A stretch of DNA of 64,000 nt, taken from Deltaproteobacteria bacterium (GTDB lineage Bacteria; Desulfobacterota; DSM-4660; Desulfatiglandales; Desulfatiglandaceae). Location of the stretch: NCBI GenBank assembly GCA_021737785.1, contig JAIPDI010000019.1, positions 1 to 64,000 on the forward strand, written 5' to 3'. Position numbers and translations under genes: made by a program. Position 1 is the first letter of the stretch, and the number at the start of each line of letters is the position of its first letter. Below the pieces are notes generated by a model. That model had not been told where the DNA came from, ran no database searches, and saw only the letters and a program-made list of their open reading frames with translations. Positions 1 to 64,000 of the stretch are shown one piece after another.

Positions 1-112
1 AGACTGTTCTTGGGGCTGGAACAGACTGTATTGTAAAGCCCTGCTGCCGTCCCCAGGAGCTGTATTCGGTTTTTGTCCCGCCTCCTGGGCGGGAGGCAGA
101 GACCCCCACGGG

Positions 113-159
113 AAAACTTCTTCGCACGTTGCAGAGAAGTTACAGACAAAGAGTCTAAA
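113..159 (-). repeat. Dispersed repeat R2, partial copy (hairpin end)
   Basis: The stretch resembles 11120-11163. Both contain an inverted repeat close to AACTTCTC...GAGAAGTT around a CGCACGTTGCA-like loop, followed by a TCAAAGATTCTAAA-like tail. Only this end of R2 is present, and it runs directly into an R1 copy. Confidence 0.5.
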
Positions 160-275
160 GCGGATAACCGCAACCAACCCCGGCAAGGCGGGGCTCACAC
201 AAAGCCACGAAGCCACAAAGGGGGTTTATTTTAGGGTTTTGTAATGAATTTTTTTCTTTTTCTCTGTGTTCTTTG
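155..275 (+). repeat. Dispersed repeat R1, diverged copy
   Basis: It follows the R1 plan seen at 32107-32236: CTAAAGCGGA, CCGCAACCA, a C/G-rich hairpin, CTCACACAAAG-type sequence, an A/T-rich centre, then TCTCTGTGTTCTTTG. It is more diverged than the two other long copies. Confidence 0.5.
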
Positions 276-408
276 CCTGCCCCGCCTGCCCAGTTAAATC
301 TTTTGTTTTCTTTATTTAACCGGGGTGAAACCTTTTCTGTGTTGTTTCACTCGGGGTGTCTCCGCCTGCCCTGTGAAACGCTTTTTTGCTCTTGTTTCAC
401 CGGGGTGT

Positions 409-448
409 GAGTCACCAGAACCCAGTATCGAATATCCAGCATCCAGTC
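409..448. repeat. Degenerate ATCCAG/CTGGAT repeat after glcD-like stop
   Basis: The plus strand shows CCCAGTATCGAATATCCAGC and CATCCAGTC. Read on the coding (minus) strand of the neighbouring gene this is the CTGGAT orientation, which elsewhere in the window also follows stop codons. Confidence 0.6.
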
Positions 449-3046
449 TCACTCCGCCATCTGCTGGGCCACGATCTCCGTGATATCCATAACCTTGATC
501 TTTCCCCGCTCCTGCTTGGGGATCATCTTGGCGCCCTTTTTCAGGTTGTCCTTGCAGGCCGCACAGCCCGAGACGATGATCTCGGCGCCCACGGCCAGGG
601 CGTCTCTCACCCGTTCGGCCGCGATCTCCACGGCCATATCGGGATTATTGGCCAATACCCCTCCCCCGCCGCCGCAGCACCGGGCCTGGAGCCGATTCCT
701 GGCCATCTCCACAAATTCGAGTCCGGGGATCGCCTTGAGGATATTTCTCGGTTCCTCGAAGATCTGGAAGGCCCGCCCCAGGTCGCAGGGATCATGATAG
801 GTGACCTTCTTCCCCAGTTCTCCCTTGAAGGTGATTTTTCCTTCGGTGATAAGTTTCAATAGATAGTGGACCGAGTGATACACCTCCATCCCCAGATCTC
901 CGACCTCCGGGTAGATTTTCTTGAAGGTCTTGTAACATCCGGCGCACGGGGTCACCAGCTCCTGCGCACCGGTGGCCTTGATCCGTTCAATGACCTTCCG
1001 GGCATGGGGTTCAAACTCATCGGTCCCCATCAGGAACAACGGGAATCCGCAGCAGCCCTCTTCGGTGGCCAGGCTGGTGTAATCCACGCCCGCGGCATCC
1101 AGGGGTTTGATCAGGCTGGGAACCATCTTCATGTCCAGGTAGCTGGGCACGCACCCCATGAAGAGGAGGGTTTCGGCCTCCGCCTTGAGCTCCCCTTTGC
1201 TGATTTTTTCTTTGAGCGCCGGGGGATAGATGTCGATCCGATCCGCCTTGGCGCTGGCATAGACATTCCCCATCTTAAAGATATTGTCTCGAATCCCGAG
1301 CACCGGTGCCGGGGTAAGACCGGCGGTATACAATTTCTTTCGCACCCCTTCGACGATCTCGTCCACCTTGACCCGGGCCGGGCAGAAATAGGTGCAGGCC
1401 TGGCACGTGGTACAACTGTAAAAGGCCTCTGCCAGGTCCTGTGAGGGCTCGATGGTCCCGTTCAAGAGGTTAAAGGCCAGGACATTTCGCCCCCGGGCAT
1501 TGCGCGACTCCCTGTGGGTCACGCTGAAGGTGGGGCACCCGAGGCGGCAGAACCCGCAATAGATGCATGCCAAGAGTTCATTGTCAACCGCCTCGCCGTA
1601 GGAATTGACCCCTTCGGGGTGTTCCAGAAAGGTCTTGAAGGCAAAGTAATCGTAGATATCGTATTTCTTCTTTTCGAGCCCCATCTTCCCGGGGTTCAGG
1701 ATGTTCAGGGGATCCAGGGCATTCTTGATGGACCTCATCACCTCAAGGGCCGGCCCCAGCTGTTTTTCGATGTAGGGGTTTCTGGCAAGTCCGGTGCCAT
1801 GCTCGGCCGTCACCGTGCCCCCCATCTCAAGGGCCAGATCGGCCAGTTCATCGGCCGCCGGTCGGAGCCTGTCCCATTCCTCCCGGCTCCGCATGTCCGT
1901 GACAAAGGTGGTATGCACATTACCGTCTCCAATATGCCCGAAGGTGGTAATCAACAGGTTGTATTTTTTGGAGATCTCCTGGGCCCGCGTGATCACCTCC
2001 GGGATCCGGGTGGGGGGGATGCCCAGGTCTTCGGAAATGGCCACCAGCCGGTTGCCCGGCTTGATCCTCGAGAGGGTGGGCACCAGTTTGCCCCTGGCCT
2101 CCATGATCTCCCCGGCCTTGGCCGGGTCGTCGCTCCAGGTGAATTCCTCCACCCCATATTTCCGGCATATCTCGCCGATCCGCTCCATGTCCCGGGTGAC
2201 CGTCTCCTTGACCCCGTCCGACTCGATGATCAACATGGCCTCTATCTTGCTGACATCTTTTCCGATGGCCTCTTCCACCACCTTGAGGCTGTAATTGTCT
2301 AAAATCTCACAGGCGGTCAACTGGATGCCCGATCCGACGATGTCGGTCACGGCCTTTCCGGCGGCAAACAGATCGTGAAAGATGGCCAGGGCCAGGGCAT
2401 TGTATTCCGGGACCGGCTGGATCTTCACCGTAACCTCGGTAATCACCCCCAGCGTACCTTCAGAACTGGCAAAGACGTGATTCAGGTCATATCCGAAGGA
2501 CGACTTGGGGGTCCTGAATCCGGTCTCGATCACCGTGCCGTCCGCCAGGACCACCTTGAGACCCTTGACATAATCCCTGGCCGTGCCGTACTTGACGGCC
2601 CGGTGCCCGCTCGAATTGGTGGACATCATCCCGCCGATGGTGGCAATGAGTTCGCTGCCGGGATTGGGCGGGAACATGAGATTGAATTTCTTGAGGGCGA
2701 TGTTGAGATCGTTGCAGATGACGCCGGGTTCGACCCGAGCGAAAAAGTTGTCCTTGTCGATCTCGAGAATATTGTTCATCCTGTGGACATCCAGAAGGAT
2801 GCCCCCTTCTACGGGAAGCGACGCCCCGGTGGTGGCGGTTCCTGATCCCTGGACGGTCACGGGCACCTTTTCCCGGTGGGCCAGCCGCATGATGGCGGCG
2901 ATCTGCTCAGTGGTCCGGGCAAAGACCACGACATCGGGGATCCCTTCATGCACCGAGAGATCCCGGGAGTAGGCGAGGCATTCCACCCGGGCGTCAAATA
3001 CGTTTTCTTTTCCGACGATTTCTATAAGTTCATTCGTAAATTCCAT
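449..3046 (-). CDS. FAD-binding oxidase fused to ferredoxin and CCG iron-sulfur domains (GlcD-GlpC type)
   Basis: An 865-residue membrane-associated-type oxidoreductase of the glycolate/D-lactate dehydrogenase family. The N-terminal half (about 35-455) is a FAD_binding_4 plus FAD-oxidase C domain, with a PPNPGSELIATIGG-type FAD loop and a GTVTAEHGTGL segment. A two-cluster ferredoxin region follows (CIYCGFCRLGC and CTTCQACTYFC, about 500-590), then two CCG cysteine-rich domains (CCGFPLF and CCGGGGG) as in HdrB/GlpC. The family oxidises 2-hydroxy acids, or acts as an electron conduit for quinone or ETF; the substrate here is unknown. I chose the ATG at 3046 because AGGAG lies seven bases upstream; an ATG 45 bases earlier lacks this. 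It is monocistronic behind a strong promoter-like sequence at 3140-3169. Its place beside fatty-acid genes suggests a role in acyl-CoA-derived electron flow, which is inference. Confidence 0.85.
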   Translation of the reverse strand: MEFTNELIEIVGKENVFDARVECLAYSRDLSVHEGIPDVVVFARTTEQIAAIMRLAHREKVPVTVQGSGTATTGASLPVEGGILLDVHRMNNILEIDKDNFFARVEPGVICNDLNIALKKFNLMFPPNPGSELIATIGGMMSTNSSGHRAVKYGTARDYVKGLKVVLADGTVIETGFRTPKSSFGYDLNHVFASSEGTLGVITEVTVKIQPVPEYNALALAIFHDLFAAGKAVTDIVGSGIQLTACEILDNYSLKVVEEAIGKDVSKIEAMLIIESDGVKETVTRDMERIGEICRKYGVEEFTWSDDPAKAGEIMEARGKLVPTLSRIKPGNRLVAISEDLGIPPTRIPEVITRAQEISKKYNLLITTFGHIGDGNVHTTFVTDMRSREEWDRLRPAADELADLALEMGGTVTAEHGTGLARNPYIEKQLGPALEVMRSIKNALDPLNILNPGKMGLEKKKYDIYDYFAFKTFLEHPEGVNSYGEAVDNELLACIYCGFCRLGCPTFSVTHRESRNARGRNVLAFNLLNGTIEPSQDLAEAFYSCTTCQACTYFCPARVKVDEIVEGVRKKLYTAGLTPAPVLGIRDNIFKMGNVYASAKADRIDIYPPALKEKISKGELKAEAETLLFMGCVPSYLDMKMVPSLIKPLDAAGVDYTSLATEEGCCGFPLFLMGTDEFEPHARKVIERIKATGAQELVTPCAGCYKTFKKIYPEVGDLGMEVYHSVHYLLKLITEGKITFKGELGKKVTYHDPCDLGRAFQIFEEPRNILKAIPGLEFVEMARNRLQARCCGGGGGVLANNPDMAVEIAAERVRDALAVGAEIIVSGCAACKDNLKKGAKMIPKQERGKIKVMDITEIVAQQMAE

Positions 3047-3139
3047 AGGTTGATCTCCTCTTAAGGTGGGATCGGGACCGGGGGAACCCATCGGAGGGCC
3101 CTCTGCCCGAACATGGCTATTATTTAGCTATAAAGTGAT

Positions 3140-3169
3140 TATATACCTAATATGGACGGATGATGTCAA
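3140..3169 (-). promoter_or_regulatory. Sigma-70-type promoter for the glcD-like gene
   Basis: On the minus strand TTGACA (3169-3164) is separated by 18 bases from TATATA (3145-3140). It lies about 95 bases upstream of the start at 3046. The match to consensus is good, but no start-site data exist. Confidence 0.6.
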
Positions 3170-3202
3170 GACGAAAGCGGATGATGAATAAACAGCTGGG
3201 AC

Positions 3203-3954
<752 letters not shown>

Positions 3955-3958
<4 letters not shown>

Positions 3959-4722
3959 ATCTCCTCCTGGCCGAGGTAGGCCTCCATCACCTTTTCATTG
4001 GTCACCACCTCCTCGGGCTTGCCGTCGGCGATGATGGTCCCGAAGTTGAGGACGATAATCCGGTTTACGATCTTCATGAGCTGTTGCAGTTTGTGCTCTA
4101 CAATAATCATGGCCGGTCCCTCGCTGTGGAGCCTGCCGAACCGGCCGCCCTTGTTGAGTCTCTGGATGGACTTGGCCATCAATTCCGTCTCCGCAGGACT
4201 GAGGCCCCCGAAGGGCTCATCCAGGAGGAGCAATTCGGGTTCGGTGGCAATGGCCCGGGCCACCTCCAGGCGCTTGAGGTCCCCCTGCGAAAGGGTGGAG
4301 GCCTTCTCCAGTGCCATGTCCGAAATCCCTGCAAACTCAAGGGCATCCATGGCCTTTGCCTCCACCTTCTTGACCCACTCCCCACGCTTCATGGCGCGAG
4401 GGGAAAGGCATGAGACCATCACGTTGGCAATGATTGGGAGCCTTCGAAAGGGCCGCATGTTCTGAAAGGTGCAGGCGATGCCCCGGTTGACGATGCCCCA
4501 TGTCTTGAGCCCCACGATCTCCTCGCCCTTGTATTGGATGGAGCCGGAATCGGGCCGCAGGATGGCGGTGATCAGTCTCAGGAGGGTGGTCTTGCCTGCG
4601 CCGTTGGGACCGATCAGGCCCAGGATCTCATCCCGCCCCATGGAAAAGCTCACGTCGTTTACGGCCCGGAGCCCGCCGAAGTCCTTGCGGAGGGAATTGA
4701 TCTCCAGAAAGGGTTGCGTCAT
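3955..4722 (-). CDS. livG: Branched-chain-type ABC transporter ATP-binding protein LivG
   Basis: A 255-residue ATPase of the LivG subfamily, partner of LivF. It has Walker A GPNGAGKTT, a TLSQGDLKRLE signature region, Walker B LLLLDEPFGGL and an H-loop IVEHKL. The C-terminal extension typical of LivG is present. It starts one base after the acyl-CoA ligase stop and overlaps the livF start, so the ligase, livG and livF form one translational unit. The loop between the Q-loop and signature is somewhat longer than usual (about residues 100-135). No separate promoter is visible. Confidence 0.9.
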
Positions 4723-4723
4723 A

Positions 4724-6430
4724 TCAGATTTCCTCGGCCTCTTCTCTCAGTTCACGCCTGGAGACCTTTCCCACGTCGGTCTTGGGGAGTTCTCCTCGAA
4801 ATTCGATGATCTTGGGGACCTTGTAGTGGGCCATATTCTGCCGGCAGAATTCCGTGATCTCCTCTTCAGAGACCTTGCCCCTGGCCTCGGACTGAAGGAC
4901 CACATAGGCCTTGATGATCTGGCCCGCGGCCGGATCGGGCACGCCCACCACCCCGGCCGCCTTGATCTGGGGATGGCTGTAGAGGACCTCCTCCACGTGT
5001 CTGGCGAATACCGAATATCCCTTGTACTTGATCAGGTCCCGCTTCCGGTCGAAAAAATGAAAATATCCCTCATCGTCCATTCTCACCAGATCCCCGGTCC
5101 GGAGCCATTTTTTCCCCTCGATCGTAACCAGGGATTCCTCGGTCTCCTGGGGCCGTTTCCAATACCCCTTCATGATATTGGGCCCATTCAGGATCAGCTC
5201 CCCCACCTCGCCCACGGGAACGAACTCCGTCCCCTCCACATCCACGATGGCCGCATTGACCCCGGGGAGGGGCACGCCGAAGGAGCCCGCCTTGGGTCGG
5301 TTGTAGGGGGTGCTGTGGCTGACCGCAGTGGTTTCGGTCATGCCGTATCCCTCCAGGATCTTGACCCCGGTCCTCCGCTCCCATCCCTGGGTGGTGGATT
5401 CGTGGAGGGTGTCGGCCCCGCAGGCAATGAGCTTCAGCCGCTTCCAGTTCACCCGATCGGTTTTTTCGTATTCCTTGAGATATTCGAACAGGGTGGGCAC
5501 CCCGTAAAAGGCCGAGGCCTCGTATCTTTCCATGGCCGAGATGATCTCATCCAGGTCCGGTGTGGTGAAGAGAACCAGGGTGGACCCTTGGATCAACCCG
5601 CTCAACATGACCACCACCTGACCGTAGATGTGAAAAAAGGGGAGAAAGGCGATTCCCACCTCTTTTCCCTCTTCGAAAATAGGCCAGAAGGCAAGTACCT
5701 GGGCCTGAAGGGCCACCATATTGCGATGGGTCAGGATGGCCGCCTTGGGAAGCCCTGTGGTCCCACCCGTATAGGGGAGGGCCGCAATGTCTTCAGGATC
5801 AATCACCACCTGCGGCGGTTCGGGCGGGGTATCCTTGACCAGGTCCTGAAAGAGATGCAATCCCGAGGCCCTGGCGCGCTCGGCAGTGGGGGCCTCCATC
5901 CCTTTGTATGCCTTGGCCAGGGCCTTTCTCCCGAACAGACGCTTGATGGCCGGGAGATAATCGCCGATATTGGTGAGGATGACATTCTGAAGGGAGACCC
6001 CGGCCTTTGCCACATTGTCATAGAGGATGTCCTCGCAGACGATGGTGGACGCCTCGCTGTCCTCGAGCTGGTGCCGAACCTCCTGGCTGGTGTATACCGG
6101 ACTGATGGGCGTGACCTTGGCCCCCAGTTTCAACGCGGCAAGATAGGCGACCACATACTGGGGACAGTTGAGGAGATAGAGCGAGACCGTGTCCCCCTTT
6201 TTCACTCCCAGCCGGTGAAGTGCCGTGGCAAATCGATCGATCAGGTCCTTGAGCTTGGCATAGCTGATCTTGCTCCCGTAAAAGATCAGGGCCGTCTTCC
6301 CGCTGTATTTTGCGGCCACCTCATCGAACAGCTCCGGCACGGAGACATGGGGAACGTCCACGTCTTCGGGTACGCCTTCCGGATAGTACTTGAGCCACGG
6401 CTTTGACAGATAGGCTTCTTTAGGGTCCAT
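4724..6430 (-). CDS. Long-chain-type acyl-CoA ligase (AMP-forming)
   Basis: A 568-residue ANL-superfamily ligase that activates a carboxylate with ATP to acyl-AMP and then acyl-CoA. The sequence shows the P-loop YTGGTTGLPKAAILTHRN (about residue 216), the EGYGMTETTA motif, the hinge RTGDLVRMDDEGYF / DRKRDLIKYKGYSV, and the C-terminal KTDVGKVSRREL with the acyl-adenylate lysine. It resembles FadD-like ligases of Desulfobacterota. It sits between the Liv permease and ATPase genes, so the imported compound is probably activated at once; fatty, dicarboxylic or aromatic acids are all possible. The leader on the coding strand is made of ATCCAG-type repeats. Confidence 0.85.
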   Translation of the reverse strand: MDPKEAYLSKPWLKYYPEGVPEDVDVPHVSVPELFDEVAAKYSGKTALIFYGSKISYAKLKDLIDRFATALHRLGVKKGDTVSLYLLNCPQYVVAYLAALKLGAKVTPISPVYTSQEVRHQLEDSEASTIVCEDILYDNVAKAGVSLQNVILTNIGDYLPAIKRLFGRKALAKAYKGMEAPTAERARASGLHLFQDLVKDTPPEPPQVVIDPEDIAALPYTGGTTGLPKAAILTHRNMVALQAQVLAFWPIFEEGKEVGIAFLPFFHIYGQVVVMLSGLIQGSTLVLFTTPDLDEIISAMERYEASAFYGVPTLFEYLKEYEKTDRVNWKRLKLIACGADTLHESTTQGWERRTGVKILEGYGMTETTAVSHSTPYNRPKAGSFGVPLPGVNAAIVDVEGTEFVPVGEVGELILNGPNIMKGYWKRPQETEESLVTIEGKKWLRTGDLVRMDDEGYFHFFDRKRDLIKYKGYSVFARHVEEVLYSHPQIKAAGVVGVPDPAAGQIIKAYVVLQSEARGKVSEEEITEFCRQNMAHYKVPKIIEFRGELPKTDVGKVSRRELREEAEEI

Positions 6431-6599
6431 GGTGTCCTCTGGTAAAGGGTTCAGGGTTCTGGATACTCGATACTGGTTGCTGGATTTTGGATACGGGTCA
6501 TATTGACGGCCTCATGGGATCGAGGTTGAAAGCCCCTCCCGCGGTTCGGATCTGCGTCGAGACCATTCTTCACTCTTCATTCTTCATTCTTCACTGCCC
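6431..6599. repeat. Degenerate ATCCAG repeat leader between livM and the ligase
   Basis: On the coding (minus) strand the 60 bases before the ligase start contain several ATCCAG / ACCAGTATCGAGTATCCAG units (plus-strand 6450-6492). The rest of the gap, including a TTCTTCATTCTTCA-like run near 6575, shows no gene. Confidence 0.55.
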
Positions 6600-7640
6600 T
6601 CAGTCCAGCGACGCCGTGCAGATCCGGCATGTCTTTCGTAAGGCCGCGTTCCGTATCTTACACCGGGGACACTGGACCTCGATCTTGTCCCGAATCCAAG
6701 GGAGGAGACCCTCCGGCATATAGAGCAGGATCAAAAGGACGACCCCGGCAAACATGAGCGTCCTGTATTCCGGCCAGAAGCGGAAAAATTCCAGCATGGG
6801 AAAGAGGATGAACACGGCGCCCACAGGGCCGTAGATGGTCACGATTCCGCCGAATATGGCCCAGATCACCACGGTAAAGGACATGGAGACCTCCAGGGTG
6901 GATGGGCCGGCGATCCGCATGAAGTGGGCATAGAGCCCGCCCGATATCCCTGCAAAGAACCCGCTCAGACTGAAGGCCAGGAGTTTGTAGCGGGTGGTGT
7001 TGATGCCCGCGGACCTGACCGCCAACTCGTCTTCCCGAATGGCATGAAAGATGACGCCTGTATTGGAATCGGTGATCTTCCACATGACAGTGCACAGGAT
7101 CAGCATCAGCCCCACGGTGATATAATAGTCCCAGATCCTGGAATGGGAGAGACGTGTGAGTCCCGAAACCCCCAGTTCGCCGCCGGTGATGCCCGGCAAG
7201 GCGAAAATAATGCCCATCAGAATGATGGGAAAGGCCAGGGTGGTCAGCGCCAAATAGGTGCCCCTCAGCCGGAGGCAGGGGATTCCGATGACCAGACCGG
7301 CCAGGACGGCCGCCATTCCCCCTAAGGGGATGCTTCCCCAGGGGGGGATATGGACGTAGAGGTTCAGAAGGGCCGCGGTATAGGCCCCCACCCCAAAAAA
7401 GAGGGCGTGACCGAAGTTCATCTGGCCGGTATATCCGGATAGAAGATCCCAGCTGGCGGCCAGGATGGCGAAGATGCTGGTCAGGATCAGGATTCGGAGG
7501 GTATAGGCATCCTGGGTGAAAAGGGGCAAGAAAAGGAGGGTCATGACGAACAGGCCGAGGATGACCCGGCTGGGGAGGACCAGGACCTCATTTCTGACCA
7601 CCCGATACCCTCTTCTCACATAAAACCAGAAAAGACCCAT
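6600..7640 (-). CDS. livM: Branched-chain-type ABC permease LivM with C-terminal zinc ribbon
   Basis: A 346-residue inner-membrane permease of the LivM family, with about ten hydrophobic helices and the typical SGYTGQMNFGHALFFGVGAY segment. I chose the ATG at 7640, four bases after the livH stop, because AGAGG precedes it; an earlier in-frame start overlaps livH. Unusually, the last 25 residues carry CPRC and CRIC pairs (CPRCKIRNAALRKTCRIC), a zinc-ribbon-like tail after the last membrane helix. LivM proteins normally end soon after that helix. The tail may bind metal or a partner on the cytoplasmic side; this is inference. Confidence 0.88.
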   Translation of the reverse strand: MGLFWFYVRRGYRVVRNEVLVLPSRVILGLFVMTLLFLPLFTQDAYTLRILILTSIFAILAASWDLLSGYTGQMNFGHALFFGVGAYTAALLNLYVHIPPWGSIPLGGMAAVLAGLVIGIPCLRLRGTYLALTTLAFPIILMGIIFALPGITGGELGVSGLTRLSHSRIWDYYITVGLMLILCTVMWKITDSNTGVIFHAIREDELAVRSAGINTTRYKLLAFSLSGFFAGISGGLYAHFMRIAGPSTLEVSMSFTVVIWAIFGGIVTIYGPVGAVFILFPMLEFFRFWPEYRTLMFAGVVLLILLYMPEGLLPWIRDKIEVQCPRCKIRNAALRKTCRICTASLD

Positions 7641-7644
7641 GGCG

Positions 7645-8514
7645 CTACCTCTCTTCCTCAAAGGAGATGCCGAAAAGACCTTCGGGACGGATCAGGAGGA
7701 CCAGGATCATGATGCTGAGGGCAACCGACCCCTTGAGAAAGGCCCCCTGAGGGATCAGGAAGACCACCAACGACTCCGCAAATCCGAGGATGTAGGCCCC
7801 TGCAAAGCTCCCCTTGATGCTCCCCATGCCGCCCAAGACCACCACCGCCATCATCATAATAAGGGGGTGCATCCACATGAAGGGAGTGAGGATGGTCAGC
7901 GGCGCGATAACCGCCCCGGTGATGGCGGCCAGCCCCACGGAGACCCCCATGGCCGTCATGGCCACCCGGCTGTCGTTCATGCCCATGAGGTTGGCCACCT
8001 CCCTGTCCTCGGCCGTGGATCGTATGGCCAGACCCAGCCGGGTTTTCATGAGGAGGACCCATAGGGCAAGAAGAACGAGCAGCACCATGCCGAAGGTAAG
8101 GAGTTGCTGATAAAAGACCTTGACCCCCGAGATGGCGAAGTAGCCCTTGATCAAGGAAGGGACGCTCACATAGTCGCCGGTAAACAGGAGGAGCATGAAT
8201 TCCTGCATGGCGATGGCAAGGGCGATGGTCCCGATCAGGACCGCACCCTCATGTTCCCGTATGGGATCGATGAAGAGCTTGTACGCCAGAAGGCCCAGAA
8301 GCGTGACCACAACAAAGGCGGCCAGCATCCCCAGGAGCGGATGCAGGCCCGCCTTCTGGGTGACAAAATAGATGCAATAGGCCGCCAGCATGTAAAAGGC
8401 CGTGTGTGCGATGTTGACAATGCGGGCCACGCCGAAGATCAGGGAGAACCCGATGGCCAGGAGGGCGTAGACGCTGCCGCTGATGAGACCGGTGATCACG
8501 ATGTCCAGAAACAT
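7645..8514 (-). CDS. livH: Branched-chain-type ABC permease LivH
   Basis: A 289-residue hydrophobic permease of the LivH family. The N-terminus (GLISGSVYALLAIGFSLIFG) and the central NIAHTAFYMLAAY helix are characteristic. It pairs with LivM to form the membrane channel. It is the first gene after livK on the minus strand, separated by a strong hairpin (8556-8590). Length and composition are normal for the family. Confidence 0.9.
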   Translation of the reverse strand: MFLDIVITGLISGSVYALLAIGFSLIFGVARIVNIAHTAFYMLAAYCIYFVTQKAGLHPLLGMLAAFVVVTLLGLLAYKLFIDPIREHEGAVLIGTIALAIAMQEFMLLLFTGDYVSVPSLIKGYFAISGVKVFYQQLLTFGMVLLVLLALWVLLMKTRLGLAIRSTAEDREVANLMGMNDSRVAMTAMGVSVGLAAITGAVIAPLTILTPFMWMHPLIMMMAVVVLGGMGSIKGSFAGAYILGFAESLVVFLIPQGAFLKGSVALSIMILVLLIRPEGLFGISFEEER

Positions 8515-8555
8515 GATGCCTCCGATAAGCCTCTATTCCCATAACAAAAAGGGGC

Positions 8556-8590
8556 TTTCACCCCCGCCCCATCCACTGGCGGGGGTGAAA
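8556..8590 (-). terminator. Terminator-like hairpin between livK and livH
   Basis: Two perfect 13-base arms (TTTCACCCCCGCC / GGCGGGGGTGAAA) flank a nine-base loop. On the minus strand the hairpin is followed by GCCCC and then TTTTTGTTAT. It lies inside the liv operon, so it may be a leaky terminator or an mRNA-stabilising stem that raises binding-protein levels over permease levels. Confidence 0.65.
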
Positions 8591-8610
8591 AGACCCTTGG
8601 GAACCAACCG

Positions 8611-9933
8611 CTATTTCTTGTATTTTTTAACGATCCAGGGTGCGATCTTGTAGGGAACCATACCCTTGTAGGTGACTTCCGGGACGCCTTCAGCAGGCTT
8701 CCACTTGTTGGGCCACACCCCCACGAGTTTTCCATCCTGCCACTGGACCCCGAGGCTGGTCAGAAAGCCGGGGCCCCACCTCAGATCGTGGAGCGGACGG
8801 TCCTGTTCGTCTTTGAGGTAATCGGCGACGCCGGAAGGGGTCTTGTGGGGGACACCCTCCTCCATGGCCTGGACCACCTTGTCTGAATCCAATGATCCCG
8901 CCTTTTCGATGGCCGGGACGATGCTGTGGAGAATGACGGTATAGGTGTCGGCCGTGTAGGTGGGCACCTCGCCATAGCGCTCAATATAGCCATGAACAAA
9001 GGGTTTGGTCAGGTCGTTGGCCTCCACATCCCTGGCATAGGTGTTCATGGTCATCACATAGTTGCCCATCCCCTGGGTGGCGTCCCAGAAACCTTCTTTC
9101 TGGGCCTCCACATTGATCCCCACCTGGGCCGCAGGGATCTTGAGCTCCCCGGCCTGCCTGGCAAAGGTAATGCCCACCGAGGCCGAGAACATGGTGAAGA
9201 TCACATGGGCCCCTGAACTCTCGATGGCCGAGAGTTCGGCCGTGACATCCGTGGCCGTCTGGGAGGGTCTCCAGACGCCGGCCTCCTCCATCCCCAATTT
9301 GGGAAGGGTCTGCTGGGTCGCCGCCACCATGGGGTCCGCCCACACCTGCTTTTCAGCCACAATGGCCACCTTTATCTTGGGGATGTTGAGGACCTTCTTC
9401 AATATCCCGGCCACGGTCGCCATCTGAATAAAGCAGGTCTTGACCAGGAACATGGAGTTGAAAGGGGTTCCCCGGAAAAAGTATTTGTACCGGTCATAGT
9501 CCTTGGCCACGCGGGTGCACAGTTCGGGATGGGCCGCGCCGCAGCCGACAAAGATCTTCTTATTGTCCATGGCCACATCCTGCATGGCCAGGACCGCCTC
9601 GGTCCTGAAGCCGCCCACCACAAAATCCGCCTTGTTGCGCGTCAGGAGGAGTTCCATGGCATTGGTGGCGTCCGTGATGCTCAGAAACTCATTGGAATCC
9701 GCCTTGATCAGTTCGATTTTCATCTTCTTGTCGCCGACCTGGACGCCCCCCTTGGCGTTGACCTCCTCCATTGCCATCACCGCCCCGCCCCAGTGTCCCT
9801 TCCCCTGGACGAAATTCATGGGGCCGATAACGCCGATCTTGATCACATCCTCTGCTGCCCAGGCCGTAAAACCGGCTGTCATCATTAGAAAGACAGCCCC
9901 GATAACGCTCCAAACCGCCAATCCTTTCTTCAT
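8611..9933 (-). CDS. livK: Branched-chain-type ABC transporter substrate-binding protein LivK
   Basis: A 440-residue periplasmic binding protein of the Peripla_BP_6 family. The N-terminus is a signal peptide (MKKGLAVWSVIGAVFLMM, with likely cleavage after AWA). The mature part begins with IKIGVIGP, the usual first strand. I chose the ATG at 9933, preceded by AAGGAG. An in-frame start 102 bases earlier would bury the signal peptide. It heads the livKHM-ligase-livGF operon. The ligand is not predictable from sequence. Confidence 0.9.
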   Translation of the reverse strand: MKKGLAVWSVIGAVFLMMTAGFTAWAAEDVIKIGVIGPMNFVQGKGHWGGAVMAMEEVNAKGGVQVGDKKMKIELIKADSNEFLSITDATNAMELLLTRNKADFVVGGFRTEAVLAMQDVAMDNKKIFVGCGAAHPELCTRVAKDYDRYKYFFRGTPFNSMFLVKTCFIQMATVAGILKKVLNIPKIKVAIVAEKQVWADPMVAATQQTLPKLGMEEAGVWRPSQTATDVTAELSAIESSGAHVIFTMFSASVGITFARQAGELKIPAAQVGINVEAQKEGFWDATQGMGNYVMTMNTYARDVEANDLTKPFVHGYIERYGEVPTYTADTYTVILHSIVPAIEKAGSLDSDKVVQAMEEGVPHKTPSGVADYLKDEQDRPLHDLRWGPGFLTSLGVQWQDGKLVGVWPNKWKPAEGVPEVTYKGMVPYKIAPWIVKKYKK

Positions 9934-10077
9934 AGCCCGAATCTCCTTTCCGTAGGGTTTAAGGTTGGAAAAGAAAAGCCGATAACGCCGTTTACCGATT
10001 CTAACCCGGCCAAACCGGAACCCAAAGACGCTCACATAAGGCGGTAAGACACAGAGTCTTAAGAATTACCAGGGTCC

Positions 10078-10782
10078 TCAATTTCTGAACCCCAAATTCC
10101 CAAACCGGCTGTCTTCTTCCTGAACCAGTTTCCTGTACAGGTGGTAAAAAAAGACCCCCATGAGTTCCCGGCCTCGAATAGCCCTCTCCAGATTTTCCTG
10201 GGGCGTAAATTGATCCAGATGGGTATTGAGGAATCTTTCATGGGCGAGTTTCACGATCTTTCTAAACAAGTCGATATACTGCCTCAGAGAAGACGGGTCG
10301 AATCCGTCTTTGGGCCCGAAGCCGGCCCGGTCCAGGTCAACCAGCAGCCTCCCCATGATGACATCGTCCTGGGAGTACACCTTTTTGCCATCGGAGATTG
10401 TGGATGAAATGACGCCCCACTCCTCAAACTGCGTGAGCCATTTGGCCGCCATGCCGGTGGTATTACAGAACGCCTCTTCTCCGATCACGTCTTCTTCCAG
10501 CAACTGGTCCAGGGGACTGAAATAGCCCACGCGCAGGTCCAGAAGGGCCTTCAGCTCCGGGGATCGGTCGTGCCGTTTGATGATCTTCTTAATAAGGGAG
10601 AGGGGGAGGAAAAAATGATCCTGGATTTTTCTGATCAGGAGGATGCGCTCGATATAGCTCTCGTCATAGTCCGCGACGTTTTTTCCCTGTTTCCTGGGCC
10701 GCGGAATAAGGCCTTCCCGGACATAGAAATGGATCGTCTCTTTCGGGGCGTTGGTGAGTTTTGAAAGCTCGCTGATTCGCAT
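10078..10782 (-). CDS. MerR-family transcriptional regulator
   Basis: A 234-residue regulator. The N-terminus (MRISELSKLTNAPKETIHFY, then VREGLIPRP) is a clear MerR winged helix-turn-helix. The rest, about 160 residues, is a helical effector region I cannot assign. No cysteine cluster suggesting metal sensing is seen. It lies upstream of livK on the same strand and is divergent from the fadB-like gene, so it may control fatty or branched acid uptake and oxidation, as the MerR-family LiuR does in other proteobacteria; this is inference. The ATG at 10782 was preferred because the MerR domain begins there. Confidence 0.85.
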   Translation of the reverse strand: MRISELSKLTNAPKETIHFYVREGLIPRPRKQGKNVADYDESYIERILLIRKIQDHFFLPLSLIKKIIKRHDRSPELKALLDLRVGYFSPLDQLLEEDVIGEEAFCNTTGMAAKWLTQFEEWGVISSTISDGKKVYSQDDVIMGRLLVDLDRAGFGPKDGFDPSSLRQYIDLFRKIVKLAHERFLNTHLDQFTPQENLERAIRGRELMGVFFYHLYRKLVQEEDSRFGNLGFRN

Positions 10783-10841
10783 TCCTGCCTCGCACGCACA
10801 TATTCGGAAGGGTTGGAGACGACCCAAATAGACTTATGCCA

Positions 10842-10870
10842 CCTATAGGCCATCATATTTTTTATGTCAA
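10842..10870 (-). promoter_or_regulatory. Sigma-70-type promoter for the MerR-type gene
   Basis: On the minus strand TTGACA (10870-10865) and TATAGG (10847-10842) are separated by exactly 17 bases. It lies about 60 bases upstream of the regulator's start. Confidence 0.6.
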
Positions 10871-10902
10871 GAACAAAATGCAAATTTTCCTTGACTTACA
10901 TG

Positions 10903-10931
10903 CATAGTATGGAGTAGTGCTCCATGCTATG
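10903..10931. promoter_or_regulatory. Candidate MerR operator dyad
   Basis: Arms CATAGTATGGAG and CTCCATGCTATG (one mismatch) flank the five-base spacer TAGTG. On the plus strand a TTGACT box begins at 10891, so the dyad would overlap the -10 region of a promoter reading toward fadB. The location between divergent genes fits an operator. Confidence 0.45.
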
Positions 10932-10995
10932 GAACGCGGAAGTCGGAACGGGGAAGTCGGAAGGCGGAGCGGGAAATCCGGATCGTATTGAGGAT

Positions 10996-11166
10996 GCGCA
11001 CTGTCAAGGCGCAACGACGTTCCGGTCAGGGAAATCACCCAAGGCGGCCTAACAGCCGCAACCAAAAAATTTAGTGGTGCAACTCCCGGTAATTTTTGAG
11101 CGCTGACTGATAAAGCGCCAACTTCTCCGCACGGTGCAGAGAAGTTACCATCAAAGATTCTAAATT
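10996..11166 (-). repeat. Dispersed repeat R2, long copy
   Basis: Read on the minus strand this resembles 47003-47135. Shared blocks are GAATCTTTG, GCGCTCAAAAAT, CCGGGAGTTG, TTTTTTGGTTGCGGC and TTAGG-GCCTTGGGT. The fadB-proximal end forms an AACTTCTC/GAGAAGTT hairpin (11119-11145). Confidence 0.6.
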
Positions 11167-11185
11167 CTATGAGGAGATGGATGAA

Positions 11186-13318
11186 ATGAAGACAGATTTT
11201 CAGACCATCAAGGTGGACAGGGAAGACAACATCGCCGTTCTCACCATCAACAACCCCCCTGTGAATCAGATGTCGCCCCAGATGATGACGGACTTTGCCG
11301 CAGCGGTCTCCTGGGCCTGGGCGGAAGAAGGGGTGAAGGCCGTGGTGCTGACAGGCACGGGCAAGAACTTTATTGCCGGGGCCGACATCACCCAGCTCAA
11401 ACTCGTCAAACACCGCGAGGACGTGATGGCGGCGGCGCTCCAGGGGGCCCGTTTTCTCAGCAGCATCGAGACCGGTCCCAAGCCGTTTATCGCCGCCATC
11501 AACGGCAACTGCCTGGGAGGAGGCCTGGAGACCGCCATGGCATGTCACTACCGTGTGGCGGCCGACGGGGTGAACCTGGGGCAGCCCGAGGTGCAGATCG
11601 GACTCATCCCCGGGGCCGGGGGCACCCAGCGGCTTCCCAGGCTCATAGGACTTCCCAATGCCCTGGAGATGATTACTGCAGGCAACCCCATCAAGGCCCG
11701 GCAGGCCTGGTCAAGGGGTCTGGTGGACGAGGTAGTTCCGACGGAGAGTCTTCTCGATGCCGCCTTGAAAGCGGCCCGCCGGTTCGTTTCCGGAGAACTG
11801 AATCTTAGGATGCGGATGACCCGCAACGTGAATCACAGGCTTCCCAGCGCCGCGGAAAAGAGCGCGGTCCTCAATTATGCACGGGTCATGACCGCCCAGA
11901 AGGCCAGGGGCTATATTGCGCCGTTTAAGGCTATCGACGCCCTTGAGCAGGGTCTTGGATTCGATATCGACAAGGACATCGAAAAAGAGGTGGCCCTCTT
12001 CTCCGGCTGCGCCGTATCCGATGTCGCCAAAAACCTCATCAACATCTTTCTCAATACCCGGGCCGCCGGGAATCTCCCCAGAATTGCGGGCGTCCAACCC
12101 GCCCGGATCAAGAAGGCGGCCATGCTGGGGGGCGGGGTCATGGGATCAGGGATCGTCCATCTCCTCCTGCAGGGCGGGTTGGAGACTATCCTGTGGGATA
12201 TCAGCGATGAGGCCCTCCGGAAGGGGCTGGCGGCTGTTCGAAAGACATTTGCTTATCCTATCAAGAAAAAAAAGATGACGCCGGCCGACCTTGACCAAAA
12301 ACTCCGGCAACAGCTCACGACCACCACCTCCCTGGCCGATCTGAAGGACGTAGACCTCGTCATAGAGGCCGTGCTGGAAGATATGGAGGTGAAGCAGGGC
12401 ATCTGGAAGCAACTGGATGGGATCTGCCCGGCACATGCCGTATTCGCCACCAACACCTCGGCGCTTCCCATCACCGAGATGGCCGAAGTGCTCAAGGAAC
12501 CGGGCCGGATGATCGGACTCCATTTCTTCAATCCGGCCCATCGCATGCAGCTCCTCGAGATCATCTGCGCCAAAAAAACATCCGACCAGACCCTGGCCAC
12601 GGCGGTCGCCTTTGCCCGTGCCATCAAGAAGGTCCCCATTGTAGTGAATGACGGTCCCGGCTTTTATGTCTCCCGGCAATTGGGCGGCCTCTTTGGGGGG
12701 TCCGTCTATCTCGTTGCAGACGGCGTGGACGGGGCCGAGATCGAGGCCGCCATGGTGGATTTCGGCATGCCGATGGGTCCGGCCGCCCTGGCCGATCTCA
12801 CGGGCATCGACATCAATTACCATGTCAACAAGACCTTTGAAAAACGTCTGGGAGAGCGCTACAGGGTCCATCCCCTTACCGAGGCGATCTATAAGACCGG
12901 GTGTTACGGCCGCAAAACCGGGGCCGGTTACTTGGATTACAGCGGCGAAACGCCGGTCCCCAATAAGAAAGTTGCGGATGTGATTGCGAAATACTTGAAG
13001 GAAAACAACATCTCCCCGAAAAAGATCTCCCGGCAGGACATTGTGGACCTCATGCTGGCCAATGCCATCAATGAAGCCGCAACCATGATCCAGGAAGGGA
13101 TCTGCGACCGGCCCCAGGACATGGACCTGGCCATGATTTACGGCACCGGATTCCCCCCCTATCGCGGCGGCATCCTCAGGTATGCCGACACATGGGGGAT
13201 ACCCAAGGTCTATGAGACTCTCCTGGCATTGGAAAAGCAATACGGGTCCCGGTTCAGGCCCGCCGATCTTTTGAAGGAGATGGCGGCCTCCGGAAAGGCC
13301 TTTTATCCCGAGGAATGA
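11186..13318 (+). CDS. fadB: Bifunctional enoyl-CoA hydratase / 3-hydroxyacyl-CoA dehydrogenase
   Basis: A 710-residue cytoplasmic beta-oxidation enzyme. The N-terminal crotonase domain (about 1-190) has the oxyanion-hole motifs IAGADITQL and NGNCLGGGLE and the catalytic-glutamate region GLIPGAGGTQRLPRL. From about 313 the 3-hydroxyacyl-CoA dehydrogenase domain begins with the NAD loop MLGGGVMGSG, followed by the catalytic-histidine segment HFFNPAHRMQLLEI and NDGPGFYVSRQ. An ATG directly abutting GAGGAG (11177) is in frame, but the ATG at 11186 has nine-base spacing and is preferred. The thiolase gene follows, so the pair completes a beta-oxidation spiral downstream of the acyl-CoA ligase operon. 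Length is normal for the FadB/FadJ family. Confidence 0.92.
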   Translation: MKTDFQTIKVDREDNIAVLTINNPPVNQMSPQMMTDFAAAVSWAWAEEGVKAVVLTGTGKNFIAGADITQLKLVKHREDVMAAALQGARFLSSIETGPKPFIAAINGNCLGGGLETAMACHYRVAADGVNLGQPEVQIGLIPGAGGTQRLPRLIGLPNALEMITAGNPIKARQAWSRGLVDEVVPTESLLDAALKAARRFVSGELNLRMRMTRNVNHRLPSAAEKSAVLNYARVMTAQKARGYIAPFKAIDALEQGLGFDIDKDIEKEVALFSGCAVSDVAKNLINIFLNTRAAGNLPRIAGVQPARIKKAAMLGGGVMGSGIVHLLLQGGLETILWDISDEALRKGLAAVRKTFAYPIKKKKMTPADLDQKLRQQLTTTTSLADLKDVDLVIEAVLEDMEVKQGIWKQLDGICPAHAVFATNTSALPITEMAEVLKEPGRMIGLHFFNPAHRMQLLEIICAKKTSDQTLATAVAFARAIKKVPIVVNDGPGFYVSRQLGGLFGGSVYLVADGVDGAEIEAAMVDFGMPMGPAALADLTGIDINYHVNKTFEKRLGERYRVHPLTEAIYKTGCYGRKTGAGYLDYSGETPVPNKKVADVIAKYLKENNISPKKISRQDIVDLMLANAINEAATMIQEGICDRPQDMDLAMIYGTGFPPYRGGILRYADTWGIPKVYETLLALEKQYGSRFRPADLLKEMAASGKAFYPEE

Positions 13319-13414
13319 AGATTGACGAGTGAAAAGTGAATAATGAAGAATAGGGGCGGGACAAATCAACAATCGCAAATCAACAATCACAAATCCCATA
13401 GAGGAGGACTTCAC

Positions 13415-14626
13415 ATGAAAGACGTTGTGATTGCAGGATATTTGAGAACGGCCCAGTCGCGTTCCCGGCCGAACGATCCGGCCAGGGACTGGTTCTGCAA
13501 AATGCGGGGCGATGAACTCCTGGCCAAACTGATTCCGGAGCTCATCCGGAGAACCGGCATCGAGCCCAGGGAAATAGATGATTTTCTGGTGGGCTGCGCC
13601 ACAGCGGTGGGGGAACAGTGGGCCTATGGCGGAAGGTTCCCCGTTTTTCTGGGCAATCTCCCCGAGACCATTCCGGCCAAGTTTCTGGATCAGCAGTGCG
13701 GATCCTCCATGGCCTGCATCCATGTAGGATTCATGGAGATCGCCATGGGATTTTCCGACATCGTCTTCACGGCGGGCTATGAACACATGACTCGCATCCC
13801 GATGGGCGGGTACACATCGGACCGCGGGCTGATAGCCCCCAATATGGCTCTCTTTCTGGATCCTTCCTATCAGCACTGGGACATGATGACGACCCTCAAT
13901 ATGGGGCTCACCGCAGAAAAGCTCTTTGCCCAGACCGATTTTACCAAGGAAGACATGGATCGATGGGGCGTTCGGTCCCACCAACTGGCCTCCCAGGCAC
14001 AGGCAAATGGTTTTTTCAAGGACGAGATACTCCCCATCGAGGCGGAACAGGCCGACGGCACCACCCTCACCGTTGACAAAGACCAGGCGGTGCGACACGA
14101 CGCGACCCTGGAAGGGATGGCCGGTCTCAGACCTGCCTTCAAGAAAGATGGGGTGATTACTCCGGGAAACTCCTCTCCGCTCAATGCCGCGGCCACCTCC
14201 ATGGTGCTCATGTCCAAGGAGACGGCCAGGAAAAAGGGAATAAAGCCCCTTGCGACCATCCGCTCCGTCGGGTATGCCGGCGTGGATCCCACCATCATGG
14301 GCGCAGGACCGGTGCCTGCCAGCCGGATGGCCCTCGATAAAATCGCCATGACGCCCACAGATATGGACTACTGGGAGATCAACGAGGCCTTCTGCATCGT
14401 GGCCCTGAATGCCATGAAGGAACTCGGCATCGATCCTGAAAAGGTCAATGTGATGGGGGGCGGCACGGCCATCGGTCATGCCCTGGGGGCCACCGGCATC
14501 CGCCTGGTGGGGACCCTTGCCCGCATCCTCAACGAAAAGAAGGGACGTTACGGGTGCGCCAATGCCTGTGTGGGCGGGGGCCAGGGCGTGGCCACGGTCA
14601 TTGAACGGGAGGAGTATGACTGGTAG
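13415..14626 (+). CDS. fadA: Acetyl-CoA acyltransferase (thiolase)
   Basis: A 403-residue thiolase that cleaves 3-ketoacyl-CoA with CoA. The nucleophile is Cys95 in QQCGSSMAC; the NEAF motif, the GGGTAIGHALGATG histidine motif and the C-terminal CVGGGQG cysteine are all present. GAGGAGG stands nine bases before the ATG at 13415. The upstream 96 bases carry an AATCAACAATC-type short repeat. It forms an operon with the fadB-like gene. After the stop codon the DNA turns into CTGGAT repeats. Confidence 0.92.
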   Translation: MKDVVIAGYLRTAQSRSRPNDPARDWFCKMRGDELLAKLIPELIRRTGIEPREIDDFLVGCATAVGEQWAYGGRFPVFLGNLPETIPAKFLDQQCGSSMACIHVGFMEIAMGFSDIVFTAGYEHMTRIPMGGYTSDRGLIAPNMALFLDPSYQHWDMMTTLNMGLTAEKLFAQTDFTKEDMDRWGVRSHQLASQAQANGFFKDEILPIEAEQADGTTLTVDKDQAVRHDATLEGMAGLRPAFKKDGVITPGNSSPLNAAATSMVLMSKETARKKGIKPLATIRSVGYAGVDPTIMGAGPVPASRMALDKIAMTPTDMDYWEINEAFCIVALNAMKELGIDPEKVNVMGGGTAIGHALGATGIRLVGTLARILNEKKGRYGCANACVGGGQGVATVIEREEYDW

Positions 14627-15082
14627 CTGGATGCTGGATGCTCGATGCTGGATACTGGATACTGGATACTTGATACCGGGATGCTGGGATGGGGAGACGG
14701 GAGAGCTGAGGAATTGAGGGATTGAGGAATCCAGGGATTCAGGGATTGGGGGGGTTTTTCCGACCTCCGAGACCTGACTTCCGACCTCTGATCCTGGCGG
14801 ATACGCCGGAGCATAACTGCCCGAGAAATGCCACGATGTCCATACCCAACCCATGGAGCGACTCGCGGCAAAAGCCCGGTTTCGACCTTGTGGATACGGT
14901 GATATACAGGCGACTTCAGCCCCCTGCCTGCCGGAGCCGCGTGCTTGTCTCCGGGTTAATAGCGCCATGACGTCACTGTATGGTGTGCGGAGCTGCGGTA
15001 GGAAAGATTGAGAAGAAGGCTGAAAAGGGTTAAGATTAGAGATTCACACACAACCGGCTTACCCTGTCGTGGCCAGTGATCA
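14627..15082. repeat. Degenerate CTGGAT repeats and gene-free DNA after fadA
   Basis: At 14629-14690 there are about eight units of CTGGATGCTGGAT/CTGGATACTTGATAC type, and at 14705-14750 a GAGGGATTGAGGAATCCAGGG-type run. From 14760 to the intron end I see no recognisable gene; a short plus-strand frame there has no family resemblance. Confidence 0.6.
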
Positions 15083-15138
15083 GTAGAGTCGAAGATGGGC
15101 GCGGTAGCATATAGCCCCGTTTCCCATCCCCGCTCATC

Positions 15139-15170
15139 AAACCGTGCATGCGGATCTCCCGCACACGGCT
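15139..15170 (-). ncRNA. Group II intron domain V
   Basis: On the minus strand the sequence reads AGCCGTGTGCGGGA, GAT, CCGCATGCACGGTTT. This is the classical domain V hairpin with the AGC catalytic triad and paired arms. It lies just after the maturase gene, as expected. Confidence 0.8.
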
Positions 15171-15187
15171 TTCCGACTGGATTCACC

Positions 15188-16481
15188 TCAAGGCACACGT
15201 CGGGCGGCTGTGATCATCGATCTTGGCAAAAGAACACCAAGCTCGCCAAATACCTTTTCTGACGGAAATCGATGGATGCCTTGCAAACGCAACTTATGCC
15301 GATCGACCAGAAAGAGTCTCACGCGGTTATAGACATTCCGCTCCACTGCACGGCTCGTGATCTGTGTCGTCCCATAACAGAAGTAAGTGAACCAGCCTCG
15401 CAAAAGCGCATTTAGCCTTGTACGCACATCTGGCCATGCCCCTTTTTCACCTGGTCTAAGAATCCCCCTTACCTTCTGCTTTAGACGTCCTATACTTTTC
15501 TTTGAAGGGCTGGCTCCCATATACGGTTTCCCCGTTTTCTTAAAATACACGGACCCAAAGGTGTAACCCAGAAAGTCAAATTGCTCTTTTTGAGCATCTC
15601 TTACCACCGTTTTGTCCTCGTTGAGTCTGAGGCCCAGCTTTTCCATGACGCCTTGCGTCCATTGCAGGGATTGCCTGGCCCGTCCTCGACTCAATATAAC
15701 GAAGTCATCCGCATAGGATATGGCACCTACTTATTCGCCAGTGCTTTAGAAAGCGATTCATGTAGAGATTCGCCATCAGAGGGCTGATAACGCCTCCCTG
15801 CGGGGTGCCGAGCTTGTTCTTTCGTCCACCTGACATTTTACCTCGGCCATTTCTATCCTGCTCTTGTACCGGAGCTTTCAGCCAAAGTTTGATCAGATGC
15901 AGGATGTTACAATCTACAATCCTGCGGGCTACGCACTGCATAAGGTCGTTATGTGGAATCGTATCGAAGTATTTTGACAGATCCGCATCAACAACGTCGG
16001 TGTAGCCTTGGCACAATAGCTCGTGAACCTCTTGGATCGCATCTAATGCGCTGCGCTTGGGCCGATACCCATAAACGTTGGGCTCCAAGTCCGCTTCAAA
16101 AATTGGTTCGATCACCAGTTTGGCCGCTGTCTGAATCACCCGATCCCGTATGGTAGGAATCCCTAAAGGGCGATATCCTCCACCGGGCTTTGGGATCATA
16201 ACGCGCCGCACCGGCTGCGGTTTGTATGCCTTTGCCTTTAACTCCTCTCCGATCCCGGATAACCACCCCTCCACACCCTTTGATTCGACCATTTCGAAGG
16301 TGATGCCATCAACACCAGCTCCTCCCCCATTGGCTTTAGCCAAGCGGTAAGCGTGCCAGAGGATGTCCTCCCGATAGATCTTGTCATAGAGCAGGTAAAA
16401 CCGAAAATCCGGCTCCTCCTTCGCCTTGAGATAAAGCTTTCTCTGGAAAGTTCGAATCTTTTCAGGTGTTTTCAGGCTCAT
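15188..16481 (-). pseudogene. Group II intron reverse transcriptase/maturase, frameshifted before YADD
   Basis: The gene should encode one protein of about 430 residues. The first part (from MSLKTPEKIRTF at 16481) contains RT motifs, including GVDGITFE, RPLGIPTIRDR and TPQGGVISPLMANLY, and then runs into a stop near 15705. The second part (YADDFVILSRGRAR onward, to 15188) lies in another frame and carries the catalytic YADD box plus the maturase X domain (RGWFTYFCYG). The break falls between KHWR and AISYADD, around 15730-15740, and some residues usually found there are also missing. No HNH endonuclease domain is present. As written, no active RT can be made; a base-calling error is possible but would not restore the missing residues. 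Confidence 0.8.
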
Positions 16482-16975
16482 CACCAATCACCCTTTCTCA
16501 TCTCCTTCAAAAGCACACCAGAAGTAAGGGACCTTCCCTCCATCCCGTTTCCGGGGCTTCACCGGTACTATGTCCCTCTCCGACTCCCGCTCAGGCCGAA
16601 ACCTAAAGCTTCGTTACGGGTCGCTACCCCGCGCCCGGGACGGGCCTCCCACGTTGCCCAAATTACCTTCCTGACATCCTGCCCTCATTACCCCGGTGGA
16701 TCGGAACAGGTGCATTTGACGGTTACTTCCCTATCCCACAGCGGCCTTCCCCGAATATTGGGCGGGTCGGCTTCCACGACTGTACTTTCGAGGCCTGCTC
16801 AAGGTTCACTCGCGTTACGGCCTGTCAGGTTGCTGCAACCTAAAAGTTTACATTTGTCCCCAGGGCTTCAGCAACGAGGTCTCCCTCCATCACTGCCTGG
16901 GTAGCTACCGGGATGTACCGACAATTTCCCGGACGGGACTTTCACCCGCTGGTAATTTGCACCTTCGTGGCGCAC

Positions 16976-17187
16976 CAACATCTGGTGGTGTTTCACGACC
17001 CCTCAAGCTTCGAGGATGTGGCACCTACGTGGCTAATACCTGGAATTGGTAATAATCCCATATACCTGAGTGGCATGTCAAGGCTCAGTAGTCCCGGATT
17101 CTTGCCTACTACATCAGAATAATCGGACTCGAACCCCCGTCCCTTCCCATATGAATTTGATCCGATTCAGGATAACCCGCTACCCCT
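16976..17187. other. Intron 5' exon flank, no gene seen
   Basis: No coding frame with family resemblance is visible. A GGTTCGAGTCC stretch on the minus strand (about 17126-17136) looks like a tRNA T-loop, but no cloverleaf can be folded around it. Confidence 0.5.
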
Positions 17188-18383
17188 CTACATTCCCAGC
17201 GCCGCCTTAATCTGCCGGATCTCCTGCCTCAGCGCATCATTTTCAGCCTTGAGCTCATCCGTTTCCTTTTGATGGGCCTTAACAGCGCCGATTGTCAGAG
17301 CAAGCAACTCGTAGAGATCAACCCCTTTGCCGTCTTTTGAAAGAACCTCCTCAGGCATGTCCTCGGCTATAAATCCCAATTTAGTGTCTCCATCGCCGCC
17401 ATACTCTTTCTTGTATTTATAGGTCGCAAGTTCCATATCCACCAGTTTGGCCAGCATCATCGGATAGGCAGCCGTATCAACCTTCCGAATGTCTTCCTTG
17501 TATTCCCTTGAACAGATATTGGTCCAGCTTGTACCCGCGGCATTGCCGTTAACATGAAGCTTGTAGGAAGGACTCGTTATTCCGATACCGATGTTGCCGT
17601 TTGGTTTCAACGTTATCCCATTTGCGCTGGATAGTGTTGTGTCGTACAAAAACTTCATCGCATCGTCAGCCCTATACCATCCTACAACGCCTATCTGTGA
17701 ATTGTTGTTAAAGAAATTAACACTTGGAAAATCACCTTCCATTGCGTCAATCAATACTTTCGCATCATTTTTTCCCGACCCTCTAATATGAATTCTCGCA
17801 GCCGGACCCGACATTCCGATGCCGACATTGCCGAAGCTATTAATCCTCATTCTTTCCGCGCCAAGACCATTGCTGTCGTATGTGCCATCACTGGTAAAAA
17901 AAGCAATCATTCCAGGTACACTTCCGGAACTTGGCGTGCCAGCAACCCAAGCACCAATCGTAGCTGCGATTCTGTAGTTTTCGCCATCATACCCAGCGAA
18001 GTTGACCGAACCTAAGCAATCACCAAAGTTCACTATTGCCTTTGAGGCAGGGGTTCCTCTCGATTTTCTCATAATCATGCCAGCACTGGTAGTTCCATCA
18101 ACACTGTTCTCTGATATTATTGGGAGGACTGGCCAGGTAACCCTGGTATGAATATGAAGGGGTGATGAAGGACTTCCAGTCCCGATGCCGACATTGCCAT
18201 TATTATAGTAAATGTTACTCCCCGAAGTAATCCATGCCGTAGATTGAATGGTCCATCGGGAAACTTTATTCCGTCCGTAGTAACGCTGGTTGACCCACCT
18301 AGGACGGGCGAAGCAATGACTATGCTACCAAGCGCAAGTACTGCGACCGATAGATCAAATAGGTAGGCTTTCATTTTCATCAT
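17188..18383 (-). pseudogene. Exported protein with tail-fibre repeats and S74 chaperone domain, one-base frameshift
   Basis: Reading from 18383, with AAGGAGA just upstream, the protein starts with a signal peptide (MMKMKAYLFDLSVAVLALGS). It breaks near 18252, where one base appears lost after TTDGIKFPDG. In the next frame it continues TIQSTAWITSG and on to 17188, about 397 residues in all. Three copies of the GNVGIGTxxPxxxLHV motif mark tail-fibre-like beta repeats. The C-terminal third is a Peptidase_S74 intramolecular chaperone domain, with the Ser-Lys dyad probably in SREYKEDI, and it ends in a coiled coil (QKETDELKAENDALRQE). S74 proteins trimerise and then cleave off the chaperone. The signal peptide suggests a cell-surface protein rather than a phage tail. 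A sequencing error could explain the frameshift. Confidence 0.75.
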
Positions 18384-19089
18384 TTTTCTCCTTATGGTCT
18401 GGACAATTTCAAAACCCTGTTCAAAGATGACACTGTTCGGACCTCAATGAGTTGCTTGATGTCCGCTTGGATCGCAATTCGGACCCATACTAATCCTGAG
18501 GAGAGAGAATGCCCCAAATGAGGATCTGTAACAGCAGGTATCAAAACCTGTGGCTTTTCGTCCTCATCTCACGATTAGTTTGGCTTTGTTTGGCAGTATC
18601 TGTGTGTCCCCCGACAGGATAATCTCATCCTGTCAGGGTTCAGGTGTGGGGATCTTGAGGAGATGTATCACCGTTAACCTCACTGATAGAGGTCGAATGG
18701 TTGGTGAGAATTATTGCAGAATAATCAAAAGACAAAAGTCCACATAAGTCAAGAAAAATCGCCTTTGCAGGAACTCGTAATTGGTCTGTTTTCCATTTCG
18801 CGTCTGATAGATATTCAGCCGGAAATCCCAAAATATAATCAACTTCAAAAATCTGCGATCCCGGTGACTTTAGCGAAGTTGGCGATATGATTCCTTGTAC
18901 AGCTGTCTGAAACACTGACAGATCTGGAAATCTCAAAAAAATCGGGGTAGGAAAACGTGAGATATGCCTTACATAGTCTCATGTCTATAATTCCGGGGCC
19001 CTTTCCGACAGGCACAAAATCTTGTGTGGCCTGGCTCTAAGAAATGTGGATATACCTGCCGCACGAAACGTCAGGGCGCCAAACTTCAC
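18384..19089. other. Gene-free stretch
   Basis: About 700 bases with no recognisable gene. A 98-codon minus-strand frame (18640-18936) resembles nothing I know, and no Shine-Dalgarno-like sequence supports it. Confidence 0.5.
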
Positions 19090-20019
19090 TCACTGGTCAA
19101 ACTTCCTTCGCGGTCCCTTGAGGAGGGCGAAGGAGACCAGATTGACCAGTCCCCAGATGCCGGAAGCTGAGAAGCACTCTTCAATAGAGCGGTCAAACAA
19201 GACCGAGATTTTGGGCTCAAATTCCGCATCCCCTTTCCAGAGGAGGTAATAAAGAGGGACCCTCGGAAAGGGGAGGAAGCGGTAGGCCGCATCGGCCATG
19301 TCAAGGGGCCGGCCTTCGCAATAGGCGGCCGCCGATGCAAACCCGGGCAAATCCTCGCCATATCTTTCCAGCAAGGGACCAAGCCTCAATTCATGCCGGC
19401 CTTTGAAGTAGTGGGCCTGTTTGAGGTCCTTGGCACTCACCATGTCCCTCCCCAGGGGATAAAGAGAGGCCACCTGATTGAGGTAGAGGAGGGTAATGAG
19501 TTCGAGGAGGGGATCCTGCATCGATCTCCACCCATCCGCGGTCTCCCTTTTCAGACACGCATTCTCCATGTCCACCAGAATATCTTCATTTAGAAAATGA
19601 AAAACCAGCCCCCCGGAGGGGTGAGCCCGAAACAGGGTCAGATTGAGGAGATTATTCGTATCCCTGGCCCTCAGCGTCTCCCAATACTCCGCGGGCACCC
19701 GGATCGGTCTGTCGTTATGATCCAGGGGGGGCGCCGCGCTGTCCAACCGGCGGTCCTGCATGGATAAAAATGCCTCGCTGAACGGATAAGGCCCGGCGCT
19801 GAAGTTCTCGCAGGGAAAGGCATGGCAGTCCCTCAAACAGTAGTCGATCCGGTTCATGACTGCACAGGCCAGGATGGTGCAGGTCCCCCCGAAGACGGCC
19901 TTCTGGGCCGCAAGCTTTTTCTGCGCTTCCGGACTCTTCCCCGGGCCGCAGGTGGAGCAGAGCCCCAAAAGACGCAGTTTGCACACATCGCAGTTGATTC
20001 CGCAGGCCCCTGTAGGCAT
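19090..20019 (-). CDS. DUF3795 plus DUF3786 cysteine-rich protein
   Basis: A 309-residue cytoplasmic protein. The N-terminus (ACGINCDVCKLRLLGLCSTC, then further cysteines to about residue 70) matches the DUF3795 pattern and may bind metal or an Fe-S cluster. The remainder matches DUF3786, a domain seen in anaerobes such as Desulfobacterota and clostridia, often near corrinoid or one-carbon genes. No enzymatic function is established that I can name. AAGGGG precedes the ATG. It is monocistronic between the surface-protein gene and repeat-rich DNA. Confidence 0.75.
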   Translation of the reverse strand: MPTGACGINCDVCKLRLLGLCSTCGPGKSPEAQKKLAAQKAVFGGTCTILACAVMNRIDYCLRDCHAFPCENFSAGPYPFSEAFLSMQDRRLDSAAPPLDHNDRPIRVPAEYWETLRARDTNNLLNLTLFRAHPSGGLVFHFLNEDILVDMENACLKRETADGWRSMQDPLLELITLLYLNQVASLYPLGRDMVSAKDLKQAHYFKGRHELRLGPLLERYGEDLPGFASAAAYCEGRPLDMADAAYRFLPFPRVPLYYLLWKGDAEFEPKISVLFDRSIEECFSASGIWGLVNLVSFALLKGPRRKFDQ

Positions 20020-20102
20020 GGTCTGACCCCTTTCGTTTCAGAGTTGCAGATGGAAATACCAGGCTTTGGTTAGTACATCTGCCTGCCAATGAATTTTATA
20101 CC

Positions 20103-20156
20103 TGGTACCCGAACGGAAACCCGGAAAATCAAGAAACAGTGAAATATGAGAAGAGG
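20103..20156 (+). repeat. 54-base direct repeat, copy 1
   Basis: It begins TGGTACCCGAACGGAAACCC and continues with AAAATCAAGAAACAGTGAA. It is nearly identical to 20443-20496, with about three differences. Confidence 0.75.
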
Positions 20157-20267
20157 TTCAAGATCACAGGAAGCAACTCAGAGTGGATTTTCTAATAGAA
20201 AAGGGCTGTGCGATCATGATCTTCTCGCGATCTCGGGATTTGGCCCGCCGCCGCGGTTGTCCAGAGC

Positions 20268-20345
20268 TTTAGACCTTAGAATCTTTGGTTGCAATCCCGC
20301 CTTGCGGGACACCATGCGGAAAAGTTGGCGCCGTATCGGTTAGCG
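20268..20345 (+). repeat. Dispersed repeat R2, partial copy
   Basis: It shares TTAGAATCTTTGG, AATCCCGCCTTGCGGGACAC, CATGCGG and GCCGTAT with 47003-47060. Only the first half of R2 is present. Confidence 0.6.
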
Positions 20346-20442
20346 CGTGCGGGTCTTTTTCCAAGGCACAGCCCCATAGGAAATCGTCAGGGGACTGTAT
20401 GGTCTTGTTCATTGAAAAAACCCTTTTGGGGTGTTGAATAGT

Positions 20443-20496
20443 TGGTACCCGAACGGAAACCCGAAAAATCAAGAAACAGTGAACTATGAGAAGAAG
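20443..20496 (+). repeat. 54-base direct repeat, copy 2
   Basis: Second copy of the repeat at 20103-20156, same orientation. The pair could be a relic of duplication or of element insertion and loss. Confidence 0.75.
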
Positions 20497-20556
20497 TTTC
20501 TGTTAATGTAAAATTTGTTCCATCAATTTTCACTTCTCAATTCTTGAATATTCAAT

Positions 20557-20587
20557 AGTGCCTGAACGGGGTTTTCGTTCAGGCACT
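20557..20587. repeat. Perfect 12-base-arm inverted repeat
   Basis: Arms AGTGCCTGAACG and CGTTCAGGCACT flank a seven-base loop (GGGTTTT). No T tract follows on either strand, so it is not a typical intrinsic terminator. Confidence 0.7.
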
Positions 20588-20674
20588 GCCAGGATACAGG
20601 TTAGCAAATGGTTTCAGGGTTTGCAATATGTGTTATCATGCGTAAATTATTTTGATTGTAAATCGGAGGAATTG

Positions 20675-21775
20675 ATGGCGGGTGTTCGTCTGGAAGAGAT
20701 TCGAAAAGTTTATGATAATGGGCATGTGGCCGTGGCCGGCGCGACTTTTGAAGTGGCCGATGGCGAGTTCCTGGCCTTGGTGGGCCCGTCCGGCTGCGGC
20801 AAGAGCACGCTGCTGCGTATAATTGCGGGTCTGGAGACGGTCTCCCGGGGAAAGGTATTCATCGGAGACCGCCTGGTCAACCACGTGGCGCCCAAAGACA
20901 GGGACATTGCCATGGTATTTCAGAGTTATGCGTTATACCCCCACATGAGTGTGGCTGAAAACCTGGCCTTTGGTCTGAAGCTTCGTAGGCTGTCGCGGGT
21001 GGAAATACAAAGGCGGGTGGCCGGAGTAGCGGCCATGCTGGGGCTTGAAGAGGTCCTGGAGAGCCGGCCCGCGCGACTTTCCGGGGGCCAGCGCCAGCGC
21101 GTGGCATTGGGCCGTGCCCTCGTGCGCGAACCCAGCGTTTTCCTTCTTGACGAACCGCTTTCCAATCTCGATGCCAAGCTGCGGCTTTCCATGCGTGTGG
21201 AGATCGCCCGGCTCCATCGGAAACTGGGCGCCACCATGATCTACGTCACCCACGATCAGATCGAAGCCATGACCCTGGGTCAGCGCATCGTCGTGCTAAA
21301 GGGAGGGGAGATCCAGCAGATCGACACCCCCATGGTCCTGTACCAACGTCCGGAAAACCTTTTTGTGGCCGGCTTTCTCGGCAGCCCGGCCATGAACATC
21401 TTTCGAGGCTATTTGAAAGTTGCGGAGGAGCCGCATCTGGACCTCGGCGACGGTGAGATCATGCCCCTGGGAATTGCGCCTCAGGCGGTGGGGTCGTACC
21501 GCGATCGTGCAGTAGCCATAGGTCTGAGGCCCGAGGATCTGCAGCCGGCGGATGGAGATACCCCGGTTGCAAGGCCGCGCATAACGGCTGTATTGGAGGT
21601 GGTCGAGCCGGTCGGCAATGAGATTTTCCTCAATCTGTCTCATGCAGGGAAAGAAATCGTCCTGCGCACCCTGCCGAGGCCGCTGCCGGAGCCTGGCGCG
21701 ACCATGACGTTGACCTTTGATTCCAAGCGGCTGCACTTTTTTGATGCCGACACCGAACGGCGCATTAACCTCTGA
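20675..21775 (+). CDS. Orphan MalK/UgpC-type ABC transporter ATPase
   Basis: A 366-residue ATPase of the carbohydrate CUT1 type. It has Walker A GPSGCGKST, signature LSGGQRQRVALGRALV, Walker B VFLLDEPLSNLDAKLR, H-loop THDQIEAM and, after about 240 residues, a TOBE/MalK regulatory domain. GGAGGAA precedes the ATG at 20675. Neither permeases nor a binding protein are nearby, so it may energise a distant transporter, as MsmX-type ATPases do. Codon usage looks somewhat different from its neighbours, and it sits directly behind repeat-rich DNA, so recent acquisition is possible. Confidence 0.85.
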   Translation: MAGVRLEEIRKVYDNGHVAVAGATFEVADGEFLALVGPSGCGKSTLLRIIAGLETVSRGKVFIGDRLVNHVAPKDRDIAMVFQSYALYPHMSVAENLAFGLKLRRLSRVEIQRRVAGVAAMLGLEEVLESRPARLSGGQRQRVALGRALVREPSVFLLDEPLSNLDAKLRLSMRVEIARLHRKLGATMIYVTHDQIEAMTLGQRIVVLKGGEIQQIDTPMVLYQRPENLFVAGFLGSPAMNIFRGYLKVAEEPHLDLGDGEIMPLGIAPQAVGSYRDRAVAIGLRPEDLQPADGDTPVARPRITAVLEVVEPVGNEIFLNLSHAGKEIVLRTLPRPLPEPGATMTLTFDSKRLHFFDADTERRINL

Positions 21776-21872
21776 GATCCACGAAAAATATCGGGTTTTG
21801 AGTTGTATATCCATCTGCAAATGGATTATAGTCGTATCTTTTACCAACAACCCGAATTAAGGAGAATCTGGC

Positions 21873-23699
21873 ATGTGTGGGATCGTGTGTTACGTGGGGC
21901 AAAAACCGGCAAAACCGATATTGCTGGAAGGATTGAAGCGGCTCGAATATCGGGGGTATGATTCTGCGGGTCTGGCTGTTCAGGAGGGTGAGACCATCCA
22001 CTGGGAGCGGGCGGTGGGAAAGATCGTGGAGTTGGCCCACAAGGTGAACGGCCTGGAGATGAAAGGTACGGCCGGGATAGCCCATACCCGATGGGCCACC
22101 CACGGGAGGCCTTCGGAGGAGAATGCACACCCCCAGCGGGATCGGGATGATAACATATTTGTCATTCATAATGGGATCATTGAAAACTATCATGTTCTCA
22201 AAAAGAAACTGGAAGGGGAAGGGACTGTATTCAGGTCTGAGACCGATACCGAGGTCCTGGCCCACCTGATCGCGCGCCATTTCGACGGCGATCTCGGGGA
22301 TGCGGTCCGAAAAACCATGGCCCAGGTGGAGGGGACCTTCGGGATCGGCGTGATTCACCGGCAGACCCCGGGGCAGATCGTGGTGGCCCGGCGGGGGAGC
22401 CCGCTGATCATCGGCGTCAGCGACGACGGGCATTTCGTGGCCTCGGATGTGGCGGCCATGGTGCGCTACACCAACAAGGTGGTCCACTTAGAGGAAAATG
22501 AACTGGCCACCGTGACGGCCGATGGATTTTCCATCTCCACGGCCCAGGCCAAACCGGTCCAGCGGCACACCGAGACCGTGGAGTGGCGGGCAGAGGACGC
22601 GGAGCTGAACGGCTTCCCCCATTTCATGCTCAAGGAGATCTATGAACAGCCGGCGGCCCTGGAGAATGCCATCCGGGGGAGGCTGGAGCCGGGAGAGGGG
22701 GTCCCGAAGCTGGGGGGGATCATGCCGGTCTGGGAGAGCCTCAAGGAATCGCGGCACATGGTCCTGGTGGCCTGCGGGACCTCCTATTATGCCGCCAGTG
22801 TGGGAAAATATATCTTTGAGCGTCTGACCGAGATCGATACGGAGGTGGGTCTTGGCTCGGAGTTTCGCTACCGGAAGCTCAACTTCCCGCCCAACACCTT
22901 CATTGTAGCCATCAGCCAGTCAGGAGAGACCGCCGACACGCTTGCAGCCATCAAGGAGGCCAAGCGGAAGGGGGCCCGTCTCCTCGGGGTGATCAATGTG
23001 GTGGGGAGTTCCATTTCCAGGGAAACAGAGGCCGGCATCTACAATCACGCCGGGCCTGAAATCGGCGTGGCCTCCACCAAGAATTTCACCTCGCAATTGA
23101 CCATTCTGACCCTCCTGGCCCTTCTGTTGGGCCGTCATCAGAATCTTTCTCTGACCGAAGGGGTCCAGGCCATCCGGGCCCTGGAGGCCCTTCCCGGTTT
23201 GATACAGAAGGTGCTGGCCCAGGCCAACCATATCGAGGCCATTTCAGAGAAGTACTGCCACTGCACCAATTGGCTCTTTTTGGGGAGGAAATATAACTAT
23301 CCCATTGCGCTGGAAGGTGCCTTGAAGCTCAAAGAGGTCTCCTATATCCATGCAGAAGGGTATGCAGCGGGGGAGATGAAGCACGGCCCCATTGCCTTGA
23401 TCAACCCCGAGATGCCTACGGTCGCCATCATCCCCCAGGACGAGATGCACGAAAAGATGCTCAGCAATATCCATGAGATCAAGAGCCGCAAGGGTCCGGT
23501 GATCGCCATCGCCACAGAGGGGGATGACAAGGTGAGAGATATCGCGGACGACGTGATCGAGATCCCCTCGACCCTCGATTTTCTGAACCCCATCCTGACG
23601 GTTGTCCCCTGCCAGCTCCTGGCCTATTATTGCGCCAAGTTCCTCAATCGCGACATCGACAAACCGAGAAATCTGGCAAAGAGCGTGACCGTGGAATAG
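21873..23699 (+). CDS. glmS: Glutamine-fructose-6-phosphate aminotransferase (isomerizing)
   Basis: A 608-residue cytoplasmic enzyme that makes glucosamine-6-phosphate from fructose-6-phosphate and glutamine, the first step to UDP-GlcNAc. Cys2 is the N-terminal glutaminase nucleophile (MCGIVCYVG). The glutaminase domain spans about 1-230. Two SIS domains follow (ACGTSYYAA, SQSGETADT, STKNFTSQ), and the end is the usual KPRNLAKSVTVE. AAGGAGA precedes the ATG. No glmS ribozyme is recognisable in the 97-base leader, which instead carries an ATCCAT/ATGGAT dyad. It stands alone between the ATPase and the nitrogen locus. Confidence 0.95.
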   Translation: MCGIVCYVGQKPAKPILLEGLKRLEYRGYDSAGLAVQEGETIHWERAVGKIVELAHKVNGLEMKGTAGIAHTRWATHGRPSEENAHPQRDRDDNIFVIHNGIIENYHVLKKKLEGEGTVFRSETDTEVLAHLIARHFDGDLGDAVRKTMAQVEGTFGIGVIHRQTPGQIVVARRGSPLIIGVSDDGHFVASDVAAMVRYTNKVVHLEENELATVTADGFSISTAQAKPVQRHTETVEWRAEDAELNGFPHFMLKEIYEQPAALENAIRGRLEPGEGVPKLGGIMPVWESLKESRHMVLVACGTSYYAASVGKYIFERLTEIDTEVGLGSEFRYRKLNFPPNTFIVAISQSGETADTLAAIKEAKRKGARLLGVINVVGSSISRETEAGIYNHAGPEIGVASTKNFTSQLTILTLLALLLGRHQNLSLTEGVQAIRALEALPGLIQKVLAQANHIEAISEKYCHCTNWLFLGRKYNYPIALEGALKLKEVSYIHAEGYAAGEMKHGPIALINPEMPTVAIIPQDEMHEKMLSNIHEIKSRKGPVIAIATEGDDKVRDIADDVIEIPSTLDFLNPILTVVPCQLLAYYCAKFLNRDIDKPRNLAKSVTVE

Positions 23700-23788
23700 G
23701 CCCTTAAAGCCTAGTACCTTATTTCCAATAACCCTGTAACAAACAACAAGAAAATCTGTTTGTATCTCAGTACGCCTTATTTTATAGA

Positions 23789-23920
23789 CTCACACGGAGC
23801 CACAAAGAACACAGAGAAAAGGGCATGTTCCCGTTTATTTACAAAAAAAACCTTTGTGTGCTCTGTGTCTCTGTGTGAGTCCCGCCCTGGGCGGGATTGG
23901 TTGCGGATATCCGCTTTAGA
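23789..23920 (-). repeat. Dispersed repeat R1, reverse copy
   Basis: Its reverse complement is closely similar over about 130 bases to 32107-32236. Shared blocks include CCGCAACCAATCCCGCCC, GACACAGAGCACACAAAG, AAATAAACGGGAACATGCCC and TTTTCTCTGTGTTCTTTGTG. The unit is itself an imperfect inverted repeat (CACAAAG...CTTTGTG). Confidence 0.8.
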
Positions 23921-24157
23921 AATTGAGACTTATGAATTTTGAATTTATGGTGGAAGTGAAAGACTCCGGCGTGTGATACGGATAAGAAGGAACCTAACGG
24001 TTCTCTTTTTGAACAATGGGGCATCACACAAAACGACATTTCTGTTCTATCATACCCTGACAATCTACAAAAATGTATTTCATGCTCCCGACATATTTTC
24101 CGGGGCAACAATGATAACCCCATGCGAAACCAGTTACTTGGCACATAATCTTCCTCA

Positions 24158-24174
24158 TTGGCACCGGGTTTGCA
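24158..24174 (+). promoter_or_regulatory. Sigma-54 (RpoN) promoter of glnA
   Basis: The sequence TTGGCACCGGGTTTGCA matches the consensus TGGCAC-N5-TTGC at every key base, with the GG and GC elements at proper spacing. It lies about 100 bases before the glnA start. RpoN control of glnA is well established in other proteobacteria. Confidence 0.8.
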
Positions 24175-24276
24175 GAAATAGCCTGTGGAAGAGCGAAAGC
24201 CTTGGGAGAATCTTAAAAGCCAATAAACAGGATCGAGGTCCCGGCCTGCAGGACCGGGGGAGAAGGAGGAAACGCC

Positions 24277-25605
24277 ATGGATTGTCAGAGCATAGAAGAT
24301 GTGAAACGGATTGTTGAGGAAAAGGACATCAGCTTTATCCAGTTCTGGTTCACCGATGTACTGGGGGTTCTCAAAAGCTTTGCCGTTACACCGTCCGAAC
24401 TGGATGAAGGCCTCACCGAGGGCATGGGTTTTGACGGATCTTCCATTCAGGGATTTGCCAGGATCGAGGAGAGCGACATGATTGCCAAACCCGATCCAAC
24501 CACGTTTCAACTGGTGCCGTGGCGGAGCAATGAGCGGCCCGTGGCCAGGATGTTTTGCGATATCCTTAACCCCGACGGCACCCCCTATGAGGGAGACCCT
24601 CGATATGTCTTGAAACGACTCCTGAAGAAAGTGGAAGACAAGGGCTTCACCTTCTATGTCGGACCTGAGCTGGAATATTTTTACTTCAAGGACGACACCT
24701 GCACAGAGGTCCTGGATGCGGGAGGATATTTCGATTCGAGGCCCCTGGATATGGGGAGCAACTTGCGAAGGGATACGATCTTTGCGCTCCAGTCCATGGG
24801 TATTCAGGTGGAATACAGCCACCATGAGGTAGCCCCGAGCCAGCACGAAATCGATCTTCGGTACCAGGATGCCCTCAAGATGGCCGACAACACCATGACC
24901 TATCGGATCGTCGTCAAAGAGATTGCACGCCAGCACGGCGTATATGCGACCTTCATGCCCAAGCCGATCTTCGGAGAAAACGGGAGCGGGATGCATGTCC
25001 ATCAATCTCTCTTTAAGGGGAGCAGGAATGCCTTTTATGATTCAAATGATAAATATAATCTCTCCGAGATGGCGAAGCACTATATCGCGGGAGTGATGCG
25101 TCACGCCCCGGAGATTACTGCGGTCTGCAATCAGTGGGTCAATTCCTACAAGCGACTGGTACCGGGATATGAGGCCCCGGTATACGTGTCGTGGGCCAGG
25201 AGAAACCGCTCGGCCATGATCCGGGTGCCCATGTATAAGCCGGGCAAGGAAAACGCCACCCGCATCGAATTCAGGTCCCCTGATCCGGCCTGCAACCCTT
25301 ATCTTGCCTTTGCGGTGATGTTGGGCGCCGGCCTGGAAGGGATTGAAAAGAAATATGAGTTGCCGGCCCCGGTGGAAGAAGATATCTTCGAGATGAATCC
25401 GGCCGAGCGAAAGGCCCACGGGATTACCGATCTGCCGGGAAACCTCTACGCCGGGATCCTGGCCACGGAAAAGAGCGAACTGGTAAAGCGGATCCTGGGC
25501 GACCATGTGTTCCACAAATTCATTGAAAACAAAAAAATCGAATGGGACCATTACCGGACCCATGTGAGCCGGTTCGAGATCGATACGTATTTGCCGAAGC
25601 TGTAG
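24277..25605 (+). CDS. glnA: Glutamine synthetase, type I (GSI-alpha-like)
   Basis: A 442-residue cytoplasmic enzyme forming glutamine from glutamate, ammonia and ATP. The N-terminal beta-grasp and the catalytic domain are complete, with GFDGSSIQGF, the NGSGMHVHQSL metal-site segment and the ATP-site region RNRSAMIRVP. Two points favour GSI-alpha: the short length, and Arg in GFARIEESD, the position of the feedback-inhibition arginine in Gram-positive GS. The adenylylation-site motif of GSI-beta (NLYDLPPEE type) is not seen; the corresponding stretch reads DLPGNLYAG. AGGAGG precedes the ATG. Control probably comes through RpoN at 24158 and PII (glnB at 34895). Confidence 0.93.
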   Translation: MDCQSIEDVKRIVEEKDISFIQFWFTDVLGVLKSFAVTPSELDEGLTEGMGFDGSSIQGFARIEESDMIAKPDPTTFQLVPWRSNERPVARMFCDILNPDGTPYEGDPRYVLKRLLKKVEDKGFTFYVGPELEYFYFKDDTCTEVLDAGGYFDSRPLDMGSNLRRDTIFALQSMGIQVEYSHHEVAPSQHEIDLRYQDALKMADNTMTYRIVVKEIARQHGVYATFMPKPIFGENGSGMHVHQSLFKGSRNAFYDSNDKYNLSEMAKHYIAGVMRHAPEITAVCNQWVNSYKRLVPGYEAPVYVSWARRNRSAMIRVPMYKPGKENATRIEFRSPDPACNPYLAFAVMLGAGLEGIEKKYELPAPVEEDIFEMNPAERKAHGITDLPGNLYAGILATEKSELVKRILGDHVFHKFIENKKIEWDHYRTHVSRFEIDTYLPKL

Positions 25606-25815
25606 GCGCAAGACGCAAGGCATTAGGCGCAAGGTGTGAGGCGTGGGAGGGAGGCGCTGGGAGATGAGTGCCATTCCCTGCACTGACCGCCGGTTGGGTT
25701 GCGGGGATTGCCCGGGGCAGAGGGGAATGCATCTCTGCCTCCGTCCGTCAGGCCATGCGCTTAATTTTAAACCTGAGAAAAAGTCAATCGTCAATTGACA
25801 ATGAGGTAGATAGCC
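25606..25815. repeat. Degenerate GGCGCAAGGC repeat and short leader
   Basis: Directly after the glnA stop come units of GGCGCAAGACGCAAGGC and GTGTGAGGCGTG type. The complement (GCCTTGCGCC) occurs before carA. A GTCAATTGAC palindrome is at 25790-25799, just before the next gene. Confidence 0.55.
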
Positions 25816-27048
25816 ATGAAGGATGATTCCATGTCTGTTATCGGCCAGAGCCTTTTCGGGTTCCAGGCCGCGCTGCAGGAAGCGGGGTCCAGCTTTGAGG
25901 AATATCTGGACACGTACTACTACAAGAAATGGGAGAGCGACACCCTCTATTCGGCCATGGCCCTGCGAACCACGTTCGTGACGGCCATGCACCGGTTCCT
26001 GGCGGATGAGGGGCTGTTCAACCTGGAACGGGTGCAGTTGAGCCCCGTAACCGACCCCCTGGCGCACGATGTGGAGCATACGCCCAATATCAATTACAAG
26101 GGCCAGCGATATGTGATGACCCACAGCATGATCTATTCCAAGTTCCTGTCGTGTCATCATCCCAGAATCAAGGGGGTCTTTGTGGATTCCCCCAACATCC
26201 GGCTGGAGATCGAGAGCCCCGACCGTACCCAGAGGGGCAAGTACCTGATCGATTTCAGCCAGATGGACATAGAGGTGCGGAGGAACCGGGGGATCGATCT
26301 GGAAATGTACCTGAAGGAACCGGAAAGGGTGAGCAAGATTCTGGCCGAGGATATGGAAAAAGGGATGGACCTCTTTGAACGGATGATCGTCCATGCCATG
26401 ACCCAACTGGTGGAGAAAAACGACGAGGACCTCAGAAGGCTCGGGGTGGCTATAGAGGTGCCCCGGCAGCCCTTTCCCCGGTTCAGGTGCGATGAGAGCA
26501 AGAAAAAATATGGAAGGGGTTACGAACAGAGTATCGGGAAAGAAATTCAGTCGACCTTCTTCTGGATCACCGGTCTGTTGAGGGAAAATTATGATCTGGT
26601 TTACCCGTACCTCCGTCCCGAAGGGAAGGTCAGCATGTCTGAAATTACGTCAGCCATGATCTACAACTATGATATCTGCGCCAAGAGCATTATTCGGGAC
26701 ACCGGGAAGCAGACCCCGGCCCTTGAGGTCCTTTCAGGGGCAGTGCGGGAATGGCTCTATGAACCGATTGTGGAGAGGCTCCTGGACAACGGCATCATCC
26801 CGGCAAGGCCGGTCCTGTTTAATGGGAACATAAAGAATATTGATGAACTGGGGGGCTATGGGCCCTTCCTGATGATCGCGGCCAAGAAGAACCGTCAGGG
26901 CAAGCCCGCGTTTCCGGAGACCTACGGAGGCGGCATCGGGGTGGAGAGAACATTGTACGCCATCTGTCGCGGTCCCGAGGTGGGCAAGGTGGATGATATC
27001 ACCTGTTTTGGGAAGAACCCCGACAGCCACCAGATTTTCATGTTCTAA
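25816..27048 (+). CDS. Class II aminoacyl-tRNA-synthetase-like protein, possible asparagine synthetase (AS-AR type)
   Basis: A 410-residue protein with the class IIb (AspRS/AsnRS) catalytic core. Motif 2 is recognisable as IRLE (128-131) followed by DFSQMDIE (146-153), and motif 3 as GGGIGVERTL (371-380) with Arg378. The THSMIYSKF segment (102-110) resembles the Q-S-x-Q-y-k region of this class. No N-terminal OB-fold anticodon-binding domain is present. Archaeal proteins of this design (AsnRS-related asparagine synthetase, AS-AR) amidate aspartate with ammonia. Location just after glnA and ahead of glutamate synthase supports an ammonia-assimilating role; a free-standing tRNA- or protein-modifying enzyme is the alternative. 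GAGG stands ten bases before the ATG. Confidence 0.65.
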   Translation: MKDDSMSVIGQSLFGFQAALQEAGSSFEEYLDTYYYKKWESDTLYSAMALRTTFVTAMHRFLADEGLFNLERVQLSPVTDPLAHDVEHTPNINYKGQRYVMTHSMIYSKFLSCHHPRIKGVFVDSPNIRLEIESPDRTQRGKYLIDFSQMDIEVRRNRGIDLEMYLKEPERVSKILAEDMEKGMDLFERMIVHAMTQLVEKNDEDLRRLGVAIEVPRQPFPRFRCDESKKKYGRGYEQSIGKEIQSTFFWITGLLRENYDLVYPYLRPEGKVSMSEITSAMIYNYDICAKSIIRDTGKQTPALEVLSGAVREWLYEPIVERLLDNGIIPARPVLFNGNIKNIDELGGYGPFLMIAAKKNRQGKPAFPETYGGGIGVERTLYAICRGPEVGKVDDITCFGKNPDSHQIFMF

Positions 27049-27163
27049 GACGACCGGACGGCCGTAGACCAGAAAATGATCACACAGAGACACAGAGAAC
27101 ACAGAGGTATTTCATTGTACCTTACGGGGCAAGGCCCCTGACAGAAAGGACCGGTCCCGGAAA
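27049..27163. repeat. R1-related fragment (CACAGAGACACAGAGAACACAGAG)
   Basis: At 27080-27105 there is a CACAGAGACACAGAG / AACACAGAGG run, as found at the ends of R1. The rest is a plain leader. Confidence 0.5.
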
Positions 27164-27625
27164 ATGACAGATTCAAGCAAGCGCATTCTGGCGCTCTTTT
27201 ACTGCCGGAATATCCCGGAGAGCAGCGAGACCGACCGGCAGGCGATCGAGACGGCCCATGGCGAACAGATCCGCCTCTTTCCCCTGCCGTGCAGCGGGAG
27301 ACTCGAACCGATGCATCTGTTGCGGGCGCTGGAGGAGGTGGCGGATGCCGCCTACCTCATTACCTGCCCTGAAGGGGCATGCCGGTATTTTGAGGGAAAC
27401 CGTCGTGCGAAAATGCGCGTGGAGCGGACCCGGGAGATACTTGCGGCCATCGGGCTGGCGCCGGAGCGGGCCGGGATTGTCATGGGATCGAAAGAGGCCC
27501 CAAGAACGCTTGCTCAGCATGCAGCGGAAATATTTGACAAAATCTCTCAGATGGGGCCTTCGCCTGCTTTGAAGCGCCCTGCGAACGGGACGTTCGCATG
27601 CGAGAAAAGGAGAGACTGGTTATGA
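27164..27625 (+). CDS. MvhD/FlpD-like hydrogenase iron-sulfur subunit family protein
   Basis: A 153-residue cytoplasmic protein of the MvhD (FlpD) family, which carries electrons between heterodisulfide-reductase-type modules and a partner. Family features seen are LPCSGRLEPMHLLRAL and TCPEGACRYFEGNRRAKMR. Cysteines are at 14, 43, 68 and 73; the usual second Cys of the first CxxC pair is missing (CRNI), so the cluster may differ from the [2Fe-2S] of MvhD. The last 25 residues are unlike the family. It overlaps metV by ATGA, so it probably passes electrons to or from the MetVF pair. Confidence 0.75.
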   Translation: MTDSSKRILALFYCRNIPESSETDRQAIETAHGEQIRLFPLPCSGRLEPMHLLRALEEVADAAYLITCPEGACRYFEGNRRAKMRVERTREILAAIGLAPERAGIVMGSKEAPRTLAQHAAEIFDKISQMGPSPALKRPANGTFACEKRRDWL

Positions 27626-28290
27626 TAACAGCAGAACAGAAGCCGATGGACGAGATCAGGGGGATGCTGGTCCCCTACAAACGGATCCTGGCCCTGGGCT
27701 GCGGGTCATGCGTGGCCGAGTGCGCGGCCGGCGGGGAAAAGGAGACCGCCATGCTGGCATCGGCCCTTCGAATGGCCGCCCGAATCCATGAGGAAGATAT
27801 CCTGATCCAGGAAAAGACAGTGGACCGCCAGTGCGTCAAGGAGTTCATCATCCCTCTGGATGATATCGTGGGAGAGTATGACGCCATCCTCTCCCTGGGG
27901 TGCGGGGCCGGGGTACAGGCAGTCTCCGAGATGTATCAGGAGATCCCCGTGATCCCGGCCCTCAACACCGAATTCCTGGGCGAGACCAGAGACCAGGGAT
28001 ACTGGGTGGAGAACTGCCTGGGCTGCGGCGACTGCATGCTCTATTATTTCGGGGGCATCTGTCCACTGGCCCGCTGTTCCAAACAAATCCTGAACGGGCC
28101 TTGCGGCGGATCGGTCGACGGCCGGTGCGAGGTGAATCCTGACATCCCCTGCGCCTGGCAGATGATTATCGACCGGCTGACGCGATTCGGGGCACTCCAC
28201 AGGCTGGAGGAGATTTATCCGCCCAAGGATTGGGCCAGAAAACAGGGAAGCGGCCCCAGAAAAATTATCCGGGAGGATCAGCAGAGGTGA
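27622..28290 (+). CDS. metV: MetV, zinc/Fe-S partner of methylenetetrahydrofolate reductase
   Basis: A 222-residue protein matching the methylene-THF reductase C-terminal family (MetV). The N-terminal half is a Rossmann-like domain (ALGCGSCVAECAAGG). The C-terminal half has the cysteine-rich block NCLGCGDCMLYY, GICPLARCSKQ and GPCGG. In acetogens MetV binds MetF and is needed for activity. The ATG at 27622 overlaps the stop of the MvhD-like gene, with AAGGAGA nine bases upstream, and metF follows by two bases, so the three are translationally coupled. Confidence 0.88.
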   Translation: MITAEQKPMDEIRGMLVPYKRILALGCGSCVAECAAGGEKETAMLASALRMAARIHEEDILIQEKTVDRQCVKEFIIPLDDIVGEYDAILSLGCGAGVQAVSEMYQEIPVIPALNTEFLGETRDQGYWVENCLGCGDCMLYYFGGICPLARCSKQILNGPCGGSVDGRCEVNPDIPCAWQMIIDRLTRFGALHRLEEIYPPKDWARKQGSGPRKIIREDQQR

Positions 28291-28292
28291 GC

Positions 28293-29219
28293 ATGGAAAG
28301 CCGACTCAAAAAGGTCCTGGAGCAGGGCGGGTTTGCAGTAACCGCGGAATGCGGCCCGCCAAAGGGCGCGGATGCCGCGGCTGTTCTGAAAAAGGCGGAA
28401 CTCCTGCGGGACAAGGTGGACGCGGTCAATGTGACCGACAACCAGACCGCCATCGTTCGCATGTCGAGCCTTGCGGCGTGCGCCATACTGAAAGGCGCCG
28501 GGCTGGAACCGGTCCTCCAGATGGTGGTGCGCGACCGCAACCGGATTGCCCTTCAGTCCGACATCCTCGGGGCGTCCGCCATCGGCATCCCTAATGTCCT
28601 CTGCCTCTCGGGCGATCACCAGCGTTTCGGGAACCAGTCCGGGTGCGTCGGGGTGTTCGACCTGGATTCGATTCAGTTTCTTCAGGTGGTCAAGGGGATG
28701 CGGGATGAGGGCGTGATCCTGGGAGGAGAACCTTTGGATACGGCCCCCGATCTTTTTATCGGTGCAGCGGCCAACCCCTTTGCCGACCCGCTGGAGTTTC
28801 GGGTGACGCGGCTCGCCAAGAAGATCAGGGCCGGGGCCGATTTCATCCAGACCCAGTGCATCTACAATCTGGATCGCTTTGAAACCTGGCTCTCCATGGC
28901 CGCTGACCGGGGCCTGACGGAAAAGACCCATATCCTGGGCGGGGTAACGCCTCTCAAATCCGCGGGCATGGCCCGGTACATGAAGGAGAGGGTCTCAGGC
29001 ATGGATATCCCGGATGAGATCATCAAACGAATGGACGGGGTCCCCAAGGAAAATCAACGCGAAGAGGGGCTCCGGATCTGCGTGGAGACCGTATCGAGGC
29101 TCAAAGAGCTGCCGGGTGTCAGGGGCGTCCACATCATGGCCATTGAATGGGAGGCGGCCGTGGGAGAGATCGCAGAGAGGGCGGGCCTCCTCCCGAGGCC
29201 CGGGATCGATCAGGGGTAG
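28293..29219 (+). CDS. metF: 5,10-Methylenetetrahydrofolate reductase
   Basis: A 308-residue FMN/FAD TIM-barrel enzyme of the MTHFR family, interconverting methylene-THF and methyl-THF. The family motifs TAECGPPKGAD, VTDNQTA, CLSGDHQ and DFIQTQCIYN are present. In anaerobes with MetV it belongs to the methyl branch of the Wood-Ljungdahl pathway. The ATG at 28293 is preceded by AGAGGTGA and lies two bases after the metV stop. The next gene follows after eleven bases, which places one-carbon and glutamate-synthase genes in a single transcription unit. Confidence 0.9.
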   Translation: MESRLKKVLEQGGFAVTAECGPPKGADAAAVLKKAELLRDKVDAVNVTDNQTAIVRMSSLAACAILKGAGLEPVLQMVVRDRNRIALQSDILGASAIGIPNVLCLSGDHQRFGNQSGCVGVFDLDSIQFLQVVKGMRDEGVILGGEPLDTAPDLFIGAAANPFADPLEFRVTRLAKKIRAGADFIQTQCIYNLDRFETWLSMAADRGLTEKTHILGGVTPLKSAGMARYMKERVSGMDIPDEIIKRMDGVPKENQREEGLRICVETVSRLKELPGVRGVHIMAIEWEAAVGEIAERAGLLPRPGIDQG

Positions 29220-29230
29220 AAGACCTGGAT

Positions 29231-30628
29231 ATGCCGGCAAAATACGCCATCCATACGTCAACGGTCCCCCACCGTTTCAAACCGATCACCCGATCCGGGA
29301 TCATCGCCTGGGAAGAGGGGTGTCTCAAGTGCGCGGTCTGTGTCAAGAAGCAGTGCGTATACGGCGTGTATGACCGCCGTGGGATCGACCCGGTGCAGAT
29401 GATCGATTCCATCGACAACCAGTGCATGAGCTGTCTCCGGTGCGTACAGAATTGTCCCAGGGAATTGATCCACAAGTCCCTGAATCCCGAGTACCAGGCC
29501 ATGGGCGATGAATGGTGGACCCCGGACATCATCGCCAGTCTCTGGTCCCAGGCCCAGACCGGAAAGATCCCGGTGTCCGGGGCCGGATATCCGGGACCGT
29601 TCAGCGGACCGGGATTCGATGCCATGTGGACCGACATGTCCGAGATCGTCCGGCCGACCCGGGACGGGATCCATGGCCGCGAATACATCAGCACCGCCAT
29701 CGATCTGGGAAAGACCCCCGGGCATCTCTCTTTCAATGATCATGGCGACCTGCACGGGGAAGTCCCCCGGGTGGTGGATATCCCCCTCCCCATTATCCTG
29801 CGGATACCCTCCTTCGGGGCTGTCGGCCCTGAAACCGTGGCAGGGTGGGCCATGGCCGCGAAACAGCTGGGGACCCTCTTCTCCCTTCCTTTTGAGATGA
29901 TGAATGACTCCCTGACGGATTTCTATCCCGCACTTCTTCCCGCGATCCCGGACGGGGCCGGTCCCAAAGGGTCGATGCCGTCCGGGGCAAGAATAGTGGA
30001 AATCCCCTGGGGCGACGGCTGGGAAAAGACGGCGGACCGGCTGAATGATTTGGATAGCCCTCCCCTCCTCTCGGCAAGGACGCCCATGACCCATGAAGCG
30101 GCCGACACGACGCTTGCCATGGTCCGGGCCGGCATCTCCATCATTCACATCGAGGGGACCCAGGACGGCCGCTTTCAGGACGATGATCAGGCCTATCTGA
30201 AGGAGGGGATCCGGTCGGTCCACCTGCGACTGGTGGAGGAAAATGTCCGGGACGGTGTTACCCTCTTGGCGAGCGGCGGGATTTCCATGGCAGAGCATGT
30301 GGCCAAATCCATCATCTGCGGGGCGGACGGGGTGTTGGTCGATTTTCCGATCCTGGTCGCCTTGGAATGCCGCATGTGCCGAAGATGTACCAAGGGTCTC
30401 TCCTGTCCCATGGATATTAAAGACGCCACGGCAGACTGGGTCGCCTCCCGGGTGGTGAATCTCATAGGTGCCTGGCACAATCAGCTTTTGGAGATGATGG
30501 GGGCCATGGGGATTCGGGATGCACGCCGGTTGCGCGGCGAGGCGGGAAGGGCCATGTTTTTCGAGGAACTGGAGAGGGATACCTTCAGCGCCATGGGTGA
30601 CGTCGAGGAGGGATGCGACATTGAATAG
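29231..30628 (+). CDS. Ferredoxin plus divergent FMN domain, glutamate-synthase-like
   Basis: A 465-residue protein. The N-terminus has two cysteine clusters (CLKCAVCVKKQC and CMSCLRCVQNCP). The rest is a glutamate synthase FMN-binding (TIM barrel) domain, with LLASGGISMAEHVAKSIICGADG and a terminal CRMCRRCTKGLSC cluster where the [3Fe-4S] sits in GltS. The canonical LDGSYGGTGA loop of the next gene's product is replaced here by IEGTQDGRFQDDD, so FMN or 2-oxoglutarate binding is doubtful. It may be a regulatory or structural partner of the next protein. No strong Shine-Dalgarno sequence precedes the ATG at 29231. It overlaps the next gene's TTG start. Confidence 0.75.
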   Translation: MPAKYAIHTSTVPHRFKPITRSGIIAWEEGCLKCAVCVKKQCVYGVYDRRGIDPVQMIDSIDNQCMSCLRCVQNCPRELIHKSLNPEYQAMGDEWWTPDIIASLWSQAQTGKIPVSGAGYPGPFSGPGFDAMWTDMSEIVRPTRDGIHGREYISTAIDLGKTPGHLSFNDHGDLHGEVPRVVDIPLPIILRIPSFGAVGPETVAGWAMAAKQLGTLFSLPFEMMNDSLTDFYPALLPAIPDGAGPKGSMPSGARIVEIPWGDGWEKTADRLNDLDSPPLLSARTPMTHEAADTTLAMVRAGISIIHIEGTQDGRFQDDDQAYLKEGIRSVHLRLVEENVRDGVTLLASGGISMAEHVAKSIICGADGVLVDFPILVALECRMCRRCTKGLSCPMDIKDATADWVASRVVNLIGAWHNQLLEMMGAMGIRDARRLRGEAGRAMFFEELERDTFSAMGDVEEGCDIE

Positions 30629-32111
30629 TTCAGAGCCATTTCAGTTTCCGGAGGTGGTCCCCACCCCCTCCCGGTTCAGGAATCCCATCGGAAAATACCG
30701 GCTTCACCGCACGACCGACTGCATCGCCTGCGGCAAGTGCGTGGAGCTGTGTCCATACGGCGTGCATGTGATCAAGCGGGGCAATGTCCTCATCGCGAGA
30801 CACGACCGGTGCGTAGGACCGGAGTGTAGCGAGCCCTGCACCGAGGCGTGCCCGGTCCAGGCCCTGTCCATCAGGAAAAATCCCGATTTTGACGTGATGG
30901 GGGATCTTCGCTGGCCCCCGGATCTTTTGGTCAGCACCTGGCACATGGCCGAACTGGGTAAGGTCCCCCCAAAAGGACTTGAGTACCGCATCGGGGGTTC
31001 AGGGGGCGGATTTGACAAGCTTCGCATCGTGTTTCCGAAAAAGACGGCCAATCCCGCACAAGACGAGAGGGATCCGGACCTGGGGGTCGTCCTCAACCGG
31101 AGAAACGACACGGCCCACAGGATCCGGATCCAAGTCCCCTTTTACGGGGGCGGCATGTCCTACGGTTCGGTCAGCATTCACACCATGCTCAGCCGGATCA
31201 AGGCGGCCGCGGCCCTGGGGACCTTTTGCTGCACCGGGGAAGGAGGCTATCCCGATGAGCTGAAACCCTATGACCGTCACGTCATCACCCAGGTGGCCAC
31301 CGGGCTTTTCGGCGTGCGGGAGGAGACTATCCAGCGGGTTCGGATCGTGGAGTTCAAGTATGCCCAGGGGGCAAAACCGGGCCTGGGCGGCCATCTCCTG
31401 GGCGACAAGGTGACCCCGGGTGTGGCCCGCATGCGGGAGGCCGTGGCCGGGTATCCCCTCTTTTCTCCGTTTCCGTTTCACAGCGTCTACTCGGTGGAAG
31501 ACCACAAAAAACACGTGGACTGGATCAAGGCCGTCAATCCCAAGGCCCTGGTCTCGGTCAAGGTCTCCACCCCCACGGACGTGGATATGGTGGCGGTGGG
31601 GAGCTATTATGCCGGGGCCCATATCATCCATCTGGACGGGAGCTACGGGGGCACGGGCGCGGCCCCGGACATTGCCAAGAAGAATATCGCCATGCCGCTG
31701 GAATATGCCGTTCCCAAGGTCCACCGCTTCCTCCAGGAAGAGGGGGTGAGGGACAAGATCACGGTCATTGCCAGCGGCGGGATACGGACCCCCCACGACA
31801 TGGCCAAGATCATCGCCCTGGGGGCCGACGGGATCTGCACCGGGACCGCAGACCTGGTGGCCCTGGAATGCATCCGATGCCATAACTGCGAGAGCGGCCG
31901 GGGTTGCGCCCGGGGGATCGCCACCACCGACCCGGAGCTGCTGAATCTCGTGGATGTGGAGTGGGGGAAGCAGCGGATCATCAATATGTTTCTGGCATGG
32001 CGCGAAGAACTGATACGCATACTCAAAAAACTGGGCATGGGCAGCCTGACCGAGCTGGTGGGCCGCACCGATTGTCTGGTGCATCTGGACTATATGAAGA
32101 GAAGTGACTAA
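30621..32111 (+). CDS. Glutamate synthase FMN-domain subunit with ferredoxin domain (archaeal type)
   Basis: A 496-residue protein. Ferredoxin clusters CIACGKCVELCPYG and CSEPCTEACPVQAL come first (about 28-75). The complete FMN-binding domain follows, with SVKVSTPTDVD, IIHLDGSYGGTGAAPD, VIASGGIRTPHDMAKIIALG and the Fe-S cysteines CIRCHNCESGRGC. This is the catalytic core of split, ferredoxin-dependent glutamate synthase. The best start is TTG at 30621, with GAGGAGG eight bases upstream, overlapping the previous stop. The glutaminase and GXGXG domains are on a separate protein (32250). Confidence 0.85.
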   Translation: MNSSEPFQFPEVVPTPSRFRNPIGKYRLHRTTDCIACGKCVELCPYGVHVIKRGNVLIARHDRCVGPECSEPCTEACPVQALSIRKNPDFDVMGDLRWPPDLLVSTWHMAELGKVPPKGLEYRIGGSGGGFDKLRIVFPKKTANPAQDERDPDLGVVLNRRNDTAHRIRIQVPFYGGGMSYGSVSIHTMLSRIKAAAALGTFCCTGEGGYPDELKPYDRHVITQVATGLFGVREETIQRVRIVEFKYAQGAKPGLGGHLLGDKVTPGVARMREAVAGYPLFSPFPFHSVYSVEDHKKHVDWIKAVNPKALVSVKVSTPTDVDMVAVGSYYAGAHIIHLDGSYGGTGAAPDIAKKNIAMPLEYAVPKVHRFLQEEGVRDKITVIASGGIRTPHDMAKIIALGADGICTGTADLVALECIRCHNCESGRGCARGIATTDPELLNLVDVEWGKQRIINMFLAWREELIRILKKLGMGSLTELVGRTDCLVHLDYMKRSD

Positions 32112-32236
32112 AGCGGACACCCGCAACCAATCCCGCCCAGGCGGGACTCACGCAAGGACACAGAGCACACAAAGATTTTTTTTGAAAATAAACGGGAACA
32201 TGCCCTTTTCTCTGTGTTCTTTGTGGCTCCGTGTGA
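32107..32236 (+). repeat. Dispersed repeat R1, full copy
   Basis: Contiguous blocks CTAAAGCGGACACCCGCAACC, CCCGCCCAGGCGGGACTCAC, GGACACAGAGCACACAAAG and TCTCTGTGTTCTTTGTGGC mark a 130-base unit. It is the near-exact reverse complement of 23789-23920. It interrupts the glutamate synthase gene set. Confidence 0.8.
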
Positions 32237-32249
32237 TCAGGATAAAGGA

Positions 32250-35236
<2,987 letters not shown>

Positions 35237-35392
35237 CGGGTTGCGGGTTGCTTGGGTTTATTGGGTTGCTTGGGTTCGTTGGGCTTGTTGAGTTACGCCC
35301 TCTCGCCTGATAACTATTAACCAATAACTCTTAACCTCTTTGCCCTTTGAGCTTTGAGCTTTCAGTTTTCACCTTTGAGCATGTAAACACTA
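35237..35392. repeat. Degenerate repeats between glnB and glnD
   Basis: A GGGTTGCTTGGGTT-type run follows the glnB stop. GAGCTTTGAGCTTTCAG and TTAACCAATAACTCTTAACC runs precede glnD. The complement of the former is found after carA and carB. Confidence 0.55.
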
Positions 35393-37987
35393 TTGGAAGG
35401 TTCACAGAAAATTGTCTCGGATTTCCTTGATGAAAGAGGATCCTTCATAAAGACAGAGCTTGATCGCCTTTCCGGGCAGGAGGCGGTCCGAAGCTATGCC
35501 GACCTGATGGATCAATTTGTCCGGTCCCTCTTTTTCGAGGCCGGATTCCGGGAAAACGGGAGGGAGGCGGCGGACGGCGGCCTCACCGTGATGGCCCTGG
35601 GCGGCTATGGACGAAGAGAGCTCTGTCTCTGTTCTGATGTGGACCTGATGGTGATTCACCAGGGGAAGTTGTCGGACGAGATGAAAGGGGTCATCTCCCG
35701 GGCTATCTATCCCCTCTGGGACGCCAAACTGGAGGTGGGGCATTCCATCCTGACATACCGGGAATGCATTCGACTGGCCGTCACCGATTTCAGGGTCTTT
35801 ACTTCACTCCTGGACAGCCGGTTTCTTCTGGGATCCCGGTCTTTTTACCAGCTGTTTCAGGAGGCCTTTTGGTCGCGCATTCAGAGGGAGCAGCCCCATC
35901 TGTTAGGAAAGTTCCTCATCTCCAGGAAGGAACGGGCCGAAAAATACGGTAACGAGGATCATTTTGTGGAGCCTGACCTCAAGGAGGGCCTGGGCGGTCT
36001 TCGGGACCTCCATCTCATGGACTGGATGGCAAGGACCTACTTCCGGTGTGAACGGCTGGAGCAGATCAAGCGCTTTGCGGTCTTCAGCCATGTCGGTTTT
36101 GAGGAACTGGCTGCTTCCAGAAGCTTTCTCCTGAATGTCCGCAACCGGCTGCATCTCCTGGCCAAGCGGAAGGAAGACCGGCTGTTCCTCTCCTTTCAGA
36201 ACCGGATCGCCAAAGACCTGGGTTATGCGGACAGGCCTCATATCTCGGGGCCTGAAAGGCTCATGCGGGACCTCTATCTCCACCTGAACCGGGTCCGGTA
36301 CCGTCACGATGAATTTCTGGCGAAGAGCCTGGATATGATCGACCCCGGGCCGGCGGAAGAGGCCTTGGATCAACTCCCCGGGGAGTTCCAAATCTTAAAG
36401 GGAAATATCGTCTTAAAGGAAGGTTCGCTCTTTGAAAAAAATCCTCTGATCATCCTCCATGCCCTGAAGGAGGCCAATAAACGGGGCCTTTTCTTGGGTT
36501 CCGGCTTTATCTGGGAAGCGGAAGAGATTATCGCCCAAAGGGGACAGGATCTGGTCGATTCGGCCGAGGCAAGGGCACTCTTCCTGGAGATCCTCCTGAG
36601 GCCCCGGAACTCGAAGATCGTCAGGCTGGCCCTCGAGATCGGACTCATCACCCTCTTTATTCCTGAATTCAGCGAGATCAGGAATCTCCCCCAGTTCGGG
36701 TATTATCATGTCATGACCGTGGACCTTCACTCCCTCAGGGCCATGGAGGTGCTGAACGAGATCTCACAGGGCTTTTACGACAGGCAATGGCCCCTTCTCA
36801 GGAAGGTCTTCGAAAGGATTGAACACCCGGACCGGCTCTTCCTGGCCGCGCTCCTCCATGATATCGCCAAAGGGGAGAACACGGATCATGCGGAGAAGGG
36901 AGGCAAGATGATCATCCGGATCCTCCAGCGGCTCGGCGTGGCCGGGGAGGCCCTTGATGTCATCCCTTTCCTGGTGAAACACCACCTGTTGCTGGTGAAC
37001 GTGTCCCAGCGCAGGGACCTCAGCGATGAGAAGACCTCGGTCCAGGTGGCCCAGGCCATCCAGGATAAGGAACGGCTCAAGATGCTCTTCCTTCTCACCG
37101 TGGCCGACAGTTTTGCCACCGGTCCCATGGCCCGGAGCGACTGGAAGATCGTGCTGTTGACCGAGCTGTTTGTAAAGGTGAGGCGCATCCTGGAGCGGGG
37201 GCTTCTGGCCTCCCCCGATGCCACCCAGGAGATCACGGGCAAGAAGGAGGCCCTTTTGGAGGCGCTGCGGCCGGAGTTCCCGGTGGGGGAGGTTCTGAAA
37301 CTGATGGATCAGGTATCCTCCCGATATTTTCTGAGTGCTGCACCCGAGGACATGGTCCACCACTTCCGCATGGCCCTGACCCTGGGCGAAAGAAGGCACG
37401 CATGGGTCCTTCAGCGGGTGGCCGATGCACCCGTCACCCGCATCATCCAGTGCACCCATGACCGCCCGGGTCTCTACAGTAAAATGGTGGGTGTCTTGAC
37501 ACTCAACAACATCGAAATCCTGTCCGCCCACATCTTCACCCTGAAAAACGGACTGGCTTTTGACATCTACGAGGTGACCAATCCGTTGGACCGGTACCGG
37601 GAGGCGGAGCGATGGGAGAAGACATTGACCGACGTCCGGCTGGCACTGGAAGACCGGCTCCCGTTGGACGATCTGATCCGGGAAAAGGGACAGTCCCTCT
37701 ATGCGGAAGACTATCATCGGCCCATAGCCAAAAAGGTTAAGGTGGACAACGAGGCCTCTGATTTTTTTACGGTGATCGAGATCAGTTCGGCCACGAGCGT
37801 GGGACTGGCCTACACCCTGGCAAAACAGATCTTCTCTTTAGGTCTCAACATCCGGTTCGCCAAGGTCAACAGCGATGAAGAAAGGCTTCGGGGCGTCTTT
37901 TACGTGAAAGATGCCGGCGGCCAGAAGATCTATGAGGACGACAAGGTGGCCGAGATCAGGGATCAGCTGATGGCTGCGGGGCAGTGA
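35393..37987 (+). CDS. glnD: PII uridylyltransferase / uridylyl-removing enzyme
   Basis: An 864-residue bifunctional enzyme that uridylylates PII when glutamine is low and removes UMP when it is high. It has the nucleotidyltransferase motif GGYGRREL-SDVDLM (about 67-84), the HD phosphohydrolase motif ALLHDIAKGENTDHAEKGG (about 485) and two C-terminal ACT domains (from about 690 and 790) for glutamine sensing. The start is uncertain: TTG at 35393 gives full family length but has no Shine-Dalgarno sequence, and the leader consists of degenerate repeats. A GSI-alpha-like GlnA without the adenylylation motif suggests the PII pathway acts on other targets here. Confidence 0.92.
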   Translation: MEGSQKIVSDFLDERGSFIKTELDRLSGQEAVRSYADLMDQFVRSLFFEAGFRENGREAADGGLTVMALGGYGRRELCLCSDVDLMVIHQGKLSDEMKGVISRAIYPLWDAKLEVGHSILTYRECIRLAVTDFRVFTSLLDSRFLLGSRSFYQLFQEAFWSRIQREQPHLLGKFLISRKERAEKYGNEDHFVEPDLKEGLGGLRDLHLMDWMARTYFRCERLEQIKRFAVFSHVGFEELAASRSFLLNVRNRLHLLAKRKEDRLFLSFQNRIAKDLGYADRPHISGPERLMRDLYLHLNRVRYRHDEFLAKSLDMIDPGPAEEALDQLPGEFQILKGNIVLKEGSLFEKNPLIILHALKEANKRGLFLGSGFIWEAEEIIAQRGQDLVDSAEARALFLEILLRPRNSKIVRLALEIGLITLFIPEFSEIRNLPQFGYYHVMTVDLHSLRAMEVLNEISQGFYDRQWPLLRKVFERIEHPDRLFLAALLHDIAKGENTDHAEKGGKMIIRILQRLGVAGEALDVIPFLVKHHLLLVNVSQRRDLSDEKTSVQVAQAIQDKERLKMLFLLTVADSFATGPMARSDWKIVLLTELFVKVRRILERGLLASPDATQEITGKKEALLEALRPEFPVGEVLKLMDQVSSRYFLSAAPEDMVHHFRMALTLGERRHAWVLQRVADAPVTRIIQCTHDRPGLYSKMVGVLTLNNIEILSAHIFTLKNGLAFDIYEVTNPLDRYREAERWEKTLTDVRLALEDRLPLDDLIREKGQSLYAEDYHRPIAKKVKVDNEASDFFTVIEISSATSVGLAYTLAKQIFSLGLNIRFAKVNSDEERLRGVFYVKDAGGQKIYEDDKVAEIRDQLMAAGQ

Positions 37988-38084
37988 AGAATTGGGAATG
38001 AAGTATGAGAAGTGAAAAATGAAAAAGGAAAGCCGATAAGGGGATAACCAATAACCGATAACTGACAACTGATAACCGACACCC

Positions 38085-38723
38085 ATGATCGCAATCATCG
38101 ACTATAAGGCGGGAAACCTCAGAAGCGTGGAGCGCGCCCTCAGGGGGCTTGGATTTCCATGCCGGATCACGCACGACAGGACCCGGATCCTGGAAGCGGA
38201 CAGGGTCGTCTTCCCCGGGGTCGGGGCGGCCGGGCAGGCCATGGCCGACCTGAGACAACTCGGTCTGGACCGGGTGTTGCGCCGGGCGCTTGAGGAGGGC
38301 CGCCCATTTCTGGGGATATGCCTCGGGGCCCAGGTCATCCTGGAGAGGAGCGAGGAGGACCATGCAGCGTGCCTGGGGCTCATGGCCGGAGAGGCCAGGT
38401 CCTTCCCGGTTCCCCTCCCCTCCCCTGAAAACGGACGACTCAAGATCCCCCATATGGGATGGAACGGCGTCACGCAGGTGAGGAAACATCCGGTGCTGAA
38501 AGGGATCGGGCCGGAAGATGAGTTTTATTTTGTGCACGCCTATTATCCGGCCCCGGCGTCCCAAGCCCATGTCATCGGAACGACCGACTATGGAATCCGG
38601 TTTCCCTCGATCATCGGCAGGAGGAATCTTATCGCCATGCAGTTTCATCCGGAAAAGAGCGGGAGACCGGGCCTTCAAATATTGAAGAACTTCTGCGAAT
38701 GGGACGGCAACCATGCTGAGTAA
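38085..38723 (+). CDS. hisH: Imidazole glycerol phosphate synthase, glutaminase subunit
   Basis: A 212-residue class I glutaminase that supplies ammonia to HisF. The nucleophile elbow is GICLGAQ and the His/Glu pair is in QFHPEKSG. The ATG follows a leader of AACCGATAACTGACAAC-type repeats without a visible Shine-Dalgarno sequence. It overlaps hisF by 11 bases, so the two subunits are coupled. No other his gene is nearby. Confidence 0.93.
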
Positions 38724-39492
38724 ACGGATCATCCCCTGCCTGGACGTGCGGAACGGAAAGACCACCAAGGGGATCCGGTTCAAAGAGAACGTGGATATCG
38801 GCGATCCGGTGGACATGGGCCGCTATTATTTCGAAGAGGGGGCCGACGAGATCGTGTTCTACGACATCACCGCCTCAAACGAGGGCCGGGACATCATGAT
38901 CGATGTGGTCAGCCGGGTGGCCGAGGCGATCTTTATCCCCTTTTCCGTGGGCGGAGGGGTCCGGTCCCTGGAGGACATGCGGAAGGTCCTTCTGGCCGGG
39001 GCGGAAAAGGTCAGCGTCAACTCGGCCGCGGTCAAAGATCCGGAGATCATTTCCCGAGGCGCAGAGGCATTCGGAAGCCAGTGCATGGTTCTGGGCATGG
39101 ACGTGAAACGGGTGGCGCCCTCTGACGCCATCCCGTCCGGGTACGAGATGGTCATTAACGGCGGCCGGACCGATACGGGTCTGGATGCCCTGGCCTGGGC
39201 CCTGCGTGCGGAGGCCCTGGGTGCCGGTGAAATCTGCCTCAACTCCATCGATGCGGACGGCACCCAAACCGGCTATGAACTGACACTGACCGCGCTTATT
39301 TCCGAACACGTCGGTATCCCGGTGATCGCCTCCGGCGGCGCGGGGAGCATCGATCACATTTATGAGGTCCTCACAAAAGGGAAGGCCGATGCCGCCCTGG
39401 TGGCCTCTATCGTTCACTACAATACCTATTCTGTCAGGGAGATCAAGGACGCCCTTCACGCCCGGGGGGTGAAGGTCAGAATGACGTGGTGA
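38713..39492 (+). CDS. hisF: Imidazole glycerol phosphate synthase, cyclase subunit
   Basis: A 259-residue TIM-barrel enzyme making imidazole glycerol phosphate and AICAR. The catalytic aspartates are in [13 protein letters not shown] and [13 protein letters not shown], with phosphate-binding loops in FSVGGGVRS and IASGGAGS. Length is standard. The start lies within the end of hisH. After its stop come CTGGAT repeats. Confidence 0.94.
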
Positions 39493-39717
39493 TGGGGCTG
39501 GATGCTGGATACTTGATACTGGATGCTAGATGCTGGATGCTGGATAATGGTGGTGGAAACCGGATGGATAGATGACTGGATTAAGTGTATGCGGAAATTC
39601 CAGGATTTGAAATTTGAGATTTGAGATGCGGCGACAGCGCAAAGGGCTCCCTGCTCTCTGCGCCTCCGCCTTGCGCCAATGCCTTGCGCCTACTATTATT
39701 ATGAAAACACTGCTATT
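39493..39717. repeat. CTGGAT repeat tract and carA leader
   Basis: Units of CTGGATGCTGGATACTTGATAC type occupy 39498-39547. At 39655-39690 a GCCTCCGCCTTGCGCCAATGCC / TTGCGCC run appears. The tract around 39701 contains a tandem duplication of the carA start region. Confidence 0.65.
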
Positions 39718-39721
39718 ATGA
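39701..39721 (+). other. Six-codon mini-ORF from duplicated carA start
   Basis: ATGAAAACACTGCTATTATGA encodes Met-Lys-Thr-Leu-Leu-Leu-stop. It is a 17-base tandem duplication of the true carA start (ATGAAAACACTGCT), and its TGA overlaps the carA ATG. It could couple or damp carA translation. Confidence 0.5.
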
Positions 39722-40854
39722 AAACACTGCTCGCATTGGAAGACGGTACCCTGTTTCATGGCCGCTCCTTTACCGGTCATTGTGACGCCGTGGGCGAGAT
39801 GGTCTTCAATACCAGCATGTCCGGATATCAGGAGATCCTGACCGATCCCTCCTACTGCGGCCAGATGGTAACCATGACCTACCCCCTGATCGGTAGCTAC
39901 GGGGTAAACCACGAGGATGTGGAGTCGGCCCGGATACAGGTGAGGGCGCTCCTGGTAAAGGAGTACCAGGAATATCCCAGCAATTATCGATCTGAAAAGG
40001 GCCTGGCCGATTACCTGACAGAGGCAGGCATTCCAGGGATCCAAGGGATCGACACCCGGGCCCTCACCCGGCATATCCGGACGCGGGGGGCCATGAAGGC
40101 CGCCCTCTCCACCCGGGATCTGGATCCCGATTCCCTGGTGGAAAAGGCGAGGCAGTCCCCGGACATGACGGGCCTCGACCTGGCCAAAGCGGTCACGTGC
40201 CGGGAACCGATGCTGTGGCAAGACAACGGGCTGTCCAGTATCGCCACCGGGCTCCCGGACTTCCAGTGGCCTGAAGAAACAGGATCTTTGCGAATCGCGG
40301 CCATGGATTACGGCATCAAATATAATATTCTCCGATCCCTGGAGAAGCGGGGCTGCACCATCCTGGTCCTTCCTGCGGATACGGACAGCCGGGCCATCGA
40401 CCGGCTGGCCCCGGACGGCCTTTTCCTCAGCAACGGCCCCGGAGACCCGGCACCGGTCTCCTATGCCGTGGATATGATCCGCCATCAGATGGGCCGCAGA
40501 CCCATCTTCGGGATCTGCCTGGGCCATCAACTGATCGGCCTGGCTTTAGGGGGGAAGACCTTTAAACTCAAGTTCGGCCATCACGGGGCCAACCAGCCGG
40601 TCAAGGAACTGACCACCGGCCGGGTGGAGATCACGGCCCAAAATCACGGCTTCTGCGTGGATATGGACTCCCTTAACGACTCGGACATCGAGATCAGCCA
40701 CATGAACCTTAATGACAACACCGTGGAAGGTCTGGTTCACAAAAAACTGCCGCTCTTTTCCGTCCAATATCACCCCGAGGCCTCGCCCGGCCCACACGAC
40801 GCAGGGTACCTGTTCGACAGGTTTGTGGAGATGGTGAAGACGGGCAAGGGGTGA
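39718..40854 (+). CDS. carA: Carbamoyl-phosphate synthase small subunit
   Basis: A 378-residue glutaminase subunit feeding ammonia to CarB for arginine and pyrimidine synthesis. The N-terminal CPSase_sm domain contains FNTSMSGYQEI. The class I amidotransferase domain has GICLGHQ and QYHPEASPGPHD. The ATG at 39718 matches the family start (MKTLLALEDGT). There is no Shine-Dalgarno sequence, but the overlapping mini-ORF at 39701 could recruit ribosomes. Confidence 0.94.
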   Translation: MKTLLALEDGTLFHGRSFTGHCDAVGEMVFNTSMSGYQEILTDPSYCGQMVTMTYPLIGSYGVNHEDVESARIQVRALLVKEYQEYPSNYRSEKGLADYLTEAGIPGIQGIDTRALTRHIRTRGAMKAALSTRDLDPDSLVEKARQSPDMTGLDLAKAVTCREPMLWQDNGLSSIATGLPDFQWPEETGSLRIAAMDYGIKYNILRSLEKRGCTILVLPADTDSRAIDRLAPDGLFLSNGPGDPAPVSYAVDMIRHQMGRRPIFGICLGHQLIGLALGGKTFKLKFGHHGANQPVKELTTGRVEITAQNHGFCVDMDSLNDSDIEISHMNLNDNTVEGLVHKKLPLFSVQYHPEASPGPHDAGYLFDRFVEMVKTGKG

Positions 40855-41150
40855 GGCGTGAGGAAAGTAGGGAGCAGTCAGTAAGCAGTACGCAGGAGGG
40901 AGCTGAAAGCAAAAAGCTCAAAGCTGAAAGCTCAAAGCGACCCTTGCAAACGGCAGAAGGTGAGAAGGTGAGAGGGTAAGAAGGTAAGCCTTTAGGGAGC
41001 AAGCAGTTTTGGGCTGTTGAGCTGTTGAGCTGATAAGCTGTTAAGTTTTGGCCATCAGCCATGAGCCATCAGCCATCAGCTATCAACCAGTATCAAGTAT
41101 CCAGCATCCAGCATCCAGTATCCAGGAACCAGCAACCGGGTAACCAGGAC
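40855..41150. repeat. Repeat-filled carA-carB intergenic region
   Basis: Three kinds of repeat fill the gap: AGCTGAAAGC-AAGCTCAAAGC units (40899-40940), GAGAAGGTGAGAGGGTAAG units (40960-40990), then ATCAGCCATGAGCC and ATCCAGCATCCAGTATCCAG units right up to the carB ATG. The first two recur after carB at 44425-44510. Confidence 0.7.
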
Positions 41151-44100
41151 ATGCCCAAACGCACAGACATCCATAAGATCCTCATCATCGGCTCCGGGCC
41201 CATTGTCATCGGGCAGGCGTGCGAATTCGACTATTCAGGGACCCAGGCCTGCAAGGCCCTGAAGGAAGAGGGCTATGAGATCGTCCTGGTCAACAGCAAT
41301 CCCGCCACCATCATGACCGACCCTGAGACGGCCCACCGCACCTATATCGAACCGATCACCCCCGAAATCGTAGCCAGGATCATTGAACGGGAGCGTCCCC
41401 AGGCCATCCTGCCGACCCTCGGGGGACAGACCGGTCTCAATACGGCCATCGGCGTGGCCAGGACCGGCATCCTCGATGCCCTGAACGTGGAGATGATCGG
41501 GGCGTCCATCCCGGTCATCCACAAGGCCGAAGACAGGGAGCAGTTCCGCGACGCCATGACCCGGATCGGGCTCAGGGTCCCTGAGAGCGGAATCGCCAGG
41601 GACATGGAAACAGCCAGGGCCGTGGCCGAACAGATCGGATATCCGATCATCATCCGGGCCAGCTTCACCCTGGGCGGTTTCGGGAGCGGCGTGGCCTACA
41701 ACCGGGAGGAGATGGAGCAGCTCGCCCGGGTGGGGCTGGACGCCAGCATGATCTCCGAGATCATCATGGAGCAATCCCTGCTGGGGTGGAAAGAATATGA
41801 GCTGGAGGTCATGCGCGATTTCCATGACAATGTGGTCATTATCTGCTCCATAGAGAACCTCGATCCCATGGGCGTCCACACGGGCGACAGCATTACCGTG
41901 GCCCCGGCCCAGACCCTCTCCGATTGGGAATATCAGCGGATGAGAGATGCGGCCATCGCCATTATCCGGGAGATCGGGGTGGAAACGGGCGGCTCCAACA
42001 TCCAGTTCGCCATCGATCCTCAAAACGGCGATATGGTGGTCATCGAGATGAATCCGCGGGTATCCCGGAGTTCGGCCCTGGCCTCCAAGGCCACAGGGTT
42101 TCCCATCGCCAAGATTGCGGCCAAACTGGCGGTCGGATATACCCTGGACGAGATCCCCAACGACATCACCCGGGAGACCCTGGCCGCGTTCGAGCCCACC
42201 ATCGACTATTGCGTGGTCAAGATCCCCCGTTGGACCTTTGAGAAGTTCCACGGAACCCAGGACCTCCTGACCACCTCCATGAAATCGGTGGGCGAAACCA
42301 TGGCCATCGGCCGGACCTTCAAGGAGGCCCTCCAGAAGGCGGTCCGGTCCCTGGAGATCGGGCGGTTCGGCATGGCGAGGGACGGCAGCCGCACGCGCAG
42401 AGCCCGTCCGGACCGTCATCAGATAGAAGATCGACTGATCCACCCCAATTCAAATCGTCTTTTCTATGTCTACGAAGCCCTTGAACAGGGCGTTTCCATA
42501 GATAGAATTCACGAGCTGACCCGGATCGATCCCTGGTTTCTCTTCCACATCCACGCTATCCAGAAGATGCACCACCGGTTGAAGGAGATGGCCAAAAAGA
42601 GATTCTTGCCGGATGCATGGGATGCGGATGTCATGAGAGAGGTGAAGGCCTGCGGGTTCTCCGATGCCCAGATCGCCGCCATCTTCGGATGGGAGGAACA
42701 GGCAATACGGGATACCAGAAAGAAACAGGGGGTCGTGCCCGTGTACAAATCGGTGGATACCTGCGCAGCCGAATTCGAGGCCTATACCCCTTACTACTAT
42801 TCCACATACGAGCAGGAAAACGAGATTCAGACCTCCGGCAGAAGGAAGGTCATCATTCTGGGCGGGGGACCCAACCGGATCGGCCAGGGGATCGAGTTTG
42901 ACTACTGCTGCGTGCAGGCCTCCATGGCCCTCAGGGAGATGGGGATCGAGAGTATCATGGTCAACAGCAACCCCGAGACCGTGAGCACCGACTATGACAC
43001 CTCCGACAGGCTCTATTTCGAGCCCCTGACCGTGGAGGATGTCCTTCACATCGTGGAACAGGAACAACCGGAGGGGGTGATCGTCCAGTTCGGGGGCCAG
43101 ACGCCCCTCAATATCGCGGGGGAACTGAGCCGGGCCGGAGTCCCCATACTGGGAACCAGTCCGGAGAACATCGATCGGGCAGAGGACCGGGAGCACTTCC
43201 AAAAACTCCTCAGGAAGCTGGGGATCCTCCAGCCGGCAAACGGCACGGCCGCCAACAAGAAGGAGGCACTCCGGGTGGCCGAGAGGATCGGGTATCCGGT
43301 GGTGGTCAGACCCTCGTTCGTCCTGGGGGGCCGGGCCATGGAGATCGTCTATGACCGGAAAGGCCTCGAATTCTATATGGGGGAGGCCGTTCAGGTCTCT
43401 CCAGGGAAACCGATCCTCATCGACAGCTTCCTGGAGGCGGCCACCGAGATCGATGTGGACGCCATCTCGGACGGGACCGATACGGTGGTGGCCGGGATCA
43501 TGGAACACATCGAAGAGGCAGGGATCCACAGCGGAGACAGCGCCTGCGTTCTCCCGGCCATCTCATTGTCCTCCGAGGTCCTGGAAAAAATCAAGACCCA
43601 AACGCGGGCCATTGCTCGTGAATTGAATGTGGTGGGGCTCATGAACATCCAGTATGCGGTCAAAGGGGGGGCTGTCTATATCCTGGAGGTCAATCCGAGG
43701 GGTTCCAGAACAATCCCCTTTGTCAGCAAGGCGACCGGCATTTCCCTGGCAAAGCTGGCCACGCGGGTCATCCTGGGCGAGAAATTGAAAGATCTGGGTC
43801 TGGCGAATGAAATCACGCCGAACCACATCTCGGTGAAGGAGTCGGTATTTCCCTTTGCCCGGTTTCCCGGGGTGGATTCGATCCTGGGGCCAGAAATGAA
43901 ATCCACCGGCGAGGTCATGGGGATCGACCAGTCCTTCGGTCTGGCCTTTGCCAAGGCCCAACTGGCGGCCGGGCAAAAACTCCCCTTATCCGGGACTGTC
44001 TTTATCAGTGTCAAGGACGATGACAAGAAGCCCATGCTCTATACAGCCTCCCGCTTTCACAGCCTGGGATTCGAGATCGTGGCCACCGGCGGGACATCAA

Positions 44101-44411
44101 AATTTCTGCAGCACCATCGGATCCCCAGCAGGCGGGTCAACAAGGTGAGAGAGGGGAGACCGCACGTGGTGGACATGATCAAGAATGGCGAGATCGCCCT
44201 GGTGATCAACACCACGGGGAGCAAGAAGGCCGTGACCGAGTCCTTTTCCATCCGGAATGCGGCCCTGGCATTCAATATCCCCTACACCACCACCCTCTCC
44301 GGGGCCACGGCCACGGCCCTGGCCGTGGAGGCCATGATGGAAGGGGAGCTCGAGGTAAGGACATTGCAGGAATACCATGGGGAGGCGCAGGGAGCAGGGA
44401 GCAAGACGTGA
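41151..44411 (+). CDS. carB: Carbamoyl-phosphate synthase large subunit
   Basis: A 1086-residue enzyme with two homologous ATP-grasp halves (first from [21 protein letters not shown], second from [19 protein letters not shown]), a central oligomerisation domain and a C-terminal MGS-like allosteric domain ([29 protein letters not shown]). The start [12 protein letters not shown] fits the family. The base context AACCAGGACATG has no properly spaced Shine-Dalgarno sequence. It is complete, with no break or intein. Confidence 0.95.
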
Positions 44412-44592
44412 GGCGTGAGGCGTGAGGGGGAAGCTCGAAGCTGAAAGCTCAAAGCGAGACCCAGTAGATGGCAGAAGGTGAGAGGGTGAGAGGGTAAGAG
44501 GGTAAGCAACGCGAATCCAGGAACCAGCATCCAGCATCCAGAATCCAGTATCCAGAATCAAGTATCCAGTAACCAGCAACGAGCAACCAGCC
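44412..44592. repeat. Repeat-filled carB-purF intergenic region
   Basis: GTGAGGCGTGAGGCGTGAGG, GCTGAAAGCTCAAAGC, GGTGAGAGGGTGAGAGGGTAAG and ATCCAGCATCCAGAATCCAG units follow one another. They end in ACCAGCAACGAGCAACCAGCC at the purF start. The order mirrors the carA-carB gap. Confidence 0.7.
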
Positions 44593-46023
44593 ATGAATCA
44601 GACAAGCAGAACCGATCCGATCGAAAAGCGTCCCGGCCGACCCAAAGACGAATGCGGGGTCTTTGCGGTGTACGGGCATGAAGAGGCGGCCAAGATGGCC
44701 TATTTCGGCCTCTATGCCCTTCAGCACCGGGGCCAGGAGAGCACCGGGATTGTGGTATCGGACGGGACCCGAATCTTCGAACACAAGGCCATGGGTCTGG
44801 TGCCGGAGGTCTTCACCGAAGAGACCCTCAACCGGTTGCCGGGCCATATCGCCCTGGGACACGTCCGCTATTCCACCACCGGTTCTTCTCTCCTGGTGAA
44901 TGCCCAGCCCTTTAGGGTCCAGTATTCGGGCCAGTCCTTTGCCGTGGCCCATAACGGCAACATCCTGAATGCCAGGCAGATCCGGTCGGAACTGGAGGAC
45001 AGCGGATCCATCTTTCAGACCACCATGGACAGCGAGGTGGTGCTTCATCTTATTGCCCGGCATTACAGGATGGGGCTGGAACAGGCCATGATCCAGGCCA
45101 TGATGCGAATGCGGGGGGCCTATTCCATGGTGGTCATGACCGAAAAGGGCCTGATTGCGGCAAAGGACCCCAACGGTTTCAGGCCCCTCTGCCTGGGAAG
45201 GCTCAACAGCGGGTATGTGGTGGCCTCCGAGACCTGCGCCCTCGACCTGGTGGAGGCGGAATTCATTCGGGAGATCGAGCCGGGCGAGATCGTCATCATC
45301 GATGACCAGGGTCTGAAGACCGTACCCTCGGGCATCCCGTCGCACAAGAGCCAGTGTATTTTTGAGCTGATCTATTTCGCGAGACCCGACAGCCGGGTGT
45401 TCGGCCAGAATGTGTACATGTTCCGGAAGCGCCAGGGTGAACTGCTGGCCAAAGAATATCCGATCGAGGCGGACCTGGTCATGCCCTTCCCCGATTCAGG
45501 GAATTACGCGGCCATCGGCTATGCCCAGGCATCGGGGATTCCCTTCGAGATGGGGATGATCCGGAATCATTACGTGGGAAGGACCTTTATCCAGCCATCC
45601 CAGAACATGCGCGATTTCGGGGTCAAGGTGAAGCTCAACCCGGTCCGGGAGCTTCTGAAAGGCCAGAGGGTAATCATCATGGAGGACTCCATCATCCGGG
45701 GCACCACGGCCCGGAGCAGGGTCCAGACCTTGCGAAGGATCGGGGCCAGAGAGGTCCACATGCTCGTCAGTTGCCCCCCGCACTGCTTTCCGTGTCATTA
45801 CGGGATTGATTTTTCCACCAAGGGGGAACTGATCGCGGCCCGAAAATCGGTGGAAGAGATCCGTGATTTTGCAGGCCTGGACAGCCTTGGATATCTGAGC
45901 ATCGATTCTCTCAAACAGGCCATCGACATCCCTGAAGACGACCTCTGCCTCGCCTGCTTCAACGGAAGATATCCGGTCCCCATCGACGAGGCCTTTTCTA
46001 AATATTGCCTGGAACCTGCCTGA
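44593..46023 (+). CDS. purF: Amidophosphoribosyltransferase
   Basis: A 476-residue enzyme for the first step of purine synthesis (PRPP plus glutamine to phosphoribosylamine). The propeptide of about 20 residues precedes the nucleophile Cys in DECGVFAVYG, as in the Bacillus type. Cysteines suited to the [4Fe-4S] cluster are in SQCIFEL, PPHCFPCHYG and LCLACFNG. The PRPP loop is IIMEDSIIRGTT. No Shine-Dalgarno sequence is visible before the ATG. Nearby purine genes are absent. Confidence 0.94.
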   Translation: MNQTSRTDPIEKRPGRPKDECGVFAVYGHEEAAKMAYFGLYALQHRGQESTGIVVSDGTRIFEHKAMGLVPEVFTEETLNRLPGHIALGHVRYSTTGSSLLVNAQPFRVQYSGQSFAVAHNGNILNARQIRSELEDSGSIFQTTMDSEVVLHLIARHYRMGLEQAMIQAMMRMRGAYSMVVMTEKGLIAAKDPNGFRPLCLGRLNSGYVVASETCALDLVEAEFIREIEPGEIVIIDDQGLKTVPSGIPSHKSQCIFELIYFARPDSRVFGQNVYMFRKRQGELLAKEYPIEADLVMPFPDSGNYAAIGYAQASGIPFEMGMIRNHYVGRTFIQPSQNMRDFGVKVKLNPVRELLKGQRVIIMEDSIIRGTTARSRVQTLRRIGAREVHMLVSCPPHCFPCHYGIDFSTKGELIAARKSVEEIRDFAGLDSLGYLSIDSLKQAIDIPEDDLCLACFNGRYPVPIDEAFSKYCLEPA

Positions 46024-46190
46024 TCAGAAGGTTCCAGGTGCCCCTTTTCGCTCCTCCTTCTCCATGCTGGTGCTGCATGGGTACGCACCTTTCTCCGATC
46101 CTGGTATGGGCTGAAAAGAACGGATTCTCATTGTCGCGATAGTTGTTTTTTTGTCTTGACAAAGGGCCAATATTTGATAAAGAAGTATAA

Positions 46191-46202
46191 ATTGTAGACA
46201 AT
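46191..46202. promoter_or_regulatory. Candidate GntR/FCD operator
   Basis: ATTGTAGACAAT is an inverted repeat (ATTGT/ACAAT) just upstream of the regulator, followed by two further ATAGACA units. FCD-type GntR regulators commonly bind ATTGTATACAAT-like sites. A TTGACA box at 46156 lies upstream, so binding here could autorepress. Confidence 0.5.
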
Positions 46203-46236
46203 AGACAATAGACATCGTCTCAGGCAGGTTTCATTT

Positions 46237-46974
46237 ATGTTGCAGATCCACAGCATCGTCGACAATGTAAGAAAATATCTGCTTGGCCAAATTCTTCATG
46301 GAGAATTGCATCCCGGGCAGCAGGTGAAGGAACAGGAGATCGCATCCGCTTTAGGGATCAGCCGGCCCCCCATCAGGGAGGCGCTGAAATTCCTGGAGGC
46401 AGAGGGATTGATCCTGAGGAAACCGAATAGGGGGGCCTTTGTGGCCACCATCACCGAACATGATGCATGGGAGATTTATACCCTCAAGTGCAGTCTGTAT
46501 GAAATGGCCACCCGACTGGCATTTGAAAAAATTTCCAAATTAAACCTGGAGAAATGGGAAAAGGTGGTGGAGGGGATGGAAAAATGTGTCTTGTCCGAAT
46601 CCCCCGACGTCATCAGGTACCAGTCCCTTAATAAGGAATTCCACGACATTATGTTTCAGATCTCCGGCCATCAGCGCCTTCAAAAGATCTCTCAAATGCT
46701 TCACCACCAAATGAATCGATTCAGTTGCGTATCCCTGATGGATGAAGCCCATCTTAAGGGATCCCTTTCGTACCACCAGGAAATTCTGGATGCCATTAAG
46801 GAAGGGGATATGGAACGCACCATCCGGATCACCCGGGAACATATCCTGAAAGGTCTGGAAATCGTTCAAGAGATCATCGCCGGAGAATCGGCTTCAAAGA
46901 ACCCTGCAGGGGAGACGGGCCCACTAAAGGGAACCGTCGATCATCCCCCCGAATACGCGGGCGGTATTATTTAG
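46237..46974 (+). CDS. GntR-family regulator, FCD subfamily
   Basis: A 245-residue regulator. The winged helix-turn-helix (about 10-75) has GQQVKEQEIASALGISRPPI and LKFLEAEGLI. The FCD domain (about 90-220) has histidines that in this family bind metal and carboxylate ligands (EFHD, HRKLHHQ-like region, H at 199). It is the first gene before the TRAP transporter and nicotinate genes, so it is the likely local regulator, with a carboxylate such as nicotinate or a pathway intermediate as effector (inference). Confidence 0.85.
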   Translation: MLQIHSIVDNVRKYLLGQILHGELHPGQQVKEQEIASALGISRPPIREALKFLEAEGLILRKPNRGAFVATITEHDAWEIYTLKCSLYEMATRLAFEKISKLNLEKWEKVVEGMEKCVLSESPDVIRYQSLNKEFHDIMFQISGHQRLQKISQMLHHQMNRFSCVSLMDEAHLKGSLSYHQEILDAIKEGDMERTIRITREHILKGLEIVQEIIAGESASKNPAGETGPLKGTVDHPPEYAGGII

Positions 46975-47002
46975 TAGTGTCTGTCTAAGCCTTTCTAGAG
47001 GG

Positions 47003-47135
47003 AGTTGGAATCTTTGGGTGTAATCCCGCCTTGCGGGACACCATGCGGGGGAGCTGGTGCCGTATGGGTAAGCGCTCAAAAATCGCCGGGAGTTGTACCC
47101 ATATCTTTTTGGTTGCGGCGGTTAGGTTGCCTTGG
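47003..47135 (+). repeat. Dispersed repeat R2, long copy
   Basis: It shares AATCTTTG, GCGCTCAAAAAT, CCGGGAGTTG and TTTTTGGTTGCGGCGG-TTAGGT with the reverse complement of 10996-11166, and AATCCCGCCTTGCGGGACAC with 20268-20345. Confidence 0.65.
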
Positions 47136-47139
47136 GTAT

Positions 47140-47168
47140 TTGCAATGTCTTTTCAAAGCGTGTTATCT
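47140..47168 (+). promoter_or_regulatory. Possible sigma-70 promoter for the TRAP genes
   Basis: TTGCAA (47140-47145) and TTATCT (47163-47168) are 17 bases apart, about 65 bases before dctP. The -10 match is moderate. Confidence 0.4.
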
Positions 47169-47233
47169 TGTAACAGATGTGTTGATTGGGGAAACGAGAT
47201 TATTAACCACGAATCAATTAAGGAGGATTAGCG

Positions 47234-48286
47234 ATGAAAAAAGGTTTTCTGGGCTGTCTAGTGGTTGCGCTGTTCGGTTTTTTTATCCTGCCCGCGGGGG
47301 CTCTGGCCGAATCAAAATCCAAGATGCATTTAAAATTCAGCACCTGGCATCCACCTGCAAGCAGGGAAGTCAAAACCGTGTGGCAGCCGATGCTCGAGAC
47401 GCTAAAGAAGAAAAGCGACGGACGTATCACGTATACACTCTATGCCGGAGCCGCCCTCGGGGCAGGGCCGGAACACTATGATATCGTAGCCAACGGGCTG
47501 TCCGATATGGGGTACTTCACTGCGACCTGGACCCCGGGACGTTTTCCCCTGACCGATGTCCTGTCTCTGGCCACCTGGGTGGACGGTAAAGACATCGCTG
47601 TGGATATCGGAAACAAGATGTACAAGGAAGCCCTGGCAAAAGAGTTCCCCGGGGTCAAGATGATCGAGCTCAACGGATGTATTCAGGCCTTTCTGTGGAC
47701 GAGAAAACCGGTAAAATCCATGGACGACTGCAAGGGGCTGAAAATCCGGTCGCCGGGTGGACACCAAACCCATTACATCAAATCTCTGGGAGCGGAACCG
47801 GTGTTCATGCCCCTCGGCGACGTCTATCTTGCGCTGGAGACCGGGACGATTGACGGCCTGGTGACCTGCCCGCCCCTGGTACTGGCGTTCAAGCTGTATG
47901 AAGTGGCCAAGTACGGCGTGGTCGCGACCTTCGGATGTGTTTCCGAGGGCGTCATCATGAATCAGAAAAGCTGGGAAAGAACCCCGGACGATCTGAAACC
48001 CATCATTAAAGAGGTTTGCGGCAATCCCTTCAGGACCACCGGCGGTCTTAACCAGGACGTCTACAAGGTCATGATGAAGGAGATCCAGGACAAGGGCGTG
48101 CAGCTCACCACCCTGACCCCGGAGCAGGAGAAAGAATGGTTTGCTGGGTTCCAGGATGTGACCAAGAAATGGGTTGCCGATCTGGAAGCAAAAGGGTTGC
48201 CGGCGAAGGATACCGTCTTGAAATATAACAAAATTTCTCAAGATCTGGGCGTCACCTGCGTCGCCTTCCCTGAGGAGTGGAAGTGA
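47234..48286 (+). CDS. dctP: TRAP transporter substrate-binding protein (DctP family)
   Basis: A 350-residue periplasmic binding protein. A signal peptide (MKKGFLGCLVVALFGFF, cleavage after ALA) is followed by LKFSTWHPP and the DctP domain. The KIRSPGG segment carries the arginine that in DctP proteins binds the ligand carboxylate. AAGGAGG precedes the ATG. It is first in the TRAP set and precedes nicotinate-type catabolic genes, so nicotinate is a plausible ligand (inference). Confidence 0.9.
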   Translation: MKKGFLGCLVVALFGFFILPAGALAESKSKMHLKFSTWHPPASREVKTVWQPMLETLKKKSDGRITYTLYAGAALGAGPEHYDIVANGLSDMGYFTATWTPGRFPLTDVLSLATWVDGKDIAVDIGNKMYKEALAKEFPGVKMIELNGCIQAFLWTRKPVKSMDDCKGLKIRSPGGHQTHYIKSLGAEPVFMPLGDVYLALETGTIDGLVTCPPLVLAFKLYEVAKYGVVATFGCVSEGVIMNQKSWERTPDDLKPIIKEVCGNPFRTTGGLNQDVYKVMMKEIQDKGVQLTTLTPEQEKEWFAGFQDVTKKWVADLEAKGLPAKDTVLKYNKISQDLGVTCVAFPEEWK

Positions 48287-48343
48287 TTGCAGCAGCCATC
48301 GGAATAGATCAAAGCTGAACGCGCATAGCGCATAGGATGCTCT

Positions 48344-48369
48344 CGTTCCCACGCTTCGGCGTGGGAACG
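48344..48369. repeat. Palindrome with TTCG loop between dctP and dctQ
   Basis: CGTTCCCACGC-TTCG-GCGTGGGAACG is a perfect 11-base-arm hairpin. Elements of this GTTCCCACGC...GCGTGGGAAC type are widespread REP-like palindromes in bacteria. It may stabilise dctP mRNA. Confidence 0.65.
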
Positions 48370-48457
48370 CGCTAAAAGGCCCGCGAAAGACGCGTCTATG
48401 GTCTCTTGAGGCAGGGTTAACAAAATAGGGCACCGAGCGTCACGGAGTATGTTGACG

Positions 48458-48931
48458 ATGATTAGAAAAATAATCCAACGCTGTACACTCTACATGAGTT
48501 ATGTCGGCATGGTGTTGCTCCTCCCGATGATGCTCCTTACAAGCAGTGAGGTGATAGGCCGGGCAGTGTGGTCCCAGCCTATTCCGGGATCCATGGAGCT
48601 CTCAAGTTATATGCTGGCCGCCTTCATTCTCCTGGGCCTCGCCTACACCCAGCAAGTCAAGGGGCATGTTCGTGTCACCATGTTCGTATCCAGGCTTCCG
48701 AAAGCATGGGCGCTCATACTCGATGTGATCACCGCCCTTCTGAGTCTGTTCATCATCGCCGTGATGGCCTGGCAGGGCTGGGTCGTGGGAATTAAAGAAC
48801 AGACCGTATCGGATATGCTCAGGATCCCCCAGTTTCCTTTTCGATTACTCGTTTCAGTAGGGGGGGTATTTCTCTTTCTTGAGCTTTTTCTTGAACTGAC
48901 GGACACCCTGAAGAGACTTGTGAGGCGATAA
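48458..48931 (+). CDS. dctQ: TRAP transporter small permease (DctQ family)
   Basis: A membrane protein of 157 residues (160 if an earlier ATG at 48449 is used) with four hydrophobic helices. The ATG at 48458 has GGAG at ten bases and is preferred; the earlier one is only one base from it. The pattern (GRAVWSQPIPGSMELSSYML, AWQGW) is typical of DctQ. It overlaps dctM by one base. Confidence 0.87.
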   Translation: MIRKIIQRCTLYMSYVGMVLLLPMMLLTSSEVIGRAVWSQPIPGSMELSSYMLAAFILLGLAYTQQVKGHVRVTMFVSRLPKAWALILDVITALLSLFIIAVMAWQGWVVGIKEQTVSDMLRIPQFPFRLLVSVGGVFLFLELFLELTDTLKRLVRR

Positions 48932-50241
48932 TGGTGGATCCAGTTGTTGTCGGCGTCATTGGAACGTGTCTGGTCTTTTTCCTTCTTTTTATCGGCATGC
49001 CCATTGCCTTTGCCATGATGTTAGTGGGGTTTTCGGGAGTCACCTATCTATCCAGTGTAAATGCCGCGCTTCCGATGCTTGGCAGGACGATCTACGAGGT
49101 CTCTTCCTATTACCCCTATACCGTGATCCCGCTCTTTATCGTCATGGGAGGATTTGCCGGAAGTTCGGGGATGACCGGGGAACTCTACAGTGCATTTGAT
49201 AAATGGCTTCGAAGACTGCCCGGAGGATTGGCCATCGCCACCATCGGGGCATGTGCCGGGTTCTCGGCGGTATCAGGCTCTTCAGTGGCAACCGCTGCAG
49301 CCATGGGTACGGTTGCCCTGCCCGAAATGAAACGGTTTAATTATCATCCCCGGCTCGCCACCGGGAGCGTAGCTGCCGGCGGGACCCTGGGATTCCTTAT
49401 TCCTCCCAGCATCGGGTTCATCGTTTACGGCATGCTGACGGAGCAATCCATCGGCAAGCTGCTGGTGGCCGGCATTCTTCCGGGAGCATTCCTGGCCCTG
49501 GCCTATACCCTCATCGTGATAGGTTCTGTGAAGCTCAATCCCAGCCTGGCCCCCGTGAGTTTGGAACCGGTTTCATGGCGCACGAAGTTCGCGTCGCTCA
49601 TGGCAGTATGGGAACCCCTGGCTGTTTTTTTCCTGGTGATGGGTGGTATTTACGGCGGTTTTTTTACGCCCACCGAGGCCGGCGCCATCGGGGCGACCAT
49701 CCTTTTCCTGATCGCATTGATCAAGAGGAAGCTGAATCGAGCAAACCTCGTGGAAGCGCTTCAGGAGTCGGTTCGGATCTCCGTGATGGTGCTCTTTCTG
49801 GTGGCCGGCGCCAATGTGTTCAGTTACTTTCTCGCCCTTTCCACCATCCCCATGAGAGTGGCCGAGTGGGTCGCCGCCCTTGAGATTTCCCCCTATCTGA
49901 TCCACGCCATCATGATGGTGATCTATCTCTTTCTGGGATGTTTCCTGGATGCCATTTCCATGATGGTGCTCACGCTGCCGGTGATTTACCCGGTAATACT
50001 GGCCCTGGGGTTTGATCCGATCTGGTTCGGCGTCATTGCGGTACTCATGATGGAGGCCGGCCTGATCACCCCCCCCATGGGGCTGAACGTCTTTACGGTG
50101 GCCGGGGTGGCAAAGGATACCCCGGTGGAGACCATATTCAGGGGGGTCATCCCCTTTCTCTTTGCCATATTTGCCCTGGTGATATTGATCACCGTATTTC
50201 CCAAGATCGCACTCCTGTTGCCGGGCATGATGACGCGGTAG
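48931..50241 (+). CDS. dctM: TRAP transporter large permease (DctM family)
   Basis: A 436-residue sodium-coupled permease with about twelve hydrophobic segments. The family features LFIVMGGFAG, GFSAVSGSSVATAAAMG, GGTLGFLIPPSI and GLITPPMGLNVF are all present. GAGG stands five bases before the ATG within the end of dctQ. It completes the transporter. Confidence 0.92.
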   Translation: MVDPVVVGVIGTCLVFFLLFIGMPIAFAMMLVGFSGVTYLSSVNAALPMLGRTIYEVSSYYPYTVIPLFIVMGGFAGSSGMTGELYSAFDKWLRRLPGGLAIATIGACAGFSAVSGSSVATAAAMGTVALPEMKRFNYHPRLATGSVAAGGTLGFLIPPSIGFIVYGMLTEQSIGKLLVAGILPGAFLALAYTLIVIGSVKLNPSLAPVSLEPVSWRTKFASLMAVWEPLAVFFLVMGGIYGGFFTPTEAGAIGATILFLIALIKRKLNRANLVEALQESVRISVMVLFLVAGANVFSYFLALSTIPMRVAEWVAALEISPYLIHAIMMVIYLFLGCFLDAISMMVLTLPVIYPVILALGFDPIWFGVIAVLMMEAGLITPPMGLNVFTVAGVAKDTPVETIFRGVIPFLFAIFALVILITVFPKIALLLPGMMTR

Positions 50242-50418
50242 GGGAGAGGCCATCGGGGTCTGTTTGGGGCGCTCTCATCGGGTGAAGCAGCGGCGGACCA
50301 GGGCTTCGGCAATTATACGAACACCTTGGTCAGGCACCAAAAAGGAAGGCCGGCCGAAAAGGCACTGGCCCCTTCATGCAGTGCAAAAGACTTGAAATAT
50401 ATTAAGGAGGTTTATTTG
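50242..50418. other. dctM-aldehyde dehydrogenase intergenic region
   Basis: A short gap. It ends with AAGGAGG at 50404 ahead of the ATG at 50419. No promoter that I would defend. Confidence 0.4.
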
Positions 50419-51903
50419 ATGGCAGTATTACCGGAAGTAAAAAAACATTATGGAAAACTCAAATTCCTTATCAACGGTGAGTGGATCGATTCCAAATCAA
50501 CGGATATTCACGAGACCACCAATCCTGCGACAGGTGACGTAATCGCTGAATTTCCCGCCGCCACCAAAGAAGAGGCCCTCCAAGCGGTCAGGGCAGCCCA
50601 CGAGGCCTTCCAGACGTGGAAGCATGTCTCCCTGAGGGACAGGGGACGCCTCCTCTTCGGCATGCATGCCAAGTTTGAAGATAACTACGAAGACATGTGT
50701 CGCATCCTGACCCAGGATCATGGAAGAACCATCGGCGAAGCAAGGGGTTCGGTGAGTCGCGTGATAGAGAACATTGAATCGGCATGCTCGGCCCTATACG
50801 GGTTACCCAAGCGAAACGAACATATCGACCAGCTCGCCAACGGGATCGACCAGTATCTGGTCTGGGAGCCGCTCGGTGCATTCCTGATCATTACGCCGGG
50901 CAATATTCCGATGCACGCGTGGTCGTCCTTTGTGCCCTATGCCATGGCTGCCGGATGTACCGTGGTGGTCAGTCCGAGCAGGCAGGACCCCGTGGCCGCT
51001 GAGACCATATCCAGAGTGGCCCAGGAGGCCGGTTTTCCTCCAGGCGTCATCAATGTGGTCCATGGCGGACGGGAGATCAACAAGCTGATTCTCGAGCAGC
51101 CGGAGATTAAGGGGGTCGGTTTCATCGGATCCAACAGGGCCGGCCATGAACTCTTCCAGACCTGCGGCAGACTCCTGAAGACCTCGTCCATCAACGGGAA
51201 CGGGAAAAATGCCGTAATCATCATGCCCGATGCCGATATTGACGAATCCATTCGCTGGATGCTGAGGGCCTGTTTCGGAATGACCGGTCAGAGATGTCTC
51301 GGGGTGGACAACGTGGTCATCATCGGCGATATCTACGATGAAGTGAAAGAGAAATTCGTTGCAGCGGCCAAGGCCATGAGACTCGGTTATGGTCTTGACG
51401 AAGATGCGGAGCTGGGCCCCTATACCACCCGGGGCGGCAAGGACAAGATTCTTGATTGGATCGACCACTCCCTGCAGGAAGGCGCCAAGCTGGCCCTCGA
51501 CGGAAGGGGAGTTAAGGCGGAGGGCTATCCCAACGGTTACTTCATGGCGCCGACCATTCTCGAAGATGTGAACGTGGATATGCCGATGGCCAAGGAAGAG
51601 GCCTTTGGGGCGGTTGCGGCCCTGATCAGGGGAGACAGCCTGGATCAGGCCATTGAGTGGATCAACACCAAGACCAATCTCGGTCACTCGGCCGCCATCA
51701 TGACCAGCAGCATGAAAAACGCCCGAAAGCTCATTCGAGAGGCCAATGTGGGCAACGTTGCGGTAAATCTGGGGGTGGCCCAGCCCTATGCCTTCTTTCC
51801 CCTGGGTTCCCGGCGAGAATCCTTTGTTGGGTCCGCCAAATCCCGTATGGCGTCCATGCGATTGTTCATGGACGAGAAGACGGTGGTTTCCCGCTGGATA
51901 TGA
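50419..51903 (+). CDS. Methylmalonate-semialdehyde-type (CoA-acylating) aldehyde dehydrogenase, ALDH6 family
   Basis: A 494-residue NAD enzyme most like methylmalonate semialdehyde dehydrogenase (MmsA/IolA). The catalytic Cys293 is in GQRC with Arg292. The position of the general-base Glu of hydrolytic ALDHs is Asn259 (SINGNGKN), as in ALDH6 enzymes, which pass the acyl group to CoA. The EARGSVSRVIEN segment aligns with the carboxylate-binding arginine region of IolA. The GVGFIGSNRAG, AEGYPNGYFMAPTI and FPLGSRRESFVG segments also match. In MMSDH the substrate loses its carboxylate as CO2. In this operon context the substrate may be 2-formylglutarate, which would give glutaryl-CoA (inference). 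The C-terminal carboxylate end lacks further domains. Confidence 0.85.
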   Translation: MAVLPEVKKHYGKLKFLINGEWIDSKSTDIHETTNPATGDVIAEFPAATKEEALQAVRAAHEAFQTWKHVSLRDRGRLLFGMHAKFEDNYEDMCRILTQDHGRTIGEARGSVSRVIENIESACSALYGLPKRNEHIDQLANGIDQYLVWEPLGAFLIITPGNIPMHAWSSFVPYAMAAGCTVVVSPSRQDPVAAETISRVAQEAGFPPGVINVVHGGREINKLILEQPEIKGVGFIGSNRAGHELFQTCGRLLKTSSINGNGKNAVIIMPDADIDESIRWMLRACFGMTGQRCLGVDNVVIIGDIYDEVKEKFVAAAKAMRLGYGLDEDAELGPYTTRGGKDKILDWIDHSLQEGAKLALDGRGVKAEGYPNGYFMAPTILEDVNVDMPMAKEEAFGAVAALIRGDSLDQAIEWINTKTNLGHSAAIMTSSMKNARKLIREANVGNVAVNLGVAQPYAFFPLGSRRESFVGSAKSRMASMRLFMDEKTVVSRWI

Positions 51904-52141
51904 TTTTTTCACCGTCGGCCCGCCGGCATCAATTTTCTCAGAGATTGAAAAAGGCGGTAAAGAGGTCCTCTCTATCGGTGGAATGCTTGAGGGACAAGGG
52001 CAAGACAGAAGGATGCATAGGTCTTAGCAAAGTAGAATTCTGATTTTCATGTTGCAGTTCCTGTCCTTGCCGGTCTGACCCTGAATTCATGGCGCAAAAA
52101 TATACCGGTGTAGCCCTCCTGCTGGGCATACGCATAGACAG
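51904..52141. other. Gene-free leader
   Basis: No gene recognised between the dehydrogenase and the TctA-like remnant. Confidence 0.4.
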
Positions 52142-52318
52142 TTATTCATTTCCGCCAGTCCTTCGATGAAAGGGCTAGTCAGCAGCATCATCGGTCTCCT
52201 GCCGGCCGCTGTGGGTCAGGATATAATCACCGCTTATCCGAGGTTCGTCTTCGGGTCCAAGGACCTTCAGGCCGGCCCGGTCCTTATGGGTCTGGAAATC
52301 GTCCAAACGAACTGTTAA
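52142..52318 (+). pseudogene. Remnant of a TctA-type tricarboxylate transporter permease
   Basis: Reading 52142-52318 in one frame gives LFISASPSMKGLVSSIIGLL, then PAAVGQDIITAYPRFVFG and a stop after EIVQTNC. This resembles the internal TctA segment KGLIxALLGLLLSTVGxDPxTGxPRFTFG. Nothing before or after it is homologous, so it is a decayed fragment of about 58 codons. It suggests that an earlier tripartite transporter was lost or replaced by the TRAP system. Confidence 0.5.
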
Positions 52319-52340
52319 CAAACAAAAGGGGGGATGAATC

Positions 52341-53075
52341 ATGAATAAACTCATTCTGGTTTTTATGATGATCGTTTTTTGGGGAAGCCTGGTGTCGGTG
52401 CCTTTCACCATACCTTGCGCAGAGTGCGGTTCAGAGGGCAACATCGGTGTGATCGTCGTGGATCTGCAGGGGGATTTTACCACCCTGAAGAATGGATCCC
52501 TGGCGGTCGACGGAACCGATCAGGCCTATGTGGACGCCGTGACCAAGGCCACCAAGGACTTCAGCCGGGAAGGCTTTTTGATCTTCGGCACCCAGGACTG
52601 GCATCCCGCGGATCATGTTTCCTTCGTCACCAATCACGAGGGAAAAAAGCCCTTTGAGGCGATTCAGATCGAGGGAAGGACCCAGGTCCTCTGGCCGCCC
52701 CACTGCATTCAGGGGACGGAAAATGCCCGGGTCCTGGTGGATAACAACCTGTTCCTGGCGATTGTAAAGAAAGGGCAGGATTCCCGATATGACAGTTATT
52801 CCGGCTTTCAGGACGACGGCGGCGCCAGGACCGAGATGGACAAAATCCTCAAAAGAAACATGGTTAGAAAGGTCGTGGTGTACGGGCTCGCCACCGACTA
52901 TTGTGTCAAGGCGACGGCCGTCGACGCCGCCCGGGCAGGGTTCAAGGTGATCGTTGTGGAGGACCTTTGCAGGGGGGTGGCCCCGGACACCACTAAAAAG
53001 GCCCTGGAAGAGATGAAGGCCCAGGGGATAGAGGTCCTGAAGACCGTGGACATGAAGAAAATCAAGGAATTTTAA
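52341..53075 (+). CDS. Exported nicotinamidase-like isochorismatase-fold hydrolase
   Basis: A 244-residue protein with an N-terminal signal peptide (MNKLILVFMMIVFWGSL, cleavage near PCA). The isochorismatase/nicotinamidase fold has the PncA catalytic triad: Asp41 (VVDLQGDF), Lys144 (VKKGQD) and Cys178 (TDYCVKATA). Metal ligands Asp86, His88 and His92 lie in QDWHPADH. It would hydrolyse nicotinamide to nicotinate and ammonia. Cytoplasmic PncA is the rule, so export suggests a catabolic role in the periplasm, before uptake by the TRAP transporter. GGGGGG stands seven bases before the ATG. Confidence 0.8.
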   Translation: MNKLILVFMMIVFWGSLVSVPFTIPCAECGSEGNIGVIVVDLQGDFTTLKNGSLAVDGTDQAYVDAVTKATKDFSREGFLIFGTQDWHPADHVSFVTNHEGKKPFEAIQIEGRTQVLWPPHCIQGTENARVLVDNNLFLAIVKKGQDSRYDSYSGFQDDGGARTEMDKILKRNMVRKVVVYGLATDYCVKATAVDAARAGFKVIVVEDLCRGVAPDTTKKALEEMKAQGIEVLKTVDMKKIKEF

Positions 53076-53092
53076 AAAACTCCACCCTTGGG

Positions 53093-53111
53093 ACAAGGGT
53101 GACCCTTTCCT
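53093..53111. terminator. Hairpin after the nicotinamidase gene
   Basis: CACCCTTG-GGA-CAAGGGTG is a perfect eight-base stem preceded by AAAAAA on the plus strand. A U tract exists only in the minus-strand reading, so it may be a bidirectional or weak terminator. Confidence 0.4.
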
Positions 53112-53175
53112 ATCGGGACCCGGCCCAAGGGGATTTTTATTTGTTCTAATATAAGAGTGAGAAAAACCGAGGGTC

Positions 53176-53670
53176 ATGAAACCATACGCGCATATACCGA
53201 TTGAATGTACAATCAACGGGAATAAGGTATCCCTGGAGGTGGAGGCGGGCGAAACCGCCCTGGAGGTGATTCGCGACCGTCTCTCACTCAAGGGGACCAA
53301 GGAGGGCTGCGGCATCGGAGAATGCGGGGCCTGCACCATCGTGGTGGATGGGAAGAGTGTAAATGCCTGTCTCATGCTCGCCGCACAACTCCACGGACGG
53401 GAGATTTTGACCGTTGAAGGCCTAGGGAAGGATGGGGATATGATTCCGCTTCAGCAGTCTTTTGTGGACCATCATGCGGTCCAGTGCGGCTTCTGTACCC
53501 CCGGGTTCCTGATGAGCAGTTATGCCTTGCTCAAGGAGAATCCCCATCCCGATCGTCCTGAAATTATTGACGCCGTTTCAGGGAATCTTTGCCGGTGCAC
53601 AGGATATCAGCAAATTGTGGACGCGGTTGAGGATGCGGCAAAACACCCCCGCAGGGAAACTACCAAATGA
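53176..53670 (+). CDS. Molybdenum hydroxylase [2Fe-2S] subunit (nicotinate dehydrogenase-type, small)
   Basis: A 164-residue CoxS/XdhC-type subunit with two [2Fe-2S] clusters. The plant-type motif is CGIGECGACT plus NACLM, and the second is QCGFCTPG plus NLCRCTGYQ. It passes electrons from molybdenum to the FAD subunit. It is the first gene of an S-M-L set and overlaps the next gene by ATGA. In the E. barkeri enzyme this is NdhS. Confidence 0.88.
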   Translation: MKPYAHIPIECTINGNKVSLEVEAGETALEVIRDRLSLKGTKEGCGIGECGACTIVVDGKSVNACLMLAAQLHGREILTVEGLGKDGDMIPLQQSFVDHHAVQCGFCTPGFLMSSYALLKENPHPDRPEIIDAVSGNLCRCTGYQQIVDAVEDAAKHPRRETTK

Positions 53671-54530
53671 AAAGGGATGTGGCGTATGTGAGACCGGGCA
53701 CCCTGGAGGAGGCCCTTTATTTTTTGAAAGAGGAGGGGGAAAATTCCCAAATCCTCGCTGGCGGGACGGATGTCATCACAGGACTCCGATCCGGAACGGT
53801 CCGAAGCGGACTTCTTGTGGATATCTCAAGGATTCCTGAACTCAAAGGCATTGAGGAAAAAGAAGACACAATATGTATCGGTGCGGGCGTCACCCTTTCT
53901 GAGATTATGACCTCCAATGCCGTAGCCCCTGTTGCCCCTCTCCTTCAAAAAGCGGCCAGAGTCTTCGGAAGCACGCAGATCCGAAACATGGCCACCATTG
54001 GCGGCAACATCTGCAGGGCCTCACCGGCCGGGGACACCCTCCCGGTGCTGTACGCCCATGAGGCGCAATTGGAATTGATCTCGTCCTCCTCGTTGCGGAG
54101 GATGTTGCTCAGCGACTTCATCCGGGGTCCCGGAGAAACCCTATTGGGGGCCGGAGAACTTTTGCGGGGAATCCGGCTTAAAAAGGTCCCCGAGTTCTGT
54201 GTACATCAATTCGAGAAGGTGGGAAACCGAAAGGTCCTGGCAGTCTCAATCGTGAGCCTGGCAGCCCTCCTTAGCCTGGACCATACGGGGATTATCGAAG
54301 GTGCGCGTCTGGCATGGGGGAGTGTGGCCCCCACCGTGGTCAGATCTACACAGGTGGAACAATTTCTGACAGGTAAACCGCTTACTGCCAAGACCCTCAA
54401 TGAGACCTTTCCCCTGGTACAGGAGGCGATCTCTCCCATCGATGATATTCGTGCGAGCGCCGTCTATAGAAGGAGGGTCGCGGCCGGCCTTCTTTTTCGC
54501 CTGTTAAAGGATCGGGAGCCGCGGGATTGA
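53667..54530 (+). CDS. Molybdenum hydroxylase FAD subunit (nicotinate dehydrogenase-type, medium)
   Basis: A 287-residue CoxM-type subunit. The FAD-binding motifs are ILAGGTDVI (about 31-39) and TIGGNICRASPAGDT (about 110-124), followed by the CO_deh_flav_C domain. It corresponds to NdhF of E. barkeri. It overlaps both neighbours, showing tight coupling in a heterotrimer. Confidence 0.87.
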   Translation: MKRDVAYVRPGTLEEALYFLKEEGENSQILAGGTDVITGLRSGTVRSGLLVDISRIPELKGIEEKEDTICIGAGVTLSEIMTSNAVAPVAPLLQKAARVFGSTQIRNMATIGGNICRASPAGDTLPVLYAHEAQLELISSSSLRRMLLSDFIRGPGETLLGAGELLRGIRLKKVPEFCVHQFEKVGNRKVLAVSIVSLAALLSLDHTGIIEGARLAWGSVAPTVVRSTQVEQFLTGKPLTAKTLNETFPLVQEAISPIDDIRASAVYRRRVAAGLLFRLLKDREPRD

Positions 54531-54544
54531 AGACCGGGTGTCAT

Positions 54545-56824
54545 ATGAAAGAAGAAATGAAAAACATCGGAAAAAATATCGCCCGTCGCGGTGCGATTGA
54601 GAGATTGAAGGGAACGCCCATCTTTTGCGCAGACCTGAAACTCGAAAATCCCCTTACCCTGAAGGTCCTGAGGAGCACCCGTGCCCATGCGCGAATCATA
54701 CATTTGGGTGTGGAAAAGGCTGCCAGGTTAGAGGGTGTTGTCAGGATCTTCACGGCAGCGGACATACCGGGAAAAAACCTCACCGGCATCATCAATAAGG
54801 ACCATCCCCTTCTGGTCCCGGACAAGGTGCGCCATGTGGGGGACGCCATCGCGCTGGTGGCGGCCGAAAGCGAGGAAGCGGCCGAAAACGCCCTACATGC
54901 CATTGCGGTGACCTATGAGGACCTTCCTGTTGTTTACGACCCGGAAGAGGCCTTAAAGCAAGACGCCCCCAGGATACATGAAAACGGGAATCTTCTCTTT
55001 ACGAGGAAGATAAAGAGGGGAGATATTGACCAGGCCTTTGATCGATGTGAAGTTGTCGTGGAGAAGGTTTACAGGACCTCCCTTCTGGAACATACGTATC
55101 TGGAACCCGATGCCGGGGCCGGGTATGTGGAAAAAGACGGGACCCTGGCCATCTTCTCGTCCACCCAGAATCCGCATTACGACCACAGTGAGGTGGTCTC
55201 TCTCCTGGGGCTGGAGGACGGAAAGGTTCGGATCATCCAGGCGGCCACGGGTGGCGGGTTTGGCTCCAAACTGGACCTGAATACCCAGGGTTACATCGGG
55301 CTCGCCCTCTATTATCTGCAGCGACCTGTTCGGCATGTATACAGCCGCGAAGAGGTCTTTTTGGCCACGGCCAAGAGGCACCCCCTCATCATCCGCATGA
55401 AGACCGGCGCGGACAGAGAGGGGAGGCTCCTGGCCATGAAGACGCGCATTATCTGCGACACAGGTGCTTACGGCTCTTACGGCATCGCCGTCGCCTCCCG
55501 GGCCGCGGTCCATGCCCAAGGCCCCTATGACATCGAAACCGTCGATGTGGAGGCGCACTGCGTCTATACCAACAATCCCCTTGCAGGGGCCATGCGGGGG
55601 TTCGGTGCGCCTCAAATGGCCTTTGCCTTTGAATCCCAGATGGATCTCCTGGCAGAAAAGCTTCAGATGAGTCCCTTTGATATCAGGCGCCTCAATGCCC
55701 TGAAAAATGGATCCAGGACCGGAACGGGACAGGAATTGACGGCGAGTGTGGGGATCGGAGAGTGTCTGGATGCGGTTCACCCCTATTATGCCGAGGCACT
55801 GGAAGCGTGGCGGACAGCCCCGACCCCGCCTTTCCAGAAGCGGGGGGTCGGTCTCGGGGCCATGTGGTACGGGATCGGGAATACCGGGGTTCAGAACCCC
55901 TCCACGGCCCAGATCGAGGTGGACCTGGAGGGAAGGGTCACCCTCTATACCGGGTGCGCGGATATCGGCCAGGGTTCCACTACGGTCCTTTCTCAGATCG
56001 CCGGGGAGACGCTGGGATTGTCCGCGGACGTCATCAGAACCGTTGTAGGGGATACGGGCTTGACGTCCAATGCGGGGGCCACGTCCGCAAGCCGGCAGAC
56101 CTATATTTCTGGAAACGCGGTCAAGGACGCGGCAGACCAGCTGGCGGACATGCTCTTGACTGAGGGCGTGGATCTGCTCAAGGTTCCCAAGGAGTCGCTG
56201 GTCCTGGATTCCGGGCAGATCCGGGATGTAGATGATCCGAAAAAGAGCATCCCCCTGGTGAAGGCGGTCAAACGTGCCCACAGGAAAGGCCTTCCCTTGA
56301 AATGGCAGGGATACTTCGATCCGGTCACCGAACCGCTGGACCCTGAAACAGGTCAGGGCGTGCCCTATGCCACCTATGCCTTTGCATGCCATCTTGTTGA
56401 GGTGACCGTGGACGTCTATACGGGCGAAGTGGCGGTCAACCGGGTGGTTGCGGCACACGACGTGGGCAAGGCCATCTACCCCGAAGGCGTGATCGGCCAG
56501 ATCTGCGGAGGGGTGGCCATGGGAATCGGCTTTGCCCTCATGGAGGAATGTGTCCCCGGAAAAACGTCGTCTATTAACGATTACAGTATCCCCACGTGCA
56601 GCGATATGCCCGAGGTCATCCCGATCATCGTGGAGTCCCCGGAACCCACAGGGCCGTATGGCGCAAAGGGTGTCGGAGAGCCCGCCCTGATTCCCACTGC
56701 CCCGGCCGTCCTGAACGCCATTGCCGATGCCCTGGGAGAACGGATTTACACCCTTCCCGGGAATCTGGAACGGGTCCTGAATGCAGCTGTTACGGCAGGA
56801 CAATTAGACAATAAGGAGGTTTAA
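54545..56824 (+). CDS. Molybdopterin large subunit of nicotinate dehydrogenase-type hydroxylase
   Basis: A 759-residue xanthine-dehydrogenase-family catalytic subunit. It has GGGFGSKLD (about 236), RGFGAPQ near 370, GQGSTTVLSQIA and the catalytic glutamate in GVGEP (about 712). E. barkeri splits this subunit into NdhL and NdhM; here it is one chain, as in most family members. It would hydroxylate nicotinate at C6 to 6-hydroxynicotinate. The family label alone does not fix the substrate; the next two genes do. An in-frame TTG at 54527, overlapping the previous stop, is an alternative start. No selenocysteine codon is seen; NdhL/M selenium is a non-selenocysteine cofactor. Confidence 0.85.
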   Translation: MKEEMKNIGKNIARRGAIERLKGTPIFCADLKLENPLTLKVLRSTRAHARIIHLGVEKAARLEGVVRIFTAADIPGKNLTGIINKDHPLLVPDKVRHVGDAIALVAAESEEAAENALHAIAVTYEDLPVVYDPEEALKQDAPRIHENGNLLFTRKIKRGDIDQAFDRCEVVVEKVYRTSLLEHTYLEPDAGAGYVEKDGTLAIFSSTQNPHYDHSEVVSLLGLEDGKVRIIQAATGGGFGSKLDLNTQGYIGLALYYLQRPVRHVYSREEVFLATAKRHPLIIRMKTGADREGRLLAMKTRIICDTGAYGSYGIAVASRAAVHAQGPYDIETVDVEAHCVYTNNPLAGAMRGFGAPQMAFAFESQMDLLAEKLQMSPFDIRRLNALKNGSRTGTGQELTASVGIGECLDAVHPYYAEALEAWRTAPTPPFQKRGVGLGAMWYGIGNTGVQNPSTAQIEVDLEGRVTLYTGCADIGQGSTTVLSQIAGETLGLSADVIRTVVGDTGLTSNAGATSASRQTYISGNAVKDAADQLADMLLTEGVDLLKVPKESLVLDSGQIRDVDDPKKSIPLVKAVKRAHRKGLPLKWQGYFDPVTEPLDPETGQGVPYATYAFACHLVEVTVDVYTGEVAVNRVVAAHDVGKAIYPEGVIGQICGGVAMGIGFALMEECVPGKTSSINDYSIPTCSDMPEVIPIIVESPEPTGPYGAKGVGEPALIPTAPAVLNAIADALGERIYTLPGNLERVLNAAVTAGQLDNKEV

Positions 56825-56826
56825 TA

Positions 56827-58017
56827 ATGTCAGGCGTTACTCTGAAAAACATCGGAACCATTGTGAGCGGCGATATCTCAAGGCCCTTTCTCGAAGGCAA
56901 TGCCATCGCCATCGAGGACGGCAAAATCAAGGATATCGGCATGGTTGATGATCTTGGCACTAAGAAGGGCGACATGGTCATCGATTGTGCAGGGGCCACT
57001 GTAACCCCGGGTCTCATCGACTCCCATTGCCATGTGATCCTTGGGGACTTCACCTCTCGCCAGAATCAGATGGGCTTTATCGAAAGCGAGCTGCATGGCG
57101 GGGTCACCACGCTGATTTCCGCCGGAGAGGTCCACCTGCAGGGGAGACCCAAGGATCCGGCGGGAACCAAGGTCCTGGCGATCCTGGCGGCCAAGGCCTG
57201 GGCAAATTTCAGACCCGGAGGGGCCAAGGTCCTTGGCGGGGCCGTGATCCTGGAGAAAGGTCTTGTCAAACAGGATTTCGAGGAAATGGCCCGGGAAGGG
57301 GTGCGTGTGGTGGGTGAAATCGGACTCGGAAGCGTCAAACAGCCCGAGGATGCCGCACCCATGGTCGAGTGGGCCAGAGAGGCGGGGATGACCGTGATGA
57401 TGCATACCGGGGGAACGTCCATTCCGGGGAGCAGTACGGTCACCGCGGAACAGGTGATCAAAACCAATCCCCATATCGCCTCCCATGTCAACGGCGGTCC
57501 CACGGCCGTTGCCATCGAGGAGGTGGAGAGACTGGTCAATGAAACAAAACTCGCGATTGAGATCGTTCACTGCGGCAATCCCAAGGTGGCCGTCGAAGCC
57601 GCAAATATTTGCATAAAGGCCGGGGCCCTGGACCGCATGATCATCGGAAACGACGCCCCATCAGGGACGGGGGTGATCCCCCTGGGTATTCTGCGGGTGA
57701 TCAACCACCTGGCGAGTCTGACCCCGATCAAGGCCGAAGAGGCCATTTGCATGGCGACCGGGAACACGGCACGTATCTACAAGCTGAACCGAGGCATCCT
57801 TGAGCAAGGGAAGGAGGCGGACCTCCTCATCATGGACGCCCCGATGGGGTCGGTGGGAGAAAACGCCCTGGCCGCTATTGAAGCGGGCGATGTCCCGGGG
57901 GTCGCCATGATCCTGGTGGATGGGAAAATCGTTGTTTCTACCAGCAGGAATACGCCGCCCCCCAAGCGGAAACCCACCGTGACCAGGAACTTCGGCGGGC
58001 CCGCGATTGAAGAATGA
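56827..58017 (+). CDS. ena: Enamidase (6-oxo-1,4,5,6-tetrahydronicotinate amidohydrolase)
   Basis: A 396-residue cyclic amidohydrolase that is very like the Eubacterium barkeri enamidase as I recall it. Shared stretches include IVSGDI, TVTPGLIDSHCHV, SELHGGVTTLISAG, GAVILEKGL, EDAAPMVEWA, MHTGGTSIPGSSTVTAEQ, GNDAPSGTGVIPLGILR, ICMATGN and a SRNTPPPKR tail. His67 and His69 are metal ligands. It hydrolyses tetrahydro-6-oxonicotinate to 2-formylglutarate and ammonia. Two bases separate it from the large hydroxylase subunit, with AAGGAGG upstream. This gene is the strongest evidence for a nicotinate pathway. Confidence 0.88.
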   Translation: MSGVTLKNIGTIVSGDISRPFLEGNAIAIEDGKIKDIGMVDDLGTKKGDMVIDCAGATVTPGLIDSHCHVILGDFTSRQNQMGFIESELHGGVTTLISAGEVHLQGRPKDPAGTKVLAILAAKAWANFRPGGAKVLGGAVILEKGLVKQDFEEMAREGVRVVGEIGLGSVKQPEDAAPMVEWAREAGMTVMMHTGGTSIPGSSTVTAEQVIKTNPHIASHVNGGPTAVAIEEVERLVNETKLAIEIVHCGNPKVAVEAANICIKAGALDRMIIGNDAPSGTGVIPLGILRVINHLASLTPIKAEEAICMATGNTARIYKLNRGILEQGKEADLLIMDAPMGSVGENALAAIEAGDVPGVAMILVDGKIVVSTSRNTPPPKRKPTVTRNFGGPAIEE

Positions 58018-58157
58018 TCCAAGGTGGCACAACCACAACCAAGAAATAACTCACACAAAGACACAGCACCACAAAGAGACAGAAAAGGGTTTCCATGACT
58101 CGTACCCTGTAACTCCGAACTTTAACAAACAGTAACGAGCAACCAGAGACGTTTCAG
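58018..58157. repeat. R1-related fragment before hnr
   Basis: CTCACACAAAGACACAG and CACCACAAAGAGACAGAAAAGGG (58050-58085) resemble one R1 arm. A CAGTAACGAGCAACCAGAG stretch directly before hnr is like the purF leader. Confidence 0.5.
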
Positions 58158-59675
58158 ATGAAAGTGGACCTGGAAAAATGTATCGGCTGCGGGTATTGCG
58201 TACGGGATTGTCCTGTGGGCGCGGTTCACCTGTCCAAAAAAAAGGCCGTCATCGACGAGACCTGCACCCAGTGCGGGGCCTGTCTCAAGGTATGCGAGCA
58301 GGGGGCACTGTCCAGGGAGTCCAGGATCCCCGAACATGCGGTCATTTGCGATGCCTGCCCCATCAACTGCCAGATCAGACCCGGGATGATCGGCGCATGC
58401 CATCGGTACAGAAATGTCGAGGGAGAACTCCTTCGGGTCACCCCCCTTCATACCTGGCAGGATGTGGAAGACGTCGTGGGTCCGGACCCGGCCGAGCCCA
58501 TCAGGAGGCCCTTGATCACCGCCATTGGATCGGGGACGACCTATCCGGACTGCAAGCCCGCACCATATATTGTCAGGGGCAAACAGAAAGGCGTTGACGT
58601 GGTAACGGTGGTGACCGAGGCCCCTCTGAGTTACAGCGGCATTCTGGTCAAGGTCGATACGGATATTCCGGTGGGCGAAGAAGGGGCGGATGTCCTCCTT
58701 GGGAAAAGAAAGGTGGGGATGGTGACCACCGAGCAGTACGGCTCCAAGATGCTCTCCATCGGCGGGGTCAACCTCCTCACTGAAAAGGACGGGCTGGCGG
58801 TGGCCAGGACCATCACGGATATTGCCAATAAAAAACCGGTGAAAATGAGGGTGAAGGGGGGGGCAAGGCTGGAACTGCAGGTCGGTCAGACCCCGGTCAT
58901 CAACGGCATGCGTCCCGACAATATGAGGGTCGGCTGCGGGAGCGCCACCCTGGGTCTTTTCGCCCCGCTTCTCGTGGCAGCCGCCGATGAGGTCATTATC
59001 CTCGACCCTCATATCACCAGCCTGATGAGCGAACACGCGGCCGGCAGGTTTGTTGGGGCCAGACCTTCCGGGATCAGACTCCGTTTCAGAATGAGCACAC
59101 CCGGACGATATTTCGGGGACCATGGGAGCGGTTGGGGCGGCACATCCATCATGAACCCCCTGGAGGTAATCTCGGGTCTGGATCAGGACGTGGCCAGGAC
59201 AGGGATGCGTGTCTTGATCACGGAGACCACGGGCCGTAATGGAAGGCTCTTTGAACTGGATGAGGGGGGGACGTTCCAGGAGGTGCCCCTCACCGGGGCC
59301 AGTAGGGAGGCACTCGATGCCATTTCGTCCACATGTGAACCCTCCAGGGTTTCCGCCGTATATATGGGAGGTACGGGAGGAAGCGCAAGGGCCGGGGTTA
59401 CCCGCTATCCGGTCAAGTTGACCCGTGCCGTTCATTCCGCCAAGGCCAGTCTCACGGTGGGCGGGGCCCCCACCTATGTCCTGCCCGGCGGCGGGATCAA
59501 CTTCATGGTGGACGTGGAGAGGGTTAAGGGAGGCTTTTTCTATTGGACGCCTACCCCTGCAACGATCTGCCCTGTGGAATACACGATGGATTTAAGAGAT
59601 TACCAGGAGATGGGCGGCCATCTCGAAGCGATGAAGCCCTTTGCCGTCAAGGGTCCTCGGATGGTTGTAGATTGA
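58158..59675 (+). CDS. hnr: 6-Hydroxynicotinate reductase (Hnr-like)
   Basis: A 505-residue iron-sulfur flavoprotein of the Hnr family. Two ferredoxin clusters are formed by Cys8/11/14/18 and Cys36/39/42/46, and a third site by Cys64/67/71/81 (CDACPINC). This agrees with the two [4Fe-4S] and one [2Fe-2S] clusters reported for the E. barkeri enzyme, which also has a covalent flavin. A TGAS tetrapeptide (379-382) resembles the S/T-G-A-S/T target of ApbE flavin transferases. It reduces 6-hydroxynicotinate to tetrahydro-6-oxonicotinate with ferredoxin, the substrate of enamidase. The next gene, an ApbE-like protein, overlaps by four bases. No good Shine-Dalgarno sequence precedes it. Confidence 0.85.
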   Translation: MKVDLEKCIGCGYCVRDCPVGAVHLSKKKAVIDETCTQCGACLKVCEQGALSRESRIPEHAVICDACPINCQIRPGMIGACHRYRNVEGELLRVTPLHTWQDVEDVVGPDPAEPIRRPLITAIGSGTTYPDCKPAPYIVRGKQKGVDVVTVVTEAPLSYSGILVKVDTDIPVGEEGADVLLGKRKVGMVTTEQYGSKMLSIGGVNLLTEKDGLAVARTITDIANKKPVKMRVKGGARLELQVGQTPVINGMRPDNMRVGCGSATLGLFAPLLVAAADEVIILDPHITSLMSEHAAGRFVGARPSGIRLRFRMSTPGRYFGDHGSGWGGTSIMNPLEVISGLDQDVARTGMRVLITETTGRNGRLFELDEGGTFQEVPLTGASREALDAISSTCEPSRVSAVYMGGTGGSARAGVTRYPVKLTRAVHSAKASLTVGGAPTYVLPGGGINFMVDVERVKGGFFYWTPTPATICPVEYTMDLRDYQEMGGHLEAMKPFAVKGPRMVVD

Positions 59676-60574
59676 CCGAATATACCGAGGCCCGGCAAAT
59701 CCTCCGAGTCCTGCAGGGCGGTGATGTCATGGCCGAATGGGGTCCCATGAGGCTGGTCATCTCATCTTTTGTAGGAAAGGTTCCCCAACCAGAGATGAGC
59801 GTGGATGCGGCCCGATACGCCTTCTCAGCCCTGGACAAGATCGGCCGGCGGCGGGAAATCCTGAGTCGCGCCTGTGCAGAGCTCCCGCATCGGCTCGAGG
59901 AACCCCTGGCCGTGGAAATGGTCTGCAGCGTCCTGGCAGTGGGGGATGCGGACCTGACCCCCATGGCCGCTGTGGCAGGGACCATTGCCGATGCAGTGGC
60001 CGATTACCTGGCCGATCGGGGGATGACAAAGGCGATCGTCAATAACGGAGGGGATATCGCCGTTCGGCTTCGGGGGGAGGGATCGGTAACCGTGGGGATC
60101 CGTCAGGATGTAAGGCGCCATGAATTTTCCCATGTGCTCCGGCTCGAATCCGAGCGCACCTCCTGGGGGGTGGCCACCAGCGGCCTGGGCGGTCGGAGCC
60201 TGACCAGAGGCATCGCCTCGGCCGCCACCGTGATCGCCCATAAGGCTTCCGTCGCCGATGCAGCGGCCACGGCTGTGGGCAATGCGAGTTTTGTGGAGGA
60301 TGTGCAGGTGATCCAGGAGGATGCAGAGAAGATCGATCCCGCTACCGATATACCCGGCATCGCCGTCACCTGTAAGATCGGGCCTTTGAATGAAGAGACG
60401 AAATCCCTTTCATTGCAACGGGCGCTGGAAAGGTCGGCGGAATTGGTGGAAAGAAAGATCATCCTGGGTTCATGTGTCGTGGTTGACGGCAAGATCGGGA
60501 TGACTGATTATTTCAGAAAATGCCTGATCCATGGATCCCCGGATAAGAGGACATCGTTTGCTGCAAAATCTTAA
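59672..60574 (+). CDS. UPF0280 family, ApbE-like, predicted flavin transferase for Hnr
   Basis: A 300-residue protein if started at TTG 59672, which overlaps the hnr stop (TTGA). ApbE-fold marks are VNNGGDIA (about 123-130), GVATSGLGG (166-174) and ASVADAAATAVGNA (about 192-205), which resembles the AxxADAxATA segment of ApbE. ApbE proteins attach FMN to Thr/Ser of partners. Because Hnr is known to hold a covalent flavin, this gene's position suggests that it matures Hnr. That is inference; UPF0280 has no assigned activity that I know. A later ATG (59729) is possible. Confidence 0.7.
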   Translation: MTEYTEARQILRVLQGGDVMAEWGPMRLVISSFVGKVPQPEMSVDAARYAFSALDKIGRRREILSRACAELPHRLEEPLAVEMVCSVLAVGDADLTPMAAVAGTIADAVADYLADRGMTKAIVNNGGDIAVRLRGEGSVTVGIRQDVRRHEFSHVLRLESERTSWGVATSGLGGRSLTRGIASAATVIAHKASVADAAATAVGNASFVEDVQVIQEDAEKIDPATDIPGIAVTCKIGPLNEETKSLSLQRALERSAELVERKIILGSCVVVDGKIGMTDYFRKCLIHGSPDKRTSFAAKS

Positions 60575-60598
60575 ATCACACAACAGGAGGGAATTGGA

Positions 60599-61177
60599 AT
60601 GGAAGTCAGAAAATACGTGACCATTGTCGAAGAAATCCTATCCGAAGGGGGTCGCCCCATGACGCCTCCCGGCAAGAGGGCGGCTGCCGTTGCGGTTATC
60701 AAGAACCCCTTTGCCGGCACATATGAAGAAGACCTGACCCCTTTGATGGATATCGGGGAGGCCCTCGGAGGGATTCTCGGCAAGATGGCCGTGGAGGCCC
60801 TGGGGATCAAACCGGAAGCGGCTGAAGGGTACGGCAAGGGTGCCATTGTGGGCGAGAACGGCGAGAGGGAACACGCAGGGGCCATCCTTCATCCCAAACT
60901 GGGGAAACCCTTTCGTGACGCAGTGGGCGGGGGCAAGGCCCTCATTCCGTCAGCCAAAAAGATCGGCGGCATGGGCACGGAAATCGATGTGCCCACCCAC
61001 TACAAGGACGCGGCCTTTGTTCGGAGCCACTTCGATGCCATGGCAATCCGAATCGACGATGCCCCTAAAGCGGATGAGATCGTCGTCGCCCTTGTGGTGA
61101 CCGATTGCGGCAGGCCCCATCCCAGAATCGGGGGCTTGAAGATGGAAGAGGCAAAGAAGGAAGACGGACTCAAGTAG
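60599..61177 (+). CDS. AA_synth-family protein (PF06684) of unknown role
   Basis: A 192-residue cytoplasmic protein of the amino acid synthesis family (DUF1185-like). Typical stretches are KNPFAGTYEEDLTPLMDIGE, YGKGAIVGENGEREHAGAI and HPKLGKPFRDA. The real reaction of this family is not known to me. It closes the nicotinate gene set, with AGGAGGG eight bases before the ATG, 24 bases after the UPF0280 gene. It may handle a formylglutarate-level intermediate or assist a neighbour. Confidence 0.7.
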   Translation: MEVRKYVTIVEEILSEGGRPMTPPGKRAAAVAVIKNPFAGTYEEDLTPLMDIGEALGGILGKMAVEALGIKPEAAEGYGKGAIVGENGEREHAGAILHPKLGKPFRDAVGGGKALIPSAKKIGGMGTEIDVPTHYKDAAFVRSHFDAMAIRIDDAPKADEIVVALVVTDCGRPHPRIGGLKMEEAKKEDGLK

Positions 61178-61202
61178 TCAGTGGCTGAACCCGTTGAGAC
61201 GT

Positions 61203-61245
61203 GAATTCCGGTGCGGGAAGCCAGAGGCCGCCCACACCGGAATTC
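61203..61245. terminator. Bidirectional hairpin between convergent genes
   Basis: GAATTCCGGTG and CACCGGAATTC are perfect 11-base arms around a 21-base loop, placed between the convergent AA_synth and prmA-like genes. There is no clear U tract. Confidence 0.5.
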
Positions 61246-61269
61246 CGTGACCCACCCTCCATCATACGA

Positions 61270-62109
61270 TTATCGACCCGCCAAGACCGTGTACCAGGTC
61301 ATATCATGGTCCCACTCACGAACCGGATCAAACCCAAATTCCTTCAATCTGACAATAATGTCCCGGTACTGGCTCCGCATCAGGCCTGAGATAATCAGCC
61401 TCGCACTTCTATGGAATGCCTTCTGCTCCAGAAGCTGTTTGATCACCTCATAATGGATGTTGGCGACGATCAGGTCCGCGGGGTCGTCTGCCACATCCTC
61501 CGCCCTCGCTTCCATCACACGGATAACCCCCAAAAGGTCATTCAACTCCACGTTCCGGGCTGCGGTCTTGACGCAGAGAGGGTTCAAATCGACAGCCAAT
61601 ACCTTTCGAGCCCCCAGCCGGGCGGCTGCCAGGGCCAGGATGCCCGTGCCGGTCCCCAGATCGAGCACCCGCCCTAAAGGGGTCTTTCCGGCCACGAGGG
61701 AGAGGGCCTTTAAACAGGCCTGTGTGGTGGGGTGATGACAGTTGCCGAAAACCACCCCCGGGTCCAGGAGGATCGTCATGAGACCTTGCTGCGGATCCGT
61801 TTCCAGCCATGGCGGCACAATCAGAAACGGGTCGATCGTGAGGGGATCGAGACCCCCGCCCTGCCACGCTTCATAGGAGAAATGAAACACATCATCCAAT
61901 TCCAGAACCGGCCGGGCGGCCAACAGCCGGGTGATCCGGCTGCGAGAAGGTTTGGAAAAAAAGAGAAAAGAACTCCCCTCTTCCACCCAGTTTCCAAGAA
62001 AACCGCTGCCGAGGAGGGCCTCATCGTCGGCCCTCAACACCCCTTTGATTAGATAGATATACAGGTCCTTGCAGGGCGGGAGATTTGGCTTGGGGAGCGC
62101 TTGCGTCAT
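61270..62109 (-). CDS. prmA: Ribosomal protein L11 methyltransferase (PrmA)-like
   Basis: A 279-residue SAM-dependent methyltransferase. Motif I is VLDLGTGTGILALAAARLGA, motif II follows as VLAVDLNPLCVKTA, and motif IV is DLIVANIHYEVI (NxxxE form, typical of PrmA). The GNCHHPTTQACL segment matches the family GTGxHPTTxxCL. It methylates ribosomal protein L11. The gene is slightly short and its N-terminal domain diverges, so another PrmA-like target is possible. Confidence 0.82.
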   Translation of the reverse strand: MTQALPKPNLPPCKDLYIYLIKGVLRADDEALLGSGFLGNWVEEGSSFLFFSKPSRSRITRLLAARPVLELDDVFHFSYEAWQGGGLDPLTIDPFLIVPPWLETDPQQGLMTILLDPGVVFGNCHHPTTQACLKALSLVAGKTPLGRVLDLGTGTGILALAAARLGARKVLAVDLNPLCVKTAARNVELNDLLGVIRVMEARAEDVADDPADLIVANIHYEVIKQLLEQKAFHRSARLIISGLMRSQYRDIIVRLKEFGFDPVREWDHDMTWYTVLAGR

Positions 62110-62145
62110 GGCCTGCCTTCATTATAGAAGATGGTGCCCGTCACG

Positions 62146-62826
62146 TCATTCCGGGTCTTTTCCCGATGACTGAGAGATGCGAATGGCCACAAGGGTCGCG
62201 ATGTTGACGGCCAGATACATCTGCCCCATGACGGCCTCCAGGATGGAGAGGGATCTGGCCTGGTTGGTCATGGGGACAATGTCGCCATATCCGGTTGTGG
62301 ATAAGGTGACAAAGCTATAATATATCAAGTTTTCCAGATTTAGATTGGCGGCGGCCTCTGAGACGAAAGAACCGGGTCGAAGCGTTTCAACCAGGGAAAA
62401 AACAAAGGCCCACATGAGCCCGATGAGGAGATAGCCGCAGATAGCTCCGCGGATGAGGTCTGCCGTGACCCGTTTCTCTTTGAACAGGTGGGTCACGATG
62501 GTGACGGTGGCAAAGGCAAAAAAGATGATCCCAAACACCACGTCGATCAAATGAAGGACCTGGACTTCAAAGAAAAAGTGTACCCAGTGCGCCAAGAAGG
62601 CCGGGACAGCCGTTAAAACGCCAAAAACAAGTGGCCCCCTTCGCTCCCCCACTGCATAAATCGCGGACAAGAGAACGATGGACAGAAAGATGTCAAGGAA
62701 AAAGCTGATCCTGACGAATTCTTCTGTTAATGGATAGAGGATAAACAGAAGCATGAATGCGATCAGCGTGAACAGGAAGCGGCGGGTCTTGAACCACTCG
62801 TTGAGGGAATGGAATCTGTCTGCCAT
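62146..62826 (-). CDS. Potassium-channel-like membrane protein (Ion_trans_2)
   Basis: A 226-residue protein with about six hydrophobic segments. The pore helix and selectivity filter are in VTLSTTGYGDIVP, the TTGYGD signature of potassium channels, followed by a last helix (MGQMYLAVNIATLVA). No cytosolic RCK/TrkA domain is fused. The start is uncertain: an in-frame start 90 bases upstream would add 30 residues, and neither has a good Shine-Dalgarno sequence. Function as a voltage-independent K+ channel is likely but untested. Confidence 0.8.
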   Translation of the reverse strand: MADRFHSLNEWFKTRRFLFTLIAFMLLFILYPLTEEFVRISFFLDIFLSIVLLSAIYAVGERRGPLVFGVLTAVPAFLAHWVHFFFEVQVLHLIDVVFGIIFFAFATVTIVTHLFKEKRVTADLIRGAICGYLLIGLMWAFVFSLVETLRPGSFVSEAAANLNLENLIYYSFVTLSTTGYGDIVPMTNQARSLSILEAVMGQMYLAVNIATLVAIRISQSSGKDPE

Positions 62827-62943
62827 ACCGAATTGATGATGGTCGATGAATGTTTGTCGATCGAAGAAATTCTTGAAAACAACCAAGCCCCGGAGTCCCC
62901 TTTTCGAAGACACCACCTATGGTTTCAAATCACAGGAGAGCTC

Positions 62944-64000
62944 TCAACGGTAAGGCCGTTTGGACTGATCTCTTATACCATCTCTCTCTTTTCCAGAAAA
63001 GGGATTTTTGGACGGATGTCTGCCGCCTAAGAAGGTCCTGACCTTGACCTGGTCATGACCCACCGTCACGGTGACGGCCCCTGACAGCGGAATGCGGTGG
63101 ATTTGGCATCCCATCTTGCGGAGCCTCTCAAGGACAGCCGGATGGGGAAAATGGCGGGCCTTTCTTTCGCCTGAAGAGATGATACAGAGACGAGGCTTCA
63201 CCAATCTCAGAAATTTCTCGGAGCTGGAAGTCTTGCTCCCGTGATGGGGCGACAGGAGGATATGGCTCTGGATCATCGGACCTGCACGGGCGATCAAGGC
63301 CTCCTCACCGGCCTTTTCCAGGTCTCCTGGAAAGAGAAAGGACGTATCTCCACTGGTAATCTTGAGGACAAGAGAGTTGTTGTTGAGCTGCTTGCCGTCG
63401 TCCTTGACCCGCACAACAGGGCCATCCGGATCGGGATGGAGGACCTGGACACGCACGCCGTTTATCTGAATCTCGCCCCTCAGGTCAGCAGGGAGCACCT
63501 TCCGGATTTTCCGAGCATCGACAATCGCCATGAGGTCCTTGTAGCCTTGGGTTTCCACCTGGTCTCCATTATGCCAGAATTCCTTTGGGTGAAAAGATCC
63601 GGCAATGAAACGGAGACCGTTCATATGGTCTGCCTGGGGGTGGCTCAGGACCAGGTAATCGACCCGCAGGATCTTTGAATGCCACAGATAGGGGGCTACG
63701 ACCATCTCTCCCACGTCAAAGCGTCCGCTCGCAAATCCCCCGCCGTCGATAAGCATCTTTTTCCCGCCGGGGAACGAGACAAGGGCGGCGTTCCCCTTTC
63801 CCACATCTAAAAAGGTCACCTGAAGGTCTTTGTTGAACCGGACGGCATGTACCCAGTAGGCGATATCGCCCAGGGTCAGAACGGCAACCACCACAAGGCC
63901 CGTCCTTGCCCATTTGCAACGCTTGAAGAAAAAGGCGAAAAAGAGGAAGAGGTAAAAGATGAGTATCTCAAAGAGATTCGGAGTGATTGTCCAAATGTTC
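62944..64000 (-). CDS. comEC: ComEC/Rec2-family C-terminal metallo-beta-lactamase region, partial
   Basis: The reading frame stays open to the right edge, so the gene starts outside the window. The visible 350 residues begin with a very hydrophobic helix (EILIFYLFLFFAFFF) and end with a metallo-beta-lactamase domain: FLDVGKGNAALVSFPGG, SHPQADHMNGL, SFLFPGDLEKAGEEAL and LLSPHHGSK. This is the DNA-uptake channel's cytoplasmic or periplasmic domain. The last 30 residues are basic and extend beyond the domain. Natural competence need not follow. Confidence 0.85.
   Translation of the reverse strand, partial: NIWTITPNLFEILIFYLFLFFAFFFKRCKWARTGLVVVAVLTLGDIAYWVHAVRFNKDLQVTFLDVGKGNAALVSFPGGKKMLIDGGGFASGRFDVGEMVVAPYLWHSKILRVDYLVLSHPQADHMNGLRFIAGSFHPKEFWHNGDQVETQGYKDLMAIVDARKIRKVLPADLRGEIQINGVRVQVLHPDPDGPVVRVKDDGKQLNNNSLVLKITSGDTSFLFPGDLEKAGEEALIARAGPMIQSHILLSPHHGSKTSSSEKFLRLVKPRLCIISSGERKARHFPHPAVLERLRKMGCQIHRIPLSGAVTVTVGHDQVKVRTFLGGRHPSKNPFSGKERDGIRDQSKRPYR

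Follow-up and report, generated by a model that had tools for sequence, protein, structure and literature searches.

A likely B12-free step from 2-formylglutarate to glutaryl-CoA in anaerobic nicotinate breakdown, inferred from comparative genomics

An aldehyde dehydrogenase (ALDH) encoded in a bacterial nicotinate gene cluster is likely to convert 2-formylglutarate, CoA and NAD+ into glutaryl-CoA, CO2 and NADH, replacing the B12-dependent route; the substrate, reaction, product and residue roles are inferred, without enzymology. What is shown by sequence is the gene, its residues, its cluster, its linkage to the ring-opening enamidase, the absence of the mutase of the B12 route and the presence of lower-pathway genes. 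A first-pass annotation of the same 64,000-nucleotide stretch of DNA (hereafter the window) had proposed that an ALDH6 enzyme diverts 2-formylglutarate to glutaryl-CoA and so bypasses B12, an interpretation that was chemically reasonable but based on one gene. It is now supported by comparative genomics, because the ALDH is linked to the enamidase, the mutase is absent while a control detects it elsewhere, lower-pathway genes are present, both arginines are kept and the hydrolytic glutamate is lost; none of this demonstrates the enzymatic reaction.

The teaching of how nicotinate is broken down anaerobically draws on a single organism and its long B12-dependent route. If true, our proposal would provide a second anaerobic route as the main alternative to that of Eubacterium barkeri, extend the methylmalonate-semialdehyde dehydrogenase (MMSDH) type of enzyme to a new class of substrate and supply the step that these bacteria lack between the opening of the ring and central metabolism. 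Energy would be kept as a thioester and NADH, and nicotinate would be tied to a glutaryl-CoA pathway that already serves aromatic compounds. Within the window's phylum of anaerobes, 59 of 395 sampled genomes encode the ring-opening enzyme, none of these has the mutase and most carry an ALDH6-type enzyme instead.

Results

A nicotinate gene cluster surrounds the ALDH gene

The ALDH gene lies in a same-strand run of genes that starts with a GntR/FCD regulator and the three TRAP components DctP-DctQ-DctM and continues, beyond the ALDH, with a nicotinamidase-like protein, the three subunits of a molybdenum hydroxylase, an enamidase (Ena), an Hnr-like, an ApbE-like and a PF06684 protein. The features are as follows.

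46237..46974, + strand: GntR/FCD-family regulator, likely the cluster regulator (Pfam GntR and FCD; homologs in few related clusters)
47234..48286, + strand: TRAP substrate-binding protein DctP, probable nicotinate uptake (Pfam DctP, NCBIfam TRAP_S1; 60-77% identical homologs in many sister clusters)
48449..48931, + strand: TRAP small permease DctQ (position, homologs in sister clusters)
48931..50241, + strand: TRAP large permease DctM (NCBIfam dctM, over cut-off)
50404..50410, + strand: Shine-Dalgarno-like AAGGAGG, 8 bases upstream of the ALDH ATG (from sequence)
50419..51903, + strand: ALDH6/MMSDH-like CoA-acylating aldehyde dehydrogenase of 494 aa, uninterrupted by stop codons; proposed to be a decarboxylating, glutaryl-CoA-forming 2-formylglutarate dehydrogenase
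52341..53075, + strand: nicotinamidase/pyrazinamidase-like protein, signal-like stretch at the N-terminus (matches NCBIfam PRK11609 at the cut-off; present in 8 related loci)
53176..53670, + strand: NdhS-like 2Fe-2S subunit of the molybdenum hydroxylase (nicotinate dehydrogenase) (domain models, sister-cluster homologs)
53667..54530, + strand: NdhF-like FAD subunit (domain models, sister-cluster homologs)
54527..56824, + strand: NdhL/M-like molybdopterin subunit (Pfam MoCoBD_1, MoCoBD_2)
56827..58017, + strand: enamidase Ena, predicted maker of 2-formylglutarate (493 bits to PDB 2VUN, the E. barkeri enamidase)
58158..59675, + strand: 6-hydroxynicotinate reductase-like (Hnr) Fe-S protein (N-terminal ferredoxin domains; 42-69% identical homologs beside Ena across phyla)
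59729..60574, + strand: ApbE-like protein, candidate flavin transferase for Hnr (Pfam ApbE; after Hnr in most clusters)
60599..61177, + strand: PF06684 'amino acid synthesis' protein, function unknown (conserved in most Ena clusters)

Because the amidohydrolase matches 2VUN so strongly, the pathway of the cluster is fixed as nicotinate breakdown: enamidase converts the reduced nicotinate ring to (S)-2-formylglutarate (PMC9304392). Ndh, Hnr and Ena, the upper E. barkeri-type pathway, are encoded together in the window, and the earlier placement of the ALDH inside a nicotinate cluster held, with the TRAP transporter and the nicotinamidase-like protein also alongside. Scans for promoters and terminators gave chance-level matches only.

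Two accessory proteins merit separate mention. The hydrophobic, signal-peptide-like N-terminus of the nicotinamidase-like protein (52341-53075) suggests that nicotinamide is perhaps deamidated outside the cytoplasm before TRAP uptake, and the ApbE-like protein (59729-60574) could be the enzyme that links a flavin covalently to the 6-hydroxynicotinate reductase-like protein.

The ALDH resembles MMSDH and keeps its active-site residues

The best NCBIfam model for the window ALDH is TIGR01722, which describes the CoA-acylating MMSDH (E 5.5e-111, 371.6 bits), and its closest PDB structures are all MMSDHs (8xxq, 5tjr, 1t90). Since the score lies under the curated TIGR01722 cut-off (448.5 bits), we file the protein as a divergent ALDH6 clade (clade A) and not as a textbook MMSDH; an MMSDH-like way of working is the probable reading, with the activity inferred and unproven. 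A second group of cluster-associated enzymes, clade B, scores above the cut-off (494.4 bits). The window enzyme shares with MMSDH (ALDH6, MmsA/IolA; TIGR01722; 1T90, 8XXQ) the fold family, the catalytic Cys, the Arg before it, Arg114 and the loss of the hydrolytic Glu. It differs in that clade A has only ~34% mean identity to the PDB enzymes, falls below the curated cut-off and forms a separate clade, and in its nicotinate-cluster context and the larger dicarboxylic substrate that we propose.

In the alignment, Arg292 and the catalytic Cys293 that directly follows it are both invariant in clade A. A second arginine, Arg114, lies in a G-x-V-x-R stretch and is invariant in clades A, B and C and in the PDB MMSDHs, whereas hydrolytic ALDHs have Leu at this position; the G-x-V-x-R arginine of MMSDH binds carboxylate. 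At the position of the general-base Glu, clade A has N259, clade B has Q, other groups have L, N or Q, and hydrolytic ALDHs have E; Asn259 lines up with Asn in human MMSDH and with Glu in two hydrolytic ALDHs. These MMSDH-type residues are kept in the nicotinate-linked clades, as judged from 29 sequences of type A and 13 of type B. Cys293, Arg292 and Asn259 in place of the hydrolytic Glu had all been named in the first-pass annotation and all three held, while Arg114 had gone unmentioned and was found here.

K/R465, R476 and H423 are common to A and B, unlike most other MMSDH-type sequences, and could conceivably anchor the distal carboxylate of the substrate; inferred from sequence alone, they are a lead only. 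As the columns exclusive to A and B (5) are no more numerous than those of several other group pairs (6-8), no A+B pocket signature is established.

The ALDH is linked to the enamidase across genomes

We sampled 395 genomes from the window's phylum, detected enamidase at E <= 1e-60 (59 positive genomes) and examined neighbourhoods of up to 20 kb around each enamidase. Most of the more complete enamidase loci contain an MMSDH-type ALDH of clade A (55-76% identity to the window ALDH) or clade B (33-38%). With orthologs of type A defined by at least 55% identity to the window ALDH, 37 of the 395 genomes carry one, and 36 of these 37 are also Ena-positive (background 59/395). For type A or B together the figure is 48 of 49 genomes (Fisher 7e-50); such P values count related genomes as if they were independent, which makes them overstate significance. 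In the sole Ena-less genome among the 37 (G200), the ALDH directly adjoins a PF06684 gene at a contig end.

A tree of 65 ALDH sequences gave full support to clade A and to clade B, while the characterised MMSDHs fall into a third set, C, together with an MMSDH-like paralog from the window's own genome. A, B and the rest form an unresolved three-way split, which is compatible with a single recruitment as well as with two; that the two clades were recruited independently was considered and cannot be claimed.

These data bear on the possibility that the window ALDH merely sits in the cluster and is in fact a housekeeping MMSDH for methylmalonate or malonate semialdehyde, serving valine, inositol or beta-alanine breakdown. 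The family resemblance to MMSDH speaks for it. Against it, (i) the window ALDH falls in its own clade apart from the characterised MMSDHs, (ii) clade A is nearly confined to Ena-positive genomes and (iii) a further MMSDH-like paralog is encoded elsewhere in the own genome (at C20), among different neighbours. We consider this explanation very unlikely.

The boldest reading, which we regard as probable, is that of a B12-free anaerobic nicotinate pathway that draws on two deeply separated ALDH6 clades, occurs in Thermodesulfobacteriota-type bacteria and one Bacillota lineage, and would use one enzyme to take 2-formylglutarate to glutaryl-CoA.

Two further ALDH loci were seen along the way. The clade C MMSDH paralog of the own genome (L204:11110-16889) has as neighbours a GntR regulator, an FAD-linked oxidase with an Fe-S partner and a branched-chain ABC transporter. 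Genome G047 has an extra clade A ALDH outside the enamidase cluster (L234:7777-10177); its neighbours encode an aldolase resembling dihydrodipicolinate synthase, a reductase resembling old yellow enzyme and an amidohydrolase, and the locus may serve a different pathway for a 2-formyl acid.

The mutase of the B12 route is absent

None of hgd, mgm, mii and dml is found among the window's ORFs, so that the earlier statement that the window lacks a 2-hydroxymethylglutarate dehydrogenase, methyleneglutarate mutase, methylitaconate isomerase and dimethylmalate lyase held. Full-length Mgm (2-methyleneglutarate mutase) is likewise missing from all 59 Ena-positive genomes of the phylum, the window's own included, where the query meets only ~100-aa matches to the B12-binding domain. 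As a positive control, the same query finds a full-length mutase in 6 of 6 Firmicutes with a classical cluster (64-100% identity). Mgm is also absent from the Bacillota genome of locus L101, whose cluster has a type B ALDH. A genome-wide search of the own genome gave no relative of Dml and only one distant relative of Hgd (31% identical). With Mgm, Dml and Hgd covered genome-wide, a complete hgd-mgm-mii-dmd-dml set elsewhere in the genome, which would have spoken against the first-pass reading if induced by nicotinate, was not encountered.

When bacterial and archaeal genomes were scanned with the enamidase alignment, 80 further loci emerged. In six from Firmicutes (L094-L097, L099 and L102), classical-route genes are present and an ALDH of type A or B is not: the Hgd of L095 scores 382 bits to 3CKY, and L099 and L102 encode a mutase with its B12-binding domain, Mii (PrpF), MutL and Dml (PEP_mutase). 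Among loci with both Ena and Hnr, A or B occurs without hgd or mgm in 40 (a few of them repeat entries for a genome already counted), hgd or mgm occurs without A or B in 7, and a single locus combines B with an Hgd-like gene. Another 58 have neither kind in reach; these come mostly from aerobic proteobacteria or are cut by contig ends.

We considered whether a classical B12 route persists with unrecognised, non-homologous replacements of Hgd, Mgm, Mii and Dml, the ALDH having a side role. Absence judged by homology cannot exclude non-homologous enzymes, and the own genome does have its one distant (31%) Hgd relative. However, the mutase is absent from every Ena-positive genome while the control succeeds throughout, no Dml relative is present in the own genome and the ALDH recurs at the cluster instead, which makes a hidden B12 route very improbable.

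Two loci depart from the pattern. L091 (G241), which also belongs to the window's phylum, carries an Hgd-like gene at its enamidase locus but neither an A/B ALDH nor Mgm, and the Bacillota locus L101 (12210-12944) combines a clade B ALDH with an Hgd-like gene. Both may be mixed or fermentative variants.

Genes for the further breakdown of glutaryl-CoA

The own genome encodes about 30 acyl-CoA dehydrogenases. One of them, at 15728-16888 of contig 14, is orthologous to the glutaryl-CoA dehydrogenase of Desulfococcus multivorans, scoring 638 bits to 3MPI while the second-best structure reaches 291, and the gene after it encodes glutaconyl-CoA decarboxylase A (GcdA; 755 bits to 3GF3, next kind 135). 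An approximate human GCDH query gave only ~33% matches among these dehydrogenases; an approximate Desulfococcus query led to the contig 14 gene, which was confirmed independently against the PDB. The glutaryl-CoA dehydrogenase that the first-pass annotation had asked for elsewhere in the genome was therefore found, beside GcdA. This adjacent pair (3MPI; 3GF3/1PIX) is an ordinary lower pathway and is not specific to nicotinate. GcdA is present in 42 of 59 Ena-positive and in 71 of 336 other genomes; since it is common in relatives without Ena, it is no nicotinate marker. The fate of glutaryl-CoA is not uniform, because GcdA is missing from 13 of 49 A/B genomes at the threshold used, and close (at least 63% identical) Desulfococcus-type dehydrogenase orthologs occur in only 14 of 59 Ena-positive genomes, with 41-54% relatives in others.

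Discussion

The MMSDH reaction is an oxidative decarboxylation that turns a 2-substituted malonate semialdehyde into an acyl-CoA, as when methylmalonate semialdehyde yields propionyl-CoA (PMC3710243). In 2-formylglutarate, a homologue, the substituent is a carboxyethyl group, so the same chemistry would give glutaryl-CoA, CO2 and NADH. In the proposed pathway, nicotinate, or nicotinamide via the nicotinamidase-like protein, would be hydroxylated by Ndh; Hnr would reduce the ring and Ena would open it to 2-formylglutarate, itself a 2-substituted malonate semialdehyde. Cys293 would then attack the aldehyde, with NAD+ as hydride acceptor, while Arg114 and Arg292 hold the 2-carboxylate; CO2 would leave the thioacyl-enzyme, and the glutaryl group would pass to CoA because Asn259 replaces the hydrolytic Glu. 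The distal carboxylate would require an anchor of its own. The roles of the two arginines and the order of oxidation, decarboxylation and CoA transfer are assigned by analogy with MMSDH. Glutaryl-CoA would be oxidised to glutaconyl-CoA by glutaryl-CoA dehydrogenase and decarboxylated to crotonyl-CoA by glutaconyl-CoA decarboxylase, followed by beta-oxidation.

The upper steps to 2-formylglutarate are like those of the established E. barkeri fermentation (Ndh-Hnr-Ena-Hgd-Mgm-Mii-Dmd-Dml); in contrast, the window's cluster has no Hgd, Mgm, Mii or Dml and its genome no Mgm, and an ALDH6-type enzyme is present instead. A known endpoint is shared with an aerobe: the nicotinate pathway of Azorhizobium caulinodans, likewise established, runs via glutarate (cited in PMC3511419), and this bacterium reportedly loses the nicotinate carboxyl as CO2 and enters central metabolism at glutaryl-CoA (Kitts 1992), much as proposed here. 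Azorhizobium makes free glutarate, which is activated by CoA transfer, whereas thioester formation and decarboxylation would be a single step in our pathway. None of the proteobacterial Ena loci scanned has a type A/B ALDH above 50% identity. The earlier claim of a 'new branch' of anaerobic nicotinate catabolism thus held only in part, since the glutarate/glutaryl-CoA endpoint is known from this aerobe. The novelty that we propose is a single-enzyme, CoA-forming, B12-free step in anaerobes; this direct thioester-forming step, its reaction being inferred, is probably new. The literature searched, which did not include the primary E. barkeri and Azorhizobium papers, contained no proposal of an MMSDH-type step from 2-formylglutarate.

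An Azorhizobium-like order of events is the remaining alternative: another enzyme would decarboxylate 2-formylglutarate to glutarate semialdehyde, which the ALDH would oxidise to glutaryl-CoA or glutarate. The passage of aerobic relatives through glutarate, and the presence in the cluster of a conserved protein without assigned function (PF06684), favour it. Against it, no decarboxylase candidate is specific to ALDH6 clusters, and both MMSDH-type arginines are kept while the hydrolytic Glu is lost. We therefore judge this order unlikely and prefer direct oxidative decarboxylation by the ALDH. PF06684 itself was rejected as the decarboxylase, as it occurs equally in Firmicutes Hgd/Mgm clusters, where no decarboxylation is expected at that point.

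PF06684 proteins (window 60599-61177, L102:15003-15584, L099:11218-11814, L136:11664-12533) are 57-69% identical across phyla and occur in the majority of enamidase loci, whichever of the three pathway types these represent, often as two copies in aerobic proteobacteria. Structures have been solved (2QTP, 3BYQ). The family probably represents an unrecognised common step of nicotinate breakdown, upstream of the point at which the routes split.

Elsewhere in the window (15188-16487), a group II intron-type reverse transcriptase is seemingly split over two minus-strand ORFs, perhaps a decayed copy.
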